A stretch of 64,000 bases of DNA, from the NCBI RefSeq assembly GCF_017302985.1, contig NZ_JAFIMU010000007.1:1798001-1862000 (forward strand), in the 5' to 3' direction. The stretch comes from Corallococcus macrosporus. Its GTDB lineage: Bacteria > Myxococcota > Myxococcia > Myxococcales > Myxococcaceae. The translations under genes were made by a program, and so were the position numbers. Each line of letters opens with the position of its first letter. Position 1 is the first letter of the stretch. Shown piece by piece: positions 1-64,000 of the stretch. A model generated the notes under the pieces. The model ran no database searches. It was not told where the DNA came from and saw nothing but the letters and a program-made list of their open reading frames with translations.

Positions 1-1
1 C

Positions 2-316
2 TTCGAGGACGACAGCCTCCATCTGGTGCTCCACGTGGAGGACGACGTGCTGGGCTGCGTGCTGTTCCACCCGGAGGACGCGCACGGCGGCCGGCTCTTC
101 CAGATGGCGGTGGCCCCCACGCTGCAGGGCAAGGGCTTCGGCGCGAGGCTGGTGCGCACGCTGGAGGATGAGCTGCGCAGACGCGGCTTCCGCCACGTGC
201 ACCTGCACGCGCGCGCCCCCGTCGTCCCCTTCTACGAACGCCTGGGCTACACGGTGTACGGCGAGCCCTACGAAGAGGTGGGCATCCCCCACCGGAACAT
301 GCAGCGCGACCTCTGA
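2..316 (+). CDS. GNAT-family N-acetyltransferase, C-terminal part
   Basis: Only the C-terminal ~104 residues lie in the window; the frame is open to base 2, so the gene begins upstream. The acetyl-CoA binding stretch is visible as MAVAPTLQGKGFGARLV (the Q/R-x-x-G-x-G/A loop of motif A), followed by a helix LEDELRRRGF and the family ending ARAPVVPFYERLGYTVYGEPY, where the Tyr of FYERLGY is the usual general-acid position. The short spacing and the ending (VGIPHRNMQRDL) recall ElaA/YitI-like acetyltransferases. Substrate unknown. It converges on the MFS gene with 3 bases between the stops. Confidence 0.85.
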   Translation, partial: FEDDSLHLVLHVEDDVLGCVLFHPEDAHGGRLFQMAVAPTLQGKGFGARLVRTLEDELRRRGFRHVHLHARAPVVPFYERLGYTVYGEPYEEVGIPHRNMQRDL

Positions 317-319
317 GGC

Positions 320-1531
320 TCAGGTCGCGGGGACCTCCGCCGCCGGCAGGCGCCGCGCGCCCCAGAGCACCGCCACCAGCGCCGTGAGCGACATGCCCGC
401 GCCCACCGCGCACACGCCCGGCCAGCCCGCGCGCGTCCACGCCGCCATGCCCGCCCACGCGCCCGCGGCGCCGCCCACGAAATAGGTCACCATATAAATC
501 GTATTGAGCCGGCTCCGCGCGTCCGGCCGCAGCGAGTACACGCGCGCCTGGTTGGCGATCTGATTCGCCTGCGCGCCCAGGTCCAGCAGCACGACTCCCA
601 GCGCGATGCCCCACAGCGAGTGGCCCAGGAGCCAGAGCACGACGAAGGACGCCAGCAGCACCGCGATGGCCAGCGCGTTGATGCGCCGGCCGGCGCCCCT
701 GTCCGCGAAGCGCCCCACCAGCGGCGCGATGACCGCGCCCGCCACGCCCACCACGCCGAAGAGGCCCGCCACCTGCGCGTCGTAGTGCCCCGGCATGGAG
801 CGCAGGTAGAGCGCCAGCGTGGCCCAGAAGGCACTGAACGCGCCGAAGGTCAGTCCGCCCAGCAGCGCGTGCAGCCGCAGCACCGGCTCCGTGCGGGCCA
901 GGTGGATGAGCGACCGCATCAACTGCGGATAGGGCATGGCGGCCACCGGCGGCGCGGAAGGCAGCGCGAAGCGCAGCACCACTCCCATCACCACCATCAG
1001 GCCCGCGGCCACGAAGAACATGGTGCGCCAGCCCAGGTGCGTGCCCACGAAGCCCGCCGCCGTGCGCGACAGGAGGATGCCGATGAGCAGCCCGCTCATC
1101 ACCGTGCCCACCACGCGGCCGCGCTCGGCAGGAGCCGCCAGCTGCGCCGCGAACGGGATGAGCATCTGCGGCACCACCGTGGTGACGCCGATGGCGAAGC
1201 TCGCGGCCACCATCACGTTCAGACTGGGAGCAAGTCCCGCCGCCACCAGCGCCGCGCCCACGCCGCCGCACAACACGAGGATGACCTTGCGGCGCTCCAG
1301 GCTGTCACCCAGCGGCACCAGGAACAGCATGCCCACCGCGTAGCCCACCTGCGTCAGCGTGGGCACCAGCCCCAGCGCGCTCCCGTCCGCATTCAGCGTC
1401 CGGCCGATGTCTCCCAGCAGGGGCTGGTTGTAATAGAGGTTCGCGACGGTGACGGCGCCGGCCACCGCCATCAGCCAGACGAGCGAGGGACGGAGCGAAG
1501 CGGAAGGCGCGGGGTCGGAAGGCGTCTGCAT
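320..1531 (-). CDS. MFS transporter, probable drug/sugar efflux
   Basis: A 403-residue major facilitator protein with about 12 hydrophobic segments, the usual MFS length. The N-terminal helix carries the ANLYYNQPLL signature common in the YnfM/NepI-like proton-driven efflux group, and the loop between helices 2 and 3 has GDSLERRKVIL, the conserved motif A (G-x-x-x-D/E-R-x-x-R-R/K). A second motif-A-like loop is GRFADRGAGRR. It should export a small molecule across the inner membrane; substrate not predictable. ATG start; no clear ribosome site. It stands alone between convergent and divergent neighbours. Confidence 0.88.
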   Translation of the reverse strand: MQTPSDPAPSASLRPSLVWLMAVAGAVTVANLYYNQPLLGDIGRTLNADGSALGLVPTLTQVGYAVGMLFLVPLGDSLERRKVILVLCGGVGAALVAAGLAPSLNVMVAASFAIGVTTVVPQMLIPFAAQLAAPAERGRVVGTVMSGLLIGILLSRTAAGFVGTHLGWRTMFFVAAGLMVVMGVVLRFALPSAPPVAAMPYPQLMRSLIHLARTEPVLRLHALLGGLTFGAFSAFWATLALYLRSMPGHYDAQVAGLFGVVGVAGAVIAPLVGRFADRGAGRRINALAIAVLLASFVVLWLLGHSLWGIALGVVLLDLGAQANQIANQARVYSLRPDARSRLNTIYMVTYFVGGAAGAWAGMAAWTRAGWPGVCAVGAGMSLTALVAVLWGARRLPAAEVPAT

Positions 1532-1660
1532 GGTGAGCGGCGCAACGGATAAGCCTCGCGTGGACGCGCTTCAAGCAGGACGTGCGTGCGCGGGCGCCGT
1601 CCGGGCGGGCAGGCCACGCCCCCCTTCCCCACGGCGTCCGCGCGCGGCAGGCTGCGGGCC

Positions 1661-2116
1661 ATGCTTCGTTCCCTTCTGCTGTGCGCGGTGCTGGCCCTGG
1701 CCGGCTGTGGTGGCGATTCCTCCTCGGGTGACCCTGCCAAGGTGACGTACGCCGAGTCCCTGGGCGTGAACCTGTCCTCGATGACCCGGAGCGAGTCCGG
1801 GCTCTACACGCAGGACCTGGTCGTGGGCACCGGGACGGAGATCGTCAACGGGAGCCGCGCGCAGGTGCACTACACGGGCTGGTTGCCGGATGGCTCCCAG
1901 TTCGACAGCAGCCGCGGCGGCACGCCCTTCACCTTCGCGGTGGGCGCGGGTCAGGTCATCGAGGGCTGGGACGAGGGACTCGTCGGCATGCGCGTGGGCG
2001 GCCAGCGCAAGCTCGTCATCCCCTCGGACCTGGGCTACGGCTCGCGCGGCTCTCCGCCGGTCATCCCGGCTGACTCCGTGCTCGTCTTCGACGTGGAAGT
2101 GATGCGCGTCTACTGA
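1661..2116 (+). CDS. FKBP-type peptidyl-prolyl isomerase, lipoprotein
   Basis: 151 residues from the ATG at 1661, chosen because it begins a clean lipoprotein signal (MLRSLLLC...) with lipobox LAGC, Cys16; the open frame further upstream lacks a signal. A Ser/Gly linker leads to one complete FKBP domain (about residues 45-151): VHYTGWLPDGSQFDSS, GQVIEGWDEGLVGM and the active-site stretch GYGSRG...IPADSVLVFDVE. It should catalyse cis/trans proline isomerisation on proteins outside the cytoplasm, anchored to a membrane. No partner gene is evident. Confidence 0.92.
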   Translation: MLRSLLLCAVLALAGCGGDSSSGDPAKVTYAESLGVNLSSMTRSESGLYTQDLVVGTGTEIVNGSRAQVHYTGWLPDGSQFDSSRGGTPFTFAVGAGQVIEGWDEGLVGMRVGGQRKLVIPSDLGYGSRGSPPVIPADSVLVFDVEVMRVY

Positions 2117-2129
2117 CGCTCCGCGGCCT

Positions 2130-2354
2130 TCAGACGCCGGGCGTCCCACCGGACACCGGCGGCGCCGGGGGCGTGCGCTTCTTCGGAATCGTGGAGCGGC
2201 CCTTCGGCCCCTTCAGCGCCACGCCCAGCAGCATGGTCGCGGGCAGCATCATGCCCAGCCCCTGCGTGAGGTCCTTCGGAGGGTGGGTCACCACGCCCAG
2301 CACCATCCCGGCGAAGAGCAGGCCGCACACGATGCGAAGGATCAGGGCGTTCAC
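2130..2354 (-). CDS. small membrane protein, unknown
   Basis: 74 residues with a GTG start. Two hydrophobic stretches (about residues 3-20 and 32-47: GLLFAGMVLGVVTH, LGMMLPATMLLGVAL) are followed by a basic and Pro-rich tail (KGPKGRSTIPKKR, PPAPPVSGG). It looks like a two-helix inner-membrane protein with a cytoplasmic tail. I do not recognise a family. It converges on the FKBP gene and is divergent from nudC. Kept because frame, composition and spacing fit, but it is short. Confidence 0.55.
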   Translation of the reverse strand: MNALILRIVCGLLFAGMVLGVVTHPPKDLTQGLGMMLPATMLLGVALKGPKGRSTIPKKRTPPAPPVSGGTPGV

Positions 2355-2445
2355 GTTCGAAGGCTCCCAGGCGGGCAGTGCCCGTTCTCGGGCGGCCGGA
2401 GCATAGCGCGCGGCGCCCCGGCGCGCCGTCCGTTAAGGTGGCCCC

Positions 2446-3282
2446 GTGAGCCCCCTGAAACGCTTCCAGCCCGGGTATGACCCGCCTGCCCGCTCGCGCG
2501 ACACCGCGCTCCTTTTCGCCGCACGCGGCATGGACCTGCTCGTGTCCGAAGACGACGGCCGCCTCGACCTGCCCCGGGGCTCCGCCCTGCCAGACGCCGT
2601 GGCCAGCGCCCACTTCCTGGGCGTGCTCGACGACACGGACTGCTACGCCACGCCCGTGCCCGGCGACTTCACGCCGCCCCAGGGGCTGAAGTTCGTCCCC
2701 GCCCGCTCGCTGTACAAGCAGGTGGACGAGGCGACGTTCGCCGTGGCGGGCCGCGCGCTCTCCATCGCGGAGTGGGACCTGAACCACCGCTTCTGCGGCA
2801 AGTGCGGCACGGCCACGCAGGGGGTGCCCGGTGAGCGTGCGCGCCGCTGCCCGGTGGACCACACGCCGTTCTACCCGCGCATCTCGCCGGCGGTCATCGT
2901 CCTCATCACCCGGGGCGACGAGATGCTGCTCGCACGCAACGCGACCTTCCCGGAGCCGTTCTTCAGCACCGTGGCGGGCTTCGTGGACCCCGGCGAGTCG
3001 CTGGAGGAGACCGTGCTGCGCGAGGTGAAGGAGGAAGTCGGCGTGGAGCTCAGGAACGTCACCTACTTCGGCAGCCAGCCGTGGCCCTTCGGCCGCTCGC
3101 TGATGGTGGGCTTCATGGCCGAGTACGCGGGCGGCGACATCGTCGTGGACGGCAAGGAGATCGCCGAGGCGCGCTGGTTCGGCGTGGACGAGCTGCCGCG
3201 CATCCCGCCCCGCCTGAGCATCGCGCGCCACCTCATCGACACCTTCATCGACCAGGTGAAGGCCCGCCGGCCCCAGCCCTGA
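2446..3282 (+). CDS. nudC: NADH pyrophosphatase NudC
   Basis: 278 residues, close to E. coli NudC (257). It hydrolyses NAD(H) to NMN(H) and AMP and, in the family, removes NAD caps from RNA. Order: N-terminal domain, zinc ribbon (CGKCG, Cys117/Cys120, then RRCPVDH with Cys135 and probably His139 in place of the second Cys pair), Nudix box at residues 178-200 with all the consensus Glu/Arg residues (G178, E184, R192, E193, E196, E197, G199) and the NudC-specific SQPWPF at 210-215. The apparent C2-CH zinc site rather than C4 is the one oddity. GTG start at 2446, just upstream of the conserved N-terminal region. Confidence 0.94.
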   Translation: MSPLKRFQPGYDPPARSRDTALLFAARGMDLLVSEDDGRLDLPRGSALPDAVASAHFLGVLDDTDCYATPVPGDFTPPQGLKFVPARSLYKQVDEATFAVAGRALSIAEWDLNHRFCGKCGTATQGVPGERARRCPVDHTPFYPRISPAVIVLITRGDEMLLARNATFPEPFFSTVAGFVDPGESLEETVLREVKEEVGVELRNVTYFGSQPWPFGRSLMVGFMAEYAGGDIVVDGKEIAEARWFGVDELPRIPPRLSIARHLIDTFIDQVKARRPQP

Positions 3283-3391
3283 GCTTCCCCGGAATTCCCC
3301 GCGCCCCTGGACGCGTTTCCCCCGGATGGGCGCACCGGGCTTGACCCCCGCCCCCCGGGTGCGCTTGATGCGCCCCTTCGCACGCACGCCA

Positions 3392-4084
3392 ATGCCCGCC
3401 GCACGCCCGCACATCGAGCCCCGCCGCGTCCCCACCGCCGACTCCGTCGTGGTGAAGGAACTCTACCTCTCGCTCCAGGGCGAGTCGTCCCATGCCGGCA
3501 TGCTCTGCGGCTTCATCCGCCTGACGGGCTGCCACCTGCGCTGCTCGTACTGCGACAGCGAGTTCGCCTTCCACGGCGGCAGCCGCATGAAGAACGCGGA
3601 CGTCGTCACGCAGGTGCTGGCCTGGAACACGCCCACCGTCGAGGTGACGGGCGGCGAGCCCCTGCTCCAGCCCGGCGTGTATCCGCTGATGGAGTCGCTG
3701 CTGGACGCGGGCCTCAAGGTGCTGCTGGAGACGAGCGGCGCCATCGACGTGCGGCTCGTGCCGCCGGCCGTCCACAAAATCGTGGACATGAAGACGCCGT
3801 CGTCCGGCGAGTGCGACCGCAACGACTACCGCAACCTCACGTCCATGAACGCCAACGACGAGCTCAAAATCGTCATCGGCTCACGCGAGGACTACGAGTG
3901 GTCACGCGCGCTCGTGCGCGAGCACAAGCTGGGCCAGAAGCCCTACGGCGTCCTGTTCTCCACCATCTTCGACAGGCTCCACCCGCGCGAGCTGGCGGAG
4001 TGGATCATCGAGGACCGGCTGCCGGTGCGCTTCCAGCTCCAGATGCACAAGTACCTCTGGGACCCCAACGCGCGCGGCGTGTGA
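3392..4084 (+). CDS. queE: 7-carboxy-7-deazaguanine synthase QueE (radical SAM)
   Basis: 230 residues from the ATG at 3392 (an in-frame ATG at 3368 is also possible). It converts 6-carboxytetrahydropterin to 7-carboxy-7-deazaguanine, the ring-forming step of queuosine/7-deazaguanine synthesis. The three Cys that bind the [4Fe-4S] cluster are Cys47, Cys51 and Cys54 in CHLRCSYC (C-x3-C-x2-C), preceded by the QueE-typical SLQGESSHAGMLCGFIRLTG that closes over substrate. The SAM-binding VEVTGGEPLLQP follows. No queC, queD or queF lies in the window, so the rest of the pathway is elsewhere. Confidence 0.93.
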   Translation: MPAARPHIEPRRVPTADSVVVKELYLSLQGESSHAGMLCGFIRLTGCHLRCSYCDSEFAFHGGSRMKNADVVTQVLAWNTPTVEVTGGEPLLQPGVYPLMESLLDAGLKVLLETSGAIDVRLVPPAVHKIVDMKTPSSGECDRNDYRNLTSMNANDELKIVIGSREDYEWSRALVREHKLGQKPYGVLFSTIFDRLHPRELAEWIIEDRLPVRFQLQMHKYLWDPNARGV

Positions 4085-4093
4085 CGCCGGTCT

Positions 4094-4585
4094 TCAGTTC
4101 CGCCACCGGAACACGAACAGCACGACGACGATGAGCGCGCAGTACAGCAGGGCTCCCACCAGGTTCAGCGCGGACAGGACGCGCAACCCTCTGGCGAGCC
4201 CCCGGTCGCCTACCTCTTCGCGGCGCCGCAGCTTGCGCGTGGCGATGACGGTGCCCGCCACCGCCGCCGCCAGCGTGAGCACCAGCGCGGGCAGGAACCC
4301 CCACTCCCTGCTCCACCGCTGGAAGCCCGACGACGCGCCCTGAAAGGGCACGCAGAGCAGCAGGAACCCCAGGACGTTGGCCCCCAGCGCCAGCCGCACC
4401 GCGCGCGACGGCCGCGTCTGCTGCTTGCGCCGCTCCGCGCACGGCGCGCAGTACGCCGTCTCCTCCAGCACCTCCGTGCACGCGCCGCACAGGAAGCCGC
4501 CGCAGCGCGCGCAGAGGGCCACCGCGGCCACGTCCGGATGCTGGCCACAGTGGGCGCCCGCGAGGCTCGCGACCGTTCCAGCCAT
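4094..4585 (-). CDS. B-box-like zinc finger membrane protein
   Basis: 163 residues. The N-terminal ~50 residues form a Cys/His-rich module: HCGQHPDVAAVALCARC, then FLCGACTEV and AYCAPCAERR, the spacing of a B-box-like/double-zinc-ribbon finger often seen in myxobacterial membrane proteins. Three hydrophobic helices follow (about 65-80, 92-112 and 138-158), ending in FRWRN. It is probably an inner-membrane protein with a cytosolic zinc module; role unknown. It is followed, as the likely second gene of an operon, by the small membrane gene at 4599-4880 lying just upstream on the same strand (13 bases apart). Confidence 0.75.
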   Translation of the reverse strand: MAGTVASLAGAHCGQHPDVAAVALCARCGGFLCGACTEVLEETAYCAPCAERRKQQTRPSRAVRLALGANVLGFLLLCVPFQGASSGFQRWSREWGFLPALVLTLAAAVAGTVIATRKLRRREEVGDRGLARGLRVLSALNLVGALLYCALIVVVLFVFRWRN

Positions 4586-4598
4586 GGGGGCTTGCCGC

Positions 4599-4880
4599 CT
4601 AGAAGCCGGGGGGCGGCGTGCGGGCCGCCAGCGCCGCGATGCCGTGCATGCCCATGCCCAGGAACACCGCCGTCAGCACGGTGCTGGCCACGAAGCCCGC
4701 GACGATGAGGTTCTTGCGCGGGTGCTCGAACTGGCTGAACGCGTAGACCAGCATGTAGCAGGGGATGAGCAGCACCATCACCCCGGTGCCCACGCTGCGG
4801 CGGAAGGCGTGCATCAGCAGGAGGGCCGCGCACACGAGCGAGACGACCCCGAACAGGATGGCGAGTGGCAGGAGCGGCAC
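4599..4880 (-). CDS. small polytopic membrane protein, unknown
   Basis: 93 residues from the GTG at 4880, chosen because AAGGGGG precedes it by about six bases and because the upstream part of the open frame is Arg-rich, non-hydrophobic and would run into the divergent gene's promoter. Three hydrophobic stretches are visible (LAILFGVVSLVCAALLLMHAF, GVMVLLIPCYMLVYAF, LIVAGFVASTVLTAVFLGMG). It likely forms an operon with the zinc-finger membrane gene downstream. No family recognised. Confidence 0.65.
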   Translation of the reverse strand: MPLLPLAILFGVVSLVCAALLLMHAFRRSVGTGVMVLLIPCYMLVYAFSQFEHPRKNLIVAGFVASTVLTAVFLGMGMHGIAALAARTPPPGF

Positions 4881-4972
4881 ACCCGCCCCCTTAGCACGCC
4901 TTCGCCCCTTTCGCGGCGGGCGTGCGCATACTAAGGACGGCCCGCCGCCCACCCGCCGAGGAGGTCCCCGCC

Positions 4973-5278
4973 ATGGCCGTGTTCAAGACGTTCCTCATCT
5001 TCATCCTGGCCGGCACGCTGCTGGGAACCTTCGTCGCGTCGCTGACGGCCCCCTCCTACATCGAGTGGAACAACAGCACGCCGCTCGCCACGCAGACCAT
5101 GTGCAACCTGCCGGAGGTGGTGCGCGGCGTGACGGCGTCGCTGCTGCACTCGCAGCTCATGGGCGCGGCCATTGGCGCGGGCGCGGGCCTGGTGGTGGCC
5201 ATCCTCGTCGCCGTGCGCGCCCGGAGCCGCTCGAAGCAGCGTCCGGGCACTCCGCCTCCCGCGGCCACCGCCGCCTGA
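4973..5278 (+). CDS. small membrane protein with two helices, unknown
   Basis: 101 residues. The ATG at 4973 follows a good GAGGAGG ribosome site by seven bases. A hydrophobic N-terminus (residues 3-25, uncleaved anchor or signal), a ~45-residue loop with one Cys (TMCNLPEVV) and a second helix (HSQLMGAAIGAGAGLVVAIL) are followed by a basic and Pro/Ala tail. It is probably an inner-membrane protein with a periplasmic loop; function unknown. It is divergent from the membrane gene pair at 4094-4880. Confidence 0.68.
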   Translation: MAVFKTFLIFILAGTLLGTFVASLTAPSYIEWNNSTPLATQTMCNLPEVVRGVTASLLHSQLMGAAIGAGAGLVVAILVAVRARSRSKQRPGTPPPAATAA

Positions 5279-5287
5279 AGCGGACCG

Positions 5288-5692
5288 CTACTGCTGCTTG
5301 GGCAGGACGTAGATGGCGGGCGACTGGCCCAGCAGCACGCCGCCGTTGCCATCCTCCACCTCCACGTAGAGGTGGAGGGCCTGGTTGGGGTCCTCCGGCG
5401 GTGACGGCACCGTCCACGTGGGCGTGGCGATGCTGGTGCTGCTGAACGCGCCCGCCGGGTTCGCGGGCACCTGCGACCAGCGGAAGAAGATCTCGTCCTC
5501 GTCCTGGTCCGTCACCTCCAGCTGCAGCTGGATGACGGTGCCCTCCTCGAACTTGAGTCCGCCCGGCGTGGACGGCGAGCCCAGCGGGCGCGGTCCGGCG
5601 GTGATGACGGGCTGGTGGTTGGGCGAGTAGCACCCGGCGCTCCCCAGACCCAGGGCGAGCAAGACGAACAAGAACGAGCGAGAACGCGGCAT
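5288..5692 (-). CDS. lipoprotein with Ig/cadherin-like domain
   Basis: 134 residues from the ATG at 5692, which has AGGGGG nine bases upstream. Signal MPRSRSFLFVLLALGLGSAGC with lipobox SAGC (Cys21). The mature part reads like a single beta-sandwich (PKD/cadherin-like) module: GTVIQLQLEVTDQDEDEIFF, WSQVPANPAGAFSS and LHLYVEVEDGNGG, with Asp-rich loops that could bind calcium. It should be lipid-anchored in the envelope. Specific role unknown; convergent with the gene at 4973. Confidence 0.78.
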   Translation of the reverse strand: MPRSRSFLFVLLALGLGSAGCYSPNHQPVITAGPRPLGSPSTPGGLKFEEGTVIQLQLEVTDQDEDEIFFRWSQVPANPAGAFSSTSIATPTWTVPSPPEDPNQALHLYVEVEDGNGGVLLGQSPAIYVLPKQQ

Positions 5693-5880
5693 GGACTTCC
5701 CCCTGCTAGGAACGTCCACACCCTAATTCGGGCCCCCGCGTTCCGTATACCCACCCGGAGGCCCCGGCCCTTTCATCACCAGGCGATGAAACAGTCGCGA
5801 GCCGCGCGCCAACTGTCGCGCGACGCGCATCCCGCCTCGCGAAGAAAATCCGTCCCGCCAACAAGCCCGGGGGACGAGCG

Positions 5881-6156
5881 TCAACGCCTTCCCGGACGCC
5901 GCGTGAAGAGCCGCAGCTTGTCCGCGCGCGTGAGCCGCTTGATGGCGGCCTCCCGGCGCAGGGCGGCGCCGCGGTCCTCGGCGGGCTCGCTCCAGACCAG
6001 CGTCACCGGCAGCCGGGCGCGCGTGTACGCGGCCCCCTTGCCCCGGCCATGCGTGGCCAGACGGCGCTCCAGGTTGTTGGTGGCGCCCGTGTACAGCGTG
6101 CCGTCACGGCAGCGCAGCATGTACACGGTCCAGGCGGCGGGGGGGGCTTCCGACAC
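5881..6156 (-). CDS. GIY-YIG nuclease superfamily protein (UPF0213-like)
   Basis: 91 residues, the typical size of single-domain GIY-YIG proteins (YhbQ/UPF0213 group). The two family tyrosine motifs are VYMLRC and LYTGATNN (here YML...YTG), then the catalytic Arg in NNLERRLATH. The segment KGAAYTRARLPVTLVWSEP and the basic helix AAIKRLTRADKLRLF are also typical. These proteins are presumed DNA-repair or structure-specific nucleases; the physiological substrate is not known. GTG start. Confidence 0.9.
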   Translation of the reverse strand: MSEAPPAAWTVYMLRCRDGTLYTGATNNLERRLATHGRGKGAAYTRARLPVTLVWSEPAEDRGAALRREAAIKRLTRADKLRLFTRRPGRR

Positions 6157-6189
6157 GGCGCCCCCACTCTACCGCCAGGACGGCCCACG

Positions 6190-6501
6190 TCAGGAGGGCT
6201 TCTGCACGCCCCCACGCCTGCCCTGCTGCCGCGCCAGCCGCCGCTTCTGGCTGCGCACCGCGTGCGTCTTCCGCACGCGCGCCATCACGTCCGACACCTG
6301 CGCCAGCGGATCCGTCCGCCAGCCCGCCAGGACCTGCGTCTCATGCACCACGCCCACCAGACTGCCCCCCGCCCCCACCACCCCGACCACCTGCACGTGG
6401 TACTGCTCCATCACCTTCAAGGCTCCCAACAGTGTGTCTGTGGGAAAAACTGTGGCGATGAAGGACGACAACGCTTCCCTGAACCCCCGGCCCTGCCCCA
6501 T
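6190..6501 (-). CDS. protein with a single CBS domain, possibly truncated
   Basis: 103 residues from the ATG at 6501; GGGGAGG lies nine bases upstream of it, whereas an in-frame GTG at 6507 is only three bases from that site. Residues ~14-60 form one CBS repeat (FPTDTLLGALKVMEQYHVQV then GSLVGVVHETQVLAG). The sequence after it (DPLAQVSDVMARVRKT) starts like a second CBS repeat but breaks off into a basic tail (KRRLARQQGRRGGVQK). CBS domains work as pairs, so this is either an obligate dimer of halves or a degraded gene. Confidence 0.6.
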   Translation of the reverse strand: MGQGRGFREALSSFIATVFPTDTLLGALKVMEQYHVQVVGVVGAGGSLVGVVHETQVLAGWRTDPLAQVSDVMARVRKTHAVRSQKRRLARQQGRRGGVQKPS

Positions 6502-6614
6502 TTCCACGACCTCCCCGAGATGGACTCACACCTCCTGCAACTGTCCTGCCGTCCCGGGTTAGTCCTCGAACGACACTCCGGCATCACCCGGGCGTCGGGC
6601 GTAGACTGAGGGAT

Positions 6615-7673
6615 GTGACATCACGACAGGCACCAGCACCCCGGTTGAGCCGGATGGCGGACCTCTTCACCAAGGCGGTCGAGCGGAGCAAGGAGGGGCT
6701 GTTGACCCTCAGCTTCAAGCCGGACGAGCTGTACAGGGTGCCCACGGACGACGGAGCGGCCATCGCGCTGGGGCGCTATCACCCTCGAGGGGAGCGCCGG
6801 TTCGCGGAGCCCGTCCTCCTGTGCCATGGGCTGGGAGCCAACCGCTTCCACATGGACTTCAACGAGCAGTACAGCCTGGCGCGCTACCTGGCGCGAGCGG
6901 GGTTCGAGACCTGGGTCATCGAGCTGCGCGGCCGGGGCCTGGCGGGGGCCTGCGCGGACTGGAATTTTGATGATCAGGCTGAACACGATGTGAGAACGGC
7001 TTTGCGCACCGTGATGTCCACGGGTGCCCAACAGGTCCTCTGGGTGGGCCACTCCAAGGGCGGGCTGATGCTCTATGCCCACCTGGCCCGCAACCCCCAG
7101 GCGCCGGTAAAAGCTGCCGTGTCCCTGGGCGCTCCATTCACCTTCGCGGTGCAGCCGGGCTTGCGAGCCTTCGTGCAGCGCGTGGAGCCCTTGCTCAAGC
7201 TCAAGGTCATCCCTACCCGGCGTGTCACCAGCATCGCCTTCTTCGGGGCGCCGCCGGGGCCGCTCACCCGGTACATGATGCTGGCGGACAACATGGATCC
7301 GCAGGTGGTGCGCTGGGCGCTGGCCAACGTGCCCGCGGACGTGGCCGGGGGCGTAGGAAGGCAGTTCGCCCGGTGGATCACCACCAGCCAGTTCACGACC
7401 TTCGACGGCGGCTTCGACTACCGCGAGCCGCTCGCCGGGGTGCGCATCCCCTTCCTGCTCATCGCCGGCAGCCGGGACCTGCTCGCGCCGCCGCTGGCGG
7501 TGGCCCGGGCGAAGGAGCACCTGGGCGGCCCGGTGAAGATGCTGGTCGCGGGCCGGGGCCACGGCTTCGCGGCGGACTATGGACATGCGGACCTCATCCT
7601 GGGCCGCAAGGCGCCGGACGAAATCTTTCCCCAGGTGGAGGCCTTCCTGTCCTCCAACGCCACGCCCCTCTAG
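6615..7673 (+). CDS. alpha/beta hydrolase (lipase/esterase-like)
   Basis: 352 residues from the GTG at 6615 (preceded by GACTGAGG); the ATG at 6654 is an alternative start. Cytosolic alpha/beta hydrolase: oxyanion region LLCHGLGANRFHMDF, nucleophile elbow GHSKGG (Ser in VLWVGHSKGGLMLYAH), a late acid region (FLLIAGSRDLLAPP, Asp) and catalytic His in AGRGHGF. The cap region between about residues 190 and 270 is hydrophobic and variable, fitting a lipid or fatty ester substrate. It is monocistronic by spacing, with a GC hairpin just after its stop. Confidence 0.85.
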   Translation: MTSRQAPAPRLSRMADLFTKAVERSKEGLLTLSFKPDELYRVPTDDGAAIALGRYHPRGERRFAEPVLLCHGLGANRFHMDFNEQYSLARYLARAGFETWVIELRGRGLAGACADWNFDDQAEHDVRTALRTVMSTGAQQVLWVGHSKGGLMLYAHLARNPQAPVKAAVSLGAPFTFAVQPGLRAFVQRVEPLLKLKVIPTRRVTSIAFFGAPPGPLTRYMMLADNMDPQVVRWALANVPADVAGGVGRQFARWITTSQFTTFDGGFDYREPLAGVRIPFLLIAGSRDLLAPPLAVARAKEHLGGPVKMLVAGRGHGFAADYGHADLILGRKAPDEIFPQVEAFLSSNATPL

Positions 7674-7678
7674 GGGGC

Positions 7679-7695
7679 CGCCCCCTCCCGGGGCG
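7679..7695 (+). terminator. GC hairpin after the hydrolase gene
   Basis: Arms CGCCCC and GGGGCG separated by CTCCC lie five bases after the hydrolase stop. There is no clear T-run, so this is a weak candidate terminator. Confidence 0.35.
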
Positions 7696-7850
7696 CGGTT
7701 GTCCGGGCCCGCCCGGCGTGCTACCCGGAAGCCCCGCTCCATGGCCCCATCCGTTCGCTTCCCATCCCGGCCGTGACGTCCCGCTTGAAAGCCCGGCGGC
7801 CCGGCACCACCGTGGAAGGTCCCCCGTCTCCTCCCCCGAGGCCTCCGCGC

Positions 7851-8861
7851 ATGCGTCCCGCTTCCTTCCGCGCCTCCCCGATGCCCTGTTCCGTCGTCCT
7901 GAGCCTGGGGGTCGCCCTGGGCATCCTGGGGCTGACGGGCTGCCGGCCGCAGGCCCAGGAGGGGCCGGACCCCACGGTGGTGGCCACCGTGAACGGCGAG
8001 TCGCTCAGCCGCACGGACTTCGAACAGGAGCTGGCGCGGGAGCTGGCCACCACCGAGGGCCCGGAGCCCACGCCCGAGGAGGTGGAGCCCTTCAAGCGGG
8101 CGCTCGTGGACACGCTGGTGAAGCGCATGCTGCTGCTCCAGGCCGCGAAGCAGAACAACATCGCCGTGACGCCCGAAGAGGTGGACCGGGGCGTGCTGCG
8201 GCTGTCGGGCGACTACCCGGCGGGCAACTTCAATGAAGTCCTGGCCCAGGGGCAGCTGTCCATGGCGGAGCTGCGCGCGCGCGAAGCGAGCCGGCTCACC
8301 ATCGAGAAGCTCTTCACCCACCACGTCTACTCGCGCGTGGCGGTGACGGAGGAGGAGCTGCGCGCGTACTACGCGGCGCACGAGGCGGACTTCCAGGAGC
8401 CGGAGGAGGTCCACGCGGCGCAGATGGTGGTGAAGGGGCTGGACGAGGCGCGCAAGCTCCAGGTGCAGCTCAAGGCGGGCAAGAAGTTCTCCGACCTCGC
8501 CCGGCGCTACTCGCTGAGCGCGGACGCCAAGGTGGGGGGCGACCTGGGCTTCTTCCCCCGGGGACAGATGCCGCCGGCCTTCGATGAGGTGGTATTCAAG
8601 CTGGGGGTGGGGCAGGTTTCGGACGTGGTGTCCACGGAGTACGGCTACCACCTGTTCAAGGTGCTGGAGCGCAGGCCGCCGAGGAAGCGGGAGCTGGCGG
8701 AGGTGCGCGCGAAGGTGGAGGGGCGCCTCTTGGAGGCCAAGCGGGCGGCGGCGCAGGAGGCGTTCGAGAAGGAGCTGCGCGACAAGGCCCAGGTGGTGGT
8801 GAACGAGGCCACGCTGCAGACCATCCGTGGGCGGCCGGCGCCGCATGCGGCGGCGAAGTAG
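7851..8861 (+). CDS. SurA/PpiC-type peptidyl-prolyl isomerase, lipoprotein
   Basis: 336 residues. The ATG at 7851 gives a lipoprotein signal ending LTGC (Cys31); an ATG at 7881 would also keep it. The SurA-type N-terminal chaperone part (VVATVNGESLSRTDFEQEL..., residues ~42-170) is followed by one parvulin domain (~175-275: VHAAQMVVKGLDEARKLQ, FSDLARRYSLSADAKVGGDL, GYHLFKVLERR). It should fold or escort outer-membrane proteins in the periplasm. It sits 63 bases upstream of a second SurA-like gene and pdxA, the E. coli surA-pdxA order with surA duplicated and one copy lipidated. Confidence 0.88.
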   Translation: MRPASFRASPMPCSVVLSLGVALGILGLTGCRPQAQEGPDPTVVATVNGESLSRTDFEQELARELATTEGPEPTPEEVEPFKRALVDTLVKRMLLLQAAKQNNIAVTPEEVDRGVLRLSGDYPAGNFNEVLAQGQLSMAELRAREASRLTIEKLFTHHVYSRVAVTEEELRAYYAAHEADFQEPEEVHAAQMVVKGLDEARKLQVQLKAGKKFSDLARRYSLSADAKVGGDLGFFPRGQMPPAFDEVVFKLGVGQVSDVVSTEYGYHLFKVLERRPPRKRELAEVRAKVEGRLLEAKRAAAQEAFEKELRDKAQVVVNEATLQTIRGRPAPHAAAK

Positions 8862-8924
8862 AGGACTTTTCCGGGAGCCAGGCGGTTGGGCTCGCCGACG
8901 TTTTTTGTGGAGAGGGTCGTTGCG

Positions 8925-9896
8925 ATGAAGAACCTGGTGGCGTTCCTGGCGGCGGTGATGCTCTTCACGGGGGCCACGTCCGCCCGCGCGGAGCTGGTGG
9001 ACAAGGTGGCGGCGGTGGTGAACCGCGACGTCATCCCGCTGTCGGAGGTGCAGCAGCGCGCCGCGCCGGAGCTCCAGCGCGTGAACTCGGAGATTGATCC
9101 GAACAAGCGCGCGGAGGCCCGCGCGCAGCTCATGAAGACCGCGCTGGACACGCTCATCGGCGAGAAGCTGATGGAGGGCGAGGTCGCCATGCTCGGCATC
9201 ACCACCACCGAGGCGGAGGTGGATGAGCTGGTGCAGGACGTGCTCAAGCAGAACGGCGTGAGCGACATCGCCCAGTTCGAGCAGCTGCTCAAGAACGAGG
9301 GGTTCACGCTCGCCAGCTACAAGGACATGCTGCGCAAGCGCGTGGTGCGCGACAAGCTGCTGCGCATGAAGGTGGGCCCCAAGGTGAAGGTCACCGAGGA
9401 GGACTTGAAGGCCGCCTACACCCAGTACACCCGCATGGAGAGCGAGGACGTGGAGGTGCACGCCCGCCACATCCTGGTGCAGGTGGACGCCAAGGCCACG
9501 CCGGAGCAGGTGGCCGCCGCGAAGCAGAAGGCGGAGGGCATCGCGCAGGAGGCCCGCCGGCCGGGCATGGACTTCGCCTCCCTGGCGCGCGCCCGCAGCG
9601 AGGGCCCCAGCGCGGCGGACGGCGGCGACCTGGGCTACTTCAAGCGCGGCGTGATGGTGCCCGCCTTCGAGAAGGCCGCCTTCAACCTCAAGGCGGGTGA
9701 GGTCAGCGAGCCCATCCGCACCAACTTCGGCTGGCACATCCTGAAGGTGGAGGAGCGCCGCAACGTGGCCGTCACCTCCTACGAGGAGATGAAGCCGAAG
9801 CTGGAGGCCAAGCTCCTCAACGAGAAGACGGAGAAGTTCCTGGACCAGTACGTCCAGGAGCTGCGCTCCAAGGCCAACGTCGAAGTGAAGATGTGA
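8925..9896 (+). CDS. surA: SurA-like periplasmic chaperone / PpiC parvulin
   Basis: 323 residues from the ATG at 8925, which has GAGAGG upstream and begins a Sec signal (MKNLVAFLAAVMLFTG, cleavage after SARA). N-terminal SurA domain (VDKVAAVVNRDVIPLSEVQQ... to ~residue 160), then one parvulin domain (~170-270: HARHILVQVDAKATPEQ, GGDLGYFKRGVMVPAFEK, GWHILKVEERR). E. coli SurA has two parvulin domains, so this is the one-domain form. It overlaps pdxA by four bases (GTGA), and the gene order surA-pdxA is conserved across proteobacteria. Confidence 0.88.
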   Translation: MKNLVAFLAAVMLFTGATSARAELVDKVAAVVNRDVIPLSEVQQRAAPELQRVNSEIDPNKRAEARAQLMKTALDTLIGEKLMEGEVAMLGITTTEAEVDELVQDVLKQNGVSDIAQFEQLLKNEGFTLASYKDMLRKRVVRDKLLRMKVGPKVKVTEEDLKAAYTQYTRMESEDVEVHARHILVQVDAKATPEQVAAAKQKAEGIAQEARRPGMDFASLARARSEGPSAADGGDLGYFKRGVMVPAFEKAAFNLKAGEVSEPIRTNFGWHILKVEERRNVAVTSYEEMKPKLEAKLLNEKTEKFLDQYVQELRSKANVEVKM

Positions 9897-10954
9897 GCCC
9901 GTCCCCGGTGGCCGCCGCGGACGCGCTGCCCCGCGTGGGCATCTCGCTGGGGGATGTGTCGGGCATCGGGCCGGAGGTGACGGCCCTGGCGCTGGCGAAG
10001 CCCGCGGTGCGCCGCGCGCTGGTGCCCGTGGTGTTTGGCGACGGGCCCACGCTGGACGGCTTCCCCCTCTTCCGCCGCTTCCCGCGCGTCGCCCTGGAGG
10101 ACCTGGGGCGCACCACGGGACCGGCGGTGGTGGAGGTGACGCGCCTGGCCCAGAAGCACCGCGTGCCGGGCAAGCCCACGCGCGAGGGCGGCAAGGCGCA
10201 GTACGCGTACGTGCGGGCCGCCATCGACGCGATGCGCGCGGGCACGGTGGACGCGCTGTGCACCGCGCCCGTGTCGAAAGAAGAGATTTCGCGCGCGGGC
10301 ATCCCGTTCATGGGCCACACGGAGGTGCTGGCGGACGCGTTCGGCGTGGACGTGCTGATGATGATGGACGGGCCGCGCGTGCGCATCGCGCTGGCGACGA
10401 ACCACGTCCCCATCTCCGCGCTGCCGAAGCTGCTCACGGTGGAGAAGCTGGTGGCGCAGCTCCAGCTCCTGTCGCGCAGCCTCCAGCCGGTGGTGGGGCG
10501 CAAGCCGCGCATCGCCGTGCTGGGGCTCAACCCGCATGCGGGCGAGGGCGGGATGCTGGGGCGCGAGGAGGTGGAGGTGATTGGCCCCGCCATCCGCGCC
10601 GCCCGGGCGAAGCGGGTGGATGCGCACGGGCCCATCCCCGCGGACGGGCTGTTCGCGCGGCCCGACGAGGTGGGCGCGAAGTACGACGTGGTGCTGGCCA
10701 TGTACCACGACCAGGGGCTCATCCCGGCCAAGGCGCTGGACTTCGAGCGCACGGTGAACGTGACGCTGGGCCTGCCGGTGCCGCGCACGTCGCCGGACCA
10801 CGGCACCGCCTATGCCATCGCCGGCACGGGGACCGCGAGCTGCGTGCCCATGATGGAGGCGCTGCTCAAGGCAGCCCGGCTTTCGGCGGGCGCGGGACGA
10901 GCCGTGCCTCCAGGTGCTTCGCCAGGTCCTCGCCGTCCTCCTTCGGGTCGATGA
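9893..10954 (+). CDS. pdxA: 4-hydroxythreonine-4-phosphate dehydrogenase PdxA
   Basis: 353 residues; vitamin B6 synthesis, NAD-dependent oxidation of 4-phospho-hydroxy-threonine. Family landmarks: GISLGDVSGIGPEV at the start, GHTEVLAD, LNPHAGEGGMLGREE, MYHDQGLIPAK and GTAYAIAGTG; the metal-binding His are in GHTEV, PHAGE and YHDQG. E. coli PdxA has 329 residues; here the conserved part ends near EALLKAARL and ~25 Gly/Pro/Arg residues follow, encoded opposite the end of the convergent ferredoxin gene. That tail is probably run-through into the neighbour rather than function. GTG start overlaps the surA stop. Confidence 0.93.
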   Translation: MSPSPVAAADALPRVGISLGDVSGIGPEVTALALAKPAVRRALVPVVFGDGPTLDGFPLFRRFPRVALEDLGRTTGPAVVEVTRLAQKHRVPGKPTREGGKAQYAYVRAAIDAMRAGTVDALCTAPVSKEEISRAGIPFMGHTEVLADAFGVDVLMMMDGPRVRIALATNHVPISALPKLLTVEKLVAQLQLLSRSLQPVVGRKPRIAVLGLNPHAGEGGMLGREEVEVIGPAIRAARAKRVDAHGPIPADGLFARPDEVGAKYDVVLAMYHDQGLIPAKALDFERTVNVTLGLPVPRTSPDHGTAYAIAGTGTASCVPMMEALLKAARLSAGAGRAVPPGASPGPRRPPSGR

Positions 10955-11195
10955 GCTTCGCGTGCGTGCCCCGCGCCGTGGCGTCGGGGACGACGAGCAC
11001 GGTGACCTTCCCCGTGGGGCAGTGACCCAGACAGGACGCGGGGATGAGCTGCGTCCTGCCCGCCAGGCCATGGGCCTTGAGGGCTTCACGCACGCGGCGC
11101 GGAAGGTCCACCCCGCCCGCGTCCACCGGCAGCCGCATCAGGCAACGGTGACACAGGTGCAACTCGATGGGGTCTGGGTCCTCCCGCGTGGCCAT
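10866..11195 (-). CDS. thioredoxin-like (2Fe-2S) ferredoxin family protein
   Basis: 109 residues from the ATG at 11195; the longer open frame upstream is antisense to the AHSA1 gene. Cysteine pattern HLCHRCLM (Cys-x2-Cys) near the N-terminus and SCLGHCPTGKVTVLV (Cys-x3-Cys) ~40 residues later match the thioredoxin-fold [2Fe-2S] ferredoxins (COG3411-like, related to NuoE C-terminal domains). It probably carries electrons or, as often in this group, has an undefined role. Its 3' end overlaps pdxA by 89 bases on the opposite strand. Confidence 0.75.
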   Translation of the reverse strand: MATREDPDPIELHLCHRCLMRLPVDAGGVDLPRRVREALKAHGLAGRTQLIPASCLGHCPTGKVTVLVVPDATARGTHAKLIDPKEDGEDLAKHLEARLVPRPPKAGLP

Positions 11196-11203
11196 GCCCC
11201 AAT

Positions 11204-11698
11204 CTAGCGCTGGAACCGCGGGTCGAGCTTGCGAAGCTGGCTCTCCCAGCCCGCGGACGCCCGCTGCGTCCACTCCTCGCTGTGCATGGCGTCGCAGGTC
11301 ACGGTCATCCGCACGTTCCCGCCTTCCGCCCGCAGCTCCACCACCGAGGAGGCGGTGTACGGCGCGACGCCGGGGATGAAGTCCACCGTGTGCTGGTAGC
11401 CGATGCGGCGCTGGGGCTTCACCTCCGTGAACGTCAGGCTGCTCGGGGTGGAGGTGGGCATGCCTGCCTGCTTCATGAAGGCAATCGTCTCCGGCGCGGA
11501 GGCCATCATGTCGTAGCGCAAGACGCCGCCCGGACGCGCGTCCAGCTCGTGCACCTTCACGGAGAAGCCCTCCGGGCCCCACCAGGACTCGAAGCCGTCC
11601 TTCGTCGTCCACAGCGCCCACACGTCATCGAGCGTCGCGGGATAGGTGCGCTCGAAGGTGAAGGTGCGGCGCTTCGGGGATTCGGTCGGGGTCGTCAT
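11204..11698 (-). CDS. SRPBCC / AHSA1-type protein
   Basis: 164 residues. A START-like fold for small hydrophobic ligands: RTYPATLDDVWALWT, FESWWGPEGFSVKV, PGGVLRYDM and the C-terminal helix EEWTQRASAGWESQL are classic activator-of-Hsp90-homology (AHSA1) features. It is translationally coupled (ATGA overlap) to the ArsR-type regulator upstream, a pairing very common in bacteria in which the regulator controls the START-like gene. Ligand and process unknown. Confidence 0.88.
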   Translation of the reverse strand: MTTPTESPKRRTFTFERTYPATLDDVWALWTTKDGFESWWGPEGFSVKVHELDARPGGVLRYDMMASAPETIAFMKQAGMPTSTPSSLTFTEVKPQRRIGYQHTVDFIPGVAPYTASSVVELRAEGGNVRMTVTCDAMHSEEWTQRASAGWESQLRKLDPRFQR

Positions 11699-12045
11699 GG
11701 GGGCTCCTCCTCGGGCTTGGGGGCGTCCATGCGTGCCTTCCGTCTTCGCTCGAGCGCCTGGCCGAACCGGTCGAGGCGGGCCTCCCAGAGGCCGCGATAC
11801 CCGGTGACCCAGGCATCGAGCTCCTGGAAGGGCTCCGGGCGAAGCGAGTACAGCCGCTTCGTCCCCTCGGGGCGGACCTGCACGAAGCCCGCCTCCTGGA
11901 GGATCCCCAGATGACGGGAGACACCCGACTGCTGGATGTCTACCCGCGCCACCAGGTCGTTCACCGACAGCTCGCCGCCCTTCAGCGCCTCGACGATGCG
12001 GCGGCGCGTGGGGTCGGCCAGGGTCTGGAAGACGTCAACATTCAT
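11695..12045 (-). CDS. ArsR-family transcriptional regulator
   Basis: 116 residues. Winged helix-turn-helix of the ArsR class: FQTLADPTRRRIVEALKGGE, then the recognition helix region VNDLVARVDIQQSGVSRHL and the wing VRPEGTKRLYSLRPEPFQEL. No Cys metal-binding box is present (no CxC in helix 3), so it is not a classical metal sensor; it belongs to the group paired with AHSA1 proteins. ATG start; the promoter lies in the 43 bases after the AgmX-like gene, where a 10-base palindrome sits. Confidence 0.9.
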   Translation of the reverse strand: MNVDVFQTLADPTRRRIVEALKGGELSVNDLVARVDIQQSGVSRHLGILQEAGFVQVRPEGTKRLYSLRPEPFQELDAWVTGYRGLWEARLDRFGQALERRRKARMDAPKPEEEPP

Positions 12046-12050
12046 GGACG

Positions 12051-12085
12051 TGTATATACATATCTGTGAATGTTTTGATTGTCCA
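12051..12085 (-). promoter_or_regulatory. candidate promoter/operator of the ArsR-AHSA1 operon
   Basis: On the minus strand a TGGACA (12085-12080) resembles a -35 box. Six bases before the ArsR start codon is the perfect 10-base palindrome TGTATATACA (12051-12060), AT-rich in an otherwise GC-rich region. A palindrome of this kind at the start site suits autoregulation by the ArsR-type protein. No binding data; spacing to a consensus -10 is not ideal. Confidence 0.45.
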
Positions 12086-12088
12086 GGG

Positions 12089-13684
12089 CTAGAAGACGAA
12101 GGGGAAGCGCACGGGGGCGTTCATGGCGACGCGGTGGACGGGGAACTTCCAGCCGCGCACCTGGTCCTCGATGCAGCCGGCGAGCGGGGAGCCCTTCAGG
12201 GCCTCGGTCTCCATGGCGACGCCGGAGACGGAGCCGGAGGTGTCCACGGACCAGCGCACCTGGAAGCGGCCGCCGTTCTCCAGCGCGGTGCCGGCCTTGA
12301 AGTTCTGGACGCAGGCGGCGATGGCGGGCTGGTTCGTGACGACCACGTTGGTGACGTCCGAGGGCGTGAGCTGCTCGCGCTCGGAGGTCGGGGCGGGCGG
12401 GATGTAGACGGTCTTCTCCTGGGCGTGCTTCGAGGCGGAGGCCTCCGGGGACTCCGCGTCGTCGGTGAAGCCGAGCTCGCGGGCGAAGTCCTCGTCGATC
12501 TCGGACTCGGGCTGCGCGGCCTCCTCGGCCTCCGCTTCGGCGGCGGCCTGACGGGCCCGGGCCATCTCCTCCTCGGAGATCTCACCGCCGAAGGACATCT
12601 CGCGGACCTCGCCGGAGTCCTCGGGCGTTTCGAGCGTGGCCGCGCGCTGGGCCACGGGGGCCTTCTTCTTCGTCACCGGGGCGGGCTGCGAAGGCACGGG
12701 GTCCGGGGCCAGCGTGTGCAGGCCGGTGGTCAGGCCCGCGCTCGCGGGGCCCGCGAGGACCGTCGTGTTCGGAGTGAGCGCCTGCGCGGCGCGCTGCGCG
12801 TCCGTGAGCGCGGGAGTGTTCACACCGCCCGCGATGGACTGCGCGAAGTCCTGCGTACCCGGCGCGCCGAAGTAGCCCTGCACGCCCGAGCTGCCCTGCG
12901 TGCCCGACTGAGCACCTGCGAAGCCCTGCGTGCCCTGGGCGCTCGGCTGAGCACCCGCGAGGCCCTGCGTGCCCGGAGCGCCGGATTGCGCGGCCACGAC
13001 GCCAGACGGAGCAACCGCGAGGCGCTGCTGGGCGCCCACGGTGCCAGCCAGGGCCTGCGGCGCGAGCTGCGCGGTACGCGGATCATCCTTCGCCGTCAGG
13101 CGCAGGCCCGCGACGACGAGGAGGCCCGCGGCGAGCGCGCCCATGGCCACGGCGCTGACGAAGGACATGGGGCTCATGCCGAGGATGCGCGTGGACGCAT
13201 CGGCGATGGCGGGCGGAGGAGGCTCGGGCGCCTCGTACGGCATCCACGGCTGCGGCGCGTAGGCCGCGGCGGGAGAGCCGGGCGTGGCCCAGGCGGGCGA
13301 CGGCGCCGTGGCACTCCACGACGTCACGGCTCCACAGGAGGGCTCCTGCGAGGCGCTGGACGGGGACTCCTCGGCGCGCAGCCACTCCGGGATGACGATG
13401 TTCGCGGCTTCGGCGGACAGCGTGAGCTCGGGCTCCACGTTGTCGTTGGAAGGCGGCGGCAGCGACTGCATCCACGACTCTTCCGTGGAGGCCAGGTCGA
13501 GCAGCGTGCGCAGCGGGCCGGTGGCGAAGGACTCCGGAACGATGTCGTTCTCTTCGGAGGGAGCGGTGAGCGCGCGATCCAGGCACGCATCCAGCTCGGC
13601 ATCGAAGGTTTCGGGGTCGCGGGAGAAGTCCGAACCGCCCACCTGCGCCCGCGAAGACACATCACCCGTCAGTAGCTCGCTCAC
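12089..13684 (-). CDS. AgmX/PglI-type protein with TonB-like C-terminal domain
   Basis: 531 residues; GTG start with GGGGAGG upstream. Order: acidic N-terminal cytosolic region (~1-165), one membrane helix (~170-195, MSFVSAVAMGALAAGLLVVAGL), an Ala/Gly/Gln low-complexity segment (~222-275) with repeats of GTQGxAGAQ, an acidic coiled segment, and a C-terminal ~95-residue domain (LTPSDVTNVVVTNQPAIAAC, RFQVRWSVDTSGSVSGV, CIEDQVRGWKFP) like the AgmX/PglI C-terminal domain, a TonB-C-like fold with a Cys pair. Such proteins link cytosol to periplasm; M. xanthus AgmX is an adventurous-gliding protein. A motility role here is an inference. Confidence 0.75.
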   Translation of the reverse strand: MSELLTGDVSSRAQVGGSDFSRDPETFDAELDACLDRALTAPSEENDIVPESFATGPLRTLLDLASTEESWMQSLPPPSNDNVEPELTLSAEAANIVIPEWLRAEESPSSASQEPSCGAVTSWSATAPSPAWATPGSPAAAYAPQPWMPYEAPEPPPPAIADASTRILGMSPMSFVSAVAMGALAAGLLVVAGLRLTAKDDPRTAQLAPQALAGTVGAQQRLAVAPSGVVAAQSGAPGTQGLAGAQPSAQGTQGFAGAQSGTQGSSGVQGYFGAPGTQDFAQSIAGGVNTPALTDAQRAAQALTPNTTVLAGPASAGLTTGLHTLAPDPVPSQPAPVTKKKAPVAQRAATLETPEDSGEVREMSFGGEISEEEMARARQAAAEAEAEEAAQPESEIDEDFARELGFTDDAESPEASASKHAQEKTVYIPPAPTSEREQLTPSDVTNVVVTNQPAIAACVQNFKAGTALENGGRFQVRWSVDTSGSVSGVAMETEALKGSPLAGCIEDQVRGWKFPVHRVAMNAPVRFPFVF

Positions 13685-13949
13685 GCCACCCTCCCCGCCG
13701 CCCGTACCGCGCCAGACCGCCCCAACACCGACTCACTGCCAGGGGGCCGATGTTAGGAACGACCCCCGTTCGCGCTACCGCGAGCGTCCACCCGTGAACG
13801 CTCCAGCGGCCATTTGCCCGCGAACGAGGCCCGAAACGTAAGGCCCCGCACTCCACACTGTACGCCGGTGTGCCGACAGGCCCCGGGTTTCACCGCCCGA
13901 CCCGTCATGTCAGGCGCGGGAGGTAGACCCTCCGGGCCCACCGGCCCGA

Positions 13950-14222
13950 ATGAGCGCGAAACCCTCCACCACCTATACGGTCGAATTCCTCCAGGCCGCC
14001 GTGAAGCAGCTCGCCGCGGTGGATCCGGTCCATCGGCGCCGCATCGCGAAGCACATCGATGCGCTGGCCCGGGAGCCACGTCCCATGGGTGCGGAGAAGC
14101 TCAAGGGGAGCGACTACCTGCGGATCCTCGTTGGCGACTACCGCGTCATCTACCAGGTCGAGGACGGCCGGCTCGTGGTGTTGATCGTCGAGCTGGGCCA
14201 CCGGCGGGAGATCTACCGCTAG
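13950..14222 (+). CDS. RelE/ParE-family toxin
   Basis: 90 residues, normal toxin size. YTVEFLQAAVKQLAAVDP, HRRRIAKHIDALAREPRP, LKGSDYLRILVGDYRVIYQV and VELGHRREIYR match RelE-type mRNA interferases, including the C-terminal Arg and Tyr used in ribosome-dependent cleavage. Its partner antitoxin is not upstream on the same strand, as is usual, but convergent: the two genes overlap tail-to-tail by 77 bases (14146-14222). It therefore has its own promoter, somewhere in the 265 bases after the AgmX-like start. Confidence 0.88.
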   Translation: MSAKPSTTYTVEFLQAAVKQLAAVDPVHRRRIAKHIDALAREPRPMGAEKLKGSDYLRILVGDYRVIYQVEDGRLVVLIVELGHRREIYR

Positions 14223-14496
14223 CTGGTTTCTTCGCCTTCTTCGCGAGCCCCAGCTCCGCCTTCACCTGCTTCCAGGCGACGCGCGGCTGTCCCTCGGCGT
14301 CGCGGAGTGCTGCATCCGCCTTCTGGATGTCCCGGCGGTTCTCCAGTGCCTCCAGCGCTTGGAGGTCCTCGAAGGGAATCACCGCGACCAGCTTCTTTCC
14401 ATGCCGGGTCAGCACGAGCCGCTCCTTACCGTAGGCCGCACGGTTGAGCAGCTCCGCCAGGTCGTCGCGCGCTTCGGTGATGCTGACTTCCATCAT
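14146..14496 (-). CDS. Phd/YefM-family antitoxin with extended basic tail
   Basis: 116 residues. The N-terminal DNA-binding domain is typical Phd/YefM: MEVSITEARDDLAELLNRAA, GKERLVLTRHGKKLVAVIPF, then DLQALEALENRRDIQKADAAL. After VAWKQVKAELGL a Lys/Ala then Gly/Pro/Arg tail (~30 residues, KKAKKPASGR...) is encoded antisense to the toxin's C-terminus. It should neutralise the RelE toxin and repress its own promoter. The DNA just before the start has a -10-like box and an inverted repeat (see 14516-14535). ATGATG start; TGAGGA upstream. Confidence 0.85.
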   Translation of the reverse strand: MMEVSITEARDDLAELLNRAAYGKERLVLTRHGKKLVAVIPFEDLQALEALENRRDIQKADAALRDAEGQPRVAWKQVKAELGLAKKAKKPASGRSPAGGPARRSTPRAGRPRPGR

Positions 14497-14515
14497 GGCC
14501 GTTCCTCAGGAAACG

Positions 14516-14535
14516 TACGTTCTGTACGTATCATA
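14516..14535 (-). promoter_or_regulatory. antitoxin promoter with operator-like inverted repeat
   Basis: On the minus strand TATGAT (14535-14530) is a good -10 box and is followed at once by ACGTA...TACGT (arms 14526-14530 and 14516-14520, five bases apart), extended by a further ACGTACGT. The repeat would cover the transcription start, the usual place for a Phd/YefM operator. No matching -35 was found. Confidence 0.5.
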
Positions 14536-14568
14536 CGGAGCAGCCCGACACGGCGCCTTCCTCCAGCT

Positions 14569-15654
14569 TCAGTACCAAGGGGTGCCCGGCTTGGGCATCA
14601 GGTTGCTGGGTGGGGCCTGGACTCCGTTCACTCGCAGGCCCGCGTGCATGAAGGACGGGGCTCCCTGGAGGAAGGCCGCCGGGAAGTTGAGCGTGGGCTG
14701 GGATTCGTCATCCAGCGCCTTCACTTGCTCCGGCGTGAGCTTCACGTCCAGCGCGCCCAGGTTGTTGTCCAGCTGCTCCAGCGTGCGCGCGCCCAGGATG
14801 GTGGACGCCACGCCCGGCCGGCCCTGCACCCAGGCCAGCGACACCCGCGCCACCGTGGAGTTCTGCTCCTTCGCCACGCGCTGGAGCACGTCGATGAGCC
14901 GGTACGTCTTCTCGTTGAGCGACGACTCCGCCCACGCGCCCCGGTCCGCCTTCTGCCTGCCCGCGTTCTCCCGCGTGTACTTGCCGCTCAACACCCCGCT
15001 GCGCAGCGGCGACCACGGCGTCACGCCCAGCCCCAGCTCCCGCGCCATCGGGATGAGCTCGCCCTCCACCGTGCGCTCCAGGAGCGAGTACTCGATCTGC
15101 AACGCCACCAGCGGCACCCAGCCCCGGAAGTACGCCGTCACCTGCGCCTGCGCCACCTTCCACGCCGGCGTGTCGGAGAAGCCCACGTAGCGGACCTTGC
15201 CCGAGCGCACCAGGTCGTCCAGCGCCCGCATCGTCTCCTCGATGGGCGTGTTCGCGTCCCACGCGTGCATCCAGTACAGGTCGATGTAGTCCGTCTGCAG
15301 CCGGCGCAGCGACTCCTCGCACGCCGCCACCACCGACTTGCGGCCCGCGCCGCCACCGTTCGGATCCTTCTCGAAGAGGTTCCCGAAGAACTTCGTGGCA
15401 ATCACCACCCGGTTGCGTTTCGCCGGGTTCCGGCCCAGGTGGTCCCCGATGATCTTCTCCGAGTGCCCGAACGTGTACACGTTCGCCGTGTCGATGAAGT
15501 TGCCGCCCCGCTCGATGTAGTGGTCCAGGATGGCGCTGGAGGTGTCCACGCTGCTGCCCCAGCCCAGGTCCTCGCCGAACGTCATCGTCCCCAGGCAGAA
15601 GGGACTGACGCGCAGGCCGGAGCGGCCCAGGGTGACGTAGTGGTCGAGCGACAT
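14569..15654 (-). CDS. aldo/keto reductase
   Basis: 361 residues from the ATG at 15654, the first Met of the conserved domain (MSLDHYVTLGRSGLRVS). NADPH-dependent TIM-barrel oxidoreductase with the full tetrad: Asp and Tyr in FIDTANVYTFGHSE, Lys in VIATKFFGN, His in DLYWMHAWD. The C-terminal cofactor loop is ILGARTLEQLDNNL. The length and the TDYIDLYWMHAWD region resemble the YajO/YdhF-like bacterial group (perhaps sugar or aldehyde reduction). It stands alone. Confidence 0.9.
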   Translation of the reverse strand: MSLDHYVTLGRSGLRVSPFCLGTMTFGEDLGWGSSVDTSSAILDHYIERGGNFIDTANVYTFGHSEKIIGDHLGRNPAKRNRVVIATKFFGNLFEKDPNGGGAGRKSVVAACEESLRRLQTDYIDLYWMHAWDANTPIEETMRALDDLVRSGKVRYVGFSDTPAWKVAQAQVTAYFRGWVPLVALQIEYSLLERTVEGELIPMARELGLGVTPWSPLRSGVLSGKYTRENAGRQKADRGAWAESSLNEKTYRLIDVLQRVAKEQNSTVARVSLAWVQGRPGVASTILGARTLEQLDNNLGALDVKLTPEQVKALDDESQPTLNFPAAFLQGAPSFMHAGLRVNGVQAPPSNLMPKPGTPWY

Positions 15655-15808
15655 GGACCTGGATTCCCCCGCGATGAAGTGACACGTCCTGCGAAAGCGC
15701 GCGGAGCCAATCCCAGACGCCTTTCCCGCGCCACCCGGTCCAGGCCCCGGACGTCCAACTCCAGACACGTCCCGCGTCCATCCGGCCGCTTGCGGACACC
15801 CGCGCGCC

Positions 15809-16408
15809 TCAGCCCTCCCGGCGCTCCCGCAGCGCGCAGCCATACACCGGCGTGCCGCCACCCTCGCCGTCCTCGAGCAGCACCCGCTCCAATGCCTCAC
15901 GTCCCGGACTGTCCCCCACGTGCCCGCGCGCCACGGTGATGCCTCCGCTGAACCTCAGACGCCCATCCGCGCCGTAGAGCACCACGTGCCCGGAGGTCGT
16001 CGCGCCAAAGCGCTTCGCCTCCACGCCGTCCGGGTCGCGCAGCACCGTGACGCCCGGGATGCTCGCGGCCGTGCGCCACAGGTCACCCTGCTCCCAGCCG
16101 TCCTCCAGTCCCTCCGGCCGCAGGAACAGGACATACGCGTCCGCGCGTCCGCGGGCGTGCGCCATCACCTCCGCCAGCTCCGCCAGGCTCGCCCGCGTGC
16201 AGGTGCACTTCGGATGCGCGAGCATCACCAGCACCGGCCGCCCCGCCAGACGCGACAGCCGCGTGCCCTCCGGCCATGTCACCGTCGGCACCGGCGCGGC
16301 ACCGGGCGTGAGCGAGTACCGCGCCAGCGCCGCGACCCCCGTGCCGATGCCGCCCAACCACAGCGCTCCCGCGAGCACGAGCCAGCCGCGGGTGGAAGGT
16401 CCCTTCAT
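15809..16408 (-). CDS. RedB-like thioredoxin-fold protein
   Basis: 199 residues with one N-terminal helix (WLVLAGALWLGGIGTGVAAL, anchor or signal). The periplasmic part starts like a peroxiredoxin/thioredoxin (LAGRPVLVMLAHPKCTCTRA) but the redox site is Cys-Thr-Cys rather than C-x-x-C, and a further Cys sits near the end (VYGCALRERR). This matches proteins annotated as RedB in planctomycetes and myxobacteria. It may reduce or sense disulfides in the periplasm; function not established. Confidence 0.7.
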   Translation of the reverse strand: MKGPSTRGWLVLAGALWLGGIGTGVAALARYSLTPGAAPVPTVTWPEGTRLSRLAGRPVLVMLAHPKCTCTRASLAELAEVMAHARGRADAYVLFLRPEGLEDGWEQGDLWRTAASIPGVTVLRDPDGVEAKRFGATTSGHVVLYGADGRLRFSGGITVARGHVGDSPGREALERVLLEDGEGGGTPVYGCALRERREG

Positions 16409-16519
16409 GCCGCACGACTCCCGCGAGGTGTCCGTCCCCCCGACGCTAGCGGCTCGCGGCCCTGGAGCCCTTCCGTCCTCCAGGGCCGGGTCAGTGTCCA
16501 GCGTGCGGCAGCGGTCTGC

Positions 16520-16855
16520 TCAGCGGTGGTGCGCGTGCTGGCGCTCCGCGTGGTGCTGAAGCTGGCGCCGCGCGGCCTCGAAGGCGTCGGTGACGGCCTG
16601 GTAGGCATCCGCGTGGGCCGCGGGCTCCGTGGGCTCACGGTCCGCGATGATGTCCCTGCCCGGCACGTGCAGCTCCACGCGGACGTGGAAGCGGTGTCCC
16701 TGCGCGTGGTGGCGGTGCGGCTCCTCCACCACCACGTTGCAGCCGGTGATGCCGTCGTAGAACTGCTCCAGCTTGTCCGCCTGATCGCGGATGTGCTCGT
16801 TGAGGGTGTCGCTCGTCTCCATGCCCCGGTAGGTGATTCGCAGTGCGCGCTTCAT
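16520..16855 (-). CDS. HPF/RaiA-type ribosome hibernation factor
   Basis: 111 residues from the ATG at 16855 with GAGGCGG upstream. Short S30AE-domain protein: LRITYRGMETSDTLNEHIRD, KLEQFYDGITGCNVVVEEP, HRFHVRVELHVPGRDIIADR and ADAYQAVTDAFEAARRQL are the family pattern. It should bind the small ribosomal subunit in stationary phase. The tail is His-rich (HHAERQHAHHR). It lacks the C-terminal dimerisation domain of long HPF. It is not next to rpoN, its frequent neighbour in proteobacteria. Confidence 0.88.
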   Translation of the reverse strand: MKRALRITYRGMETSDTLNEHIRDQADKLEQFYDGITGCNVVVEEPHRHHAQGHRFHVRVELHVPGRDIIADREPTEPAAHADAYQAVTDAFEAARRQLQHHAERQHAHHR

Positions 16856-16956
16856 CGTCCGCCTCGGGTAGGGCTCCGTGCTCCGGAGCCGGTTTGAATG
16901 ACGGCATTGCATGGCCCCTGCCAACCGCGGGAACCCACTGAGACACCTATAACGGC

Positions 16957-18363
16957 TCACGGCAGCTTGCGCAGGCGGGGCAGCAGCTCCGTCACCGGGC
17001 GCCCCAGCTCCTCCGCGTCCAGGTACACCTGCACCGCGTGTCCCACGCCCTCCACGGGTTCGGCGAAATAATTGCGCTTGGTGGGCACCACCCACGCGAA
17101 ACCCGTGCGCGGCAGGACGAAGCTGGGGGCGTTGCCGTAGGTGAGGAAACCACCCGTGCGCTCGCCCACCATCGGCGCGCCGGTCGCCCGGTGCAGGGCG
17201 TAGGCGCCGCTCTCTCCCGACGACGAAGAGTCCCGATCCACCAGCACCACGATGCGCCCCGTGAAGGGCGTCTTCGCGTGGCCCTCCACGCGGCCGCTGT
17301 CGAACACGGGCCGCGAGGGCTCCGGCGTCACGGGCCACTTCGCGTGCAGGGCGTCGCGCTCCGCCTTCGCCTCCGGCGTGTCCAGCCGGCCATCCATCGC
17401 CTGCCGCTGCACGCGCGAGTTCCAGAGGAAGCACGGGTAGAACGCGCCGTGCATCCACACCTCGCCGGAGGAGAACCACGGCCCGCGCACCATCGTGTCC
17501 AGCCACTGGTACACGTAGCCGTCGTCACCGCCGCTGTTGCCGCGCAGGTCGAACACCAGCAGCTTGTGCTTGCGGTGCTTCGGCGCGTCCGCGACGAACT
17601 GGCGCAGCCCGGCCTCCGCTTCCGGCGGGCCGGAGAAGCGGCGGATGGTGATGATGCCCACGTCGCCCTTCGGCTCGTACGTATAGGTGTCCTTCGGCGC
17701 GAACTGAAGGGCCGGACGCGGAGGCCGGACCGTCAGCGGCAACGACGTGTCGCCGCACCGGAGTGTCCGGGTGTCCCCGCCGCCGCGCGCGGACACGGTG
17801 AGCCGCTGTCCCCTGGAGCCATCCGGCTTCAGCACCGGCGCCACCCGCAGCGTGTCCGCCTGCGCGCCCGTCACGGTGCTCGCGTCGCAGGACGCCAGCG
17901 TGAATCCCGGAGGCGCGTCGGCCTGGTACTCGCGGAAGGAGAGCCGTGGCTCCTCGCGCAGCATGCTCAAGAAACCGGACGGGCCGAAGTGGTTGTCCGT
18001 CAGCGCCTCGCGCACGGCGAGGGTCGGCGTGAGCACGCCGTCCTGGAAGGACACAGTGGGCCCGGACGCGGCCACCTTCGCGGCCCAGTCCTCGAAGAAG
18101 GCATCCGGCTCAAACGTGCGGTGCGCCAGCAGCTCCGGCCATCCGGAGTACGTGGTGCTCAGGAGCCGGTGCAGGAAGCGGATGTCCTCGGCCAGCGCGG
18201 CGCTGTCCATGGGCGTGGCCGGCGTGGGCTTCGGGCCCCGGTAGGCCTGGCGCAGCACGGGGCTCGCCGGGTCGTAGCAATACGCCGCGCCGGTGGTCTT
18301 CGAGTCCAGGTAGGGAGAGGGGGCCGCCGTCAGCAGGCCGCCCACGAGCAGGAAGAGATGCAT
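16957..18363 (-). CDS. S41-family (C-terminal processing) peptidase-like protein, secreted
   Basis: 468 residues with a short signal (MHLFLLVGGLLTAAP). An N-terminal helical part is followed by the S41 core: GDVGIITIRRFSGPPEAEAG, LLVFDLRGNSGGDDGYVY (the RGNxGG signature), then the nucleophile region DRDSSSSGESGAY near residue 376, and the C-terminal ERTGGFLTYGNAPSF. The Ser of SGES is probably catalytic; a Lys partner is not obvious. It has no PDZ domain. It likely cleaves peptides in the periplasm or outside. Single gene. Confidence 0.8.
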   Translation of the reverse strand: MHLFLLVGGLLTAAPSPYLDSKTTGAAYCYDPASPVLRQAYRGPKPTPATPMDSAALAEDIRFLHRLLSTTYSGWPELLAHRTFEPDAFFEDWAAKVAASGPTVSFQDGVLTPTLAVREALTDNHFGPSGFLSMLREEPRLSFREYQADAPPGFTLASCDASTVTGAQADTLRVAPVLKPDGSRGQRLTVSARGGGDTRTLRCGDTSLPLTVRPPRPALQFAPKDTYTYEPKGDVGIITIRRFSGPPEAEAGLRQFVADAPKHRKHKLLVFDLRGNSGGDDGYVYQWLDTMVRGPWFSSGEVWMHGAFYPCFLWNSRVQRQAMDGRLDTPEAKAERDALHAKWPVTPEPSRPVFDSGRVEGHAKTPFTGRIVVLVDRDSSSSGESGAYALHRATGAPMVGERTGGFLTYGNAPSFVLPRTGFAWVVPTKRNYFAEPVEGVGHAVQVYLDAEELGRPVTELLPRLRKLP

Positions 18364-18417
18364 GCATCCCAGCCTACGCCGCGGCGCCCCCCTCCATTGC
18401 CCACGTCGTCAGCCCCT

Positions 18418-19053
18418 TCAGCTCGGGGACGGGATGGGCGCGCGGCCCGGCTCCACGACCTGCGGCCCACGGCCGGGCAGCTGAACCTCGGCATCGGCGT
18501 CGGCCTGGCGCTGCTGACGCTTCGCCAGCATCTGCGCCTGCGAACGGGTGCGGTGCAGGCTCTCGCCCAGCCACTCATAGGCGCGGTGCAGGTAGAAGGA
18601 CGCGCCGCTCAGCGCGAAGATGGAGGCCACGAACCGCGTCTGACGGGGCCGCAGCGTGGCGGACATCAGGAAGGACGCGGCCACCCACGGGCTCAGGCAG
18701 AAGGGGCAGTCCAGCAGCTCACCCATCACGCGGCGGAATCCCGTGCCCCGGGCCTTCTCGCTCACCTCGCCCGCGCTGGCGTTGCCCTTGAACTGCGTGA
18801 ACGGGGCGCGCACCACCGCCGTGACCTTGTCCGCCGCCACCACCCGGGTGACGACGTGCGTGGCGGCGCCCAGCAACGCGAGGTCCGCGCCGCTGAACCG
18901 CTCGGGCAGGCTCCGCCCCGATGCCCCCATCCAGCCCAGGAAGCCCAGCACCGTCGTGCTGAAGGTCCCCAGCAAGAGGGCGTACGAGCCCAGCGGGTGG
19001 GTCTGCTCCAAGTCATAGCCTTCGAACGGCCCCGTCTCCTGAAGCGCTTTCAT
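18418..19053 (-). CDS. DUF1360 family membrane protein
   Basis: 211 residues from the ATG at 19053. The family signature LLDCPFCLSPWVA (Cys-x2-Cys-x3-Trp) sits between hydrophobic helices: ALLLGTFSTTVLGFLGW, LALLGAATHVVTRVV, VAASFLMSATL and FVASIFALSGASF. It also carries TRVVAADKVTAVVRAPFT, another DUF1360 landmark. The C-terminal ~50 residues are Gln/Ala-rich and cytosolic. Related proteins are sporulation/membrane proteins in Bacilli (YndN/YjdF-like), but function is unknown. Confidence 0.75.
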   Translation of the reverse strand: MKALQETGPFEGYDLEQTHPLGSYALLLGTFSTTVLGFLGWMGASGRSLPERFSGADLALLGAATHVVTRVVAADKVTAVVRAPFTQFKGNASAGEVSEKARGTGFRRVMGELLDCPFCLSPWVAASFLMSATLRPRQTRFVASIFALSGASFYLHRAYEWLGESLHRTRSQAQMLAKRQQRQADADAEVQLPGRGPQVVEPGRAPIPSPS

Positions 19054-19148
19054 GGGGTGCACAGCCTCCGTGACACGAAAGCTGTGCATTCCCCCCGTGC
19101 CCAAGCATCCAGGCGGGCAGGCGCGCGGGCACTCGTTCCGACGTGGCC

Positions 19149-20156
19149 CTACTCCATCAGGGTCATGTCCAGCACCGCGGCCCCACGCACGCGCCCTTCG
19201 CGCAGGGCCTGGAGCGCCTCGTTCGCGGCGGACAGGGGGAACACCTGGACCTCCGTGCGTACCGGCACGCGCGGCGCGAGCGCCAGGAAGTCCATCGCGT
19301 CCTGCCGCGTGAGGTTCGCCACCGAGCGCACCCCGCGCTCCTCCCACAGCACGGAATAGGGGAAGGACGGGATGTCACTCATGTGGATGCCGCCGCACAC
19401 CACCACCCCGCCCTTGTCCACGGCCTTGAGCGCGGCGGGCACCAGCGCGCCCACCGGAGCGAAGAGGATGGCCGCGTCCAGCGGCTCCGGCGGCAGCGTG
19501 TCCGAGCCGCCCGCCCAGACCGCGCCCAGCTCGCGCGCGAACGCCTGGCCCTTCGCGTCGCCCTCGCGCGTGAAGGCATACACCGCGCGCCCCTGGTGCC
19601 GGGCCACCTGGATGAGGATGTGCGCGGCGGCGCCAAAGCCATACAACCCCAGCCGGCCGCCCTCCCCCGCCATGCGCAGGCTGCGATACCCGATGAGCCC
19701 CGCGCACATCAGCGGCGCGGCCTCCACGTCGCGGTACAGCGCGGGCAGCGGGAAGCAGAAGCGCGCATCCGCGACGGTGTACTCCGCGAAGCCTCCGTCG
19801 AGGTCGTAGCCGGTGAAGCGCGCCGTGTCGCAGAGGTTCTCCCGGCCGGAGCGGCAGAAGCGGCACTGCCCGCAGCTCCACCCCAGCCACGGCACGCCCA
19901 CGCGGGTCCCGGGAGCGAAGCCCTCCACCCGCGCGCCCGCCGCCGCCACCGTGGCCACGATTTCGTGGCCCGGCACCAGCGGCAGCTTCGGGCGCGTCAG
20001 CTCTCCATCCACCACGTGCAGGTCGGTGCGGCACACCGCGCAGGCCCGCACCTTCAACAGCACCTGCTCCGGCCCGGGCTCGGGAATGGGCCGGTGCTCC
20101 AACCGCAGGCGCGCGCCGGGTGCGTCGAGCACCATTGCCCGCATGGTCTCCGCCAT
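19149..20156 (-). CDS. zinc-dependent alcohol dehydrogenase (AdhP-like)
   Basis: 335 residues of the medium-chain dehydrogenase family. Catalytic zinc ligands: Cys in ACAVCRTDLH, His-Glu in VPGHEIVATV. The structural zinc has four Cys (CGQCRFCRSGRENLC). The Rossmann motif is GGRLGLYGFGAAAHIL (GxGxxA-like). The sequence resembles the broad zinc-dependent alcohol dehydrogenase family often found next to stress genes. It oxidises or reduces small alcohols/aldehydes with NAD(P). Solo gene. Confidence 0.9.
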   Translation of the reverse strand: MAETMRAMVLDAPGARLRLEHRPIPEPGPEQVLLKVRACAVCRTDLHVVDGELTRPKLPLVPGHEIVATVAAAGARVEGFAPGTRVGVPWLGWSCGQCRFCRSGRENLCDTARFTGYDLDGGFAEYTVADARFCFPLPALYRDVEAAPLMCAGLIGYRSLRMAGEGGRLGLYGFGAAAHILIQVARHQGRAVYAFTREGDAKGQAFARELGAVWAGGSDTLPPEPLDAAILFAPVGALVPAALKAVDKGGVVVCGGIHMSDIPSFPYSVLWEERGVRSVANLTRQDAMDFLALAPRVPVRTEVQVFPLSAANEALQALREGRVRGAAVLDMTLME

Positions 20157-20211
20157 GGCCCGCCTGCCTCCCCACCCGTGCCATCCACGGGTGTTGAGGA
20201 CAAGCTAGTCA

Positions 20212-21054
20212 TCAGTGCCAGTTGACCCGGCCGCTGCCGGTGACGCGGACCTGCGTGGACAGCGCGTGGCCGTACAGGTCCACGTTCCCCGACGAGTCGA
20301 GCGTGATGGCCGCCCCGCCCCCGTCCACGTACGCGGTCATGGTCCCCGCGCCCCGCGACGTGAGGTTCACGTCAACGGCCTTGAGGCCCGACGCTCCGAT
20401 GCCACCGCTGCCGTCCAGCCAGGCATCGAGCCGGTTGGTGACTCCCGTGAGCGTCATGAAGCCGGAGCCATCCACCCGGGCGCGCACGTGCTTCGCGGAG
20501 CCCGCCCACTTCAGGTCCCCGGAGCCCGTCTGCACCAGGTCCCCCCACTCCGCCAGGCCCTCACCGGCCGAGCACAGCTCCATGTTGCCGGAGCCGCTGA
20601 GCTTGGCCTCCAGGGTGCGCACGCCGCCGCAGAAGCTCAGCGAGCCGGAGCCCTTCGCCACCAGCTTCACGTCCTCCTTCACGTGCTCGAAGCCCTCCAC
20701 GCGCACGGAGCCGGAGCCGTCCTGTGTCGCGCCCACCATGCGCGGCACGAGGATTTCGACCCGCGCCGCGCCCCGGGGCTCGAACGAGCCGTCCGTCTCG
20801 ATGACGAGCGTGCTGCCCGGCGACACGAAGGTGCGCACGCGGTGCTGGAGGTTCTCATCCAGCGTGACCTTCACGTCCGGCGCCTCGCCCTCGCGCACCA
20901 CCACCTCCAGCGAGCCCCGGTTCTCCACGGTGAGGAAGTCCGTCACCGCGCGCGTCTGCGTGACGGTGTTGCCATCCCCCTGCTGCTCGTCGGTGAAGTA
21001 GCAGCCGGACATCAGGCCCGCGCCGAGCGCGGCCATCCCCAAACGGTTCCACAT
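20212..21054 (-). CDS. GIN-domain (DUF2807) lipoprotein
   Basis: 280 residues; lipoprotein signal with lipobox LMSGC. The mature part is a right-handed beta-helix-like GIN domain: repeated strands with Gly/Ser turns (DGSGSVRVEGF, KGSGSLSFCGG, SGSGNMELCSA, TGSGDLKWAG, DGSGFMTLTG, DGSGGIGASG, SSGNVDLYG, TGSGRVNWH). Such proteins are surface or periplasmic and are thought to bind polymers or act as adhesin heads. It follows the surface-repeat gene at 21088 by 33 bases, so they probably form an operon. Confidence 0.85.
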   Translation of the reverse strand: MWNRLGMAALGAGLMSGCYFTDEQQGDGNTVTQTRAVTDFLTVENRGSLEVVVREGEAPDVKVTLDENLQHRVRTFVSPGSTLVIETDGSFEPRGAARVEILVPRMVGATQDGSGSVRVEGFEHVKEDVKLVAKGSGSLSFCGGVRTLEAKLSGSGNMELCSAGEGLAEWGDLVQTGSGDLKWAGSAKHVRARVDGSGFMTLTGVTNRLDAWLDGSGGIGASGLKAVDVNLTSRGAGTMTAYVDGGGAAITLDSSGNVDLYGHALSTQVRVTGSGRVNWH

Positions 21055-21087
21055 GGTTCCCTCCCTGACTTCGAATCGAATGCCGCG

Positions 21088-22515
21088 TTAGAGCTGCACG
21101 CCCAGCAGGACGCCCGGCCACACGCGCACGGTGGTGCTGCCGTTGTCGGAGACGCTGCGCCACTCCGGCCCGATGCCCAGCTCCTCCCAGCGGTCCCCGT
21201 TGTCCCAGGTCACGAGCGTGTTGCCGGTGACGCCGCCGATGAGCGCGAACCGCTTCGCCACCTGCCAGCCCGCCACCAGCCGCAACTGTCCCAGCACGTT
21301 CAGCCCGTCGCCATCGCGGAAGAGGTTTTCCGCGTGGACGCTGCTGCCAATGACGTCCAGGTCGAAGAACAATGACCCCGCGGGGATGTGCGCGCCGAAG
21401 CCCGCGCCCGCCACGTAGCGCCGGCGGTGCGTGTCCGTGCCCGGGTTGAAGCCCAGCGTCAGCAGCGTGTGGAAGTGCCGGCCGCCGAACTTCACCGCGA
21501 CGTTGGTGTACGCGACGTCGCTGGCCCACAACTGCAGGTGGGCCTGGCCGTTGCCAATGAAGCTGAGCAGGCCCACGGCCTCGCCCTGGGACTCGCGAGC
21601 CACGTTGATCAACCCGAGCTGGAGGCCGTCCGCCTTGCCCGCGATGTTGACGAGCCCCACCTGCGCGCCGGACACGTCCCCGCCGATGTTGAGCAGCGAC
21701 AACTGCGCGCCCTCCATCCGGCCCGCGTAGTTGAGCCCCGAGGACGCCTGGAGGCCCGACATCGACTGGGCGATGTTCGCGCCCGCCGCAGCCTGCACGC
21801 CCTTGAACGACGCCGTCGCGATGTTCGCCCCCGCCGCGAACTGGCCGCCCACGCCGCCCGAGCCCGCGATGTTCGCGCCCACGGAGAACTGGCCGCCGGA
21901 CAGCGCGCCCCCGGCCACGTTGCCGCCCACCGCGAACTGGCCCGCCGCCGCGGCGCCCTTCGCCACGTTGAGGCCCACCGCGGCCTGGATACCCTCCAGG
22001 TCGCCCGTGACGACGTTGCCTCCCACGGCGAACTGCGCGCCGGACGCGGGACCGCGCACCACGTTGGCCCCCAGCGTGAGCTGCGCGCCGGACAGCTCGC
22101 CCTGCCAGTTGGCGCCCAGCGACATCGCCATGCCGTCCACCCGCTTCGCATGCGTGCCCAGCGCACCGAGCGCGAACGTGGTCACCAGCCGCTCCGTGGC
22201 CGTGCCCGCGGTGCTCACGTGCGGCATGGCCATCAGCACCGCCGGGACGTGGATCTCCTCCGTGTCCGAGCGCTGCTGGACCCCGGCCGCGGGCTTCACG
22301 GGCTCGCCGCCCGTCGCGGCCTCCACGAGGGGCGCGGGGGACAGCGCGGCGACCGGGGCCGCGATGGCCGGGGCCGCCTCCGGAGCGGGGGCCGCCTGCA
22401 CGGGCGCCGGGTGCGGCTCCGCGACGGCGGTCCCTTCCGTCCGCTCCTCGGCTCCGGCCGCTCCCGCCGCCACCGCGACCATCACCCCGACACACACCGC
22501 GACCTTGCGCTTCAT
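21088..22515 (-). CDS. surface repeat protein (LA_2272-like)
   Basis: 475 residues from the ATG at 22515 with a clear Sec signal (MKRKVAVCVGVMVAVAAGAAGA). A Pro/Ala linker (~25-85) leads to ~14 tandem short beta repeats of pattern GGNVVxGxLxGxQxAVGxNVA and later VGLVNIAGKADGLQLGLINV, as in Leptospira LA_2272-type surface repeats. The C-terminal third resembles an outer-membrane strand pattern (HFHTLLTLGFNPG, RLVAGWQVAKRFALIGG, GVLLGVQL ending). Probably in the outer membrane. First gene of a pair with the GIN lipoprotein. Confidence 0.7.
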   Translation of the reverse strand: MKRKVAVCVGVMVAVAAGAAGAEERTEGTAVAEPHPAPVQAAPAPEAAPAIAAPVAALSPAPLVEAATGGEPVKPAAGVQQRSDTEEIHVPAVLMAMPHVSTAGTATERLVTTFALGALGTHAKRVDGMAMSLGANWQGELSGAQLTLGANVVRGPASGAQFAVGGNVVTGDLEGIQAAVGLNVAKGAAAAGQFAVGGNVAGGALSGGQFSVGANIAGSGGVGGQFAAGANIATASFKGVQAAAGANIAQSMSGLQASSGLNYAGRMEGAQLSLLNIGGDVSGAQVGLVNIAGKADGLQLGLINVARESQGEAVGLLSFIGNGQAHLQLWASDVAYTNVAVKFGGRHFHTLLTLGFNPGTDTHRRRYVAGAGFGAHIPAGSLFFDLDVIGSSVHAENLFRDGDGLNVLGQLRLVAGWQVAKRFALIGGVTGNTLVTWDNGDRWEELGIGPEWRSVSDNGSTTVRVWPGVLLGVQL

Positions 22516-22641
22516 CGCCTGGACCTTCCTCAAAAAGGGATTCGGCGAAGGGAACACCGGTGCCTTCCAGAACTGTCACCTGCCCGTCTTCGCCCCCCGC
22601 GAATCCCGGTGCCCGGCCCTGCCGGCCGCTACGCTTCCCCC

Positions 22642-23574
22642 ATGTCCCGTCCCCCTCCTCCTTCCCGCCGCGAGGTCCTGGTGGCGGGCATCGGCGCCGC
22701 GCTCGCGCCGTCCGTCTCCGCCCTCGCCCAGGCTCCGGCTCCAGGTCCCCGCATGCTCACCCGTCCCATCCCCAGCTCCGGTGAAGCCCTGCCCGTCATC
22801 GGCATGGGCACCTGGCAGACCTTCGACGTCGGCGGCGCCGCGAACGAACGCGCGCCCCTGGCCCAGGTCCTCCAGAAGTTCTTCGCCTCGGGGGCGCGGC
22901 TCATCGACTCCTCTCCCATGTACGGCCGCTCAGAAGCCGTCGTGGGCGACCTGCTCAAGCAGTCCGGCCAGGAGAAGACCCCGTTCCTCGCCACCAAGGT
23001 CTGGACGCGCGGCAAGGCGGAAGGGGCGGCGCAGATAGCAGCCTCCCTCCAGAAGATGGGCCACGGCCGCATGGACCTGATGCAGGTGCACAACCTGCTG
23101 GACGTGGACGTGCACCTGCCGGTGCTGCGGGAGATGAAGGCCGCGAAGAAGCTCCGCTACGTGGGCGTCACCCACTACCAGCGCGGCGCCTTCGACGACC
23201 TGGAGAAGCACATCAAGGGCAGCAAGCTGGACTTCGTGCAGCTGCCCTACTCGCTGGCGATGCGCGACGCCGAAGCGCGCCTGCTGCCCGCGGCGAAGGA
23301 GCACGGCGTCGCGGTGCTGGTCATGGAGCCGTTCGACAAGGGCAACCTCTTCCGCAAGATGAAGGGCAAGCCCCTGCCGGACTGGGCCTCGGAGTTCGAC
23401 TGCACCAGTTGGGCCCAGTTCTTCCTCAAGTTCATCCTGGGCCACCCCGCCGTGAACTGCCCCATCCCCGCCACGTCCGACCCCGCCCACCTGGAGGACA
23501 ACGTGAAGGCGGGCTTCGGACGGCTCCCCGACGACAAGCTGCGCGCGCGGATGGTGAAGCTCTTCGAGTCCTGA
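22642..23574 (+). CDS. aldo/keto reductase with Tat-like signal
   Basis: 310 residues from the ATG at 22642. The N-terminus PPPPSRREVLVAGIGAAL... resembles a twin-arginine signal with an Arg-Arg pair and an Ala-rich core ending near SALAQA, so it is probably exported folded. Aldo/keto reductase tetrad: Asp and Tyr in LIDSSPMYGRSE, Lys in FLATKVWTRG, His in MQVHNLLDVDVH. Exported members of this family may use a periplasmic cofactor or be residual; the NADPH-binding C-terminus (CPIPATSDPAHLEDNVKAG) is intact. It is divergent from the surface-repeat gene. Confidence 0.85.
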   Translation: MSRPPPPSRREVLVAGIGAALAPSVSALAQAPAPGPRMLTRPIPSSGEALPVIGMGTWQTFDVGGAANERAPLAQVLQKFFASGARLIDSSPMYGRSEAVVGDLLKQSGQEKTPFLATKVWTRGKAEGAAQIAASLQKMGHGRMDLMQVHNLLDVDVHLPVLREMKAAKKLRYVGVTHYQRGAFDDLEKHIKGSKLDFVQLPYSLAMRDAEARLLPAAKEHGVAVLVMEPFDKGNLFRKMKGKPLPDWASEFDCTSWAQFFLKFILGHPAVNCPIPATSDPAHLEDNVKAGFGRLPDDKLRARMVKLFES

Positions 23575-23577
23575 CTA

Positions 23578-24072
23578 CTAGAGGTCAGGAGACGGCGTGT
23601 AGCGCAGCTCTCCGCTCGGCTCCAGCACCAGCCCGGTGCCGGGCTCGCCGGCCTCGTCGTCGCGGCCCACCTCCAGCACGCCCTCCTCCGCGTCCCACTG
23701 GCCCAGGTAGTACTCACCGCCCGCGGCCATGCACGCGCGGCCCTCGGACACCACCGTCTCCACCACTTCCTTCTTGTCGCTGGTGAGCCGGAAGAGCGTC
23801 CACGTCTTGCCGTCCTCGCGGAAGCCCTTCACCAGGTCCGCCAGCTCCTCGTCGCGAGGCGTGCCACCGGCCGTCTCCTCGCGCTTCCACTGACGCGGCT
23901 CCTTCGCCGGCTGCGTCTGGTGCCACGCCCGCGCCAGCTCCAGCAACTTCTGCTGGGCCCCGTCCTGGAGCGCGTGCATCGCGTCCGGCAGCTCGATCTC
24001 CTCCAGCGCCAGCAGCGCCGTCTCCAGCTGCAGCGCCTTCAAGCTCCACTCGTTCCACGCGGTCTTCAGCAT
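23578..24072 (-). CDS. conserved hypothetical protein
   Basis: 164 residues with no signal or membrane helix. The N-terminal half is helical and Leu/Glu/Gln-rich (NEWSLKALQLETALLALEE, LLELARAWHQTQP). The C-terminal half alternates like a beta domain (GKTWTLFRLTSDKKEVVE, GRACMAAGGEYYLGQWDAEE, LVLEPSGELRYTP). I do not recognise a family. Its stop lies three bases from that of the exported reductase (convergent). Confidence 0.65.
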   Translation of the reverse strand: MLKTAWNEWSLKALQLETALLALEEIELPDAMHALQDGAQQKLLELARAWHQTQPAKEPRQWKREETAGGTPRDEELADLVKGFREDGKTWTLFRLTSDKKEVVETVVSEGRACMAAGGEYYLGQWDAEEGVLEVGRDDEAGEPGTGLVLEPSGELRYTPSPDL

Positions 24073-24238
24073 CCGTGTCGCTCCCGGCCGTCACGCCTCG
24101 TGCCCAGGGGGGAACAAGCGGGCTGGCCCGGCACGCCCCCTATCACACGCCCGGCTGCCCTGGTGCCGACCCGCCCGCACGGACGGTGTTCCCCGACGGA
24201 GCGCTGCCTACCTTCAACCCCCAAGGGGAGGCGAGCAC

Positions 24239-24760
24239 ATGACGACGACGACGAAGAGTCCGCAGGACGTGGTGGAACACCTGGGCAAGCTCATCCACGG
24301 CATCAGGGTCGCGATGATGACCACCGTGGACACCGACGGCAGCCTGCGCAGCCGTCCGATGTGGACCTACGACAAGGACTTCGACGGAGAGCTGTGGTTC
24401 TTCACCAACGACCACACCCACAAGGTGGACGAGGTGCAGAAGGACCACCACGTCAGCCTCGCGTACTCGGACCCCACGCGGGACAGGTACGTGTCCGTCA
24501 GCGGCCGCTGCGCGCTGATCCACGACAAGGCCAAGGCGAAGGAGCTGTGGAACCCGTCCCTCAAGGCCTGGTTCCCCCAGGGCCTGGATGATCCGAACCT
24601 CGCCCTCTTGCGCGTCTCCGTCGAGAAGGCCGAGTACTGGGATACGCCCAACAGCAAGATGGTCCAGCTGGTCGGGTTCGTGAAAGCCGTCCTCACCGGC
24701 GAGAAGTACCACCCGGGCGACAACCAGAAGCTCGACCGGGGCGCCCCCCGCCACAACTGA
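24239..24760 (+). CDS. pyridoxamine-5'-phosphate-oxidase-like FMN protein (general stress protein 26 type)
   Basis: 173 residues; ATG with GGGGAGG upstream. Split-barrel flavin-binding fold of the stress protein 26 group: IHGIRVAMMTTVDTDGSLRS, RPMWTYDKDFDGELWFFT, VSLAYSDPTRDRYVSVSG, WNPSLKAWFPQGLDDPNL, VEKAEYWDTPNSKMVQLVG. These bind FMN or F420-like flavins and occur in stress responses; it is not the PdxH enzyme itself. Monocistronic, with a hairpin after it. Confidence 0.9.
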   Translation: MTTTTKSPQDVVEHLGKLIHGIRVAMMTTVDTDGSLRSRPMWTYDKDFDGELWFFTNDHTHKVDEVQKDHHVSLAYSDPTRDRYVSVSGRCALIHDKAKAKELWNPSLKAWFPQGLDDPNLALLRVSVEKAEYWDTPNSKMVQLVGFVKAVLTGEKYHPGDNQKLDRGAPRHN

Positions 24761-24778
24761 CCGGGCACCCGAACGGGG

Positions 24779-24796
24779 CCGCCGGAAGGCCGGCGG
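24779..24796 (+). terminator. GC hairpin after the stress flavoprotein gene
   Basis: Perfect arms CCGCCGG (24779-24785) and CCGGCGG (24790-24796), loop AAGG, 18 bases after the stop codon. No U-run follows (TTCCC), so it is a likely but not strong intrinsic terminator. Confidence 0.5.
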
Positions 24797-24813
24797 TTCC
24801 CACGCTCTCAAAA

Positions 24814-24831
24814 CCTGACACGTGTGTCAGG
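24814..24831. repeat. operator-like inverted repeat
   Basis: CCTGACAC (24814-24821), GT, GTGTCAGG (24824-24831): 8-base perfect arms with a 2-base centre. Size and symmetry resemble operators of TetR- or MarR-type repressors. No regulator gene is adjacent. It lies about 360 bases upstream of the inositol-phosphate synthase start. Confidence 0.45.
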
Positions 24832-24870
24832 GGGTGTGTGAAAGCAAGACAGGCTCAGACCCGTACCACC

Positions 24871-24919
24871 TTGACCCACCCGGCGAGCGCCCCCGAGGGA
24901 GCCCGCCGTGGTGGGTCAA
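24871..24919. repeat. long imperfect palindrome / stable stem-loop
   Basis: Perfect 10-base outer arms TTGACCCACC (24871-24880) and GGTGGGTCAA (24910-24919) continue inward as CGGCG/CGCCG (one bulged T at 24909) and then a partly paired GC-rich apical stem. The whole 49 bases can fold into one long hairpin. It is not in a gene: the 432 bases between 24760 and 25193 contain no supported coding region. It could be part of a small RNA, a 5' regulatory element or a small mobile palindrome. Confidence 0.5.
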
Positions 24920-25044
24920 CCATTTGCCCTCCGGATGCTGTTTCTCTGACAGGGCCGTTCGTCCTGGCTTGTAGCGCCCCCCCGGCCCGAGTCATGCAGC
25001 CAGGGCCGCCGTGGTACGAGCCGCTTCGCCGTCCTCACATCACG

Positions 25045-25073
25045 TTGAAGTGACAGACGGTTTAGAGTATCAA
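25045..25073 (+). promoter_or_regulatory. candidate sigma-70-type promoter of the inositol-lipid operon
   Basis: TTGAAG (25045-25050) and TATCAA (25068-25073) are separated by exactly 17 bases in a relatively AT-rich patch, 119 bases upstream of the ATG of the synthase. Each hexamer matches consensus at four of six positions. This would give a leader of roughly 110 bases. Confidence 0.45.
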
Positions 25074-25192
25074 CCATCCGCTTTCGAGATTTTCCACCTT
25101 CCGTCCGGCAGCCTGCCGGCGCCGGATGGACGGACTCGGAGACGCTCATTACGGGCGGAGCGAATTTCCCGCCTTTCGAAGGAATCAGGACG

Positions 25193-26527
25193 ATGGAGAA
25201 CAAGAAGAAGGTCGCGAAGCCCGAGGGCAAGCTGGCGGTGCTCATCCCGGGCCTGGGCGCTGTTTCCACCACGCTGATGGCGGGTGTGGAGCTGGCGCGG
25301 CAGGGCAAGGGCGCCCCCATCGGCTCGCTCACGCAGATGGGCACCGCCCGTCTGGGCAAGCGCACCGACGGCCGCACCGTGAAGCTCAATGAGCTGGTGC
25401 CGCTCGCCACGCTGGACGACGTCGTGTTCGGCGCGTGGGACATCATCAGCGAGGACGCCTACCAGGTGGCCGTGCGCTCGGGCGTGCTGAGCGACAAGCA
25501 CCTGGAGCAGGTGAAGCCCTTCCTCCAGGGCATCAAGCCCAAGCCGGGCGTGCACGACCCGGAGTTCGTGCGCCGCATCACCGCGAACCACATCAAGGCC
25601 ACCAAGACGCACCGCGAGAGCATCGAAGCGCTGCGCCAGGACATCCGGGACTTCAAGAAGGAGCTCAACGCCAAGCGCGCCGTGATGGTGGTGTGCAGCA
25701 GCGTGGAGACCTTCCGCCCGCTGCCGGAGGCCTTCCAGACGCTGGCCAACTTCGAGAAGGCGCTGGACGCCAACAGCACGGACATCAACCCGACGGCGCT
25801 CTACACCTACGCGGCCATCAAGGAAGGCGTGCCCTTCGCGAACGGCACGCCGAACGCCGCGGTGGACACGCCCGCGCTGCAGGAGCTGGCGAAGCTGGAG
25901 GGCGTGCCCGTGGCGGGCCGTGACCTCAAGAGCGGCCAGACGATGATGAAGACGGTCATCGCGCCCGCGCTCAAGGCGCGCATGCTGGGCCTGGAGGGCT
26001 GGTTCTCCACCAACATCCTGGGCAATCGGGATGGCGAGGTGCTGGATGATCCGGCGGCCTTCAAGGCCAAGGAAGTGACCAAGTCGAGCGTGCTCGACAC
26101 CATCCTGCAGCCGGACCTGTACCCGGAGCTGTACAACAAGTACTCGCACAAGGTGTCGATCCACTACTACCCGCCCCGCGGCGACGCGAAGGAGGGCTGG
26201 GACAACATCGACATCACCGGGTGGCTGGGCTACCCGATGCAGATCAAGGTCAACTTCCTCTGCCGCGACTCCATCCTGGCGGCGCCGCTGGTGCTGGACA
26301 TCGCGCTGTTCATGGACCTGGCCAAGCGGCTGGAGTGGCGCGGCATCCAGGAGTGGATGTCCTTCTACTTCAAGAGCCCCATGGCCCACCCGGGCCTGCC
26401 GGTGGAGCACGACCTGTTCATCCAGCTGACGAAGCTGAAGAACACGCTGCGCGTCGTCGCGGGCGAAGAGCCCATCACGCACCTGGGGATGGACTACTAC
26501 GGGGATGACCTCCCGCTCGCCCGATAA
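25193..26527 (+). CDS. ino1: myo-inositol-1-phosphate synthase
   Basis: 444 residues. Converts glucose-6-phosphate to L-myo-inositol-1-phosphate with bound NAD. N-terminal nucleotide-binding start KLAVLIPGLGAVSTTLMAG; the catalytic block is clear: FANGTPNAAVDTPALQ, GVPVAGRDLKSGQTMMKT (the GGDDxKSGQT-like loop with the active-site Lys), GWFSTNILGNRDG (matching NHLGNNDG) and KEVTKSSVLD. Length lies between actinobacterial (~360) and eukaryotic (~510) forms. First gene of the operon: the next gene starts 23 bases before its stop. It supplies the head group for the enzymes downstream. Confidence 0.93.
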   Translation: MENKKKVAKPEGKLAVLIPGLGAVSTTLMAGVELARQGKGAPIGSLTQMGTARLGKRTDGRTVKLNELVPLATLDDVVFGAWDIISEDAYQVAVRSGVLSDKHLEQVKPFLQGIKPKPGVHDPEFVRRITANHIKATKTHRESIEALRQDIRDFKKELNAKRAVMVVCSSVETFRPLPEAFQTLANFEKALDANSTDINPTALYTYAAIKEGVPFANGTPNAAVDTPALQELAKLEGVPVAGRDLKSGQTMMKTVIAPALKARMLGLEGWFSTNILGNRDGEVLDDPAAFKAKEVTKSSVLDTILQPDLYPELYNKYSHKVSIHYYPPRGDAKEGWDNIDITGWLGYPMQIKVNFLCRDSILAAPLVLDIALFMDLAKRLEWRGIQEWMSFYFKSPMAHPGLPVEHDLFIQLTKLKNTLRVVAGEEPITHLGMDYYGDDLPLAR

Positions 26528-27440
26528 GAACGCCTCCGCGTTCAAGTGGCTCGTCACCGTCCTGGCGATGGGCCACTTCGCGTTGGTGGTCTCCACCGGT
26601 CGGGTCCGGTGGGAGCACGTCGCGGCGGACCTGCTGCTGGTGGTGCTGGCGCATGCCGGCGCCGGCCCGCGGCGGTTCCTCCGCGGCGCGTTCCCGCTGT
26701 GGCTGACCGGCATGATTTTGGACAGCCAGGCGCTGTGGCTGGGGGTGCGCGGCACCATCCACACCGGCGACCTGTGGAACCTGGAGAAGCTGCTGTTCCC
26801 CGCGCCGGGCGGCACGCACTGGCCCGAGTGGTGGTCGCGCCACCCGAACACGTTGCTGGACCTGCTGTGCGGCTTCGCCTACGCGGCCTACATCTACGAG
26901 GTCTTCCTCGTGGCGCTGTGGTTCTTCTTCAAGAAGGACGCGCGCTTCGAGCAGCTCTGCTGGGCCTTCTTCGTGGTGAACGCCATTGGCGTGGTCGTCT
27001 ACGTCCTCTACCCCGCGGCGCCCCCCTGGTACGTCCTGAAGTACGGGCCGGGGCTCGCGAACCTGGCGGCGCCGCCCAGTCCGGCGGGCACCGCGCGCTT
27101 CGATGCCTTCTTCGGCATCCACTACTTCGCGAACTTCTACGCCCGCAACCCCAACGTCTTCGGGGCCATGCCGTCGCTGCACGCGGCCTATCCGCTGATG
27201 ATGGTGCTCGTGCTGTGGCACAAGGGCCCCGCCTGGCGGGTGGGCACCGGTCTGTTCGCGCTGCTCGTCGCCTTTTCCGCTGTCTACCTCACGCACCACT
27301 ACGTGCTCGACGTGCTCGCGGGAGTCACCGCGGCGGTCGTGGCCTTCGTCGTCGTGAGGGCTGTCTTCGCAAGACGGGCCCTGGGTTCGCCCTCCGTGGC
27401 GCCCGTGACCCTGCCGTCTGGAGGAAACACCCGTGCATGA
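26505..27440 (+). CDS. AUR1-type PAP2 transferase, probable inositol-phosphoceramide synthase
   Basis: 311 residues with about 6-7 membrane helices. PAP2 catalytic motifs: PSLHAAY (Ser224, His226) and HHYVLDVLAG (His265-x3-Asp269). Before them is VLYPAAPPWYVL (~167-178), the APPWY motif of yeast Aur1 and bacterial inositol-phosphoceramide synthases. Family knowledge: Aur1 moves phosphoinositol from phosphatidylinositol onto ceramide, releasing diacylglycerol. Context (inositol-phosphate synthase upstream by overlap, PI-type synthase downstream by overlap) supports that reaction in the inner membrane. Alternative: another PAP2 phosphatase or inositol transferase with a different acceptor. Confidence 0.8.
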   Translation: MTSRSPDKNASAFKWLVTVLAMGHFALVVSTGRVRWEHVAADLLLVVLAHAGAGPRRFLRGAFPLWLTGMILDSQALWLGVRGTIHTGDLWNLEKLLFPAPGGTHWPEWWSRHPNTLLDLLCGFAYAAYIYEVFLVALWFFFKKDARFEQLCWAFFVVNAIGVVVYVLYPAAPPWYVLKYGPGLANLAAPPSPAGTARFDAFFGIHYFANFYARNPNVFGAMPSLHAAYPLMMVLVLWHKGPAWRVGTGLFALLVAFSAVYLTHHYVLDVLAGVTAAVVAFVVVRAVFARRALGSPSVAPVTLPSGGNTRA

Positions 27441-28677
27441 CAACGTCCTGGCATTGCTGAGCGGAGACCTGTCCCCCTCGGCGCGCATCTGGACCGCCCT
27501 GGCGCCCGCGCTCTTCGCGGTCGCCTACTTCCTCGTGGGGCTGGTGCTGTTCTGTATCCGGTGCGCCATCAAGGGCATCCCGAGGGACGCGGAGACGCTG
27601 ACGCGCGGCAAGTCGGTGCTGGTGGGCTTCTTCCTGCGCCACTACTTCTTCTGGGTCATCCAGCCGCTGTGGCGGGTGCTCCTGCGCTCGGGGCTGCCGG
27701 CCAACGCGCTGTCCATGCTGTCGGGCCTCTTGGGCGTGTCGTCCGGCGTGGCGGTGGCGGCGGGCCGCTTCGCGCTGGGCGGCTGGCTGTTCCTCTTCGC
27801 GGGCGTGCTGGACGTGATGGACGGCCGCGTGGCGCGCACCCGCAAGGAGGCCAACCCCGCGGGCGCGGCGCTGGACTCCGTGCTGGACCGCTACGTGGAC
27901 TCGGCCATCCTCATGGGCCTGGCCTGGTACTACCGGGACACCTGGGTGCTGTTGCCCGCGCTGGGGGCGCTGATGGGCTCCTCGCTGGTGCCGTACGTGC
28001 GCGCCAAGGGCGAGGGCCTGGGCGTGAGCGTGCGCGACGGCGCGATGCAGCGGCTGGAGCGGGTGCTGTTCCTGGGCGTGGGCACGGCGCTGTCGCCCAT
28101 CCTGGAGGCGCTGTTCTGGCCGGAGCAGAAGCACCCCATGCACTGGCTGGCGGTGGCGGGCCTCGTCTTCGTGGCCGTGCTGAGCAACGTCACGGCGGTG
28201 TCGCGCTTCCGCACGCTGGTGCGGGCGCTGACGCCGAAGAAGCCGGTGCAGCCGCGCTCGGGCGTGGCGCTGTTCGGCTTCAACGCGGCGGCGGGCGCCA
28301 TCGCCACGGCGGTGGACTTCGTCGCGGTGCTGGGCATGGTGGAGTGGGGGGGCATGTCTCCTGTGTGGGCCACGGTGGCCGGCTGCGTGCTGGGCGGCGT
28401 GGTGAACTACTCCATCAACCGGGTCATCACCTTCCGCAGCCGGGGCGCGGTGGCGCCGCAGTTGGCGCGCTACACGCTGGTGAGCGCGACCAGCGCGCTG
28501 CTCAACGCGGGCGGCGTGGCGCTGCTCACGCTGCACCCGCAGCTGGCGTACACGCTGGGCTGGTGGGTGGTGCGCGGGGTGGTCTACTTCGCGTGGAACC
28601 TGCCGCTGCAGCGCGACTACGTCTTCAACGACAACGCCTCGGGTGAGCTCCTGGAGCAGCGGCCCCATGCGGCGTGA
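27433..28677 (+). CDS. CDP-alcohol phosphatidyltransferase fused to a GtrA domain (probable phosphatidylinositol-phosphate synthase)
   Basis: 414 residues, many helices. Residues ~70-265 are a CDP-alcohol phosphatidyltransferase: the complete motif D-x2-D-G-x2-A-R-x8-G-x3-D-x3-D is at Asp127, Asp130, Gly131, Ala134, Arg135, Gly144, Asp148 and Asp152. Residues ~278-400 are a GtrA-type four-helix domain (FGFNAAAGAIATAVDF, GGVVNYSINRVITFRSRG, VYFAWNLPLQRDYVF), normally a separate lipid-linked-sugar flippase-like protein. With inositol-1-phosphate made upstream, the likely product is phosphatidylinositol phosphate from CDP-diacylglycerol. The fusion may couple synthesis to flipping. It overlaps both neighbours (8 and 11 bases). 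Confidence 0.85.
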   Translation: MHDNVLALLSGDLSPSARIWTALAPALFAVAYFLVGLVLFCIRCAIKGIPRDAETLTRGKSVLVGFFLRHYFFWVIQPLWRVLLRSGLPANALSMLSGLLGVSSGVAVAAGRFALGGWLFLFAGVLDVMDGRVARTRKEANPAGAALDSVLDRYVDSAILMGLAWYYRDTWVLLPALGALMGSSLVPYVRAKGEGLGVSVRDGAMQRLERVLFLGVGTALSPILEALFWPEQKHPMHWLAVAGLVFVAVLSNVTAVSRFRTLVRALTPKKPVQPRSGVALFGFNAAAGAIATAVDFVAVLGMVEWGGMSPVWATVAGCVLGGVVNYSINRVITFRSRGAVAPQLARYTLVSATSALLNAGGVALLTLHPQLAYTLGWWVVRGVVYFAWNLPLQRDYVFNDNASGELLEQRPHAA

Positions 28678-29662
28678 CACGCGCGCCCGCGGCTTGAGGG
28701 CCCTGCTGGTGGGGGCCCTGCTTTCACTTCCAGGGGTGGCGGCGGCGGGCGGCGTGCTGGGGTTGTCCTACAACTCCAGCGACCGGTACGGAGAGAGCTT
28801 CACCTTCGTGGCGGACACGGACGACGGCACCTACGTGACGGTGAACCTGTCGGTGACGAACATCGGCCCGGGGTCGCGCACGGGCATCTGCCGCGCCACG
28901 GTGCTGCAGCCGGGCAAGCCGGTCTGGTCCGCGCAGAAGCGCCTGGGCGCCAATGACTGGGGCTACAACCCGGCGTTGGATCAGCTCACCCTGGGCGAGT
29001 GCACCGCCCGGGCCACGGACACGGGCCTGACGGTGGAGGCGCCCCTGGACAACGGCCGGGTGAAGCTGGAGTACGCGAAGAAGGCCGAGCCGTGGTCGCC
29101 GGACGGCTCCGTGGTGGAGGAGGGCAAGGACCGCTACCGCCACGAGGTGGTGCTGGCCGGCAGCCCCGTGAAGGTGAAGCTCCAGATTCCCCTGCGGGAG
29201 ACGGTGACGCTGCAGGGTGGCGGGTACGTGGACCACTCGCGCAGCACGGTGGCGCCGGCCAAGCTGGCGAAGCGCTGGGTGCGCTTCCGCGCGCTCAAGG
29301 GGCCGCCGTACGCGGTGGTGCTGGGGCGCGAGGGCCAGGGCGGCGACTACGCGCCCGTGTACCTCTGGGAGGACCACGGGGACGCGAAGCAACTGGAGTC
29401 CTTCACGCTCACGCAGACGGGTGAGAAGGCGAAGAGCACCTGGCGGGCGGAGTTCACGGACCGCGACGGCAAGCCGGCGCTGACGCTCAAGGGCACGTCG
29501 CTTCTGCAGCGCAGCGCGCCGGTGGAGTCGCTGGGCGTGCTGAGCGGGCTGGTGCGGCCGATGGTGGGCTCGCCGGTGACGTACCTGCTGCGCGGCGTGA
29601 TGGAGCGTCCGGGCAAGGCGCCGGTGGACGGGCTGATGGAAGTGACGCTGGAAGGCGAGTAG
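28667..29662 (+). CDS. secreted protein of unknown function in the inositol-lipid operon
   Basis: 331 residues from the ATG at 28667, overlapping the previous stop by 11 bases. Cleavable signal (residues 1-26: LLVGALLSLPGVAAAGG). The mature protein is almost all beta-like: SFTFVADTDDGTYVTVNLSV, TNIGPGSRTGICRATVL, KVKLQIPLRETVTLQGGGYV, RFRALKGPPYAVVLG, TSLLQRSAPVESLGVLSGLV. Two Cys (GIC, GEC) ~40 residues apart could form a disulfide. The layout recalls AttH/carotenoid-hydratase-like lipocalin folds that handle lipids, but I cannot assign a family. Placement between synthase and phosphatase suggests a lipid-linked role (inference). Confidence 0.75.
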   Translation: MRRDTRARGLRALLVGALLSLPGVAAAGGVLGLSYNSSDRYGESFTFVADTDDGTYVTVNLSVTNIGPGSRTGICRATVLQPGKPVWSAQKRLGANDWGYNPALDQLTLGECTARATDTGLTVEAPLDNGRVKLEYAKKAEPWSPDGSVVEEGKDRYRHEVVLAGSPVKVKLQIPLRETVTLQGGGYVDHSRSTVAPAKLAKRWVRFRALKGPPYAVVLGREGQGGDYAPVYLWEDHGDAKQLESFTLTQTGEKAKSTWRAEFTDRDGKPALTLKGTSLLQRSAPVESLGVLSGLVRPMVGSPVTYLLRGVMERPGKAPVDGLMEVTLEGE

Positions 29663-29681
29663 CAGGCAGGGGATTGCAAGC

Positions 29682-30263
29682 GTGAGCGAGTCGTTGCTGC
29701 GGTCGGTGCATCACGTCCCCGGGGTCCGGGGGTTCGTGCGCAAGCAGGTGCTGCGGGTGGTGGCGCGAGGGGTGGAGTGGACCACCAAGCTCCCCGGCAA
29801 GCGCGCCCTCAACGTGTCCCAGGTGAATGCGTGGCTGCACGTGGGCGGCAGCGTGTCCCGCGCGCGCTACGGCGAATTGAAGGCCCGGGGCATCACCTGC
29901 GTCATCGACCTGCGCGCGGAGCGCAGTGACGACCGCGAGGCGCTGGCGGCGCTGGGCATCGAACTGCTGAACCTGCCGGTGACGGACCGCTATCCGCCGT
30001 CGGTGGAGCAGCTGTCGCAGGGCGTGCGCTGGGCGCTGCCCAGGCTGGACGCGGGCGGCGTGCTGTACGCGCACTGCGAGCACGGCGTGGGCCGCGGGCC
30101 GCTGATGGGGCTGGCGGTGATGGTGGCCCGGGGCTGGGACGCGCCGGAGGCGTACCGGACGGTGCGAAAGGCGCGCTGGCAGGCGACGCTGAACGACCGG
30201 CAGCTGCGGGGACTCGCGGACTTCGTGGCCGCGTGGACGGGCGTGCCGGAGCAGGCCGCGTAG
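29682..30263 (+). CDS. dual-specificity-type phosphatase, probable phosphatidylinositol-phosphate phosphatase
   Basis: 193 residues. Cys-based phosphatase: HCEHGVGRG gives the H-C-x5-R loop (Cys132, Arg138), with a general-acid Asp in LPVTDRYPP (Asp102) and the beta lead-in ITCVIDLRAERSDD. N-terminal HVGGSVSRARYGELKARGI matches the DSP fold of PTPMT1-like lipid phosphatases. In the Bacteroides-type and mycobacterial routes phosphatidylinositol phosphate must be dephosphorylated; this is the natural candidate, though protein targets are possible. No transmembrane helix is visible. GTG start, 19 bases after the secreted gene. Confidence 0.82.
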   Translation: MSESLLRSVHHVPGVRGFVRKQVLRVVARGVEWTTKLPGKRALNVSQVNAWLHVGGSVSRARYGELKARGITCVIDLRAERSDDREALAALGIELLNLPVTDRYPPSVEQLSQGVRWALPRLDAGGVLYAHCEHGVGRGPLMGLAVMVARGWDAPEAYRTVRKARWQATLNDRQLRGLADFVAAWTGVPEQAA

Positions 30264-30281
30264 CAGGCGCGCGTCGCCGCC

Positions 30282-30914
30282 TCACGCCTTCACGCCGGAG
30301 CGGGTCTCCTCGCCTGACGCATCCTTCCCGGAGCGCTTGGGGGCCCGTCCACCGCTGCCCATCAGGGTGTCCATCCACCTGTTGCTGATGCCGAAGTTGC
30401 GGTCCGGCGTCGCGAAGTGGTGCGCCATGTGGTGCGCGCGCAGCGCCTTGCCCCAGGCCGTGCGCGGCGTGCGGTGGTGCGTGGCCCAATGGAGGGTGTC
30501 GTAGGTCACGTAGCCCCAGACGATGCCCACGAAGTACGGAATCATCTGCACCGGGTGGCCCACCCACCACAGCAGCCCGCCAATGAGGGACGACAGCGGG
30601 ACGGTGACGATGAGCGGCATCACCAGTCGCTGGGCGTCGTCCGGGTACTTGTGATGGTAGCCGTGGGCAATCTCATGCACCCGCCGGGTGAGCGGGCCTT
30701 TGCCCTCCCAGTGGAAGGCGAACCGGTGGATGCCGTACTCCATGAGGATCCACGTCAGCAGCCCCAGCGGGACGAAGAGCACGCTCATCCCCACCGTCGT
30801 CCGTCCCCTCGCCAGGCTCCACCCGAGCAGGCCCACCGTGAGCGGGCCGTAGAGGAGGACCGGCACCGCGGGGTGCAGCTTGGAGGCCGCCTCCATGAAG
30901 GCATTCTCGAACAT
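30282..30914 (-). CDS. fatty-acid/sphingolipid 2-hydroxylase-like membrane protein
   Basis: 210 residues from the ATG at 30914 (other Met at 30950 and 30896). Four hydrophobic helices and the di-iron His boxes of the Scs7/FA2H and sterol-desaturase superfamily: EYGIHRFAFHWEG, VHEIAHGYHHKYPDDAQRLV, TLHWATHH and LRAHHMAHHF. The HGYHHKYPDDAQRLV block is closest to sphingolipid alpha-hydroxylases, which hydroxylate the N-acyl chain of ceramide. It converges on the phosphatase gene (18 bases), so it belongs to the same locus but to another transcript. A carotenoid or plain fatty-acid hydroxylase is the alternative. Confidence 0.82.
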   Translation of the reverse strand: MFENAFMEAASKLHPAVPVLLYGPLTVGLLGWSLARGRTTVGMSVLFVPLGLLTWILMEYGIHRFAFHWEGKGPLTRRVHEIAHGYHHKYPDDAQRLVMPLIVTVPLSSLIGGLLWWVGHPVQMIPYFVGIVWGYVTYDTLHWATHHRTPRTAWGKALRAHHMAHHFATPDRNFGISNRWMDTLMGSGGRAPKRSGKDASGEETRSGVKA

Positions 30915-31050
30915 CCGGCCAGATTGATGCCTGAAGTATGGGCGCCCCATACCGCGTGAAGATTGGGCTGGGGACTCCCGGGCGCCCATGCCCGTTCGTC
31001 TCTCCGCAGTGTCGGCTGGCGGAACGGCCCCGGCCCCTCCGGGCGCAATG

Positions 31051-31081
31051 AAAAAGGCCCCGGCGGGATGTGCCGGGGCCT
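31051..31081 (-). terminator. rho-independent terminator of the minus-strand RND gene
   Basis: Arms AGGCCCCGGC (31055-31064) and GCCGGGGCCT (31072-31081), 10 base pairs, loop of 7. Read on the minus strand the hairpin is followed by TTTTT (31055-31051). It lies 29 bases after the stop of the exporter gene. Confidence 0.85.
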
Positions 31082-31109
31082 CCTTGCCTGCGACGTCCGC
31101 TTTCGCGCG

Positions 31110-33593
31110 TCAGCTCTCCGCGGGGCGCTCGGTGCCGTCGCCGCTGGCGGGGGTGGAGGCGGCGCTGTGCTTGTTGCGCCAGCGGTCCACCAGCAGCAGC
31201 AGCGCCGGGAAGCCCACCAGCACGATGACCATGTTCACCGCGAAGCCCAGGTTGGCCAGGTCGCCAATGGAGTTGAGGCCCGGGTGCTTGGCGAACACCA
31301 GCGCCAGGAAGCCGATGGCGCTGGTCAGCAGGCCGCCCGTGATGGCTCGGCCTGTCTCCGCGTACACGGTGGTGAAGTCCGCGCCCGGTTCACCCAGGCG
31401 CTCGATGAGGTGCACGCCCGCGTCCACGGTCGTGCCGATGAGCACCGGGATGACCACGATGTTGAGGTAGTTGAACTGCAGGCCCATGAGCGCCATCAGG
31501 CCCACCAGCGCCGCGATGGAGAGCAGCGTGGGCAGCATGCAGATGACCGCGTTGCGCAGGGAGCCCAGCGTCAGCCACATGGCCACGAAGACGCTGACCA
31601 CCGCGGCCACCAGGATGCGCGGCCCCTCGGAGGCCACCATGTCCAGGATGTCCGCCAGGATGAGCGCCTCGCCCGCCGCGGACACCTGGCTGCCGTCCGG
31701 CATCTGGAGGTTGCGCACCTCCTTGGTGAAGCGCCGCGTGCCCACGCCGTCCGACAGGCTCACGTTCGCGTAGACCAGCACCACGCCGCCCTTCTGGCCG
31801 GCCGCCGGCTCGAACTGGCGGCGCAGGCTCACCGGCAGGTCTTCCCGCGTGAAGGGCTGCGCGGCCGTCATCTTCACCGCGCGCAGCAGGTCGTCACGCT
31901 GGGCCTTGTCCACGCGCTCCGGGTCGATGCGCTGGAGCTTCTTGTGGATGGACTGGAGCAGCGCGTGCTTCTCCTCCTGCTGCTGGGGCACCAGGTCCTC
32001 CAGCGCGCCCACGAAGTCGATGGTGGAGTCCTTGCCGAACTTCGCCTTGCGCGCCTGGAGCTGGTTCACCACCTCGCGCTCCATGGCCTCCGAGTCCGTC
32101 AGCACCACCACCGGCGTCGCCGAGTAGCCCAGGATGTGGTCGATGCGCCGGTCCAGCCGCACGCTCGGCAGCGTCACGTCATCCAGCTTCGTGGAGTCGT
32201 AGTTGAAGCTCACCCGGTACGCCTGGCTGATGAGCCCCACCAGCGCCACGCCGATGACGACCACCACCGCGCGGTAGCGGCGCGGCAGGAAGCGCGCCAG
32301 CAGCGCCATGGGCCCGGACTGCGACTGGTGCTCGCGCGGCACCCAGCCCCAGCGCGACACCAGCCCCAGGAGCGCCGGGAGGATGAGCAGGTAGGACGCC
32401 ACGCTCACCAGCATGCCCACCGCCGCGATGACGCCGAACTCGTGGAACGCCCTGAACTCCGACAGCGACAGGCTCAGGAACGTGAGCGCCGCCACCAGCG
32501 CGGAGATGAGCGCGGAGAAGCCCGTGTGCCGGAACGTCTCACGCACCGCCTCCTCCGACGTCATGCCCTCCGAGCGCAGCGTGCCCCACCGGCCCAGCAG
32601 GTGGATGCCGTGCTCCACGCCCAGGCCGCCCAGCACCGCGCCCAGGAAGGCGGTCAGGAGATTTACCTGCCCGTACGCCACGCCCACGAAGCCGTAGGTC
32701 CACGCGAGGCCCGCGACCACCGGCACCATGGTGAGGCCCACGGACAGCGCGCTGCGGAAGTGGAAGACGAGGTAGGCCAGGAGCAGCACCAGGGCCAGCG
32801 TGGACGCGCGCGCCAGGTCGCCGGTGATGACCGCCTGCTGGTCGATCTTCTTCTTGAACGTGCCGGTGATCTCCGTGTGGAAGCCGGGGCCGTACTTCGA
32901 CAGGTCCTGCTTCGCCAGGTAGTCCTCCACCTGGGTGATGACCGTCTTGGAGTAGCCCAGGTCCGCGGACGAGCCCTTGGCCTTGAGCAGCATCACCACC
33001 ATGCGCTCCTGCGGATCCAGGTAGTACAGGCCGCCCTGCCCCGCGAGCCGCATGTTCGCGCCGCCGGTGTACTTCTTCTGGATGTCGCTGAAGTCCAGCG
33101 ACGGCGGGGGCTCCTCCTCCAGCCGCACGAAGAGCGGGTTGGCCTGCTCCTTCTCCCACGCGAAGCGCGCGTCGATGCGCTCCTCGATGGTCTTCAGGTC
33201 CGGCAGGTCCACGTAGTAGAGGCCGTGCTCGTCGAAGAACTGGCTGGGCCGCTGCGCGTTGACGAAGCGGATCTCCGACAGCGTCGCCAGCTTCGGCGCC
33301 ATGTCATCCACGAACTGCTTGAGCTGCTCCGGCTCCGCGCCGATGCCGGCCACCACCACGTTGCCCTGGCCGCCGAAGCGCGTGCGCAGCTTGTCCAGGT
33401 CCTTCACGGACTGGAAAGTCTTGGGCAGCAGGTTGGCCAGGTCCGCGTTGAGGCGCAGGTCTCGCGCGAAGAAGGTGCCCATGCCCGTCAGCACCAGCGT
33501 CACGAACAGCGCCACCCAGGGACGCTGGTGGCTGCGGGCCGCCAGGGAGCCCATCGCCGCCTCGAACCGTCCGGACCACCGCGTCTCACTCAT
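31110..33593 (-). CDS. RND/MMPL-family exporter (HpnN-like)
   Basis: 827 residues, two repeats of one helix + large periplasmic loop + five helices (12 helices). Conserved helix regions: GQVNLLTAFLGAVLGGLGVE...GIHLLGR (helix 4-5, first half) and FNYLNIVVIPVLIGTTVDAG followed by ITGGLLTSAIGFLALVFAKH (second half), as in MMPL/hopanoid-exporter RND proteins. The first loop (~65-270) and second loop (~450-640) are mixed alpha/beta. Probably transports a lipid or hydrophobic molecule using proton flow. It is a paralogue of the divergent gene at 33970. The adjacent inositol-lipid operon suggests, but does not prove, lipid substrates. Confidence 0.85.
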   Translation of the reverse strand: MSETRWSGRFEAAMGSLAARSHQRPWVALFVTLVLTGMGTFFARDLRLNADLANLLPKTFQSVKDLDKLRTRFGGQGNVVVAGIGAEPEQLKQFVDDMAPKLATLSEIRFVNAQRPSQFFDEHGLYYVDLPDLKTIEERIDARFAWEKEQANPLFVRLEEEPPPSLDFSDIQKKYTGGANMRLAGQGGLYYLDPQERMVVMLLKAKGSSADLGYSKTVITQVEDYLAKQDLSKYGPGFHTEITGTFKKKIDQQAVITGDLARASTLALVLLLAYLVFHFRSALSVGLTMVPVVAGLAWTYGFVGVAYGQVNLLTAFLGAVLGGLGVEHGIHLLGRWGTLRSEGMTSEEAVRETFRHTGFSALISALVAALTFLSLSLSEFRAFHEFGVIAAVGMLVSVASYLLILPALLGLVSRWGWVPREHQSQSGPMALLARFLPRRYRAVVVVIGVALVGLISQAYRVSFNYDSTKLDDVTLPSVRLDRRIDHILGYSATPVVVLTDSEAMEREVVNQLQARKAKFGKDSTIDFVGALEDLVPQQQEEKHALLQSIHKKLQRIDPERVDKAQRDDLLRAVKMTAAQPFTREDLPVSLRRQFEPAAGQKGGVVLVYANVSLSDGVGTRRFTKEVRNLQMPDGSQVSAAGEALILADILDMVASEGPRILVAAVVSVFVAMWLTLGSLRNAVICMLPTLLSIAALVGLMALMGLQFNYLNIVVIPVLIGTTVDAGVHLIERLGEPGADFTTVYAETGRAITGGLLTSAIGFLALVFAKHPGLNSIGDLANLGFAVNMVIVLVGFPALLLLVDRWRNKHSAASTPASGDGTERPAES

Positions 33594-33969
33594 GGATGTG
33601 ATTTCCTGCTGTAGGCCCGCGCCGTGACGGCCGGGGCAACCTTGAGCCCGGACGAACCGGGCCGCTCACGCGTATATGCCCCGAGCCACCGTGCGTCCAG
33701 GCATCGCCCCGGGGCCTCCGCCGGCCGCATGCCCGGCGCGGGGAACAAACAACGCATGAACAAACCGCGCCATGTATGCCGCCCACGCGCGCGTCATGCC
33801 AGGGGATCCGCTCCCCTCTGAGGCTTGAGGCATTTTGCCCCACACTCCGGTGCCGGGCGTTCGGGCGGGCTTCCCTGTCGCGCCGTGGTGCCGGGGGTCC
33901 GTGGCATGGGCAGCTTTTGCTCCAGCACGAGCCGTTTCAGGCAGCAGGCGCCCCCTGGGAGCACGGTCC
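33594..33969. other. divergent intergenic region between two exporter paralogues
   Basis: 376 bases with no supported gene. It must hold the promoters of both exporters. I see AT-richer patches (around 33825-33845) and a short AGGGG/CCCCT inverted repeat near 33800 but no convincing consensus promoter or operator. Confidence 0.5.
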
Positions 33970-36495
33970 ATGGCCACACCCCCGTCTTCACCATCGGAGC
34001 GCACGTGGATGCACCGGGTGGAGCGCACGATGGGTGCGCTGGCCGCGCACAACCATCGCCGCCCCGTCACCGCGCTCGTCTGCGCGCTCCTGCTGTCCGT
34101 CGTGGGCCTGCTGTCCGCCCGCCACCTGTCCCTCAACGCGAACCTCGTGGGCCTGCTGCCGGATTCGTTCGAAAGCGTGCAGGCCATCCACACGCTGGAG
34201 GAGCGCTTCGGCGCCCAGGGGTGGGTGGTGGTGGTGGGCGAGGACGCGGACCCCGCGCAGCTCAAGCGGTTCGCGGACGACCTGGCGCCGAAGCTGGAGG
34301 CGCTGCCGGGCATCCGCTACGTGGAGATCACCCGCCCCAGCAGCTTCTTCCGCGGCCATGCGCTCTACTTCCTGTCGCCAGAAGATTTGAAGGAGGTGGA
34401 GCGCCGCATCGACGCACGCCTCACGTGGGAGCGGCAGCATGCCAACCCGCTCTTCGTCTCGCTGGATGACGCGCCGGCCCCGTCGCTGGACTTCAGCGAC
34501 CTGGAGAAGAAGTACGCCGGCGGCGCGGTGACGCGCCTGTCCAGCCATCCCAGCGACTACTACCTGGATGCCTCCGCGCGCCGCGTGGTGGTGCTGGCCA
34601 AGCCCGAGACGTCGTCCGCGGACCTCGCCTTCTCCACGAAGATCGTCGAGGAGGTGCGGGGCGTGCTCAAGCAACAGGACCTGTCGAAGTACGGCCCCGG
34701 CTTCCACACGGAGATCACCGGCTCCTTCCAGAAGAAGATGGATCAGCAGGCGCAGATCACCCGCGACGTGGCGGTGTCCTCGACGGTGGCCACGGTGCTG
34801 GTGCTGCTCTACCTGTTCCTGCACTTCCGCAGCGCGCTGTCGGTGGGGCTGGTGCTGGCGCCGGTGGGCGCGGGGCTCGCGTGGACCTACGGCCTGGTGG
34901 CCATGGCGTACGGGCAGGTAAATCTCCTGACCGCCTTCCTGGGCGCCATCCTGGGCGGCCTGGGCGTGGAGCACGGCATCCACCTGCTGGGCCGCTACCT
35001 CGCGCTGCGCGGAGAGGGCAGGTCCTCCGAGGACGCCACGCGCGAGGCGTTCACGCACACGGGAGGCGCGGCGCTGGTGTCCGCGCTGGTGGCGGCGCTC
35101 ACCTTCTTCGTGCTGGGCACCTCCCAGCTCCGGGCGTTCCGCGAGTTCGGCGTCATCGCGGGCGTGGGCATGCTGGTGCTCGTGCTCGCGTACGTGGTGG
35201 TGCTGCCGGCGGTGCTGGGGCTGGTGGCGCGCTGGGGCTGGACGCCACGGGCGTCCTCCACGGAGACGACGGAGGCCCCGCTGGGCCGCGTCATCATCCA
35301 CCGGCGCGGGCTGCTCACCGCCGTGTCCGTGCTCGTCGTGGCGGGCCTGCTCACGCAGCTGCCGCGCCTGCGGTTCGACTACGACATCTCGTCGCTGCAG
35401 GACCAGCGCCTGGACTCCTTCGTCCTGGACCGCGCCGTCAACCAGCTCATCGGCTATTCGCAGGTCCCGCTGGTGGTGCTCACGAACTCCCGCGGCGAGG
35501 AAGCGGCGGTCGTCCAGCAGCTCCAGGCGCGCAAGCAGCAGCGGGGCGCGGACTCCACGGTGGACTTCGTCGCGGCGCTCGCGAGCCTCGTGCCGGACCG
35601 GCAGCAGGAGAAGCAGGCCATCCTGGAGGACATCGGGGAGCTGCTGAAGCGCGTGCCCGAGGGCCAGCTCACGCCCCAGCAGCGGGAGCAACTGGAGGAG
35701 CTGCGCGTGCAGGTGCGGGCGAAGCCCTTCACGGAGGCGGACCTGCCGCGCAGCGTGCGCCAGCAGTTCGAGGGACGCGGAGGGCCGGGCACCGGCTTCG
35801 TGCTGGTGTATCCGTCCGCGGATCAATCCAACGGACAGGCCATGCGCCAGCTGGCGAAGGAGGTTCGCGGGGTGAAGCTGCCGGACGGCCGGGCCGCGGT
35901 GGTGGCGGGCGAGGCGATGGTGCAGGCGGACATCTTCGACACGGTGGCGCACGAGGCGCCGTACATCCTGCTGGGCTCCACGCTCACGGTGCTGCTGGCC
36001 ATGTGGATCACCCTGGGCGGCCTGCGCACCGCGCTCCTGTGCCTGATGCCCACGGTGGTGTCGCTGTTCGCGGTGCTGGGGCTGATGCCGCTGCTGCACA
36101 TGGAGTTCAACTACCTCAACATCCTGGTCATCCCGGTGCTCATCGGGACGACGGTGGACGCGGGCGTGCACCTCATCACGCGGCTCGCGTCGCAGAGCAG
36201 CGACTTCGTGCGGGTGTACTCGGAGACGGGCAAGGCCATCTGCGGCGGCCTGCTCACGAGCGCGGTGGGCTTCGGCGCGCTGCTGCTCGCGGACCACCCG
36301 GGGCTCAACTCCATTGGCGCGCTGGCGAACGTGGGGTTCGGCATGAACCTGCTCATCATGCTGGTGACCTTCCCGGCGCTGCTGCTGGTGCTCTCCGAGC
36401 GCAAGCGGCGCCACCGTGCGGTTTCCCCGCGTCCCCGGGATGCGCACCTGTTGGAGGAAGGCCGGGGTCCTCATCGGCCCACGCCCTCCCACTAG
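33970..36495 (+). CDS. RND/MMPL-family exporter (HpnN-like), second paralogue
   Basis: 841 residues from the ATG at 33970; this start aligns with that of the paralogue (both reach MGSLAA/MGALAA ~15-20 residues in), whereas the open frame further upstream is Arg/Gly-rich and untypical. Same architecture and nearly the same helix motifs: GQVNLLTAFLGAILGGLGVE, FNYLNILVIPVLIGTTVDAG, AICGGLLTSAVGFGALLLAD. The loops diverge more than the helices, so substrates may differ. C-terminus is basic (SERKRRHRAVSPRPRD). It arose by inverted duplication with the gene at 31110-33593. Confidence 0.85.
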   Translation: MATPPSSPSERTWMHRVERTMGALAAHNHRRPVTALVCALLLSVVGLLSARHLSLNANLVGLLPDSFESVQAIHTLEERFGAQGWVVVVGEDADPAQLKRFADDLAPKLEALPGIRYVEITRPSSFFRGHALYFLSPEDLKEVERRIDARLTWERQHANPLFVSLDDAPAPSLDFSDLEKKYAGGAVTRLSSHPSDYYLDASARRVVVLAKPETSSADLAFSTKIVEEVRGVLKQQDLSKYGPGFHTEITGSFQKKMDQQAQITRDVAVSSTVATVLVLLYLFLHFRSALSVGLVLAPVGAGLAWTYGLVAMAYGQVNLLTAFLGAILGGLGVEHGIHLLGRYLALRGEGRSSEDATREAFTHTGGAALVSALVAALTFFVLGTSQLRAFREFGVIAGVGMLVLVLAYVVVLPAVLGLVARWGWTPRASSTETTEAPLGRVIIHRRGLLTAVSVLVVAGLLTQLPRLRFDYDISSLQDQRLDSFVLDRAVNQLIGYSQVPLVVLTNSRGEEAAVVQQLQARKQQRGADSTVDFVAALASLVPDRQQEKQAILEDIGELLKRVPEGQLTPQQREQLEELRVQVRAKPFTEADLPRSVRQQFEGRGGPGTGFVLVYPSADQSNGQAMRQLAKEVRGVKLPDGRAAVVAGEAMVQADIFDTVAHEAPYILLGSTLTVLLAMWITLGGLRTALLCLMPTVVSLFAVLGLMPLLHMEFNYLNILVIPVLIGTTVDAGVHLITRLASQSSDFVRVYSETGKAICGGLLTSAVGFGALLLADHPGLNSIGALANVGFGMNLLIMLVTFPALLLVLSERKRRHRAVSPRPRDAHLLEEGRGPHRPTPSH

Positions 36496-36543
36496 GCCGA
36501 GGCGTCGTCCGCCCGGCCGTGCACACCGGCAAGGAGCGGGACG

Positions 36544-37173
36544 ATGTCTCAGCAATGGATCTGGATGAGTCTGGCGGCCGGCACGCTCGCGCTGGGCACC
36601 GCGAACGCGCAGGTGGATCCGAACTCCGCGGGCGCCATCACCACGGGCCAGCCGAACCCGGGGGCCCCTCCGGGCACCGTCGCCCCCACCGCTCCCGCGG
36701 GCAGCCCCATCAGCAGCCCGTACACGGAGCCCCTCGGCAACCCCACCGGCACGGCCAACCCGGGCATCGGCGGCAGCGGCAGCGGCAGCAGCACGGGCGC
36801 GGTGATTCCGCAGCCGTACAGCGCCCAGCCGTTCGTCTCCGGCACCTCGCCTGCCACCCTGCCGCCTGGCACCGGCACCACGGTGGCGGGCTCGACGGGC
36901 TCCACCGCCACCACGGGCGCGCTGATGCCGCCCGCCACGACCGCTCCCGGCACCACGCTGCCGGGGACCTCCACCAGCATCGTGACGCCCGGCACTCCGG
37001 CGGGCACGATGTCCAGCACGGGCGTGGTGCTGCCGCCCGCCACCGGCACCACGCCGCCGGGCATCACGGGCTCCCAGCAGCCCACCACGCTGTCGCCGGA
37101 CAGCAACACGTCCAGCAACTCCGTGACGCCGCCAGGTGGCGGCGACGTGACCAATGGCACCGTGGGCCCTTGA
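36544..37173 (+). CDS. secreted Pro/Thr/Gly-rich low-complexity protein
   Basis: 209 residues; ATG with AAGGAGC upstream. Signal peptide WIWMSLAAGTLALGTANAQ, cleaved after NAQ. The rest is low complexity, dominated by Thr, Pro, Gly, Ser and Ala in short phrases (TTAPGTTLPGTSTS, PPATGTTPPGITG, GSGSGSSTG), with almost no charged residues. Such proteins are typically disordered and may be matrix, spore-coat or cell-surface components. Composition gives no enzyme activity. It lies 48 bases after the exporter stop and could be cotranscribed with it. Confidence 0.7.
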   Translation: MSQQWIWMSLAAGTLALGTANAQVDPNSAGAITTGQPNPGAPPGTVAPTAPAGSPISSPYTEPLGNPTGTANPGIGGSGSGSSTGAVIPQPYSAQPFVSGTSPATLPPGTGTTVAGSTGSTATTGALMPPATTAPGTTLPGTSTSIVTPGTPAGTMSSTGVVLPPATGTTPPGITGSQQPTTLSPDSNTSSNSVTPPGGGDVTNGTVGP

Positions 37174-37350
37174 GCGTGCATTCCGGCGAACAGCACCGGG
37201 CATGCAACCCTCCCATTCCCCCCTCCCGAGCCGTTCCCAGGGCAGGCAGGCGGATGAGCCACCCCTGCACACACCGTCCGGTCTGCTCACCTTCGGTCCT
37301 GCAGGCAGTCGGGACCTTTCAAGCAGTCACACTCAATCGGGGGAATCCAC

Positions 37351-37935
37351 ATGAAGAAGTTCCTGAAGACCCAGCTGACGGTGGCGGCGGTTCTCGCGGG
37401 CGCGCTCGCGCTCGGCACGGGCTGTAAGTCGGATCAGTCCGCGACGCGCGGCACCGAACCGACACCGGCTTCCGACTCCACCACGGGCTCGGGCATGGAC
37501 ACGACCGGCACCGGGACGGACACCTCGGGCTCCGGCACCACCACCACGCCTCCGCCCAGCAGCGGCGGCTCCGGCTACGACACGGGCAGCACGTCGCAGG
37601 ACTCGACGATGCCGCCCTCGGACTCCAGCACGGGCGGCTCCGGCGCGATGGATGACTCCGCGCAGCCTCCCGCCAGCGACGACAGCAGCACCATGGATCC
37701 GGGCACCGGCGGCGCGGGCACCGGCGAGGCCGAGCCGGGCGTGCACGACGGCGAGATGACCGAGCCGGGCACGGGCGGCTCCGGCACGTCCGCGGACGAC
37801 AGCGCCATCCCGGACGACAGCACGCTGCCCAACGACTCCACGCTCGACCCGAACAGCTCCGGCGCCAAGGGCAACATGAACACGCCGACGCCGGACTCCA
37901 CGGGCACGCTGTCGCCCAACAGCACCACCCGCTAG
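37351..37935 (+). CDS. lipoprotein with acidic Ser/Thr/Gly/Asp low-complexity repeat region
   Basis: 194 residues with signal and lipobox LGTGC (MKKFLKTQLTVAAVLAGALA...). The mature part is entirely low complexity with phrases such as TTGTGTDTSGSG, DSSTGGSGAMDDSAQ and DDSTLPNDSTLD, strongly acidic (Asp) unlike the uncharged neighbour at 36544. Asp-rich Ser/Gly repeats may bind calcium. Likely surface-exposed. ATG follows a weak GGGG site. It is followed by a strong terminator. Confidence 0.75.
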   Translation: MKKFLKTQLTVAAVLAGALALGTGCKSDQSATRGTEPTPASDSTTGSGMDTTGTGTDTSGSGTTTTPPPSSGGSGYDTGSTSQDSTMPPSDSSTGGSGAMDDSAQPPASDDSSTMDPGTGGAGTGEAEPGVHDGEMTEPGTGGSGTSADDSAIPDDSTLPNDSTLDPNSSGAKGNMNTPTPDSTGTLSPNSTTR

Positions 37936-37988
37936 ACCTCTTCACCCCTTCCGCCGTGACACCCACGGCGGCACGGTGACTTCCAGCG

Positions 37989-38028
37989 AGCGCCCGCGAC
38001 CTCCACGGTCGCGGGCGCTTCGTTTTTT
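37989..38028 (+). terminator. strong rho-independent terminator
   Basis: 12-base perfect arms AGCGCCCGCGAC (37989-38000) and GTCGCGGGCGCT (38008-38019), loop of 7, then TCG and six T (38023-38028). It ends the lipoprotein transcript. Confidence 0.92.
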
Positions 38029-38052
38029 GGCTTCAGGCCACGACAACAACAA

Positions 38053-38087
38053 GACCCCGCCGACGCCCGGGAGGCGTCAGCGGGGTC
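38053..38087 (-). terminator. hairpin after the small acidic peptide gene
   Basis: GACCCCGC/GCGGGGTC outer arms and GACGCC/GGCGTC inner arms with one C-A mismatch and a five-base loop. Read on the minus strand it is followed by TTGTTGTTGTC, a weak T-rich tail; it lies 24 bases after the peptide stop. Confidence 0.65.
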
Positions 38088-38111
38088 CGTGGAACCACGG
38101 GGCCTGGAGGC

Positions 38112-38327
38112 TCAGGTCACCTTGACGCCCGGCGAATAGGGCTGGCCCACCGGCTCGATGATGCGCGGGCTGCCGTTGTCACCCGGACCGTTGCCGGGAC
38201 CGCCACCCGGGTCGAAGGTGGACGGCACGTGGTGTTCACGCCGCTCCTCCTCCTCGGTGACAGCTTCGCGCGCCGGTGAGGGAGGCAACTCCTCCAGGGG
38301 GATGTGCAGCACGTCCTTCTTGCTCAT
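38112..38327 (-). CDS. small acidic Pro/Gly-rich protein, unknown
   Basis: 71 residues. Start ATG at 38327 with an ideal AGGAGG (38336-38341) eight bases upstream, and its own terminator, so it is probably well expressed. Sequence order: short basic start (MSKKDVLHIPLEELPPS), very acidic middle (AVTEEEERREHH), then a Gly/Pro/Asn turn-rich tail (DPGGGPGNGPGDNGSP) ending GQPYSPGVKVT. No signal or helix, no Cys. It could be a small cytosolic regulator or a peptide precursor; no modifying enzyme is adjacent. I do not recognise it. Confidence 0.6.
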   Translation of the reverse strand: MSKKDVLHIPLEELPPSPAREAVTEEEERREHHVPSTFDPGGGPGNGPGDNGSPRIIEPVGQPYSPGVKVT

Positions 38328-38507
38328 GATGAACGCCTCCTTTCCCCTCTCAGGTTGGGGCGCTCGGGGGCATTCCGCCACCGGGCGCTCCCCTGCCCGC
38401 CCGCCCCCCTGCCCCGGAAGTTGTCGCTCCTGGATGACAGGGAGCAGCCTGGGGCTTATCCAAAGAGGTCCAGGCAGCGTCCACCCCAACCCGAGAGCAT
38501 CCACCCC

Positions 38508-39776
38508 ATGAAGCTGTTGCTGGCAGGCCGACGAGGAGCAAGCGACCCGCTGTTCGCCCCCCCGGAGGCGCCCCTGCTCTGGCTGCGGCGCGTGGAGACG
38601 TGGGTCCAGCAGGTGGCCGAGGGCGTGCTGGAGGGCAGCCGCATCGAGGACGGCCCCCAGGGCGCGCCCGTGCTGCGCCTGCGCCTGCACCCGGCCGCGC
38701 CGGAGGTGTCGCTGCTCGCGGCGACCCAGGAGCGCATCGTCGTGTCCGCGGAGACCAACGCCGTGGGCCCCGGCTACCACCGCTACCTGGTGGACCTGCT
38801 CAAGAACCTGGGCGAACTGCACAGCATCTCCTGGGCACCGCCGGATGAGGACGCGGGCGTGGGCGACGCCACGGGCTACTTCCACACCGGCGACGCGGGC
38901 CCCATCGAGGAGCACTTCCTGGGGTGGCTCCAGCACTCCGTGGGCCAGGTGCTGCGCATGCGCAGCCTGGGCAACTCCGGCTTCGCGCTGTCCATGCGCT
39001 TCGGCCACACCTTCCAGCACCCCGGCGCGCTGCTCACGCCGCTGGGCCCTCGTGACGAGCGCTGGCTGCGCACCGTGCACGAGGAGCCGCGCCAGGGCAC
39101 GGACGTGTTCCCCTGGTGGAACCCCGGCGTGGACGCACTCGAGCGCTTCAACCGCGCCCTGTGCCGTCTGTGGACGGACGTCGTGTGGCGCCCGCCGCTG
39201 CTGGAGGAGGAGCGCCAGCGCCTGCGCGACGTGGCCCGGCTGCTGGAGCAGGCGTGGCGCGCGGACCCCACGCTCCCCTACCCGTGGCGCGAGTGGCAGG
39301 AGGTGCTCGGCTATCTGGGCATGGGCGGGACGGTCGCGGAGGAGGTGCACCGCCGGGCCCTGGAGTCGCCCGGCGTCGGGCCTCCGATTGGCTACCGGCG
39401 GGGCTCCGTGCAGGTGGCGCTCCCCGAGGGCTGGGAGATCCGCATCCCCGGCTCCCTGGCGGAGACGCGCCTGCAGGACGGAAGCTGGGTGGCGCGCGAC
39501 CATCGCCGCACCGTGCGCGTGGTGCCGCTGGAGGACTCCGCGGAGGAGCAACTGGCGCCCACCAGCCCGGAGCGCAAGGCCCTGGAGCTGGAGCACCACG
39601 GCGCCCGCGTCAGCGGCCGCGCGTCCCTGCACGTGGGCCCCGGCGAGTGCCGGCTGACGGCCCTGTGCCGCTCCGGCAACCGCCGCGCCCTCTGCGTCGT
39701 CAGCTTCGATGATCCGGACGAGCAGGACTGGGCCCTGGGCACCTGGCGCTCGCTGGACCACGCCGTCGCCGCCTGA
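38508..39776 (+). CDS. conserved hypothetical protein, cytosolic
   Basis: 422 residues from the ATG at 38508, where a domain-like sequence begins. No signal, no membrane helix. The first ~120 residues are alpha/beta (APLLWLRRVETWVQQVAEGV, IVVSAETNAVGPGYHRYLVDLLKNLG), the middle is rich in Trp and Arg (HFLGWLQHSVGQVLRMR, FPWWNPGVDALERFNR) and the last ~120 residues are a beta-type domain (GSVQVALPEGWEIRIPGSLA, GRASLHVGPGECRLTALC). I do not recognise a family. It is divergent from the acidic peptide gene with 180 bases between. Confidence 0.7.
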   Translation: MKLLLAGRRGASDPLFAPPEAPLLWLRRVETWVQQVAEGVLEGSRIEDGPQGAPVLRLRLHPAAPEVSLLAATQERIVVSAETNAVGPGYHRYLVDLLKNLGELHSISWAPPDEDAGVGDATGYFHTGDAGPIEEHFLGWLQHSVGQVLRMRSLGNSGFALSMRFGHTFQHPGALLTPLGPRDERWLRTVHEEPRQGTDVFPWWNPGVDALERFNRALCRLWTDVVWRPPLLEEERQRLRDVARLLEQAWRADPTLPYPWREWQEVLGYLGMGGTVAEEVHRRALESPGVGPPIGYRRGSVQVALPEGWEIRIPGSLAETRLQDGSWVARDHRRTVRVVPLEDSAEEQLAPTSPERKALELEHHGARVSGRASLHVGPGECRLTALCRSGNRRALCVVSFDDPDEQDWALGTWRSLDHAVAA

Positions 39777-39913
39777 CGCGGGGCAGGTCGTTTCAGCACC
39801 TACCACTTGTCAAATCGCTGCCCGGTGGACAGTCAGCGCACCCGGACGTCTTGCCGCACAGCGCAGTCGCACCCACCTTCCGCGGGCACTTCCCCACGGA
39901 ATCGAGTGAGACG

Positions 39914-42058
<2,145 letters not shown>

Positions 42059-42093
42059 TAACGTGCCCGCGCTTTTGATCAGGAGCGCACGGT

Positions 42094-42759
42094 ATGGAGG
42101 CAGAGGGAGACGGCGGCCGGAGTGAAGAGGCCGCCGTCGCGAAGGTGTACGGGGAGATCGCCTCCGCCTACGAGGTGCTCTACCCGTCCCTGCATCGCTA
42201 CGGGGACCGCGTGGAGCGCTTCCTCGCGGGCGTGGTGAAGCCGGGGATGCGCGTGCTGGACGTGGGCTGCGGCCCGGCGCTGCACACGCGCGGGCTGGAC
42301 GCGTCCGTGGACGTGGTGGGCCTGGACGTGGCGCCGGAGATGCTGGAGCTGGCGAAGCGTGCGCGGCCGTCCGGCACGTGGCGCGTGCACAGCTACCTGG
42401 ACCCCGTGCCCGCGGAGCTGGGCCTCTTCGACGTGGCGCTGGCCATTGGCTGCCTGGACTTCTGTGACGACCTGCCGCGCGTGCTGGGCCACCTGGGCCG
42501 CGCGCTGAAGCCGGGCGCGCGGCTGCTCTTCACGGTGCTGGAGCGCCGTCAGGGCCTGGAGGCGCACGAAGAAGCCACGCGCCGGGTGCGCACCGCGGAC
42601 ACGGACGTGACGCTGCACCTGTGGAGCGCGGTGGAGACGGCGAGAGCGCTGGACATCGCCGGGCTGCGCACGGACTTCTACCTGCACGCGCCCGGCTGGG
42701 AGCTGCTCGCGGAGGAGCGCACCATGTGGTTCGGCTGGTGGTACGTGACGAAGGGCTGA
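42094..42759 (+). CDS. SAM-dependent class I methyltransferase
   Basis: 221 residues. Rossmann methyltransferase: motif I VLDVGCGPALHTRGLD, acidic loop VDVVGLDVAPEMLELAKRA, motif IV region FDVALAIGCLDFCDDLPRVL, post-motif helix LGHLGRALKPGARLLFTVLE. C-terminus ends LLAEERTMWFGWWYVTKG. Class UbiE/Methyltransf_11; target (small molecule or lipid) unknown. GC gap of 35 bases after glgX, with its own AGGAGC site, so it may be cotranscribed. Confidence 0.88.
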   Translation: MEAEGDGGRSEEAAVAKVYGEIASAYEVLYPSLHRYGDRVERFLAGVVKPGMRVLDVGCGPALHTRGLDASVDVVGLDVAPEMLELAKRARPSGTWRVHSYLDPVPAELGLFDVALAIGCLDFCDDLPRVLGHLGRALKPGARLLFTVLERRQGLEAHEEATRRVRTADTDVTLHLWSAVETARALDIAGLRTDFYLHAPGWELLAEERTMWFGWWYVTKG

Positions 42760-42992
42760 AGCGCTCCGTCAGGATTTTCGCACGCTCGCGTCTGCTGGCC
42801 CCGTCGGCGAACTTCAGGGGGCGCACGGGGTTGTCCCGAGGCGTTCGATTGCATGCGGGGGCGCTTTGCGCCGGGGCATGGAATTCGGACGTTCCTCACG
42901 GCCATCACTCCCGGGTGTTCCCGCCGCTATCGAAGGCCGTACCGGTCGCGCGCCACCGTGAGGCGCGCATCGCGGCCCTTTGCTGGGCACAA

Positions 42993-43064
42993 CACGAACT
43001 AGCTCAACGGTAGAGCACGAGACTCCAGATCTCGGTGTCGAAGGTTCGAATCCTTCGTTCGCCT
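42993..43064 (+). tRNA. tRNA-Trp(CCA)-like gene with mismatched acceptor end
   Basis: A full cloverleaf body can be drawn: D stem GCTC/GAGC with loop AACGGTA, anticodon stem CGAGA/TCTCG with loop CTCCAGA (anticodon CCA, Trp), five-base variable loop, T stem GAAGG/CCTTC with loop TTCGAAT. The acceptor arms are CACGAAC and GTTCGCC: five pairs are good but pairs 1-72 (C-C) and 2-71 (A-C) fail, position 37 is G where tRNAs with A36 normally have A, and no CCA is encoded (TGGA follows). Body stems are perfect, so it is probably transcribed; whether it works as a normal tRNA-Trp is doubtful. A five-T run lies at 43076-43080. Confidence 0.65.
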
Positions 43065-43332
43065 GGACCCCGTCGTTTTTCGCTGGTGCCAACGCGAGTC
43101 CACCGCGTCCTCCTCCCCACGCCGCACACTGGCCGGTCGCCAGGGCTTCCGAAGACGTCCGTGCCGTTCGCGGAAGCTCCGGTCGCCGTCCGTGACCGGC
43201 ATCCGGTGCGGTCGCTCGGGAGGCTGAACGCGGCCCTGGACGGCCTGTTCGCGGGAAGCGCCCGTGGGGCGGCGGGGTCCTTTTCTCCAGCAGCGGAGCC
43301 GCACTCTTTTCTTGTCGTCGAGGTGACGTGTC

Positions 43333-44457
43333 ATGGGCATCGGTCGGGTGGAAGTGGCGCAGAACGAGCGGCTGTTCGTCGTGGTGAACGGGCGGGCGGA
43401 GCAGTACCTGGGGCCGGGCCGGCACTGGGTGGTGCGTCCCTTCCAGCACGTCCGCTTCGAGCGCGTGCCGCTGGAGCCACCCGTCACCCGGCTGGACGAG
43501 GCGAAGCTCGCGTTGGTGCCGGAGAAGGACCTCCAGGTGCTGGAGCTGGGCGCGGACGAGCGCGCGGTGGTCTTCCATCACGGCCAGCCGGTGCGGTGGC
43601 TGGGACGGGGACAGCACCAGGTGTGGACGGCGCAGCGGCTGCCCGGTCGTACCGGTCGGCCCGAGTCGCCCACCGTGCGGGTGGAGCGCGTGGACGTGTC
43701 CGGCGTGGCGACGGCGCCTCCGAGCGACGAGGTGCGCGCGCTGATTCCGGCCAGCGACTACGTGGAGGCCACGGCGACGGAGGGCACGGTGGCGCTGCGC
43801 TACGTGGACGGCGTGCTGGACGCGGTGCTGCCGCCGGGCCGTCACGCGGCGTGGACGGTCGCGCACAAGGTGCAGTTCGCGGTCATCGACCTGCGCGAGC
43901 GGCTGCTCCACGTCACCGGCCAGGAGGTGATGACGAAGGACCGCGTGACGCTGCGGCTCAACCTGTCCGCGGCCTACCGTGTGGTGGACGCGCGCCGGCT
44001 GGCGGTGGTGGCGCGGGCGCCGGATGAGATCCTCTACCTGGCCATGCAGCTGGCGGCGCGCGAGGCCGTGTCCACGCGCACGCTGGATGAACTGCTCGCC
44101 GCGCGCGAGGGGGTGTCGCAGGAGCTGTACGCGCAGGTGAAGTCGGGGGCGGAGGGCGTGGGCCTGGAGCTGCTGCGCTTCGGCATCAAGGACGTGGTGC
44201 TGCCGAAGGAGATGAAGGACCTGCTCAACCGGGTCATCCAGGCGCAGAAGGAGGCGGAGGCCAACGTCATCCTGCGGCGCGAGGAGACGGCGGCGACGCG
44301 CTCCATGGCGCAGACGGCGAAGGTGCTGGCGGAGAACCCGCTGCTCGTGCGGCTCAAGGAGCTGGAGGCGTACAAGGACCTGGCCGCGAAGGTGGGTCAG
44401 GTGCACCTCGTGCTCGGAGAGGGCGCGGTGCCCACGCTGCAGCTCAAGGGCGGCTGA
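43333..44457 (+). CDS. SPFH/band-7 (slipin-like) protein
   Basis: 374 residues with no obvious N-terminal membrane helix. Band-7 core at ~190-310: LLHVTGQEVMTKDRVTLRLN, LSAAYRVVDARRLAVVARAP, LAAREAVSTRTLDELLAARE, GVGLELLRFGIKDVVLPKEM. Then the coiled-coil helix LNRVIQAQKEAEANVILRRE typical of stomatin/slipin proteins. Two related beta segments precede it (~1-180). It may scaffold membrane patches or act with a protease, though no NfeD partner is present. GAGGTG precedes the ATG. Followed by a terminator-like hairpin. Confidence 0.85.
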   Translation: MGIGRVEVAQNERLFVVVNGRAEQYLGPGRHWVVRPFQHVRFERVPLEPPVTRLDEAKLALVPEKDLQVLELGADERAVVFHHGQPVRWLGRGQHQVWTAQRLPGRTGRPESPTVRVERVDVSGVATAPPSDEVRALIPASDYVEATATEGTVALRYVDGVLDAVLPPGRHAAWTVAHKVQFAVIDLRERLLHVTGQEVMTKDRVTLRLNLSAAYRVVDARRLAVVARAPDEILYLAMQLAAREAVSTRTLDELLAAREGVSQELYAQVKSGAEGVGLELLRFGIKDVVLPKEMKDLLNRVIQAQKEAEANVILRREETAATRSMAQTAKVLAENPLLVRLKELEAYKDLAAKVGQVHLVLGEGAVPTLQLKGG

Positions 44458-44474
44458 GGTTTCTGTGAGAATCG

Positions 44475-44508
44475 AGGCCCTCGGACCGGAAGCACGGTCC
44501 GAGGGCCT
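44475..44508 (+). terminator. hairpin after the slipin-like gene
   Basis: 13-base arms AGGCCCTCGGACC (44475-44487) and GGTCCGAGGGCCT (44496-44508), loop of 8, starting 18 bases after the stop. No U-run, but stem length and position suit a terminator and insulate the following ATPase/HNH operon. Confidence 0.7.
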
Positions 44509-44525
44509 TCGTGCGTTCGGAGGGT

Positions 44526-44547
44526 CCCGTAGGGATATACCTACGGG
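44526..44547. promoter_or_regulatory. operator-like palindrome upstream of the ATPase/HNH operon
   Basis: Perfect 8-base arms CCCGTAGG (44526-44533) and CCTACGGG (44540-44547) flank GATATA. The palindrome ends 36 bases before the ATPase ATG and covers a TATACC that could serve as a -10 box. A regulator binding here would control the operon. No -35 was found. Confidence 0.5.
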
Positions 44548-44583
44548 TTGACCCCTCCCCCCGTTTCGGGCGAGCTAGGGCGC

Positions 44584-45879
44584 ATGTACGTGAAAGAGGT
44601 CCACCTCTCCAACATCCGGTCCATTCAGGAACTGACGTGGACGTTGCCGGATCAGCCGGGCCCTGGGTGGCACGTCATCATCGGTGATAACGGATCGGGC
44701 AAAAGCTCGTTTCTTCGGGCGATCGCTTTGACGCTGGTTGGCCCCAGGGAGGCGCTTGCGCTCCGGCAGGACTGGGACGAATGGCTTCGATGGAATGAAT
44801 TGAGCGGATTCACCCGGCTCCAGCTTGCTCCAACGTCTGGCTACGATCTCGTTGTTGGAACATCTGAGTCTCCTGATGACCCGTATCTCCTCAGCCTGAG
44901 ATTCTTGCGCACCCCCCAGCAGGCTCGGCCTGTTCATTTCCTGTCGGCTACCCCGGACCCAAAGAGTTCTGCTTGGGAAAATGGCTCGGGCTGGTTCAGC
45001 GCTTCATACGGTCCGTTCCGACGATTTACTGGCGGCGACACAGAGCAGGAAAAGCTCTTCCAATCGAATCCCAAGCTGGCCCGTCACCTGTCCGTCTTCG
45101 GTGAGTCCGTCGCACTCTCTGAAAGCCTTGAGTGGCTCAAGCTCCTCCAGTTCAAGAAGCTGGAGAAAGATCCCGAGGGGAATCTGCTTGAGTCCTTGCA
45201 GCAGTTCATCAACCAGCCCGACTTCCTGCCCAATGAAGCTCGGCTCGAATCGATCTCTTCCAAGGGGGTTCGCTTCGTTGATGGCAACGGCTGCGAAGTC
45301 CTCGTCGAGAACCTGAGCGATGGCTATCGCTCCATCTTGAGCATGACTTTCGAGCTGATCCGCCAGCTCGCACGCGCCTACGGCGCCGACAAGATTTTCG
45401 CACCCGGAGATCCAACAACCATCATTGTCCCCGGTGTCGTTCTGATCGATGAGATCGACGCGCACCTGCATCCCGTGTGGCAGCGCCGGGTCGGCCACTG
45501 GTTCCGGGAACACTTCCCGAACATCCAGTTCATCGTCACGACGCACAGCCCGCTCATCTGCCAGGCCGCGACCGTGGGCAGCGTGTTCCGCCTTCCAAGG
45601 CCGGGCAGTGACGAAGAAGCGGGCATGGTCATGGGAGTCGCACTGGACCGCCTTCTCTACGGCAACGTCCTGGACGCATACAGCACCGGAGCTTTCGGCG
45701 ACGTTCCCCTTCGCTCTCCTGAAGCGCTGGAGAAGCTTGAACGGCTCGCCATCCTCAACCAGAAGGAACTCGCGCAGGGTCTGTCCTCCGAAGAGCAGGC
45801 CGAACAGCAGCAACTGCGCGCGCAGCTTCCCACTGCATCCAGCGCCCTTCCGTCCGACACGGAGGTGCCGCAGCCTTGA
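44584..45879 (+). CDS. AAA ATPase, PtuA-like (candidate Septu defence)
   Basis: 431 residues of the RecF/SMC-like AAA15/AAA21 class. Walker A GDNGSGKS (residues 34-41) after the usual VHLSNIRSIQELTW start; signature-like LSDGYRS; Walker B GVVLIDEIDAHLHP with the catalytic Glu; H-loop VTTHSPLI. C-terminal Gln/Ser-rich tail. Visibly lower GC and more varied codons (CTT, TCT, GAT, AGT) than all neighbours, suggesting transfer. Coupled by TTGA overlap to an HNH-nuclease gene; that pair is the layout of Septu (PtuA-PtuB) anti-phage systems. A generic OLD-like or RloC-like system is the alternative. Confidence 0.78.
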   Translation: MYVKEVHLSNIRSIQELTWTLPDQPGPGWHVIIGDNGSGKSSFLRAIALTLVGPREALALRQDWDEWLRWNELSGFTRLQLAPTSGYDLVVGTSESPDDPYLLSLRFLRTPQQARPVHFLSATPDPKSSAWENGSGWFSASYGPFRRFTGGDTEQEKLFQSNPKLARHLSVFGESVALSESLEWLKLLQFKKLEKDPEGNLLESLQQFINQPDFLPNEARLESISSKGVRFVDGNGCEVLVENLSDGYRSILSMTFELIRQLARAYGADKIFAPGDPTTIIVPGVVLIDEIDAHLHPVWQRRVGHWFREHFPNIQFIVTTHSPLICQAATVGSVFRLPRPGSDEEAGMVMGVALDRLLYGNVLDAYSTGAFGDVPLRSPEALEKLERLAILNQKELAQGLSSEEQAEQQQLRAQLPTASSALPSDTEVPQP

Positions 45880-46685
45880 TCCACCTCCCGAACCTTCCGC
45901 TGCCGGAACCCGCCAACACGCAGCTCACGGGCTATCAGCAGGAAATCGACTCACTCCCCGATTACGCGACGCGCGTCGAGCGCGCAAAAGAGCGTTTCAG
46001 CAGCCTGAACAAGAAGGGCCATCCGACCTTCGACACCGTCAAGGCGACCCTGTCGAAGATGTGCGTGGGGGTCCAACGCTGTGCCTACTGCGAGGACTCG
46101 CTGGCCGATGAGGTGGAGCACATCTGGCCCAAGACTCTGTATCCGGAACTGACCTTCGCCTGGATGAACTACCTGTACGCCTGCGGTCCCTGCAACGGGC
46201 CCAAGAACAGCCGCTTCGCGGTCTTCGCCCAGGGCACAGGCGTCCATACGGACGTGGGTCGCCGTCGCAACGCACCCGTGGTTCCTCCCGTCCCGGGCAC
46301 GCCCGTGCTGCTGGATCCTCGCGTGGAGGATCCCATGGACTTCATGAGCTTGGAGCTTCGGGAGACGTTCCTCTTCACCGCTACTGCGGCACCGGGCACC
46401 GCAGCGTACGAGCGCGCGAAGTACACCATCGAGACTCTCGGCCTGAACAGCCGCGAAGCGCTCCCGCGTGCACGCTTCCACGCCTATCGAGACTTCTTCG
46501 CGCACTTCAAGGGGTACGTCCAAGAGCGTGCCCACGGCCACGCTCCCGAGCACCTCCAGCACCTCGCGCAAGACATCCAGACACGGCAACACGCCACGGT
46601 CTGGCGGGAGATGAAGCGGCAGCACCTGCTCATCCCGGAGCTGAAGCGCCTGTTCGAAGCCGCCCCCGAAGCCCTGGGCTGGTAA
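45876..46685 (+). CDS. HNH endonuclease, PtuB-like (candidate Septu defence)
   Basis: 269 residues; TTG start overlapping the ATPase stop, with GGAGG ten bases upstream. HNH/retron-TIGR02646-type core: RCAYCEDS (Cys69, Cys72), DEVEHIWPKTLYP (Glu81-His82), MNYLYACGPCNGPKNSR (Asn98, Cys103, Cys106). Two zinc-type Cys pairs frame the His-Asn metal site, as in PtuB proteins (CxYCE...HFxPK...CxxCNxxK). The C-terminal half is helical. It should be the DNA-cutting partner of the ATPase. GC is a little lower than the region average. Confidence 0.78.
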   Translation: MIHLPNLPLPEPANTQLTGYQQEIDSLPDYATRVERAKERFSSLNKKGHPTFDTVKATLSKMCVGVQRCAYCEDSLADEVEHIWPKTLYPELTFAWMNYLYACGPCNGPKNSRFAVFAQGTGVHTDVGRRRNAPVVPPVPGTPVLLDPRVEDPMDFMSLELRETFLFTATAAPGTAAYERAKYTIETLGLNSREALPRARFHAYRDFFAHFKGYVQERAHGHAPEHLQHLAQDIQTRQHATVWREMKRQHLLIPELKRLFEAAPEALGW

Positions 46686-46830
46686 CGCCTGACCCTGTGG
46701 CCCTGTGGCCACGGGCCCGCGCCTGGACTGTCTCCCGCCGCCCCCACTCACAGCCTTCTCAGAGGGGAACCGGGGTTGGCCCGGGGGCTGCAATGTCCCC
46801 GGGCACACCCTGAAACCAAGGTTCCCGACC

Positions 46831-49335
46831 ATGCGAGTCCTGCTCGCCGCGCTCTTCGTCTGTCTTCTGGCCGCCCCGGCCACAGCTCAGCAACCCTGTC
46901 CTCCGGCGGCTTCGCCCACCGCGGGCGTCGCCCAGGGCACCCTCGTGGCTCGCTTCCGTGCGCAGCCCGACACCGCGTGCCCGGACACGGAGCCGCGCAC
47001 CTTCAGCCTCAAGCACACGGAGGTGGACGCGGAGGTCAGCGGGTTCCTCGCGTCCGTCACCGTGACGCAGGTGTTCGAGAACCCCTACTCCGCGCCGCTC
47101 GAAGCGCTCTACGTCTTCCCGCTGCCGGAGCTGGCCGCCGTGGACGGCATGGAGATGCACCTGGGCAACCGCATCATCCAGGGCGTCATCCAGACCCGCG
47201 AGCAGGCCCGCGACACCTACGAGCGCGCCAAGGCCGAGGGCAAGACGGCCGCGCTGCTCGACCAGGAGCGCCCCAACATCTTCACCCAGTCCGTCGCCAA
47301 CATCCTCCCCGGTGAAACCATCCGCGTCCGCATCCACTACGTGGAGCGCCTCACCTACGACGCGGGCACCTACCGCTTCAGCTTCCCCATGGTCGTGGGC
47401 CCCCGCTTCATCGGCGGCCAGCCGCTGCCCACGCGCCAGGGTGAAGGCGAGGAGCCCGACACCACCACCGTCCCCGACGCGAGCCGCATCTCGCCTCCGG
47501 TCATCACCGACACGCGCAGCGGCCACGACATCCAGCTCACCGTGCGCCTGGACGCGGGCCTCCCGGTCCACTCGCTGCGCTCCACCACCCACCGCGTGGA
47601 CGTGAAGCGCGATGGAACCTCCCGCGCCACCGTGAGCCTGGGCCGTGACGACCGCATCCCCAACAAGGACTTCATCCTCGAGTACGTCGTCGCCGACGCG
47701 CTCATCCGCCCCGCCGTCCTCATGCACCGCGACCCCGGCGCGGACCACGGCTACTTCCTGGTGATGCTCAACCCGCAGCTGTCCCCCACCGAGAAGGAGA
47801 TCGTCCCGCGTGAGCTCTACATGGTGCTCGACACGTCCTGCTCGCAGTCCGGCCTGGCCATCGAGAAGTCCAAGGCCATCACGAAGGAAGTCCTCAACCA
47901 CCTGATGCCGGAGGACACCTTCCAGGTCCTCAACTTCGACACGCAGGTGACCAAGTTCGCGCCCACCGCCGTCCCCGCCACGCCGGAGAACATCCAGAAC
48001 GCCCTGCCCTACGTCGCCAACTTCTGGGGCGGTGGCGGCACCGACGTGAACATCGCCGCCCGCGAAGCCATGCTGCCCCCGAACGACCCGGCCCGCCTGC
48101 GCATGGTGCTCTTCATGACGGACGGCCTCATCGGCGCGGACGAGCAGGTGCTCGGCACGCTCCAGGAGCACCTGCGCGAGGAGACGCGCATCTTCTCCGC
48201 CGGCGTGGGCTCCAGCACCAACCGCTACCTCATCACCAAGATGGGTGAGCTGGGCCGCGGCGCCTCCACCCTCGTCAACCTCAACCGCCCGGAGGAGGAC
48301 GTCGCCCGCGAGTTCGAGCAGCGCATGCGCGGCCCCGTCCTCACCTCGCTCGTCGTGGACACCGAAGGCCTGCCCGTGAGCGACGTGTACCCGAAGTCCG
48401 TGCCGGACCTCTTCGCCGGCCAGCCGCTGTTCCTCGTGGGCAAGTTCACCGGCACCGGTGACGGCCTCCTCCGCATCTCCGGCCGCGTGCGTGGCCAGGT
48501 CCGCCATTTCGACGTCCCCGTGCACTTCCCCGAAGTCGCCCCGGAGCACGACGCGCTCAAGAGCCTCTGGGCCCGCCAGCGCATCGAGGAGCTCACCGTG
48601 GAGGGCTACCGTGGCGAAACGCCGGAGATCATCCAGGGCATCACCGACACCGCGCTCCAGTACCACCTGATGAGCCGCTACACGTCCTTCGTCGCGGTGG
48701 AGCAGGTGGCGCGCACGAACCCCGACGGCGAGACGGTCCGCGAGATGGTCCCCGTGCAGCTCCCTGACGGCATGGTGGCGGGCGCGCTCAGCCGCGAGGA
48801 GATTCCGCCCGGCGACCCCATCATCTCCGTGCGTGCCCCGCGCAACGCCCGCCGCGTCACCGCGTACTTCCCCTTCGGCCTGGTGAAGCCGCTCACGTTC
48901 GACAACCTCAGCCGTTCGTGGCGCGGCCGCTTCCTCGTGCCGCTGGGCATCGAGGATGGCTACTACACCGTGTTCATCATCGCGGAGCTGGCGGACGGCC
49001 GCGTGGAGCGCAGCGAGGTGCGCTACCGCCTGGACTCGAAGGGCAACGACTTCGACGTCGTCCTCTCCCAGAAGGAAGTGGCGCCCGGTGACACGCTGAC
49101 GCTGGACGTGGACGCGGTGGAGGCCACGCAGGAGGTCAGCGTGTACGGCGACCTCTTCGGCGAGGACCAGCAGCTCTTCGACACGCAGGACCGCCTGCGC
49201 TTCACCAACGCGCTGGTCATCCCCCAGGGCACGCCGGCCGGCACGTACGAGCTGGTGTTCGTCGCCCGCGACGCCGCCGGCAACCGCTTCGAGCGCCGGG
49301 AGACGCTGCGCGTCATCCACGCTCGGCGTGACTGA
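46831..49335 (+). CDS. secreted VIT and von Willebrand A domain protein
   Basis: 834 residues from the ATG at 46831, which begins a good signal (MRVLLAALFVCLLAAPATAQ). VIT domain ~60-190 (EVDAEVSGFLASVTVTQVFE, APLEALYVFPLPELAAVDGM, ILPGETIRVRIHYVERLTYD). VWA domain ~325-500 with MIDAS VLDTSCSQSG (D-x-S-x-S) and later Thr/Asp (MTDGLIGADE). A beta-rich C-terminus follows (~650-834). These proteins resemble inter-alpha-trypsin-inhibitor heavy chains and are common in myxobacterial secretomes. No sortase-type tail; probably periplasmic or secreted. Followed by a terminator. Confidence 0.88.
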   Translation: MRVLLAALFVCLLAAPATAQQPCPPAASPTAGVAQGTLVARFRAQPDTACPDTEPRTFSLKHTEVDAEVSGFLASVTVTQVFENPYSAPLEALYVFPLPELAAVDGMEMHLGNRIIQGVIQTREQARDTYERAKAEGKTAALLDQERPNIFTQSVANILPGETIRVRIHYVERLTYDAGTYRFSFPMVVGPRFIGGQPLPTRQGEGEEPDTTTVPDASRISPPVITDTRSGHDIQLTVRLDAGLPVHSLRSTTHRVDVKRDGTSRATVSLGRDDRIPNKDFILEYVVADALIRPAVLMHRDPGADHGYFLVMLNPQLSPTEKEIVPRELYMVLDTSCSQSGLAIEKSKAITKEVLNHLMPEDTFQVLNFDTQVTKFAPTAVPATPENIQNALPYVANFWGGGGTDVNIAAREAMLPPNDPARLRMVLFMTDGLIGADEQVLGTLQEHLREETRIFSAGVGSSTNRYLITKMGELGRGASTLVNLNRPEEDVAREFEQRMRGPVLTSLVVDTEGLPVSDVYPKSVPDLFAGQPLFLVGKFTGTGDGLLRISGRVRGQVRHFDVPVHFPEVAPEHDALKSLWARQRIEELTVEGYRGETPEIIQGITDTALQYHLMSRYTSFVAVEQVARTNPDGETVREMVPVQLPDGMVAGALSREEIPPGDPIISVRAPRNARRVTAYFPFGLVKPLTFDNLSRSWRGRFLVPLGIEDGYYTVFIIAELADGRVERSEVRYRLDSKGNDFDVVLSQKEVAPGDTLTLDVDAVEATQEVSVYGDLFGEDQQLFDTQDRLRFTNALVIPQGTPAGTYELVFVARDAAGNRFERRETLRVIHARRD

Positions 49336-49375
49336 CCCGCGAATCAATCTCGGGTACCCTGGCGGTCCGTTTCCG

Positions 49376-49407
49376 GCCCCGCGCCTTCACCGGCGCGGGG
49401 CTGTTTC
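49376..49407 (+). terminator. rho-independent terminator after the VIT/vWA gene
   Basis: 10-base arms GCCCCGCGCC (49376-49385) and GGCGCGGGGC (49392-49401), loop TTCACC, then TGTTTCATT. It separates the VIT/vWA gene from the acyl-CoA dehydrogenase. Confidence 0.75.
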
Positions 49408-49435
49408 ATTCGCCCAGGCCGCGAGGAGTCTTCCG

Positions 49436-51253
49436 ATGTCGTCGTCGTCCCTGCACTACACGCCCAACCTCCGCGATATTGAGTTCAACCTCTTCGAGTT
49501 CCTGGACATCGGCCACACGTCGCTGGGCAAGGGCCCCTTCGGGGACCTGGACGAGACGGCGGCCCGGCAGACGCTGGAGACCTTCGCCCAGCTGTGCACG
49601 CAGGAGCTGGCGAAGAGCTTCGACGAGTCCGAGCACAACCCGCCGAAGCTGGAGAACGGCCAGGTGAAGCTGCCCCCCGGCCTCAAGGCCGCGATGGGCG
49701 CCTACTACGACGCGGGCATGCACCTGCTGGAGACGCCCACGCACCTGGGCGGCCTGGGCGCGCCGCCCTCGCTGGGCTGGGCCGCGTTCGAGCTGCTGCT
49801 GGGCTCCAACCCCGCACTGGCGTTCTTCACGCTGGGCAACCTGCTCGCGCGCGTCATCGACCGGCTGGGCACGGACTCGCAGAAGAAGCGCTTCCTGCCG
49901 CACATCCTGGACAAGCGCTGGAGCGGGTCCATGGTGCTGACGGAGCCGGACGCGGGCAGCGACGTGGGCGCCGCGCGCACCAAGGCCCGTCACGTGGACG
50001 GCGACGTCTGGGAGATTGAAGGCGTCAAGCGCTTCATCACCAACGGCGAGTCGGACATCGCGGAGAACATCATCCACATGGTGCTCGCGCGGCCGGACGG
50101 TGCGGCGCCGGGGACCAAGGGCCTGTCGCTGTTCGTGGTGCCCAAGTTCTGGGTGAACGAGGACGGCAGCCTGGGCGAGTTCAACAACGTCGTTTGCACG
50201 AAGCTGGAGAAGAAGATGGGCCTCAAGGGGTCCGTCACGTGCGAGCTGACGTTCGGCGACGGCAAGCCCACGCGCGGCCTCTTGCTGGGTGAAGTGCACG
50301 ACGGCATCCGGCAGATGTTCCACATCATCGAGAACGCGCGCATGGCGGTGGGCCTCAAGTCCATGGCCGCGCTGTCCGCGGGCTACTACCGCGCGCTGTC
50401 GTTCGCGAAGGACCGCGTGCAGGGCAGCGACCTGGCGAAGGCGCGCGACAAGTCCGCGCCGCGCGTGAACATCCTCCAGCACCCGGACGTGCGCCGCATG
50501 CTGATGGCGCAGAAGGCGCACGCGGAAGGCCTGCGCGCGCTGGCGCTGTTCACCGCGTCCGTGCAGGACCAGGTGGAGCTGCAGGGCGGCCACCGCTCCA
50601 CGGCGGCGGGCGAGGCGGACGTGCTCAACGACATGCTGCTGCCGCTGGTGAAGGGCTACGGCTCCGAGAAGGCGTATGAGCTCCTGTCCCTGTCGCTGCA
50701 GGTGCACGGTGGTTCGGGCTTCCTGACGGACTACCCCGTCGAGCAGTACATCCGGGACCAGAAGATCGACTCGCTCTACGAGGGCACCACGCACATCCAG
50801 GCGCTGGACCTGCTGATGCGCAAGGTGGCGCGCGACGGCGGCGCGACGCTGATGGGCCTGCTGGAGCGCGTGCGCGCGACGGCGGACGGCGACGAGGGCG
50901 GCGCCGAGCTGAAGATCGAGCGCGCCGCGCTGGGCGAGGCGGTGGGCCACCTGCAGACGCTGCTCGGCACGCTGATGGGCAAGCTGGGCGAGTCCGTCTA
51001 CCACGTGGGCTTCCAGGGCAACCGCGTGCTGTTCGCGGTGGCGGAGGTCATCATCGGCTGGCTGCTGGTGCGCCACGCGGCCGTGGCGCTGGACCGGATG
51101 AAGACCAACCCCGGCGACAAGGCGTTCTACGGCGGCAAGGTGGCCAGCGCCCGCTGGTACTGCCACGAGGTGCTGCCCGGCATCGCGCACGCCGCGCGCA
51201 TGGTGGAGCACGGCAACCTGGACCTGATGGACGTGCCGGAAGAGTCGTTCTAG
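49436..51253 (+). CDS. acyl-CoA dehydrogenase, long form (DmdC/FadE-like)
   Basis: 605 residues, the length of the large bacterial acyl-CoA dehydrogenases (about 600, e.g. 3-methylmercaptopropionyl-CoA dehydrogenase group). FAD-dependent: SMVLTEPDAGSDVGAART (FAD contact), EIEGVKRFITNGESDIAENI, LQVHGGSGFLTDYPVEQYIR, and catalytic Glu in DSLYEGTTHIQALDL. The C-terminal ~170 residues are the extra helical domain of this group. It oxidises acyl-CoA thioesters in fatty acid or branched-acid breakdown. ATG with GAGGAG upstream. Confidence 0.92.
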   Translation: MSSSSLHYTPNLRDIEFNLFEFLDIGHTSLGKGPFGDLDETAARQTLETFAQLCTQELAKSFDESEHNPPKLENGQVKLPPGLKAAMGAYYDAGMHLLETPTHLGGLGAPPSLGWAAFELLLGSNPALAFFTLGNLLARVIDRLGTDSQKKRFLPHILDKRWSGSMVLTEPDAGSDVGAARTKARHVDGDVWEIEGVKRFITNGESDIAENIIHMVLARPDGAAPGTKGLSLFVVPKFWVNEDGSLGEFNNVVCTKLEKKMGLKGSVTCELTFGDGKPTRGLLLGEVHDGIRQMFHIIENARMAVGLKSMAALSAGYYRALSFAKDRVQGSDLAKARDKSAPRVNILQHPDVRRMLMAQKAHAEGLRALALFTASVQDQVELQGGHRSTAAGEADVLNDMLLPLVKGYGSEKAYELLSLSLQVHGGSGFLTDYPVEQYIRDQKIDSLYEGTTHIQALDLLMRKVARDGGATLMGLLERVRATADGDEGGAELKIERAALGEAVGHLQTLLGTLMGKLGESVYHVGFQGNRVLFAVAEVIIGWLLVRHAAVALDRMKTNPGDKAFYGGKVASARWYCHEVLPGIAHAARMVEHGNLDLMDVPEESF

Positions 51254-51331
51254 GCGCGCGGGCCCCGGGGCCACGGGTGTGGCTCCGGGGAGACGGTCCG
51301 GCTGGCCCGGCGTTCGCAATGGGGGTGGAGC

Positions 51332-53002
51332 ATGATGCTCTCCACCCTCACCGCGCTGACCCTGGCCGCCACCGTCACCAACACCGAGACCGTGCACGAC
51401 CTGGAGCCCTTCGGCGGCCACGTCGTCGCGTGCACCGAAGGCGGCCTGGAGCTGTTCACGTCGGCCGGCGGCTCCGTGCGCGTGCTCACGGTGGAGGACG
51501 GGCTGCCCAGCCACTACTGCCGCGCGCTGGAGTCCACGGGCGACCGGCTCTTCGTCGCCACGGATGAAGGGCTGGTGTCGCTGGACACGCGCTTCCACGT
51601 GACGCCGGTGCTGGACGTGCGCTGGCAGGCGCTGCCCCCCGCCGAGGACGCGAGCACCCCGGACTACGTGAGCCGGCTGGAGTCCCTGGCAGCGGTGCTG
51701 ACGCCGGGCCCCGCGTACACGGCGTTCTCACCGCGCTTCGCGGGCACGGCGGAGGGGCGCCTGTTCGAGCTGGGCACCCAGCGCGCGTGGTCACTGCCGG
51801 GACCGGTGCGGTTCATCTCGGACACGCAGGACGGCGTGGACGTGGGCACCACCGAGGGCGCGTTCTCCATCAGCGCCAGTGGCCGGCTCACCGCCATGCG
51901 CAACGTGCCCACCGGTCCGCTGTCGTTCGCGGTCACGGAGCAGGGCGTGCGCATCGTGGGCAGTCACGGTGAGGTGCACGCGTGGGAGACGGAGTCCGTG
52001 CCGCTCCAGGCCGTGAGCGTTCCCAAGGGCGCCACGGTGTTGCGCGAGGGTTGGGCGGGCACGCGGACCTCCGGCGTGTTCGTCCAGGGGAAGAAGGGGT
52101 GGAGCCGCGTGACGCCCACCGGGCAGCTCTGCGGCAATCACATCACCGCGCTGGCCCGGCATCAGGGACGGCTCGTCGTGGGCACGTTCGACCGGGGCGC
52201 CTGCATCCAGCGCGAGGACGGAAAGTGGCAGACGGTCCGCGCGCCCTCGCTCCCCAGCGACCAGGTGCTGGGCATCACCAGCGACGGCGTGAACCTCTAC
52301 GTCGCGACCACGTATGGCCTGGGCTTCCATGACGGCAAGGCGTGGACGCAGGTGGCGTATGGGGCTCGCAACCCCGTGGCCCTGGGGAAGCTGTCCGTCC
52401 TCAACGTGTCACAGGTGGACGGAGGCGTGGCGCTGGTGGATGGCCGGGGCGTGTCCCTGATCACTCCGGGCACCGCTCCCCTGTCGCTGGTGAAGCGGAT
52501 GCCGCTGCCGAAGGAGTGGAGCAAGCATCCCTCCGTCGGAGAGGGCGCGGGCCGCTTCCTGTGGATGGGCAGCGAGGACCGGGGCCTGCTGCGCTGGGAC
52601 GGAGAGAAGTGGCAGCGCTTCCATGACGGCCGCGACCTCACGGACAACTGGATCACCGCGCTGTCCACCGACGCGCAAGGGCGCGCGGTCGCGGGCACCT
52701 GCCAGGACGGCTTCAGCTACTTCGACGGCGCGAAGTGGACCCGCGTGCGCACCGCGCCCGGTCTGCCCTCCCCCGCCGTCGTCTCCGCCGCGCTCGTGCC
52801 CGGAGGCGCGGTGGTGGGCACGCTGCTCGGCGCGTCGTACTTCGACGCGGGCACCGGGGAGGTGCACGCCCTGCCGAAGCTCGCGGATCCGCGCGTCTAC
52901 GCGGTGCTCCCGGAGGGCGACGCCGCCCTCTTCGGCACCGAGGGCGGGCTGTCCAGCGCGGCCTGGAAGCCCCTGACCGCTCCCGCGCTCACCCAGCGCT
53001 GA
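51332..53002 (+). CDS. secreted beta-propeller protein (two-component-regulator-propeller type)
   Basis: 556 residues with a short signal (MMLSTLTALTLAATV). The rest is repeated four-stranded blades with the Reg_prop-like phrase VLTVEDGLPSHYCRAL (also FHDGRDLTDNWITALSTDA, VRTAPGLPSPAVVSAAL, VATDEGLVSL). Blades are of the D-G-L-P/x-x-x-x-x type found in sensor N-terminal propellers, here without a histidine kinase, so it may be a free periplasmic scaffold. It converges on the enzyme gene at 53090. Confidence 0.75.
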   Translation: MMLSTLTALTLAATVTNTETVHDLEPFGGHVVACTEGGLELFTSAGGSVRVLTVEDGLPSHYCRALESTGDRLFVATDEGLVSLDTRFHVTPVLDVRWQALPPAEDASTPDYVSRLESLAAVLTPGPAYTAFSPRFAGTAEGRLFELGTQRAWSLPGPVRFISDTQDGVDVGTTEGAFSISASGRLTAMRNVPTGPLSFAVTEQGVRIVGSHGEVHAWETESVPLQAVSVPKGATVLREGWAGTRTSGVFVQGKKGWSRVTPTGQLCGNHITALARHQGRLVVGTFDRGACIQREDGKWQTVRAPSLPSDQVLGITSDGVNLYVATTYGLGFHDGKAWTQVAYGARNPVALGKLSVLNVSQVDGGVALVDGRGVSLITPGTAPLSLVKRMPLPKEWSKHPSVGEGAGRFLWMGSEDRGLLRWDGEKWQRFHDGRDLTDNWITALSTDAQGRAVAGTCQDGFSYFDGAKWTRVRTAPGLPSPAVVSAALVPGGAVVGTLLGASYFDAGTGEVHALPKLADPRVYAVLPEGDAALFGTEGGLSSAAWKPLTAPALTQR

Positions 53003-53033
53003 GAGGAGGACGCCCTGCCGGCGGCGAGCCGGC

Positions 53034-53062
53034 CCAACTGGTCCGACAGTCGGACCAGTTGG
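53034..53062. terminator. bidirectional hairpin between convergent genes
   Basis: A 13-base perfect inverted repeat CCAACTGGTCCGA / TCGGACCAGTTGG with a CAG loop lies midway between the stops of the propeller gene (53002) and the enzyme gene (53090). No long U-run on either side, but the placement and stem fit a shared terminator. Confidence 0.7.
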
Positions 53063-53089
53063 TCCAGGTCGGCCACCCGGCCCCGTGGC

Positions 53090-54193
53090 TTATCCCGGTT
53101 TCTGCGCCGCGCCACGCGACGCCAGCTCGCGCTCCACGTACAGGCGCAGGATGTGCATGAAGTCCTGCGCGTTCGTCACCACGCCGAACGCCTGGTGCGT
53201 GCCGCGGTCCTTCAGCTTGCTCACCACGAACTCGGACGAGTCCACGCAGATGGTGGGCAGCTCGCGCAAGCTGCCGTCCTTCTCCGTCACGAACGCGGGC
53301 AGCATGTTGCCCGTCGCGATGGCGTGCAGCGCCGTGGCGACGAGCACCGCCATCGTCGCCTTCACCGCGTGCCGGCGCATCGCGTCCTGCGCCGCCAGGT
53401 TGTCCGTCACCACGTCCGGCAACGGCCCGTCGTCCCGGATGGAGCCCGTCAGCACGAACGGCACCCCGTGCTTCACGCACGCGTGCATGATGCCGTTGGT
53501 GATGACGCCCGCCTCCACCGCCTTCGCGATGGAGCCCGCCTGCCGCACCCGGTTGATGGCGCGCATGTGCAGCCCGTGCCCGCCCGACGTCGCCTCGCCC
53601 GCGCCGCTCATCCCCAGCGTCGTGCCGTAGATGGACGCCTCGATGTCGTGCACCGCCACCGCGTTGCCCGCGAGCAGCGCCCCCACGAAGCCGTTCTCCA
53701 CGAACCACGTCATGTCCGCGCGTGCCCGCGAGTGCACCAGCGCCGGCCCCGTCACCCAGATGGGATAGCCGCCCCGCTCGCGCTCCTCCACCAGCAGCCG
53801 CGCCATGTGCGCGTAGTCGATGGGCTTCTCGCGCGACACCTCGCTCGTCATGAACTTGAACTCGCCCTCCCCCTCCTCCAGCAGGTAGGCCATGTTCACG
53901 TAGACGCCTTCGCGGCCGTCCTCCGCCTTGCCCACCACCACGCGCTCGCCCGCGCGCACCCGCCGGCCCTCGCGCACCCAGAGCTCGCCCTGGGCGTCCA
54001 GCACCAGCGCGCCGTCCATGCGCGGCTCGCGCGGCATCCGCCACCGCCCGTCCACCCGCACGTACGTGGGCAGGTTCGTCGTCGTGAAGAAGCCCTCCGG
54101 CAGCACGCCGTCCGCCGGCGCCGGGGTGAAGCGCGCGTCCGGGAAGCTGGCGAAACGCGCCGCCGTGAAGTCGGGATGAGCAATGGTCGTCAC
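53090..54193 (-). CDS. TIGR00300-family enzyme (nickel-pincer-dependent ornithine cyclodeaminase-like / LOR-SDH domain)
   Basis: 367 residues from the GTG at 54193; the upstream open frame lacks conservation. The family covers archaeal alternative ornithine cyclodeaminases and the C-terminal part of cyanobacterial ArgZ/AgrE: PREPRMDGALVLDAQGELW, VYVNMAYLLEEGEGEFKFMT, PIWVTGPALVHSRARADMTW, VHDIEASIYGTTLGMSG, VITNGIMHACVKHGVPFVLT, GSIRDDGPLPDVVTDNLAAQ. It should act on an amino acid of arginine/ornithine metabolism, with NAD or a nickel-pincer cofactor. Bacterial members are uncommon; which reaction it runs here is not decided by the sequence. Confidence 0.75.
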   Translation of the reverse strand: MTTIAHPDFTAARFASFPDARFTPAPADGVLPEGFFTTTNLPTYVRVDGRWRMPREPRMDGALVLDAQGELWVREGRRVRAGERVVVGKAEDGREGVYVNMAYLLEEGEGEFKFMTSEVSREKPIDYAHMARLLVEERERGGYPIWVTGPALVHSRARADMTWFVENGFVGALLAGNAVAVHDIEASIYGTTLGMSGAGEATSGGHGLHMRAINRVRQAGSIAKAVEAGVITNGIMHACVKHGVPFVLTGSIRDDGPLPDVVTDNLAAQDAMRRHAVKATMAVLVATALHAIATGNMLPAFVTEKDGSLRELPTICVDSSEFVVSKLKDRGTHQAFGVVTNAQDFMHILRLYVERELASRGAAQKPG

Positions 54194-54465
54194 CCCGCCA
54201 CCATGCGCGGGCCCTCCCACCCGTTCAAGCGTGGCGCACCCCGCCATCCCCTTGGAATGTTTCCCCTTTCATAAGGCCCACCCACCTGGACGCACCCCGT
54301 CATGACGACGGTCCGGGCCGCGAAAGCCCCGGGAATCACGCTCCATGTGCGTGTCTGGAGTGAAAAGCAGGTGGGGACGCAACCTCGGTTCTTGAACGGC
54401 GAGAATGGAAGCAATCGCAGCCGGTGACCGAGGTCGGGTCACTGCTCCCCTTCCCGGAGCCCCCC
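54194..54465. other. intergenic region between divergent enzyme and LysM genes
   Basis: 272 bases without a supported gene, carrying the promoters of the flanking genes. The AT-richer patch CCCTTTCATAAGG near 54266 and a GTCATGAC palindrome at about 54299-54306 are the only landmarks I see. Confidence 0.4.
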
Positions 54466-55170
54466 ATGAGCTACCGCATTCAATCTGGCGACACCCTGTC
54501 TGGTCTGGCGAAGCGCTACGGCACCTCCGTGGACGCGCTGATGAAGGCCAACCCGGAGATCCAGAACAAGGACCTCATCTACACGGGCAAGACGCTGAAC
54601 ATCCCCGGCTCGCGCGACAGCTTCGAGCCCGGCACCCAGGGCCAGGGCGTGCGCGGCGGCGGTTCCGGCGGCTCCAGCGGCGCGGGCAACGTGACGGCGC
54701 CTCCGGGCGGCGCGGGCCCGGGCACGCGCGGCCCCGGTGGCAGCCCGTTCGACATCGCGATGTCGCACATGGGCAAGAACGCCGGCTCGCTGAAGCTGGA
54801 GCAGACGGGCGTGGGCGCGGACATGGAGGACTGGGTCCCCAACAACGTCAACTGCGCCAACTTCGTCTCCGCGTGCCTGGAGCAGGCCGGGCAGATCAAG
54901 GACAGCCAGCACAGCGCGTCCGTGATGACGCTCCAGGGGAACCTGGACCGCGACCCGAACTTCAAGCGCGTGGACCTGAAGGACGCGAAGCCCGGCGACG
55001 TCGTGTCCATGAAGGTGGGCAGCGGCCAGCACGTGGTGATGTTCGCGGGCTGGAAGGACGGCAAGCCCCAGTTCATCGGCTCCAACAACGTGAACTCGGA
55101 CGGCTCGCAGCGCATCAGCCTCACGTCGATGAACTACCCCATCATGTCCGTGCACCAGTACCAGGGCTGA
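54466..55170 (+). CDS. LysM and NlpC/P60-like peptidoglycan amidase
   Basis: 234 residues, ATG at 54466. LysM peptidoglycan-binding domain at residues 2-47 (YRIQSGDTLSGLAKRYG, NPEIQNKDLIYTGKTLNIP). A Gly/Ser/Pro linker (~50-92) leads to a Cys peptidase-like domain (~95-234): catalytic Cys130 in NVNCANFVSACLEQAG, GDVVSMK, His189 in GQHVVMFAGWKDG. It lacks a signal peptide, as phage-lysin-like and injected effectors often do. It likely cleaves peptidoglycan cross-links or stem peptides; its target (own wall or prey) is unknown. Confidence 0.85.
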   Translation: MSYRIQSGDTLSGLAKRYGTSVDALMKANPEIQNKDLIYTGKTLNIPGSRDSFEPGTQGQGVRGGGSGGSSGAGNVTAPPGGAGPGTRGPGGSPFDIAMSHMGKNAGSLKLEQTGVGADMEDWVPNNVNCANFVSACLEQAGQIKDSQHSASVMTLQGNLDRDPNFKRVDLKDAKPGDVVSMKVGSGQHVVMFAGWKDGKPQFIGSNNVNSDGSQRISLTSMNYPIMSVHQYQG

Positions 55171-55198
55171 ACAGACCCTGACGGCCGTGGTCCCCCGG

Positions 55199-55246
55199 TG
55201 GGGCCTTCGCCTTCCGTGCCCTGAGCGCCGGAAGGGGGAGGCCCCA
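55199..55246 (+). terminator. nested hairpin terminator after the LysM gene
   Basis: Outer arms TGGGGCCT/AGGCCCCA (55199-55206, 55239-55246) and inner CCTTCCG/CGGAAGG make a long branched stem, followed by TCCGCTTTTCC. It lies 29 bases past the stop. Confidence 0.65.
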
Positions 55247-55419
55247 TCCGCTTTTCCAGGGGCCTGTCCCGGCCACCGGCCCGGAGGGCCGCCTGCCCTC
55301 GCGGGCACCCGGAGTGGCGCCGGCTTCACATTGCACGTGGCCTAGCGTCCAGGGTTGGACGTTCCCTGGACAGGGGGTCTTTGCGGACGTGGCCAGACGG
55401 GGGGAGTCTTCCCAACGCC

Positions 55420-55800
55420 ATGCGAAGCCTCATCCTCCTCGTAGAAGACCATGTCGACAGCCGTGAGATGCTGGAGGAGTTCCTCACGCTGGAAGGGTTC
55501 GCCGTGGAGGTCGCCGGCAACGGCCTGCACGCCTGGGAGCGGCTGCGTCGCGGCCCCACGCCGGACGTGATGCTGCTGGACCTGATGATGCCGGTGATGA
55601 GCGGCTGGGAGCTGATGGAGCGCGTGCAGAAGGAGCCGCGCCTCAAGAACCTGCCCGTCATCGTCGTGTCGGGCGCGGGCGCCACGCGCCCCGTGCCCCA
55701 GGGCATCCGGGCGTCCATCCCCAAGCCGCTGGACCTGGACGACCTGATGCGCGCGCTGGAGCCGTTCCGCTCGCAGGCGCACTTAGCCGCCGCCTACTGA
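55420..55800 (+). CDS. single-domain response regulator (receiver)
   Basis: 126 residues from the ATG at 55420, the first Met before the conserved LILLVEDH. Complete receiver: acidic pocket Glu9-Asp10, phospho-acceptor Asp54 in VMLLDLMMP, Ser/Thr switch in IVVSGAG, Lys in SIPKPLDLDDL (~107). No output domain, so it acts as a phosphorelay or CheY-like partner. It converges on the PAS histidine kinase gene with a 7-base overlap and is probably that kinase's partner. Confidence 0.92.
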   Translation: MRSLILLVEDHVDSREMLEEFLTLEGFAVEVAGNGLHAWERLRRGPTPDVMLLDLMMPVMSGWELMERVQKEPRLKNLPVIVVSGAGATRPVPQGIRASIPKPLDLDDLMRALEPFRSQAHLAAAY

Positions 55801-57716
55801 GCCGGCGCCGCGGCGGTTGGCGCCTCGCGGGGCAGGACCACCCGGAAGACGGTGCCCTCGGACGCGCGCGAGCGCACCTCGATGCGGCCGCCGTGGCCCT
55901 TCACCACCTGTTCGACGATGTAGAGCCCCAGCCCCAGGCCGCCGTGCGTGTTGCCTCCCGCGCCGCGCCGGAAGGGGTCGAACAGGCGCGGCAGCAGGTC
56001 CGGCGGGATGGGGTCTCCGCCGTTCTGCACCTCCAGCACCACGTTCGCGTCCGCGTCCGTCAGCGTGAAGCGCACGGGGGTCTCCGGCGGGCTGTACTGG
56101 AGCGCGTTGCCGCCCAGGTTGCTCACCACCTGGAGCAGCCGGTCCGCGTCCCACGCGCCGTCGTAGCGGCCCGGGCCCACCGTCAGCGTGAGCGAGCGCT
56201 CCGGCCACGCCGCCTCCAGCTCCTCCACCGCCTGGCGCACCACCATGCGCACGTCGCCAGGCACCCGCTCGATGGGGATGCCGCCGCCCAGCCGGCTGCG
56301 GGTGAAGTCGAGCAGCTCCGAAATCATCCGCGCCATGCGCTCGCCGGAGCGCGCGATGCGGGACACCGCCTTGCGGTCGCGCTCCTGGAGCGCGTCGCCG
56401 TGCAGGAGCTTGGTGACGGACAGTTGGATGGCGTTGAGGGGGTTTCGCAGGTCGTGGCTGACGATGGCGATGAGCCGCTCGCCGAACTGCGCCGCCTCGC
56501 GCGCCGCCTCCTCCGCGCGGCGGCGCTCGGTGACGTCCACCAGCGTGACGACGCCCGCGACAATCTGGTTGTCCCGGTCACGCACGGGCGCGCTGGAGCC
56601 CAAGAGGTGCGCGGTGGTGCCGTCCGGCCGGCGCACCTGGAGCGGCTCCGCCTGGCGCGTCTCGCCGGTGCGCAGCGCGCGCGCCATGGGCCACGCGTCG
56701 TCCGCCAGCGGCTCGTTCTCCGCGGTGAACATCTGGTGGGAGGACTCGTAGTCGGCGAGGCTGCCCGAGGGCCGGAACGGATGGCCCAGCAGTGACTCCA
56801 GCGCGCGGTTGCCCAGGAGCAGCCGGCCGCTGGGCGCCTCCGCGATGAGCACGCCCGCGGGCAGTTGGTCCAGCACCGCCGCCAGCCGCGCGCGCTCCGC
56901 CTCGATGGTGGCCAGCAGGCGCTGCCGCTCCGCTTCCGACTGACGGCGCTGGGTGATGTCCAGCACCGTGGCGGCGCGGCCCACGCGGCGGCCCGTCGCG
57001 TCCCGCAGGGACGTCACGTGCACGAACGCGGGGAAGCGGCTGCCGTCGCGGCGCAGGTGCAGCGCTTCGTATTCGTGGAACGGCTTGGAGCCGGCCGCGG
57101 CCATGTGCCGGGGCAGCGCGCCGCGGGACTCGGGCGCCACCAGGTCCTCCAGCTTCAGGCCCTTCAGCGCCTCCGGCGGCTGCCCGTGCATGCGCGCGAG
57201 CGCGGGGTTCGCCGCCACGAACGTGCTGTCCTCCGCGCCCATCACCGCCACGCCCACGCCCAGGTGCGTGAAGATGTCCTCCCAGCGCCGGGGGCCCGTC
57301 GCGTCCGGAGCGCCCTGCTCGCGCGCCGCTTCGGCCGCCTCGCGCGATGCCAGCAGCCGGGCCTGGACGTGGGCCTCCAGCGCCGAGGCCTCCACCGCGT
57401 CCACGGCGTCGTGGAAGCGCTCCACCTGGGCGTCCCCGTCCGGGCCGCCACGGCCCTGCTCGCGCCACAGCCGCAGCACCGTATCGCGCAGGCGCCGGAA
57501 GTTCGTCGTCGTGGGGTGCCCGTTGGAGCCCTGCACCAGCAGCGACAGCTCGCGCGCCAGCGTGTCGGCGACGCGCGCGTCCGGGTTCGCCATCCGGGCC
57601 GCCACCGCGGACAGCGCGTGGGAGAAGGTGTCGCCGGAGCCGGGCGCTTCGTGGAGCCATGCGTCCTGGAGGACGTCGCGGGACTGGAAGAGGAAGTCGG
57701 CGAGGGACAGGGGCAC
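55794..57716 (-). CDS. PAS-domain sensor histidine kinase
   Basis: 640 residues, cytosolic (no membrane helix). Order: helical N-terminal RsbR/sensor-type region (~1-140, DTFSHALSAVAARMANPDAR), PAS-1 (~145-265: VGVAVMGAEDSTFVAANPAL, HEYEALHLRRDGSRFPAFVH), PAS-2 (~280-400: LPAGVLIAEAPSGRLLLGNR), coiled coil, HisKA with H-box AIVSHDLRNPLNAI, HATPase with N box QVVSNLGGNALQYSP and G boxes FDPFRRGAGGNTHGGLGLGL. It overlaps the receiver gene tail-to-tail by 7 bases. Signal unknown. Confidence 0.92.
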   Translation of the reverse strand: MPLSLADFLFQSRDVLQDAWLHEAPGSGDTFSHALSAVAARMANPDARVADTLARELSLLVQGSNGHPTTTNFRRLRDTVLRLWREQGRGGPDGDAQVERFHDAVDAVEASALEAHVQARLLASREAAEAAREQGAPDATGPRRWEDIFTHLGVGVAVMGAEDSTFVAANPALARMHGQPPEALKGLKLEDLVAPESRGALPRHMAAAGSKPFHEYEALHLRRDGSRFPAFVHVTSLRDATGRRVGRAATVLDITQRRQSEAERQRLLATIEAERARLAAVLDQLPAGVLIAEAPSGRLLLGNRALESLLGHPFRPSGSLADYESSHQMFTAENEPLADDAWPMARALRTGETRQAEPLQVRRPDGTTAHLLGSSAPVRDRDNQIVAGVVTLVDVTERRRAEEAAREAAQFGERLIAIVSHDLRNPLNAIQLSVTKLLHGDALQERDRKAVSRIARSGERMARMISELLDFTRSRLGGGIPIERVPGDVRMVVRQAVEELEAAWPERSLTLTVGPGRYDGAWDADRLLQVVSNLGGNALQYSPPETPVRFTLTDADANVVLEVQNGGDPIPPDLLPRLFDPFRRGAGGNTHGGLGLGLYIVEQVVKGHGGRIEVRSRASEGTVFRVVLPREAPTAAAPAQ

Positions 57717-57819
57717 GGTGCGCGGACTCGGGGCGAGGGGCCTTGGGCAAACCGGAGCGAAGGGGCCCCACCCACTTAGGCTCCAGCCTCCGCTGCGACA
57801 AGGACCGTCTGCCCGCGTG

Positions 57820-58101
57820 TCAGGAGGAAGGCGAACGGACGAGGCCCAGGGGCCGCAGGGCGGTCAACCGCAGGAGCCCCGTGCCCGGCTCCACGCGGTA
57901 GCGGACCTGGAAGCCGCAGGCGAGCACCACCGCGCCCTCGCGCCCCGACGGCGTCAGCGGCAGGGACGGCATCCGGCTGACGAGCGCCCCCAGCTCCCCC
58001 TGGAGGCGCTCACGCACCGCGGGCGGACACGCCGTGAGCGTGCGCACCACCGGGGGTTCCAGTTGGCAGCGGTAGGCCATGAGCGCCGCGAAGGTGTGCA
58101 T
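57820..58101 (-). CDS. small protein resembling the C-terminal domain of the adjacent response regulator
   Basis: 93 residues (a Met at position 8 is an alternative start). One compact alpha/beta domain: YRCQLEPPVVRTLTACPPAVR (helical lead-in), ERLQGELGALVSR, then strands GAVVLACGFQVRYRVEP and GLLRLTAL. The first 21-residue block aligns without gaps to residues 138-158 of the divergent response regulator at 58270, and the strands match its residues ~192-219. The pattern (PPxVRExL ... FQVRYRVxxxxxLLRLTAL) recalls the RelE/ParE fold without catalytic residues. Function unknown. Confidence 0.6.
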   Translation of the reverse strand: MHTFAALMAYRCQLEPPVVRTLTACPPAVRERLQGELGALVSRMPSLPLTPSGREGAVVLACGFQVRYRVEPGTGLLRLTALRPLGLVRSPSS

Positions 58102-58269
58102 CTACAGCGTACCTGCAAGATGACAGTGAGGCGGTGATATGGGCGGTCGGGACGCGGACCGTCCGGGAGGAACAGTCCCCGGGGCGCACTGTCGGACAGG
58201 CAACGCTGGGGTTCCCGGCAGACCCGGGTGCACTTCAAGAAACCGAGGAAAAGCGGGTCGAATCGGGGG

Positions 58270-58953
58270 ATGGCCCTGGGCGTCCGTCACCTGCTGCTCG
58301 TCGAGGACGATCGGACGTGGCGGGAGGGAGTGGACCAGGCCGCGCGCGAGGCGGGCTTCCAGGTGTCGTCCGTGGCGGACGGCACGGAGGCGCTGGACTG
58401 GCTGCGTCATCGTCCGCGCGCGCAGCATCCGGACCTCATCCTGTTGGACCTGGTGATGCCGGGGCTGGACGGATGGGAGCTGTACGGCCGGCTGCGCACG
58501 GACGCGCGGCTGCGGCACCTGACGGTGATGATGATGTCCTCGGCGCAGGGCACGCCGGACGTGCCGCTGCACGGCGTCGCGGGCTTCCTGCACAAGCCGC
58601 CTCGGCCGGAGGCGCTGGTGCGGGAGCTGGCGGAGCGGCTGCGCGAGCTGCCCGGGCGCCAGGAGCCGCCGCGCATGCCGTATTCGCTGCGGCTGCCGGA
58701 CGAGTCGCTCTACGCGCTGCACGCGCTGCCGGCCCCGGTCCGTCACGCGGTGCGCGTGCACCTGTTGCGCGCCGCGGAGCTGTCCGCCACGGAGCTGCCG
58801 CTGGCGTCGTCGTGGCTGATGGCGCTGCACAGCGAGCAGCCCTCGCTGCTGGTGACGGTGGAGGGCGTGCGCGTGGTGCTGGAGGTGGACGACGCCGCCT
58901 GCGCGCTGACCGCGCGCATGGTCATCGTGCCGAGCCACCTGCGCCACTCCTGA
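58270..58953 (+). CDS. response regulator with novel C-terminal domain
   Basis: 227 residues from the ATG at 58270 (a GTG at 58228 is possible). Receiver ~1-125: Glu12-Asp13-Asp14, phospho-acceptor Asp60 in LILLDLVMPG, Ser in VMMMSSAQG, Lys109 in GFLHKPPRP. A ~100-residue C-terminal domain follows (MPYSLRLPDESLYALHALPA..., VTVEGVRVVLEVDDAACAL) that is no standard DNA-binding or enzymatic output and is the counterpart of the free-standing protein encoded divergently at 57820. The pair shares a 168-base promoter region. Possibly a protein-protein interaction output. Confidence 0.8.
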   Translation: MALGVRHLLLVEDDRTWREGVDQAAREAGFQVSSVADGTEALDWLRHRPRAQHPDLILLDLVMPGLDGWELYGRLRTDARLRHLTVMMMSSAQGTPDVPLHGVAGFLHKPPRPEALVRELAERLRELPGRQEPPRMPYSLRLPDESLYALHALPAPVRHAVRVHLLRAAELSATELPLASSWLMALHSEQPSLLVTVEGVRVVLEVDDAACALTARMVIVPSHLRHS

Positions 58954-58960
58954 CGCGGGC

Positions 58961-61900
58961 TCACACCACCGGCACGCGGTGGACCTCTCCGGACGTCAGG
59001 TCCAGCCACACCACGCGGCCGAACAGGTCGTGGATGGCGCACCACTCCTCCGTGAGGCGCACGACCTGGGGCGGGGTGCCGGAGAACTCCACCGACGCGC
59101 GGGTGTGGCCGGCGAGGTCGCGCAGGATGGCCGTGTGCAGCTCACCCTTCTGGAAGCGCGTCACGGTCCAGGCCTGCCCGAGCACCGCGCCCACGCGCGC
59201 CTCGCCCTGCTGGGACGGGAGGTGGAAGCGCCGCACGGCGATGGGGGCCAGGTAGGACCAGTCCCTGGGCTCCTCGCCCTCGGCCAGCGCGATGCGCCCG
59301 GCCACCACTTCGCCGTCGGGCGTGAGCGCGAGCGCGTCCGGCGTGGCCTCCAGGTTCGGAATGTCCGTGCGTCCACGCAGGGTGGGTCCGCCCGCGAGCA
59401 CGTAGCTCCAGCGCTCCAGCCGTTCGAAGTCCTGGCCCGGGGAGAGGTGCAGGACGAGGAAGGACAGGTGCTGCGCGTCCACGGCCAGCTTCAGCACGGT
59501 GCCGCCCACCTGGGACACGCGCCACAGGGAGCGAGGCTCGGCGGCGAGCGTGTCCACCATGCTCACGGTGTCGCGCATGGCGGTGAACCACCGTTCGCCG
59601 TCATAGGTGGGGGCCCACGCGTCCAGCTCCGCGTCGCACCAGCGCGTGGCCCGGCGCGCCACCAGGTCCAGCCGTGACACGCGCCACAAATCGCCCCGGC
59701 GCGCCAGCGAGAGCGCACGGTTTCCCTGCGTGGAGGCGACCAGTGAGAACGCCGGCACGTCGAAGTTCGCGAGCGTGCGTCCGTCCGGGCCCACCAGCCG
59801 CGCGCCCGCTTCTCCCAGCGCGAGCAGCACGCGCTGGCCCGGCAGCACCACGGCGTCATGCACGGCGTGGGCGCCCGCGTCGTTGCGGTCCATCCACACG
59901 CGCACCGGAGGCAGGTCGTTCTCTTCGGCCCAGGGGCGCCGGTGGGAGTGCCGCGGCGTCGGCAGGTCCGTGCGCAGCGCGGCCAGCGCGGGGGTGTTCA
60001 GCAAGCGCAGCTGGATGATGCACCGGGCGCGGGAAGGGAGGGCTTCTGTCGCTTCGTCACGCAGCAGCGCGCGGACCGTGGGGACGAGGAGCGGGTCCCG
60101 GGCAGCATTGGCCTCGCGCAGCAGCTCCGTGGCGAAGGCCATGCGCTCCGGGGCGCGCGCGGGGGTGTCATCCGACAGCAGGGTCTGGACGTCCTCGCGC
60201 GCGGCGCCGAAGCCGTCCGGGAACCCGAGCGCCAGGCGCGCCAGGAGCTTCGCGCCGCTCTCGCCCCCGGCGTGGATGCCGTGGTGCACCCAGGCCCGTG
60301 CGATGTGGCGCGCGGAAGGGACGGGCCACACGGCGTCCACGGCGCGAGCCCAGTCACCGGCCTCCGCGAGCGACTCGCCCCACAGGATGCGCAGGGCCTG
60401 GGCTTCCGCGGGGTGGGTCTTCTCCAGGCGCAGCACCGCGTCCGCGAACACGCCCGAGCGCCGTGCGATGGACACCGCGCGCTGCACGTCCTTCGCGAGG
60501 AACCACTGGCGCACGACGAGGCTCGCGGGGAGGCCGCGGCCTTCGGCGAGCTCCGCGGCGAGCTGGAAGCGGCCGTGGCGCTCCAGGAAGGAGACGGCCT
60601 CCTCGGTCGCGGCCAGGAGTTCCGCGAGGACGAAGGCGGCCTCGTCGATGCGGCCTTCGCGCTCCAGGCGGCGGAAGGTCTCGCGGTAGCGCTCGCGCAG
60701 CGCCTGCAGCACGGCAGGGCCACTGGCGAACACCCGCGCGGCGCCGCTCTGGCCGTGGGGTTGGATGCGCAGTTGCTCGCGAGGTCCGGGGACTCCGAGC
60801 GCCAGCTTCGCGCGTTCGTCCAGGTCCGTGCCCAGGGGGATGGCGTGGCGCAGGGCTTCGTCGAGCTTGCCCTCCTCGAAGAGTTCGAAGAGGCGGCGCA
60901 GGTAGTCCCCCTGGCGCTGCCCCACGAGCCGCCCCAGCGGCGTGTTCTGGAGCATCCACGACTTGAGCTGCTCGATCGCGCCCGGGCCTTCGGGCTCTGC
61001 GGGACGAGAGCCCTGCTGTGAAGCCGTGGAGTTTTCGCCCCCGCGCATCCCGGCGAGGAGCCGTGAGAACCAGCCCGGCCGAGCACCGGGGCCTGATGCA
61101 GCGGACGCGGAGCCCGAGCCGGAGAACGCGCTCCGCAGACGATCGAGCCATCCCGAGCGGCCCGCTGGCACACCGTCCTCGTCCGCGCGGAAAGCCTGGC
61201 GCAGCCGTGAGAAGAAGCCCTCACGGCGTACTGTCATCGAGCCTGAAGACGCGTTCTCGGACGGTCCGCTGAATGCCTGGCGCAGCCGTGCGAACAGGCC
61301 TTCACGGCGCACAGCACTTTGCGACGTGCTCGCGGGTGCTGCATGAAATGCTCGTCGCAACCGTGCGAACAGGCCTTCACGGTGGACGGTCAGCGTGGCT
61401 TCACCGGGCTTCGGGGAGAAGGCGCGCCGTAGCCGTGCGAAGAAGCCCTCTCGCACCACCGGGACTTCCTTCCCGGCCATGCGCGCCAGCATGCGCTCTG
61501 CTTCGGGCGCGAGCGCGGGCACCTTCGCTCCGAACGACTCACGCGTAGGCGGAGGCAGGGGCTCCAGCGCACTCTGCATGGGCGGAGGCGGAGCCCCCAG
61601 TCCCTTCACCTGCACGCGCCGCCACTCCGACACGTCCAGCCATGCGCCCGGATCCACCTGGCGCAGCTCTCCAGGCGCGTACATCCGCGCGGTGCCCGCG
61701 TGCACCAGCACGACGGCTCCCATCGGCGGTGCCAATCGCTCACGCTCCTTCGCGCTCAGCGGCGCGCTGGAGAGCACTCCGGCCTCCATCACCAGGGGCA
61801 GTCCGGGCGCGGCCTCCACCGCGCTCTTGCACGGCGCCGCCAGCTTCAACAGGTGCCCTCCCGCCAGCGCCCAGACCGTGGCGCCGGGCCTCCACGCCGC

Positions 61901-62023
61901 CAGCACGCGGCGGCGTGCCTCGGCCTCTCCCAGCGTTCCGGGATGGAACCACCAGGCCGCCACCACCACCGTGCCCCGATGCACATGGGCACGAGGACGC
62001 ACGGCTCCGGACGCACGACTCAC
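58961..62023 (-). CDS. large bpX6-type protein with Arg-rich helical repeats and beta-propeller (MoxR-vWA-beta-propeller system)
   Basis: 1020 residues; GTG start overlapping the upstream stop (GTGA). N-terminal domain ~1-140 (TVVVAAWWFHPGTLGEAEAR, TARMYAPGELRQVDPGAWLD) matches what I know of bpX6 domains of MoxR-vWA-beta-propeller ternary systems. Residues ~188-326 hold six repeats of ~23-25 residues around VRREGLFARLRRAF (variants GFFSRLRQAF, GWLDRLRSAF, GWFSRLLAGM). A helical segment (~345-620) with tetratricopeptide-like pieces and a C-terminal beta-propeller (~690-1020; VVLPGQRVLLALGEAGARLV, NFDVPAFSLVASTQGNRALS) complete it. Probably a scaffold/effector driven by a MoxR ATPase not in the window. 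Confidence 0.6.
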   Translation of the reverse strand: MSRASGAVRPRAHVHRGTVVVAAWWFHPGTLGEAEARRRVLAAWRPGATVWALAGGHLLKLAAPCKSAVEAAPGLPLVMEAGVLSSAPLSAKERERLAPPMGAVVLVHAGTARMYAPGELRQVDPGAWLDVSEWRRVQVKGLGAPPPPMQSALEPLPPPTRESFGAKVPALAPEAERMLARMAGKEVPVVREGFFARLRRAFSPKPGEATLTVHREGLFARLRRAFHAAPASTSQSAVRREGLFARLRQAFSGPSENASSGSMTVRREGFFSRLRQAFRADEDGVPAGRSGWLDRLRSAFSGSGSASAASGPGARPGWFSRLLAGMRGGENSTASQQGSRPAEPEGPGAIEQLKSWMLQNTPLGRLVGQRQGDYLRRLFELFEEGKLDEALRHAIPLGTDLDERAKLALGVPGPREQLRIQPHGQSGAARVFASGPAVLQALRERYRETFRRLEREGRIDEAAFVLAELLAATEEAVSFLERHGRFQLAAELAEGRGLPASLVVRQWFLAKDVQRAVSIARRSGVFADAVLRLEKTHPAEAQALRILWGESLAEAGDWARAVDAVWPVPSARHIARAWVHHGIHAGGESGAKLLARLALGFPDGFGAAREDVQTLLSDDTPARAPERMAFATELLREANAARDPLLVPTVRALLRDEATEALPSRARCIIQLRLLNTPALAALRTDLPTPRHSHRRPWAEENDLPPVRVWMDRNDAGAHAVHDAVVLPGQRVLLALGEAGARLVGPDGRTLANFDVPAFSLVASTQGNRALSLARRGDLWRVSRLDLVARRATRWCDAELDAWAPTYDGERWFTAMRDTVSMVDTLAAEPRSLWRVSQVGGTVLKLAVDAQHLSFLVLHLSPGQDFERLERWSYVLAGGPTLRGRTDIPNLEATPDALALTPDGEVVAGRIALAEGEEPRDWSYLAPIAVRRFHLPSQQGEARVGAVLGQAWTVTRFQKGELHTAILRDLAGHTRASVEFSGTPPQVVRLTEEWCAIHDLFGRVVWLDLTSGEVHRVPVV
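61046..61462 (-). repeat. tandem repeats encoding REGxFxRLRxAF helices
   Basis: About six in-frame repeats of roughly 70-75 bases inside the 1020-residue protein. The first four are close in sequence (REGFFARLRRAF, REGLFARLRRAF, REGLFARLRQAF, REGFFSRLRQAF); the last two are degenerate (SGWLDRLRSAF, PGWFSRLLAG). The linkers between them vary, so selection seems to act on the amphipathic Arg-rich helix. Confidence 0.8.
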
Positions 62024-63834
62024 GGCGTGGCCTCCGGAAAGGAGCGGTACAGCAGCGCCTGCTCCATCAGGTCCCACAACACGAACTCCCCCGCCTGCGT
62101 CAGCCACCCGAACACCGGCTGCCCATGGCTCGCCGCGGCCTGCTCCACGGGGCCACTGGCCACCGCGAGCACCCGCGAAGCCTCGCGAGAGATGAAGTGG
62201 AACGTGCGTTGATCCGGAGCCAACGCGAGCATCCCGGGTGGAGACGGAACAGGAGGCTTCACCACGCCCACCACACGGTAGCCCTCGGGCACGGGGATGA
62301 CCGACACGCCCGTGTCCAGGAACAGCCGCCAGTCCTGGTCCTTGTCACGCACCGCGAGCAGCCCCGCGTCCGGATGTGTCCCCGACGGCGCATAGCCGAA
62401 GTACGCCTCGCCCTGCCGTGCATTGAGCGGAACCTGGCGGACCGGATCCTCCCCCAGCACCTTGAGCCGCGAGATGATCGCCCGCCCCGATCCTACGGAC
62501 TGGGGCCGCAGCACGCAGACCGGGCGCGAGTTCACCTCCGCCATCGCGGAGACCTGCTCCTCCTCCACTCCGAGCGCCGAGGTCCCCGACGAGGACGGAG
62601 GCGCCAGCGAGAACAACCGCTCCTGGCCATCCTTCAACCACAGGTGCTCCTGCCCTCGAGGATCCACCCAGCTCAAGAGGTTCAACGGCAGCGCGCGGGC
62701 CACCATGTCCGGCCGCGAGAGAGCATCCGTCGCGTGGTAGCGCGCCTTGCGGAACCCGTGCGGCGTCTGCACCTGCCCGTGCATCACGTACGTGTCCTGG
62801 TGGCGCGCGAGCACCAGCAACCCACCCTTGGTGCGCCATCCCGCCGCGATGACCTGCTGCCCGGAAGGCACCTGCACGCGCCGGGGCTTGGGCAGGGTGG
62901 CGCGCGGAGAGTGCGGCACCGCCATGGCCTCGACGCCGCCATTCGCGGAGAACAGCAGCACGCGCCGGCCATCTCCGGAGAAGGCGAAGCTCATGAGCCG
63001 GCTCGCCTTGCGCGGCAGGAACGCCGACGACGAACGGTTCGAATGGAACGGGTTGCGCAGCAGGCGCAGGCAGTCCTCCGGAGGAGGAAGCTCCAGCACC
63101 ACCGAACGCGGCACACGCGCCGAGGGCCGCACGTCCACGGCAAGCCGGTGCGCGCCGGGCTCCATCGGCTCGGAGACCTCCACGCGGGACATCCCCTCCG
63201 CGCCCTCAAGGCGGCCCAGGCGCGAGGACCCCACGAGCCACACATCCTCGGGTGCTCGGGAGAGGTCCAGCGCCTCGCGCCACGTGGACAGGTGCACCGC
63301 GGACGCGGGCATGGGGGAACGGGCTTCAAGCCACGCAAGGAGCGACGTACCACTCAGCCCGGTATGGGTGGCACGGGCAGGGTCCGCCTGGAGCGCGCCC
63401 CAGGTGAACGCCGCGCCCACGGCCTCCGCCCGGCGCGCGAGCACGACCAGCAACGCGAGGTGCGCGATGCGAGGCAGGCCCAGTTGATCCGGGCCCACGT
63501 CCAGCAGCACCACGGTGCGGCGAGCCCCCTGCGGCTGACGGAACGCGGGCTTGAGGAAGGACAACTCCCCGAACGCCGCGCGCCGAACCAGTTCCTCCGG
63601 TGCCTCCAAAGCCCAGAGCCATTCACTGACAAGCAGCCGCTCGAAGTTCCCCCGGCGAGAGAGCCCGTCATAGCCCTGGGGCTCACCACCCTCTGCCTCC
63701 CCGCGAGGCCGCAACGTCCCAAGCGCCGCCGACAACCGCGCCACATGCGGTCCCAGGTGCCGCGCCAGGTCCTCCGGGAAGAGAGCCAACTGCGTCGCCC
63801 AGGGACGCAGCGCGGGAGGAAGCGCGGTCGTCAC
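62020..63834 (-). CDS. vWA-like plus beta-propeller protein of the bpX-type operon
   Basis: 604 residues; GTG at 63834 overlapping the stop of the 35-codon ORF (GTGA). N-terminal ~1-210: helical lead (LPPALRPWATQLALFPEDL) then a Rossmann-like vWA fold (GARRTVVLLDVGPDQLGLPR, HLALLVVLARRAEAVGAAFT, EDVWLVGSSRLGRLEG) in which the MIDAS D-x-S-x-S is replaced by DVGPD, so metal binding is probably lost. Residues ~270-604 form a beta-propeller (LMSFAFSGDGRRVLLFSANG, AAGWRTKGGLLVLARHQDTY, LLAVRDKDQDWRLFLDTGVS). It matches the vWA/propeller arm of MoxR-vWA-beta-propeller systems; coupled to the 1020-residue partner downstream by a 4-base overlap. Confidence 0.65.
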   Translation of the reverse strand: MTTALPPALRPWATQLALFPEDLARHLGPHVARLSAALGTLRPRGEAEGGEPQGYDGLSRRGNFERLLVSEWLWALEAPEELVRRAAFGELSFLKPAFRQPQGARRTVVLLDVGPDQLGLPRIAHLALLVVLARRAEAVGAAFTWGALQADPARATHTGLSGTSLLAWLEARSPMPASAVHLSTWREALDLSRAPEDVWLVGSSRLGRLEGAEGMSRVEVSEPMEPGAHRLAVDVRPSARVPRSVVLELPPPEDCLRLLRNPFHSNRSSSAFLPRKASRLMSFAFSGDGRRVLLFSANGGVEAMAVPHSPRATLPKPRRVQVPSGQQVIAAGWRTKGGLLVLARHQDTYVMHGQVQTPHGFRKARYHATDALSRPDMVARALPLNLLSWVDPRGQEHLWLKDGQERLFSLAPPSSSGTSALGVEEEQVSAMAEVNSRPVCVLRPQSVGSGRAIISRLKVLGEDPVRQVPLNARQGEAYFGYAPSGTHPDAGLLAVRDKDQDWRLFLDTGVSVIPVPEGYRVVGVVKPPVPSPPGMLALAPDQRTFHFISREASRVLAVASGPVEQAAASHGQPVFGWLTQAGEFVLWDLMEQALLYRSFPEATP

Positions 63835-63938
63835 GAAGCGGCCTCCGCGCGCACAGCGGGCCACCACGCGGTCAGCAAAACGCGCGCAACGGGCCTGGCC
63901 GCCGCGAGCCATGACGTGGGCAGCATCGCGCCCGTCAC
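63831..63938 (-). CDS. 35-residue ORF made by duplication of the upstream gene's end
   Basis: GTG start at 63938 overlaps the stop of the upstream gene (GTGA), and its own TGA overlaps the GTG of the vWA-propeller gene (GTGA). Translation contains PVARVLLTAWWPAV then RAEAAS, which aligns to the last residues of the upstream gene, SVARASLTAWLSANGG then AEAAS, with one codon deleted. The DNA repeat unit is ~104-107 bases. It may be a translated coupling ORF or merely a duplication scar; no function can be assigned. Confidence 0.5.
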   Translation of the reverse strand: MTGAMLPTSWLAAARPVARVLLTAWWPAVRAEAAS

Positions 63939-64000
63939 GAAGCCGCCTCCGCGCCACCATTGGCGGACAGCCACGCGGTCAGCGAAGCACGCGCAACGGA
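63935..64000 (-). CDS. C-terminal end of an upstream operon gene (partial)
   Basis: Only the last 21 codons and the stop (TGA at 63937-63935) are in the window; the frame runs off the right edge. Residues end SVARASLTAWLSANGG then AEAAS. By GTGA overlap it is the gene preceding the 35-codon ORF in the bpX-type operon. In systems of this kind it could be another bpX protein or the vWA/MoxR component; cannot be decided here. Confidence 0.55.
   Translation of the reverse strand, partial: SVARASLTAWLSANGGAEAAS

Follow-up and report, generated by a model that had tools for sequence, protein, structure and literature searches.

A conserved myxobacterial operon for probable phosphatidylinositol and inositol-phosphoceramide synthesis, with a predicted secreted double-lipocalin protein

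Known systems and layout of the locus

Mycobacterial phosphatidylinositol (PI) feeds other glycolipids, and the mycobacterial PI-phosphate (PIP) synthase PgsA1 carries, to our knowledge, no GtrA or lipocalin fusion. We know of no dedicated transport proteins for bacterial sphingolipids or inositol lipids. In Bacteroides thetaiotaomicron, the cluster BT_1522-BT_1526 encodes a myo-inositol-1-phosphate synthase (MIPS), a PIP synthase, a GtrA protein, a phosphatase and an AUR1-like transferase together, and PI arises via PI-phosphate (PMC9246714). The GtrA protein is encoded there by a separate gene, BT_1524, whose knockout gave no lipid phenotype by TLC, and the phosphatase is PgpA-like (PMC9246714). 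Yeast Svf1, a protein of two lipocalins proposed to carry ceramide, is cytosolic and Golgi-bound (PMC10583516). Ceramide phosphoinositol has been reported in Myxococcus xanthus, as cited by Heaver et al. 2022 (PMC9246714).

The sequence analysed is a stretch of 64,000 nt from Corallococcus macrosporus (GCF_017302985.1, NZ_JAFIMU010000007.1, forward-strand positions 1,798,001-1,862,000), referred to here as the window. Five tandem genes on the plus strand occupy positions 25193-30263, facing a convergent hydroxylase gene, and the ORF listing contains all six ORFs where the preliminary description had placed them. The operon encodes, in order, MIPS, a PAP2 protein, a CDP-alcohol phosphatidyltransferase (CDPAP) fused to GtrA, a secreted protein (SECR) and a dual-specificity phosphatase (DSP). 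With the listed starts, the first four ORFs overlap by 23, 8 and 35 bases (the last overlap would be 11 bases if SECR began at its ninth codon, an alternative start), and 19 bases separate SECR from the DSP ORF. This order is kept in 23 of 24 Myxococcaceae-like loci, so the arrangement is not a product of chance. The 24 loci, including one titled Comamonas (L120), come from a sample of 27 fetched by name. The sole exception, L105, is a contig that starts within the SECR gene; in L104, the contig end truncates MIPS, and CDPAP is matched as two pieces. M. xanthus AM003 carries the operon (locus L110). Within the open-licence literature, no paper describing the myxobacterial operon was found.

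As in Bacteroides, the five functions are encoded together, and PI is proposed to be made via PI-phosphate. The two systems differ in several respects: PIP synthase and GtrA form one protein here, the phosphatase is a DSP, the operon proteins fall under the curated equivalog cut-offs, and the operon is accompanied by a secreted double-lipocalin and MMPL exporters; the main text of PMC9246714 mentions neither lipocalin nor MMPL nor dual specificity. The "same four enzyme types" initially ascribed to both loci is an inexact phrase, because the Bacteroides phosphatase is PgpA-like and the one here a DSP. The GtrA fusion had also been regarded as a new part, a view now abandoned, since the Bacteroides cluster already includes the GtrA protein BT_1524 (PMC9246714).

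Predicted enzymes of the pathway

The operon is likely to make PI and inositol-phosphoceramide (IPC), with SECR as a carrier and with the exporter and hydroxylase in the roles proposed below. The core of this reading, leading from PI-phosphate through PI to IPC as already put forward in the preliminary description, is supported by sequence checks on the AUR1 relationship, the PIP synthase, serine palmitoyltransferase (SPT) and conservation. MIPS (25193-26527, plus strand) passes the Pfam cut-offs of both its domains, NAD_binding_5 and Inos-1-P_synth, at 286 and 114 bits. Its top PDB match is 7nwr, with 480 bits compared with 207 bits for the second-best; 7NWR is BT_1526 of B. thetaiotaomicron (PMC9246714). 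MIPS would convert glucose-6-phosphate to inositol-phosphate, which the CDP-alcohol domain would join to CDP-diacylglycerol on the cytosolic side, yielding PI-phosphate.

The fusion protein (27433-28677, plus strand) consists of a CDP-alcohol phosphatidyltransferase domain (27433-28272), a probable PIP synthase, and a GtrA_DPMS_TM domain (28273-28677; PF04138, 59.7 bits, cut-off 26.1), a possible flippase that may help transfer PI across the inner membrane to its outer leaflet; the boundary between them is our own cut. CDPAP scores 52 bits with CDP-OH_P_transf, over the Pfam cut-off, and its best PDB match is the PIP synthase PIPS 6wm5 (E 5e-17). The signature D..DG..AR...G...D...D is present as DVMDGRVAR...GAALDSVLD. 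Counted by fixed patterns on raw frames, with the gene shared by the overlapping loci L090 and L165 taken once, the full signature occurs in 32 of 32 distinct homologous frames, 'ER' in 31/32 and T/A-A/G-x-x-R in 30/32. R155 and R195 of the Mycobacterium tuberculosis PIP synthase bind the phosphate of inositol-phosphate (PMC4634129). CDPAP resembles the mycobacterial enzyme (PgsA1) in both the CDP-alcohol signature and these arginines, whose counterparts lie in 'QRLER', placed by alignment to 6wm5, and 'NVTAVSR', placed by motif without a computed alignment. CDPAP is thus probably a PIP synthase, judged by sequence to stand apart from phosphatidylglycerophosphate (PGP) and cardiolipin synthases.

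The PAP2 protein (26505-27440, plus strand) is a putative AUR1-like phosphoinositol transferase, a probable IPC synthase that would pass phosphoinositol from PI to ceramide. It scores 97 bits with PAP2_3, over the Pfam cut-off. Blocks common to it and AUR1 (alignment to 9vj3 and 9ivc) are APPWY, PSLH and YLTHHY..D, and the similarity is limited to the catalytic region, residues 112-282 of 311. With NF052609 (phosphoinositol-dihydroceramide synthase) it gains 143 bits, short of the cut-off of 480; four relatives from other loci reach 142-213 bits, all under it. It is the only match to this model in its genome, and 0 of 14 control genomes match, nor does any positive control. The comparison with Aur1/IPC synthases places AUR1 closest in the PDB and leaves the model score below the cut-off, and the protein is filed as probably AUR1-like, not as a member of the NF052609 equivalog. 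A second PAP2_3 gene, situated within the SPT locus (L055:16207), was considered as a better IPC synthase and rejected because it has no NF052609 match, the genome having only the one.

Ceramide would come from a separate SPT locus: a search of the genome found a probable SPT on a contig other than that of the operon (C1:57124-58140). Its best NCBIfam model is SPT, at 512 bits under a cut-off of 640, in a scan of 3 of the 20 aminotransferase-family matches.

The DSP (29682-30263, plus strand) is a probable PIP phosphatase by sequence, predicted to strip the phosphate from PI-phosphate in the cytosol. It carries the HCx5R active-site loop as HCEHGVGR and exceeds the cut-offs of three DSP-PTPase Pfam models, with DSPc at 30.1 bits below its cut-off of 33.5.

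The convergent gene (30282-30989, minus strand) encodes an SCS7/FA2H-like fatty-acid 2-hydroxylase (PF04116, 57.6 bits, over the cut-off); its longest ORF starts at 30989, and the alternative start at 30914, the end given in the preliminary description, is an internal ATG. At E 0.01 the PDB offers no match other than SCS7 (4zr1/4zr0, E 4e-19), with which its His boxes align. Yeast and animal FA2H/SCS7 enzymes feature an N-terminal cytochrome b5 domain, for which the hydroxylase gave no Pfam match at E 0.01. Among solved structures, the PAP2 protein is nearest to yeast Aur1 and the hydroxylase to Scs7, with the same head-group transfer and 2-hydroxylation proposed, whereas the likeness to Aur1 covers the catalytic region only and the cytochrome b5 domain of Scs7 is unmatched. 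The hydroxylase would add a 2-hydroxyl to the acyl chains of ceramide in the same lipid pathway without being a constant member of the operon: its Scs7-like identity, claimed earlier, stands, and its linkage to the operon is loose because it occurs in 9 of the 24 Myxococcaceae-like loci.

SECR and the neighbouring exporters

SECR (28643-29662, plus strand) had been described as an unknown secreted protein. The secreted character is retained, the N-terminus being signal-peptide-like with one hydrophobic stretch at residues 17-35 in a simple hydropathy scan, and the predicted fold now gives it an identity. The structural model (pLDDT 87.8) appears to be a double-lipocalin of the AttH/CghA/Fsa2 fold family, to which CrtC and Svf1 also relate, and fold searches return Z 18-22 for CghA, Fsa2, Phm7, NE1406, kievitone hydratase and 25-phosphosteroid lyase. 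NE1406, matched at Z 21.4 over 279 residues, has been proposed as a structural template for the Svf1 family (PF08622). By sequence, SECR has 0 matches in the PDB, and the SECR of the window has none to Svf1 models, including Pfam Svf1_C (PF17187), at E up to 5. In six loci read, SECR homologues are fused to CDPAP-GtrA; five of the six fused homologues scanned match Svf1_C, two of them over the cut-off. Fused and window-type SECR align in hhalign with probability 98.7 and E 2.5e-16, the fused L074 being included in the window-type profile.

SECR is probably a periplasmic lipid carrier, exported or membrane-tethered, whose likeliest cargo would be ceramide, PI or IPC. Together with a neighbouring exporter it may move lipids toward the outer membrane. 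That exporter is an MMPL/HpnN-like RND protein (31110-33593, minus strand; MMPL 151 bits, Pfam), reaching 293 bits with NCBIfam HpnN and 155 with BstA, both under the cut-offs; such exporters recur beside or within the operon cluster in distant loci. A second MMPL transporter (33835-36495, plus strand, start uncertain), divergent from the first, was recognised from its ORF and from related loci, which have a neighbouring match at 48-59% identity. SECR resembles yeast Svf1 in its modelled two-lipocalin fold family and in accompanying IPC synthesis; Svf1 is cytosolic and Golgi-bound (PMC10583516), whereas SECR is probably exported or membrane-tethered.

A broader proposal, held tentatively and at less than even chance, is that myxobacteria have their own version of the fungal IPC module. 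It would combine AUR1 and SCS7 relatives with a double-lipocalin like Svf1, either exported to the periplasm or fused to the PIP synthase-GtrA protein, which would take up ceramide or inositol lipids and exchange them with the MMPL exporter on their way to the outer membrane. If true, Gram-negative bacteria would have a dedicated sphingolipid-transport route. Bacterial relatives of Aur1, Scs7 and Svf1 occur in one neighbourhood, and the origin of the fungal IPC pathway therefore becomes testable. What appears new is the double-lipocalin identity of SECR, the lipid itself having been reported from M. xanthus; the operon supplies candidate genes for that lipid, and myxobacteria in which the lipid should be missing can be predicted from it. 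For bacterial sphingolipids and inositol lipids, SECR and MMPL are candidates for the carrier and the exporter, respectively.

Alternative readings and genome distribution

It is very improbable that the CDP-alcohol domain makes a product other than PI-phosphate, be it a lipid of the phosphatidylglycerol type, a soluble inositol phosphodiester or the like. CDPAP, filed as PIP-synthase-like, reaches no NCBIfam PIP synthase cut-off among the models tested (NF045883, NF052561, NF040950), with 100 bits against 170 for PIPSynth, 116 against 350 for PIPSynBT1523 and 120 against 180 for archin_ph_syn, and a CDP-inositol inositolphosphotransferase model, for a soluble inositol phosphodiester, gives it 56 bits. 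Its top models and top PDB match are nevertheless inositol-phosphate enzymes, it shares the operon with MIPS, both phosphate-binding arginines are matched, and PgsA and cardiolipin synthase models yield at most 28 bits compared with 100-120 for PIP/archaetidylinositol-phosphate synthase models. For the next step, another enzyme could dephosphorylate PI-phosphate, with the DSP acting on proteins or in regulation, a reading that is somewhat unlikely. The PDB matches of the DSP, its closest solved relatives, are protein tyrosine phosphatases. The known Bacteroides enzyme is PgpA-like (PMC9246714), three loci of family f3 show a HAD protein but no match to the DSP, and no phosphatase was identified in L074 and the f2 loci. 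Against this, the DSP follows SECR at the operon end in 24 of 24 Myxococcaceae-like loci, recurs at 30-33% identity within clusters L071 and L095, gave a simple hydropathy scan with no hydrophobic segment, signal or membrane, and weakly matches PTPMT1 (3rgo, E 1.5e-6), which is a lipid phosphatase. For the removal of phosphate from PI-phosphate, the DSP and the HAD proteins offer new candidates.

Whether the AUR1-like enzyme uses ceramide throughout the phylum bears on the same pathway. It is quite improbable that in some or all members of the phylum it instead uses diacylglycerol or another amino-lipid as acceptor, or acts as a phosphatase. A close SPT (match at E 1e-120) is missing in 16 of 78 PAP2-positive genomes, namely 10 of family f2 (10/10 of its PAP2-positive genomes), G018, G033, G144, G145, G156 and G157, of which G156 and G157 have an SPT relative at 45-46%. 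However, SPT is present in 54/54 Myxococcaceae genomes having both PAP2 and SECR, and AUR1 is by a wide margin the closest solved relative of the PAP2 protein (9vj3/9ivc, E about 1e-20, best 7e-21; next PAP2 enzyme E 0.013). In G023 and G144, two genomes without close SPT that were read, a polyketide synthase ends in an oxoamine-synthase-like domain, a possible source of a sphingoid-like base; others have matches in frames of similar length, as do the controls G067 and G070 without PAP2. SECR could be an enzyme acting on a pathway lipid in the periplasm, a hydratase or lyase in the manner of CrtC, kievitone hydratase or 25-phosphosteroid lyase, a reading that is somewhat unlikely. Its best structural matches of named function are all enzymes (CghA, Fsa2, Phm7, kievitone hydratase, 25-phosphosteroid lyase), and the Asp of a G-x-x-Y-x-D motif is invariant in 19 of 19 aligned SECR sequences. 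The His adjoining this Asp, however, is constant in the close SECR set and Thr in the fused f2 homologues, MMPL exporters neighbour SECR, and the Svf1_C model matched by its fused relatives belongs to a proposed ceramide carrier (PMC10583516), which together argue against the enzyme reading.

Across genomes, close SPT occurs without PAP2 in 23, SECR without PAP2 in 15 of 84, and 9 of 78 genomes with PAP2 lack SECR; these counts are confounded by genome kinship and are not independent events. A GNAT like the one next to SPT is not discriminating as a marker: 23 of 25 chosen genomes have it, among them each of the five chosen from the family of the window that are without PAP2 (G061, G067, G070, G105, G108). 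In L086 (G049), L162 (G041) and L165 (G040), the AUR1-like gene, CDPAP, a HAD protein, an MlaC-like protein, MMPL, SPT and GNAT lie in one cluster; two of these three clusters also hold SECR, and one holds MIPS and the hydroxylase. An epimerase-family gene follows GNAT in L165, by Pfam, and in L086, by its first residues.

Enzymes of a probable inositol-lipid pathway

The core pathway from phosphatidylinositol phosphate (PIP) through phosphatidylinositol (PI) to inositol-phosphoceramide (IPC) is very likely encoded in this myxobacterium. An ORF check finds all six genes of the preliminary description, arranged as stated there: on the forward strand, the inositol-1-phosphate synthase MIPS (25193-26527), the AUR1-like enzyme PAP2 (26505-27440), a CDP-alcohol phosphatidyltransferase domain joined to GtrA (CDPAP-GtrA, 27433-28677), the secreted protein SECR (28643-29662) and the dual-specificity phosphatase DSP (29682-30263), followed by a convergent SCS7/FA2H-like hydroxylase on the reverse strand (30282-30989, an internal ATG at 30914 being the other possible start). 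MIPS contains both Pfam domains, and its closest solved MIPS structure in a PDB search is 7nwr (480 bits; runner-up, 207 bits), which is BT_1526 of Bacteroides (PMC9246714, in extract). PAP2 matches AUR1 chains in the PDB at E about 1e-20, with the next PAP2 enzyme at E 0.013, and shares the APPWY, PSLH and YLTHHY..D blocks with AUR1. The proposed comparison with Aur1/IPC synthase profiles bears out an AUR1-like enzyme: PAP2 is the sole match in the genome to the NCBI phosphoinositol-dihydroceramide synthase model, though its 143 bits fall far under the cut-off of 480. None of 14 control genomes matches this model; the Bacteroides among them, the expected positive control, gives no match either.

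Grouping of the CDP-alcohol protein with PGP or cardiolipin synthases had been named as an outcome that would refute the reading; CDPAP instead scores 100-120 bits against PIP and archaetidylinositol-phosphate synthase models, every one under its cut-off, versus at most 28 bits against PgsA and cardiolipin synthase models. Its best solved match in the PDB is a PIP synthase. Two arginines of PIP synthases have been shown to bind the phosphate of inositol-phosphate (PMC4634129, in extract). Both have counterparts in CDPAP, the first identified via the printed alignment and the second via a motif. All 32 distinct homologous frames carry the catalytic signature, 31 of them also have an ER motif, and T/A-A/G-x-x-R occurs in 30; four other CDP-alcohol-family matches lie elsewhere in the genome. 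At E 0.01, the only solved relative of the hydroxylase is SCS7 (E 4e-19). DSP carries an HCx5R loop, shows no hydrophobic segment in a hydropathy scan, and has PTPs as its solved relatives, among them PTPMT1 at E 1.5e-6.

The IPC-type lipid and the kinds of enzyme involved are already known, because extracts of PMC9246714 describe a Bacteroides cluster with an AUR1-like protein (BT_1522), a PIP synthase (BT_1523) and a MIPS (BT_1526) and state that ceramide phosphoinositol has been reported in M. xanthus, while a review, also in extract, credits several myxobacteria with functional FA2H-like 2-hydroxylases (PMC10002949). GtrA, previously regarded as a new part, is likewise represented in the Bacteroides cluster by BT_1524, for which the same extracts record no lipid phenotype. 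However, BT_1523 and BT_1524 are separate proteins there, whereas CDPAP and GtrA form one protein in the window, and the Bacteroides PIP phosphatase is the PgpA-like BT_1525 rather than a DSP. A search of open-licence literature returned no description of the myxobacterial operon, of PIP synthase-GtrA or PIP synthase-GtrA-lipocalin fusions, or of DSP/HAD phosphatases or a lipocalin/MMPL link in such loci.

Probable ceramide supply and sphingolipid clusters

The 9.8-Mb source genome contains 20 aminotransferase-family matches (E 1e-15), of which the three resembling oxoamine synthases were scanned with models. The preliminary description had called for a serine palmitoyltransferase (SPT) elsewhere in the genome, and a candidate is found at C1:57124-58140, whose best model is SPT at 512 bits against a cut-off of 640. 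A second gene (C17:267952-268965) also has SPT as its top model, at a lower 375 bits against 500, and the third scores over the BioF cut-off. The bacterial ceramide synthase is probably a GNAT-family protein; the SPT locus on contig C1 (L055:9805-17152) contains a GNAT acyltransferase-like gene, together with an MlaC-like gene, an HpnN-like MMPL exporter and a second PAP2_3 gene. This PAP2_3 protein was rejected as the better candidate for IPC synthase, as it does not match the phosphoinositol-dihydroceramide synthase model; its type differs from that of AUR1.

A role of the PI operon in sphingolipid synthesis is supported most strongly by three other genomes in which PAP2, CDPAP and SPT share a cluster; many genes of these clusters were assigned via tblastn alone. 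A single stretch of G049 (L086) holds MMPL, aminotransferase, MlaC-like, CDPAP, HAD, PAP2, MIPS, hydroxylase, SPT, GNAT and epimerase-like genes, the last assigned from its first residues. G040 (L165) and G041 (L162) each combine PAP2, SECR, HAD, CDPAP, MlaC-like, aminotransferase, MMPL, SPT and GNAT genes in one stretch, within which MIPS has no match; L165 additionally has GtrA with CDPAP, and an epimerase as the next gene.

The predicted double-lipocalin protein

SECR had been described as an unknown secreted protein; its AlphaFold model (pLDDT 87.8, pTM 0.88) adopts a two-lipocalin fold. The fold search retrieves the two-lipocalin family, with CghA at Z 22.4, Fsa2 and Phm7 at about 22, NE1406 at 21.4, kievitone hydratase at 18.9 and 25-phosphosteroid lyase at 18.7, followed by a fall to 7.8. 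In six loci (L074, L087, L088, L089, L092, L093), SECR is the C-terminal part of a single open frame with CDPAP and GtrA, and, judged by length, open frames of at least 744 residues enclose SECR in 10 of the 84 genomes that have it. Of six fused domains scanned against Pfam, five match Svf1_C, at E values from 6.6e-6 to 1.5e-3, and two of the five exceed the gathering cut-off; the window SECR gives no Svf1_C match in the Pfam scan. The Svf1 family is PF08622. Window-type and f2-type (family f2) domains are homologous by hhalign (probability 98.7, E 2.5e-16), the window-type profile containing the fused L074 sequence. NE1406 has been proposed to serve as a structural template for two families, CrtC and PF08622 (PMC2954199, in extract). 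Yeast Svf1 is built of two lipocalin domains; when it is deleted, ceramides rise and complex sphingolipids fall (PMC10583516, in extract).

The two-lipocalin family is functionally mixed, and the fold by itself is therefore no proof of a carrier. Three features favour a role in periplasmic lipid handling: the domain fusion, an N-terminus resembling a signal peptide, and an MMPL gene that recurs as a neighbour and directly adjoins SECR in L074, L157, L158 and L161. SECR may plausibly act as a lipid carrier. At L160:5115-9235 (G060:C13), about 2.5 kb separate a second SECR copy from an SCS7-like hydroxylase match, and RND-efflux-like ORFs are close by. Double-lipocalin relatives also occur in genomes devoid of AUR1-like PAP2 (L154, L155, L156, L159), and no further operon gene is seen in the fetched neighbourhoods; in L155 there is just a weak match to the PAP2 gene of the SPT locus.

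Distribution and gene order in Myxococcota

Among 195 Myxococcota genomes, PAP2 (E 1e-10) is present in 78, SECR (E 1e-6) in 84 and a close SPT (E 1e-120) in 85; PAP2 co-occurs with SECR in 69 and with SPT in 62. All 54 Myxococcaceae genomes with both PAP2 and SECR have SPT. Another 16 genomes have PAP2 and no close SPT, and 23 show the reverse (including genera g3, G061-G066, and g6, G090-G093, which would be expected to form ceramides and no IPC). A laxer search of the 16 yields 45-46% relatives in G156 and G157 and best matches of 33-40% in the other 14, a level also reached in the PAP2-negative controls G067 and G070. Outside Myxococcaceae, these findings weaken a strict PAP2-SPT link. For two of the 14, G023 (family f2) and G144, the SPT-search match lies at the end of a polyketide synthase of 2258 or 2313 residues (KS, AT, KR, DH) with a terminal oxoamine-synthase-like domain (L163:257-7030 on G023:C53; L164:3743-10681 on G144:C38), a possible alternative source of sphingoid base. 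In L164, ORFs judged from sequence as AMP-ligase-like and ACP-like precede the synthase, and a GNAT resembling that beside SPT is also present.

A survey of locus conservation, as earlier suggested, covered 27 named loci and finds the full gene order in 23 of the 24 Myxococcaceae-like ones, the remaining locus being cut. The hydroxylase, assigned earlier to the locus, is convergent in the window but is the next gene detected in only 9 of the 24 (7 convergent, 2 in the same direction, at about 1.4 kb in L101). L123 shows the order MIPS-PAP2-CDPAP-GtrA-SECR-MMPL with no DSP, and L124 and L125 show SECR with all other operon genes absent. The record L120 (BNCN01000008.1), titled Comamonas sp. KCTC 72670, has a locus that resembles Myxococcus across the entire operon and is probably a mislabelled genome. 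Two divergent MMPL-type ORFs (31110-33593, reverse; 33835-36495, forward) adjoin the operon in the window; the pair shares 48-59% identity in related loci.
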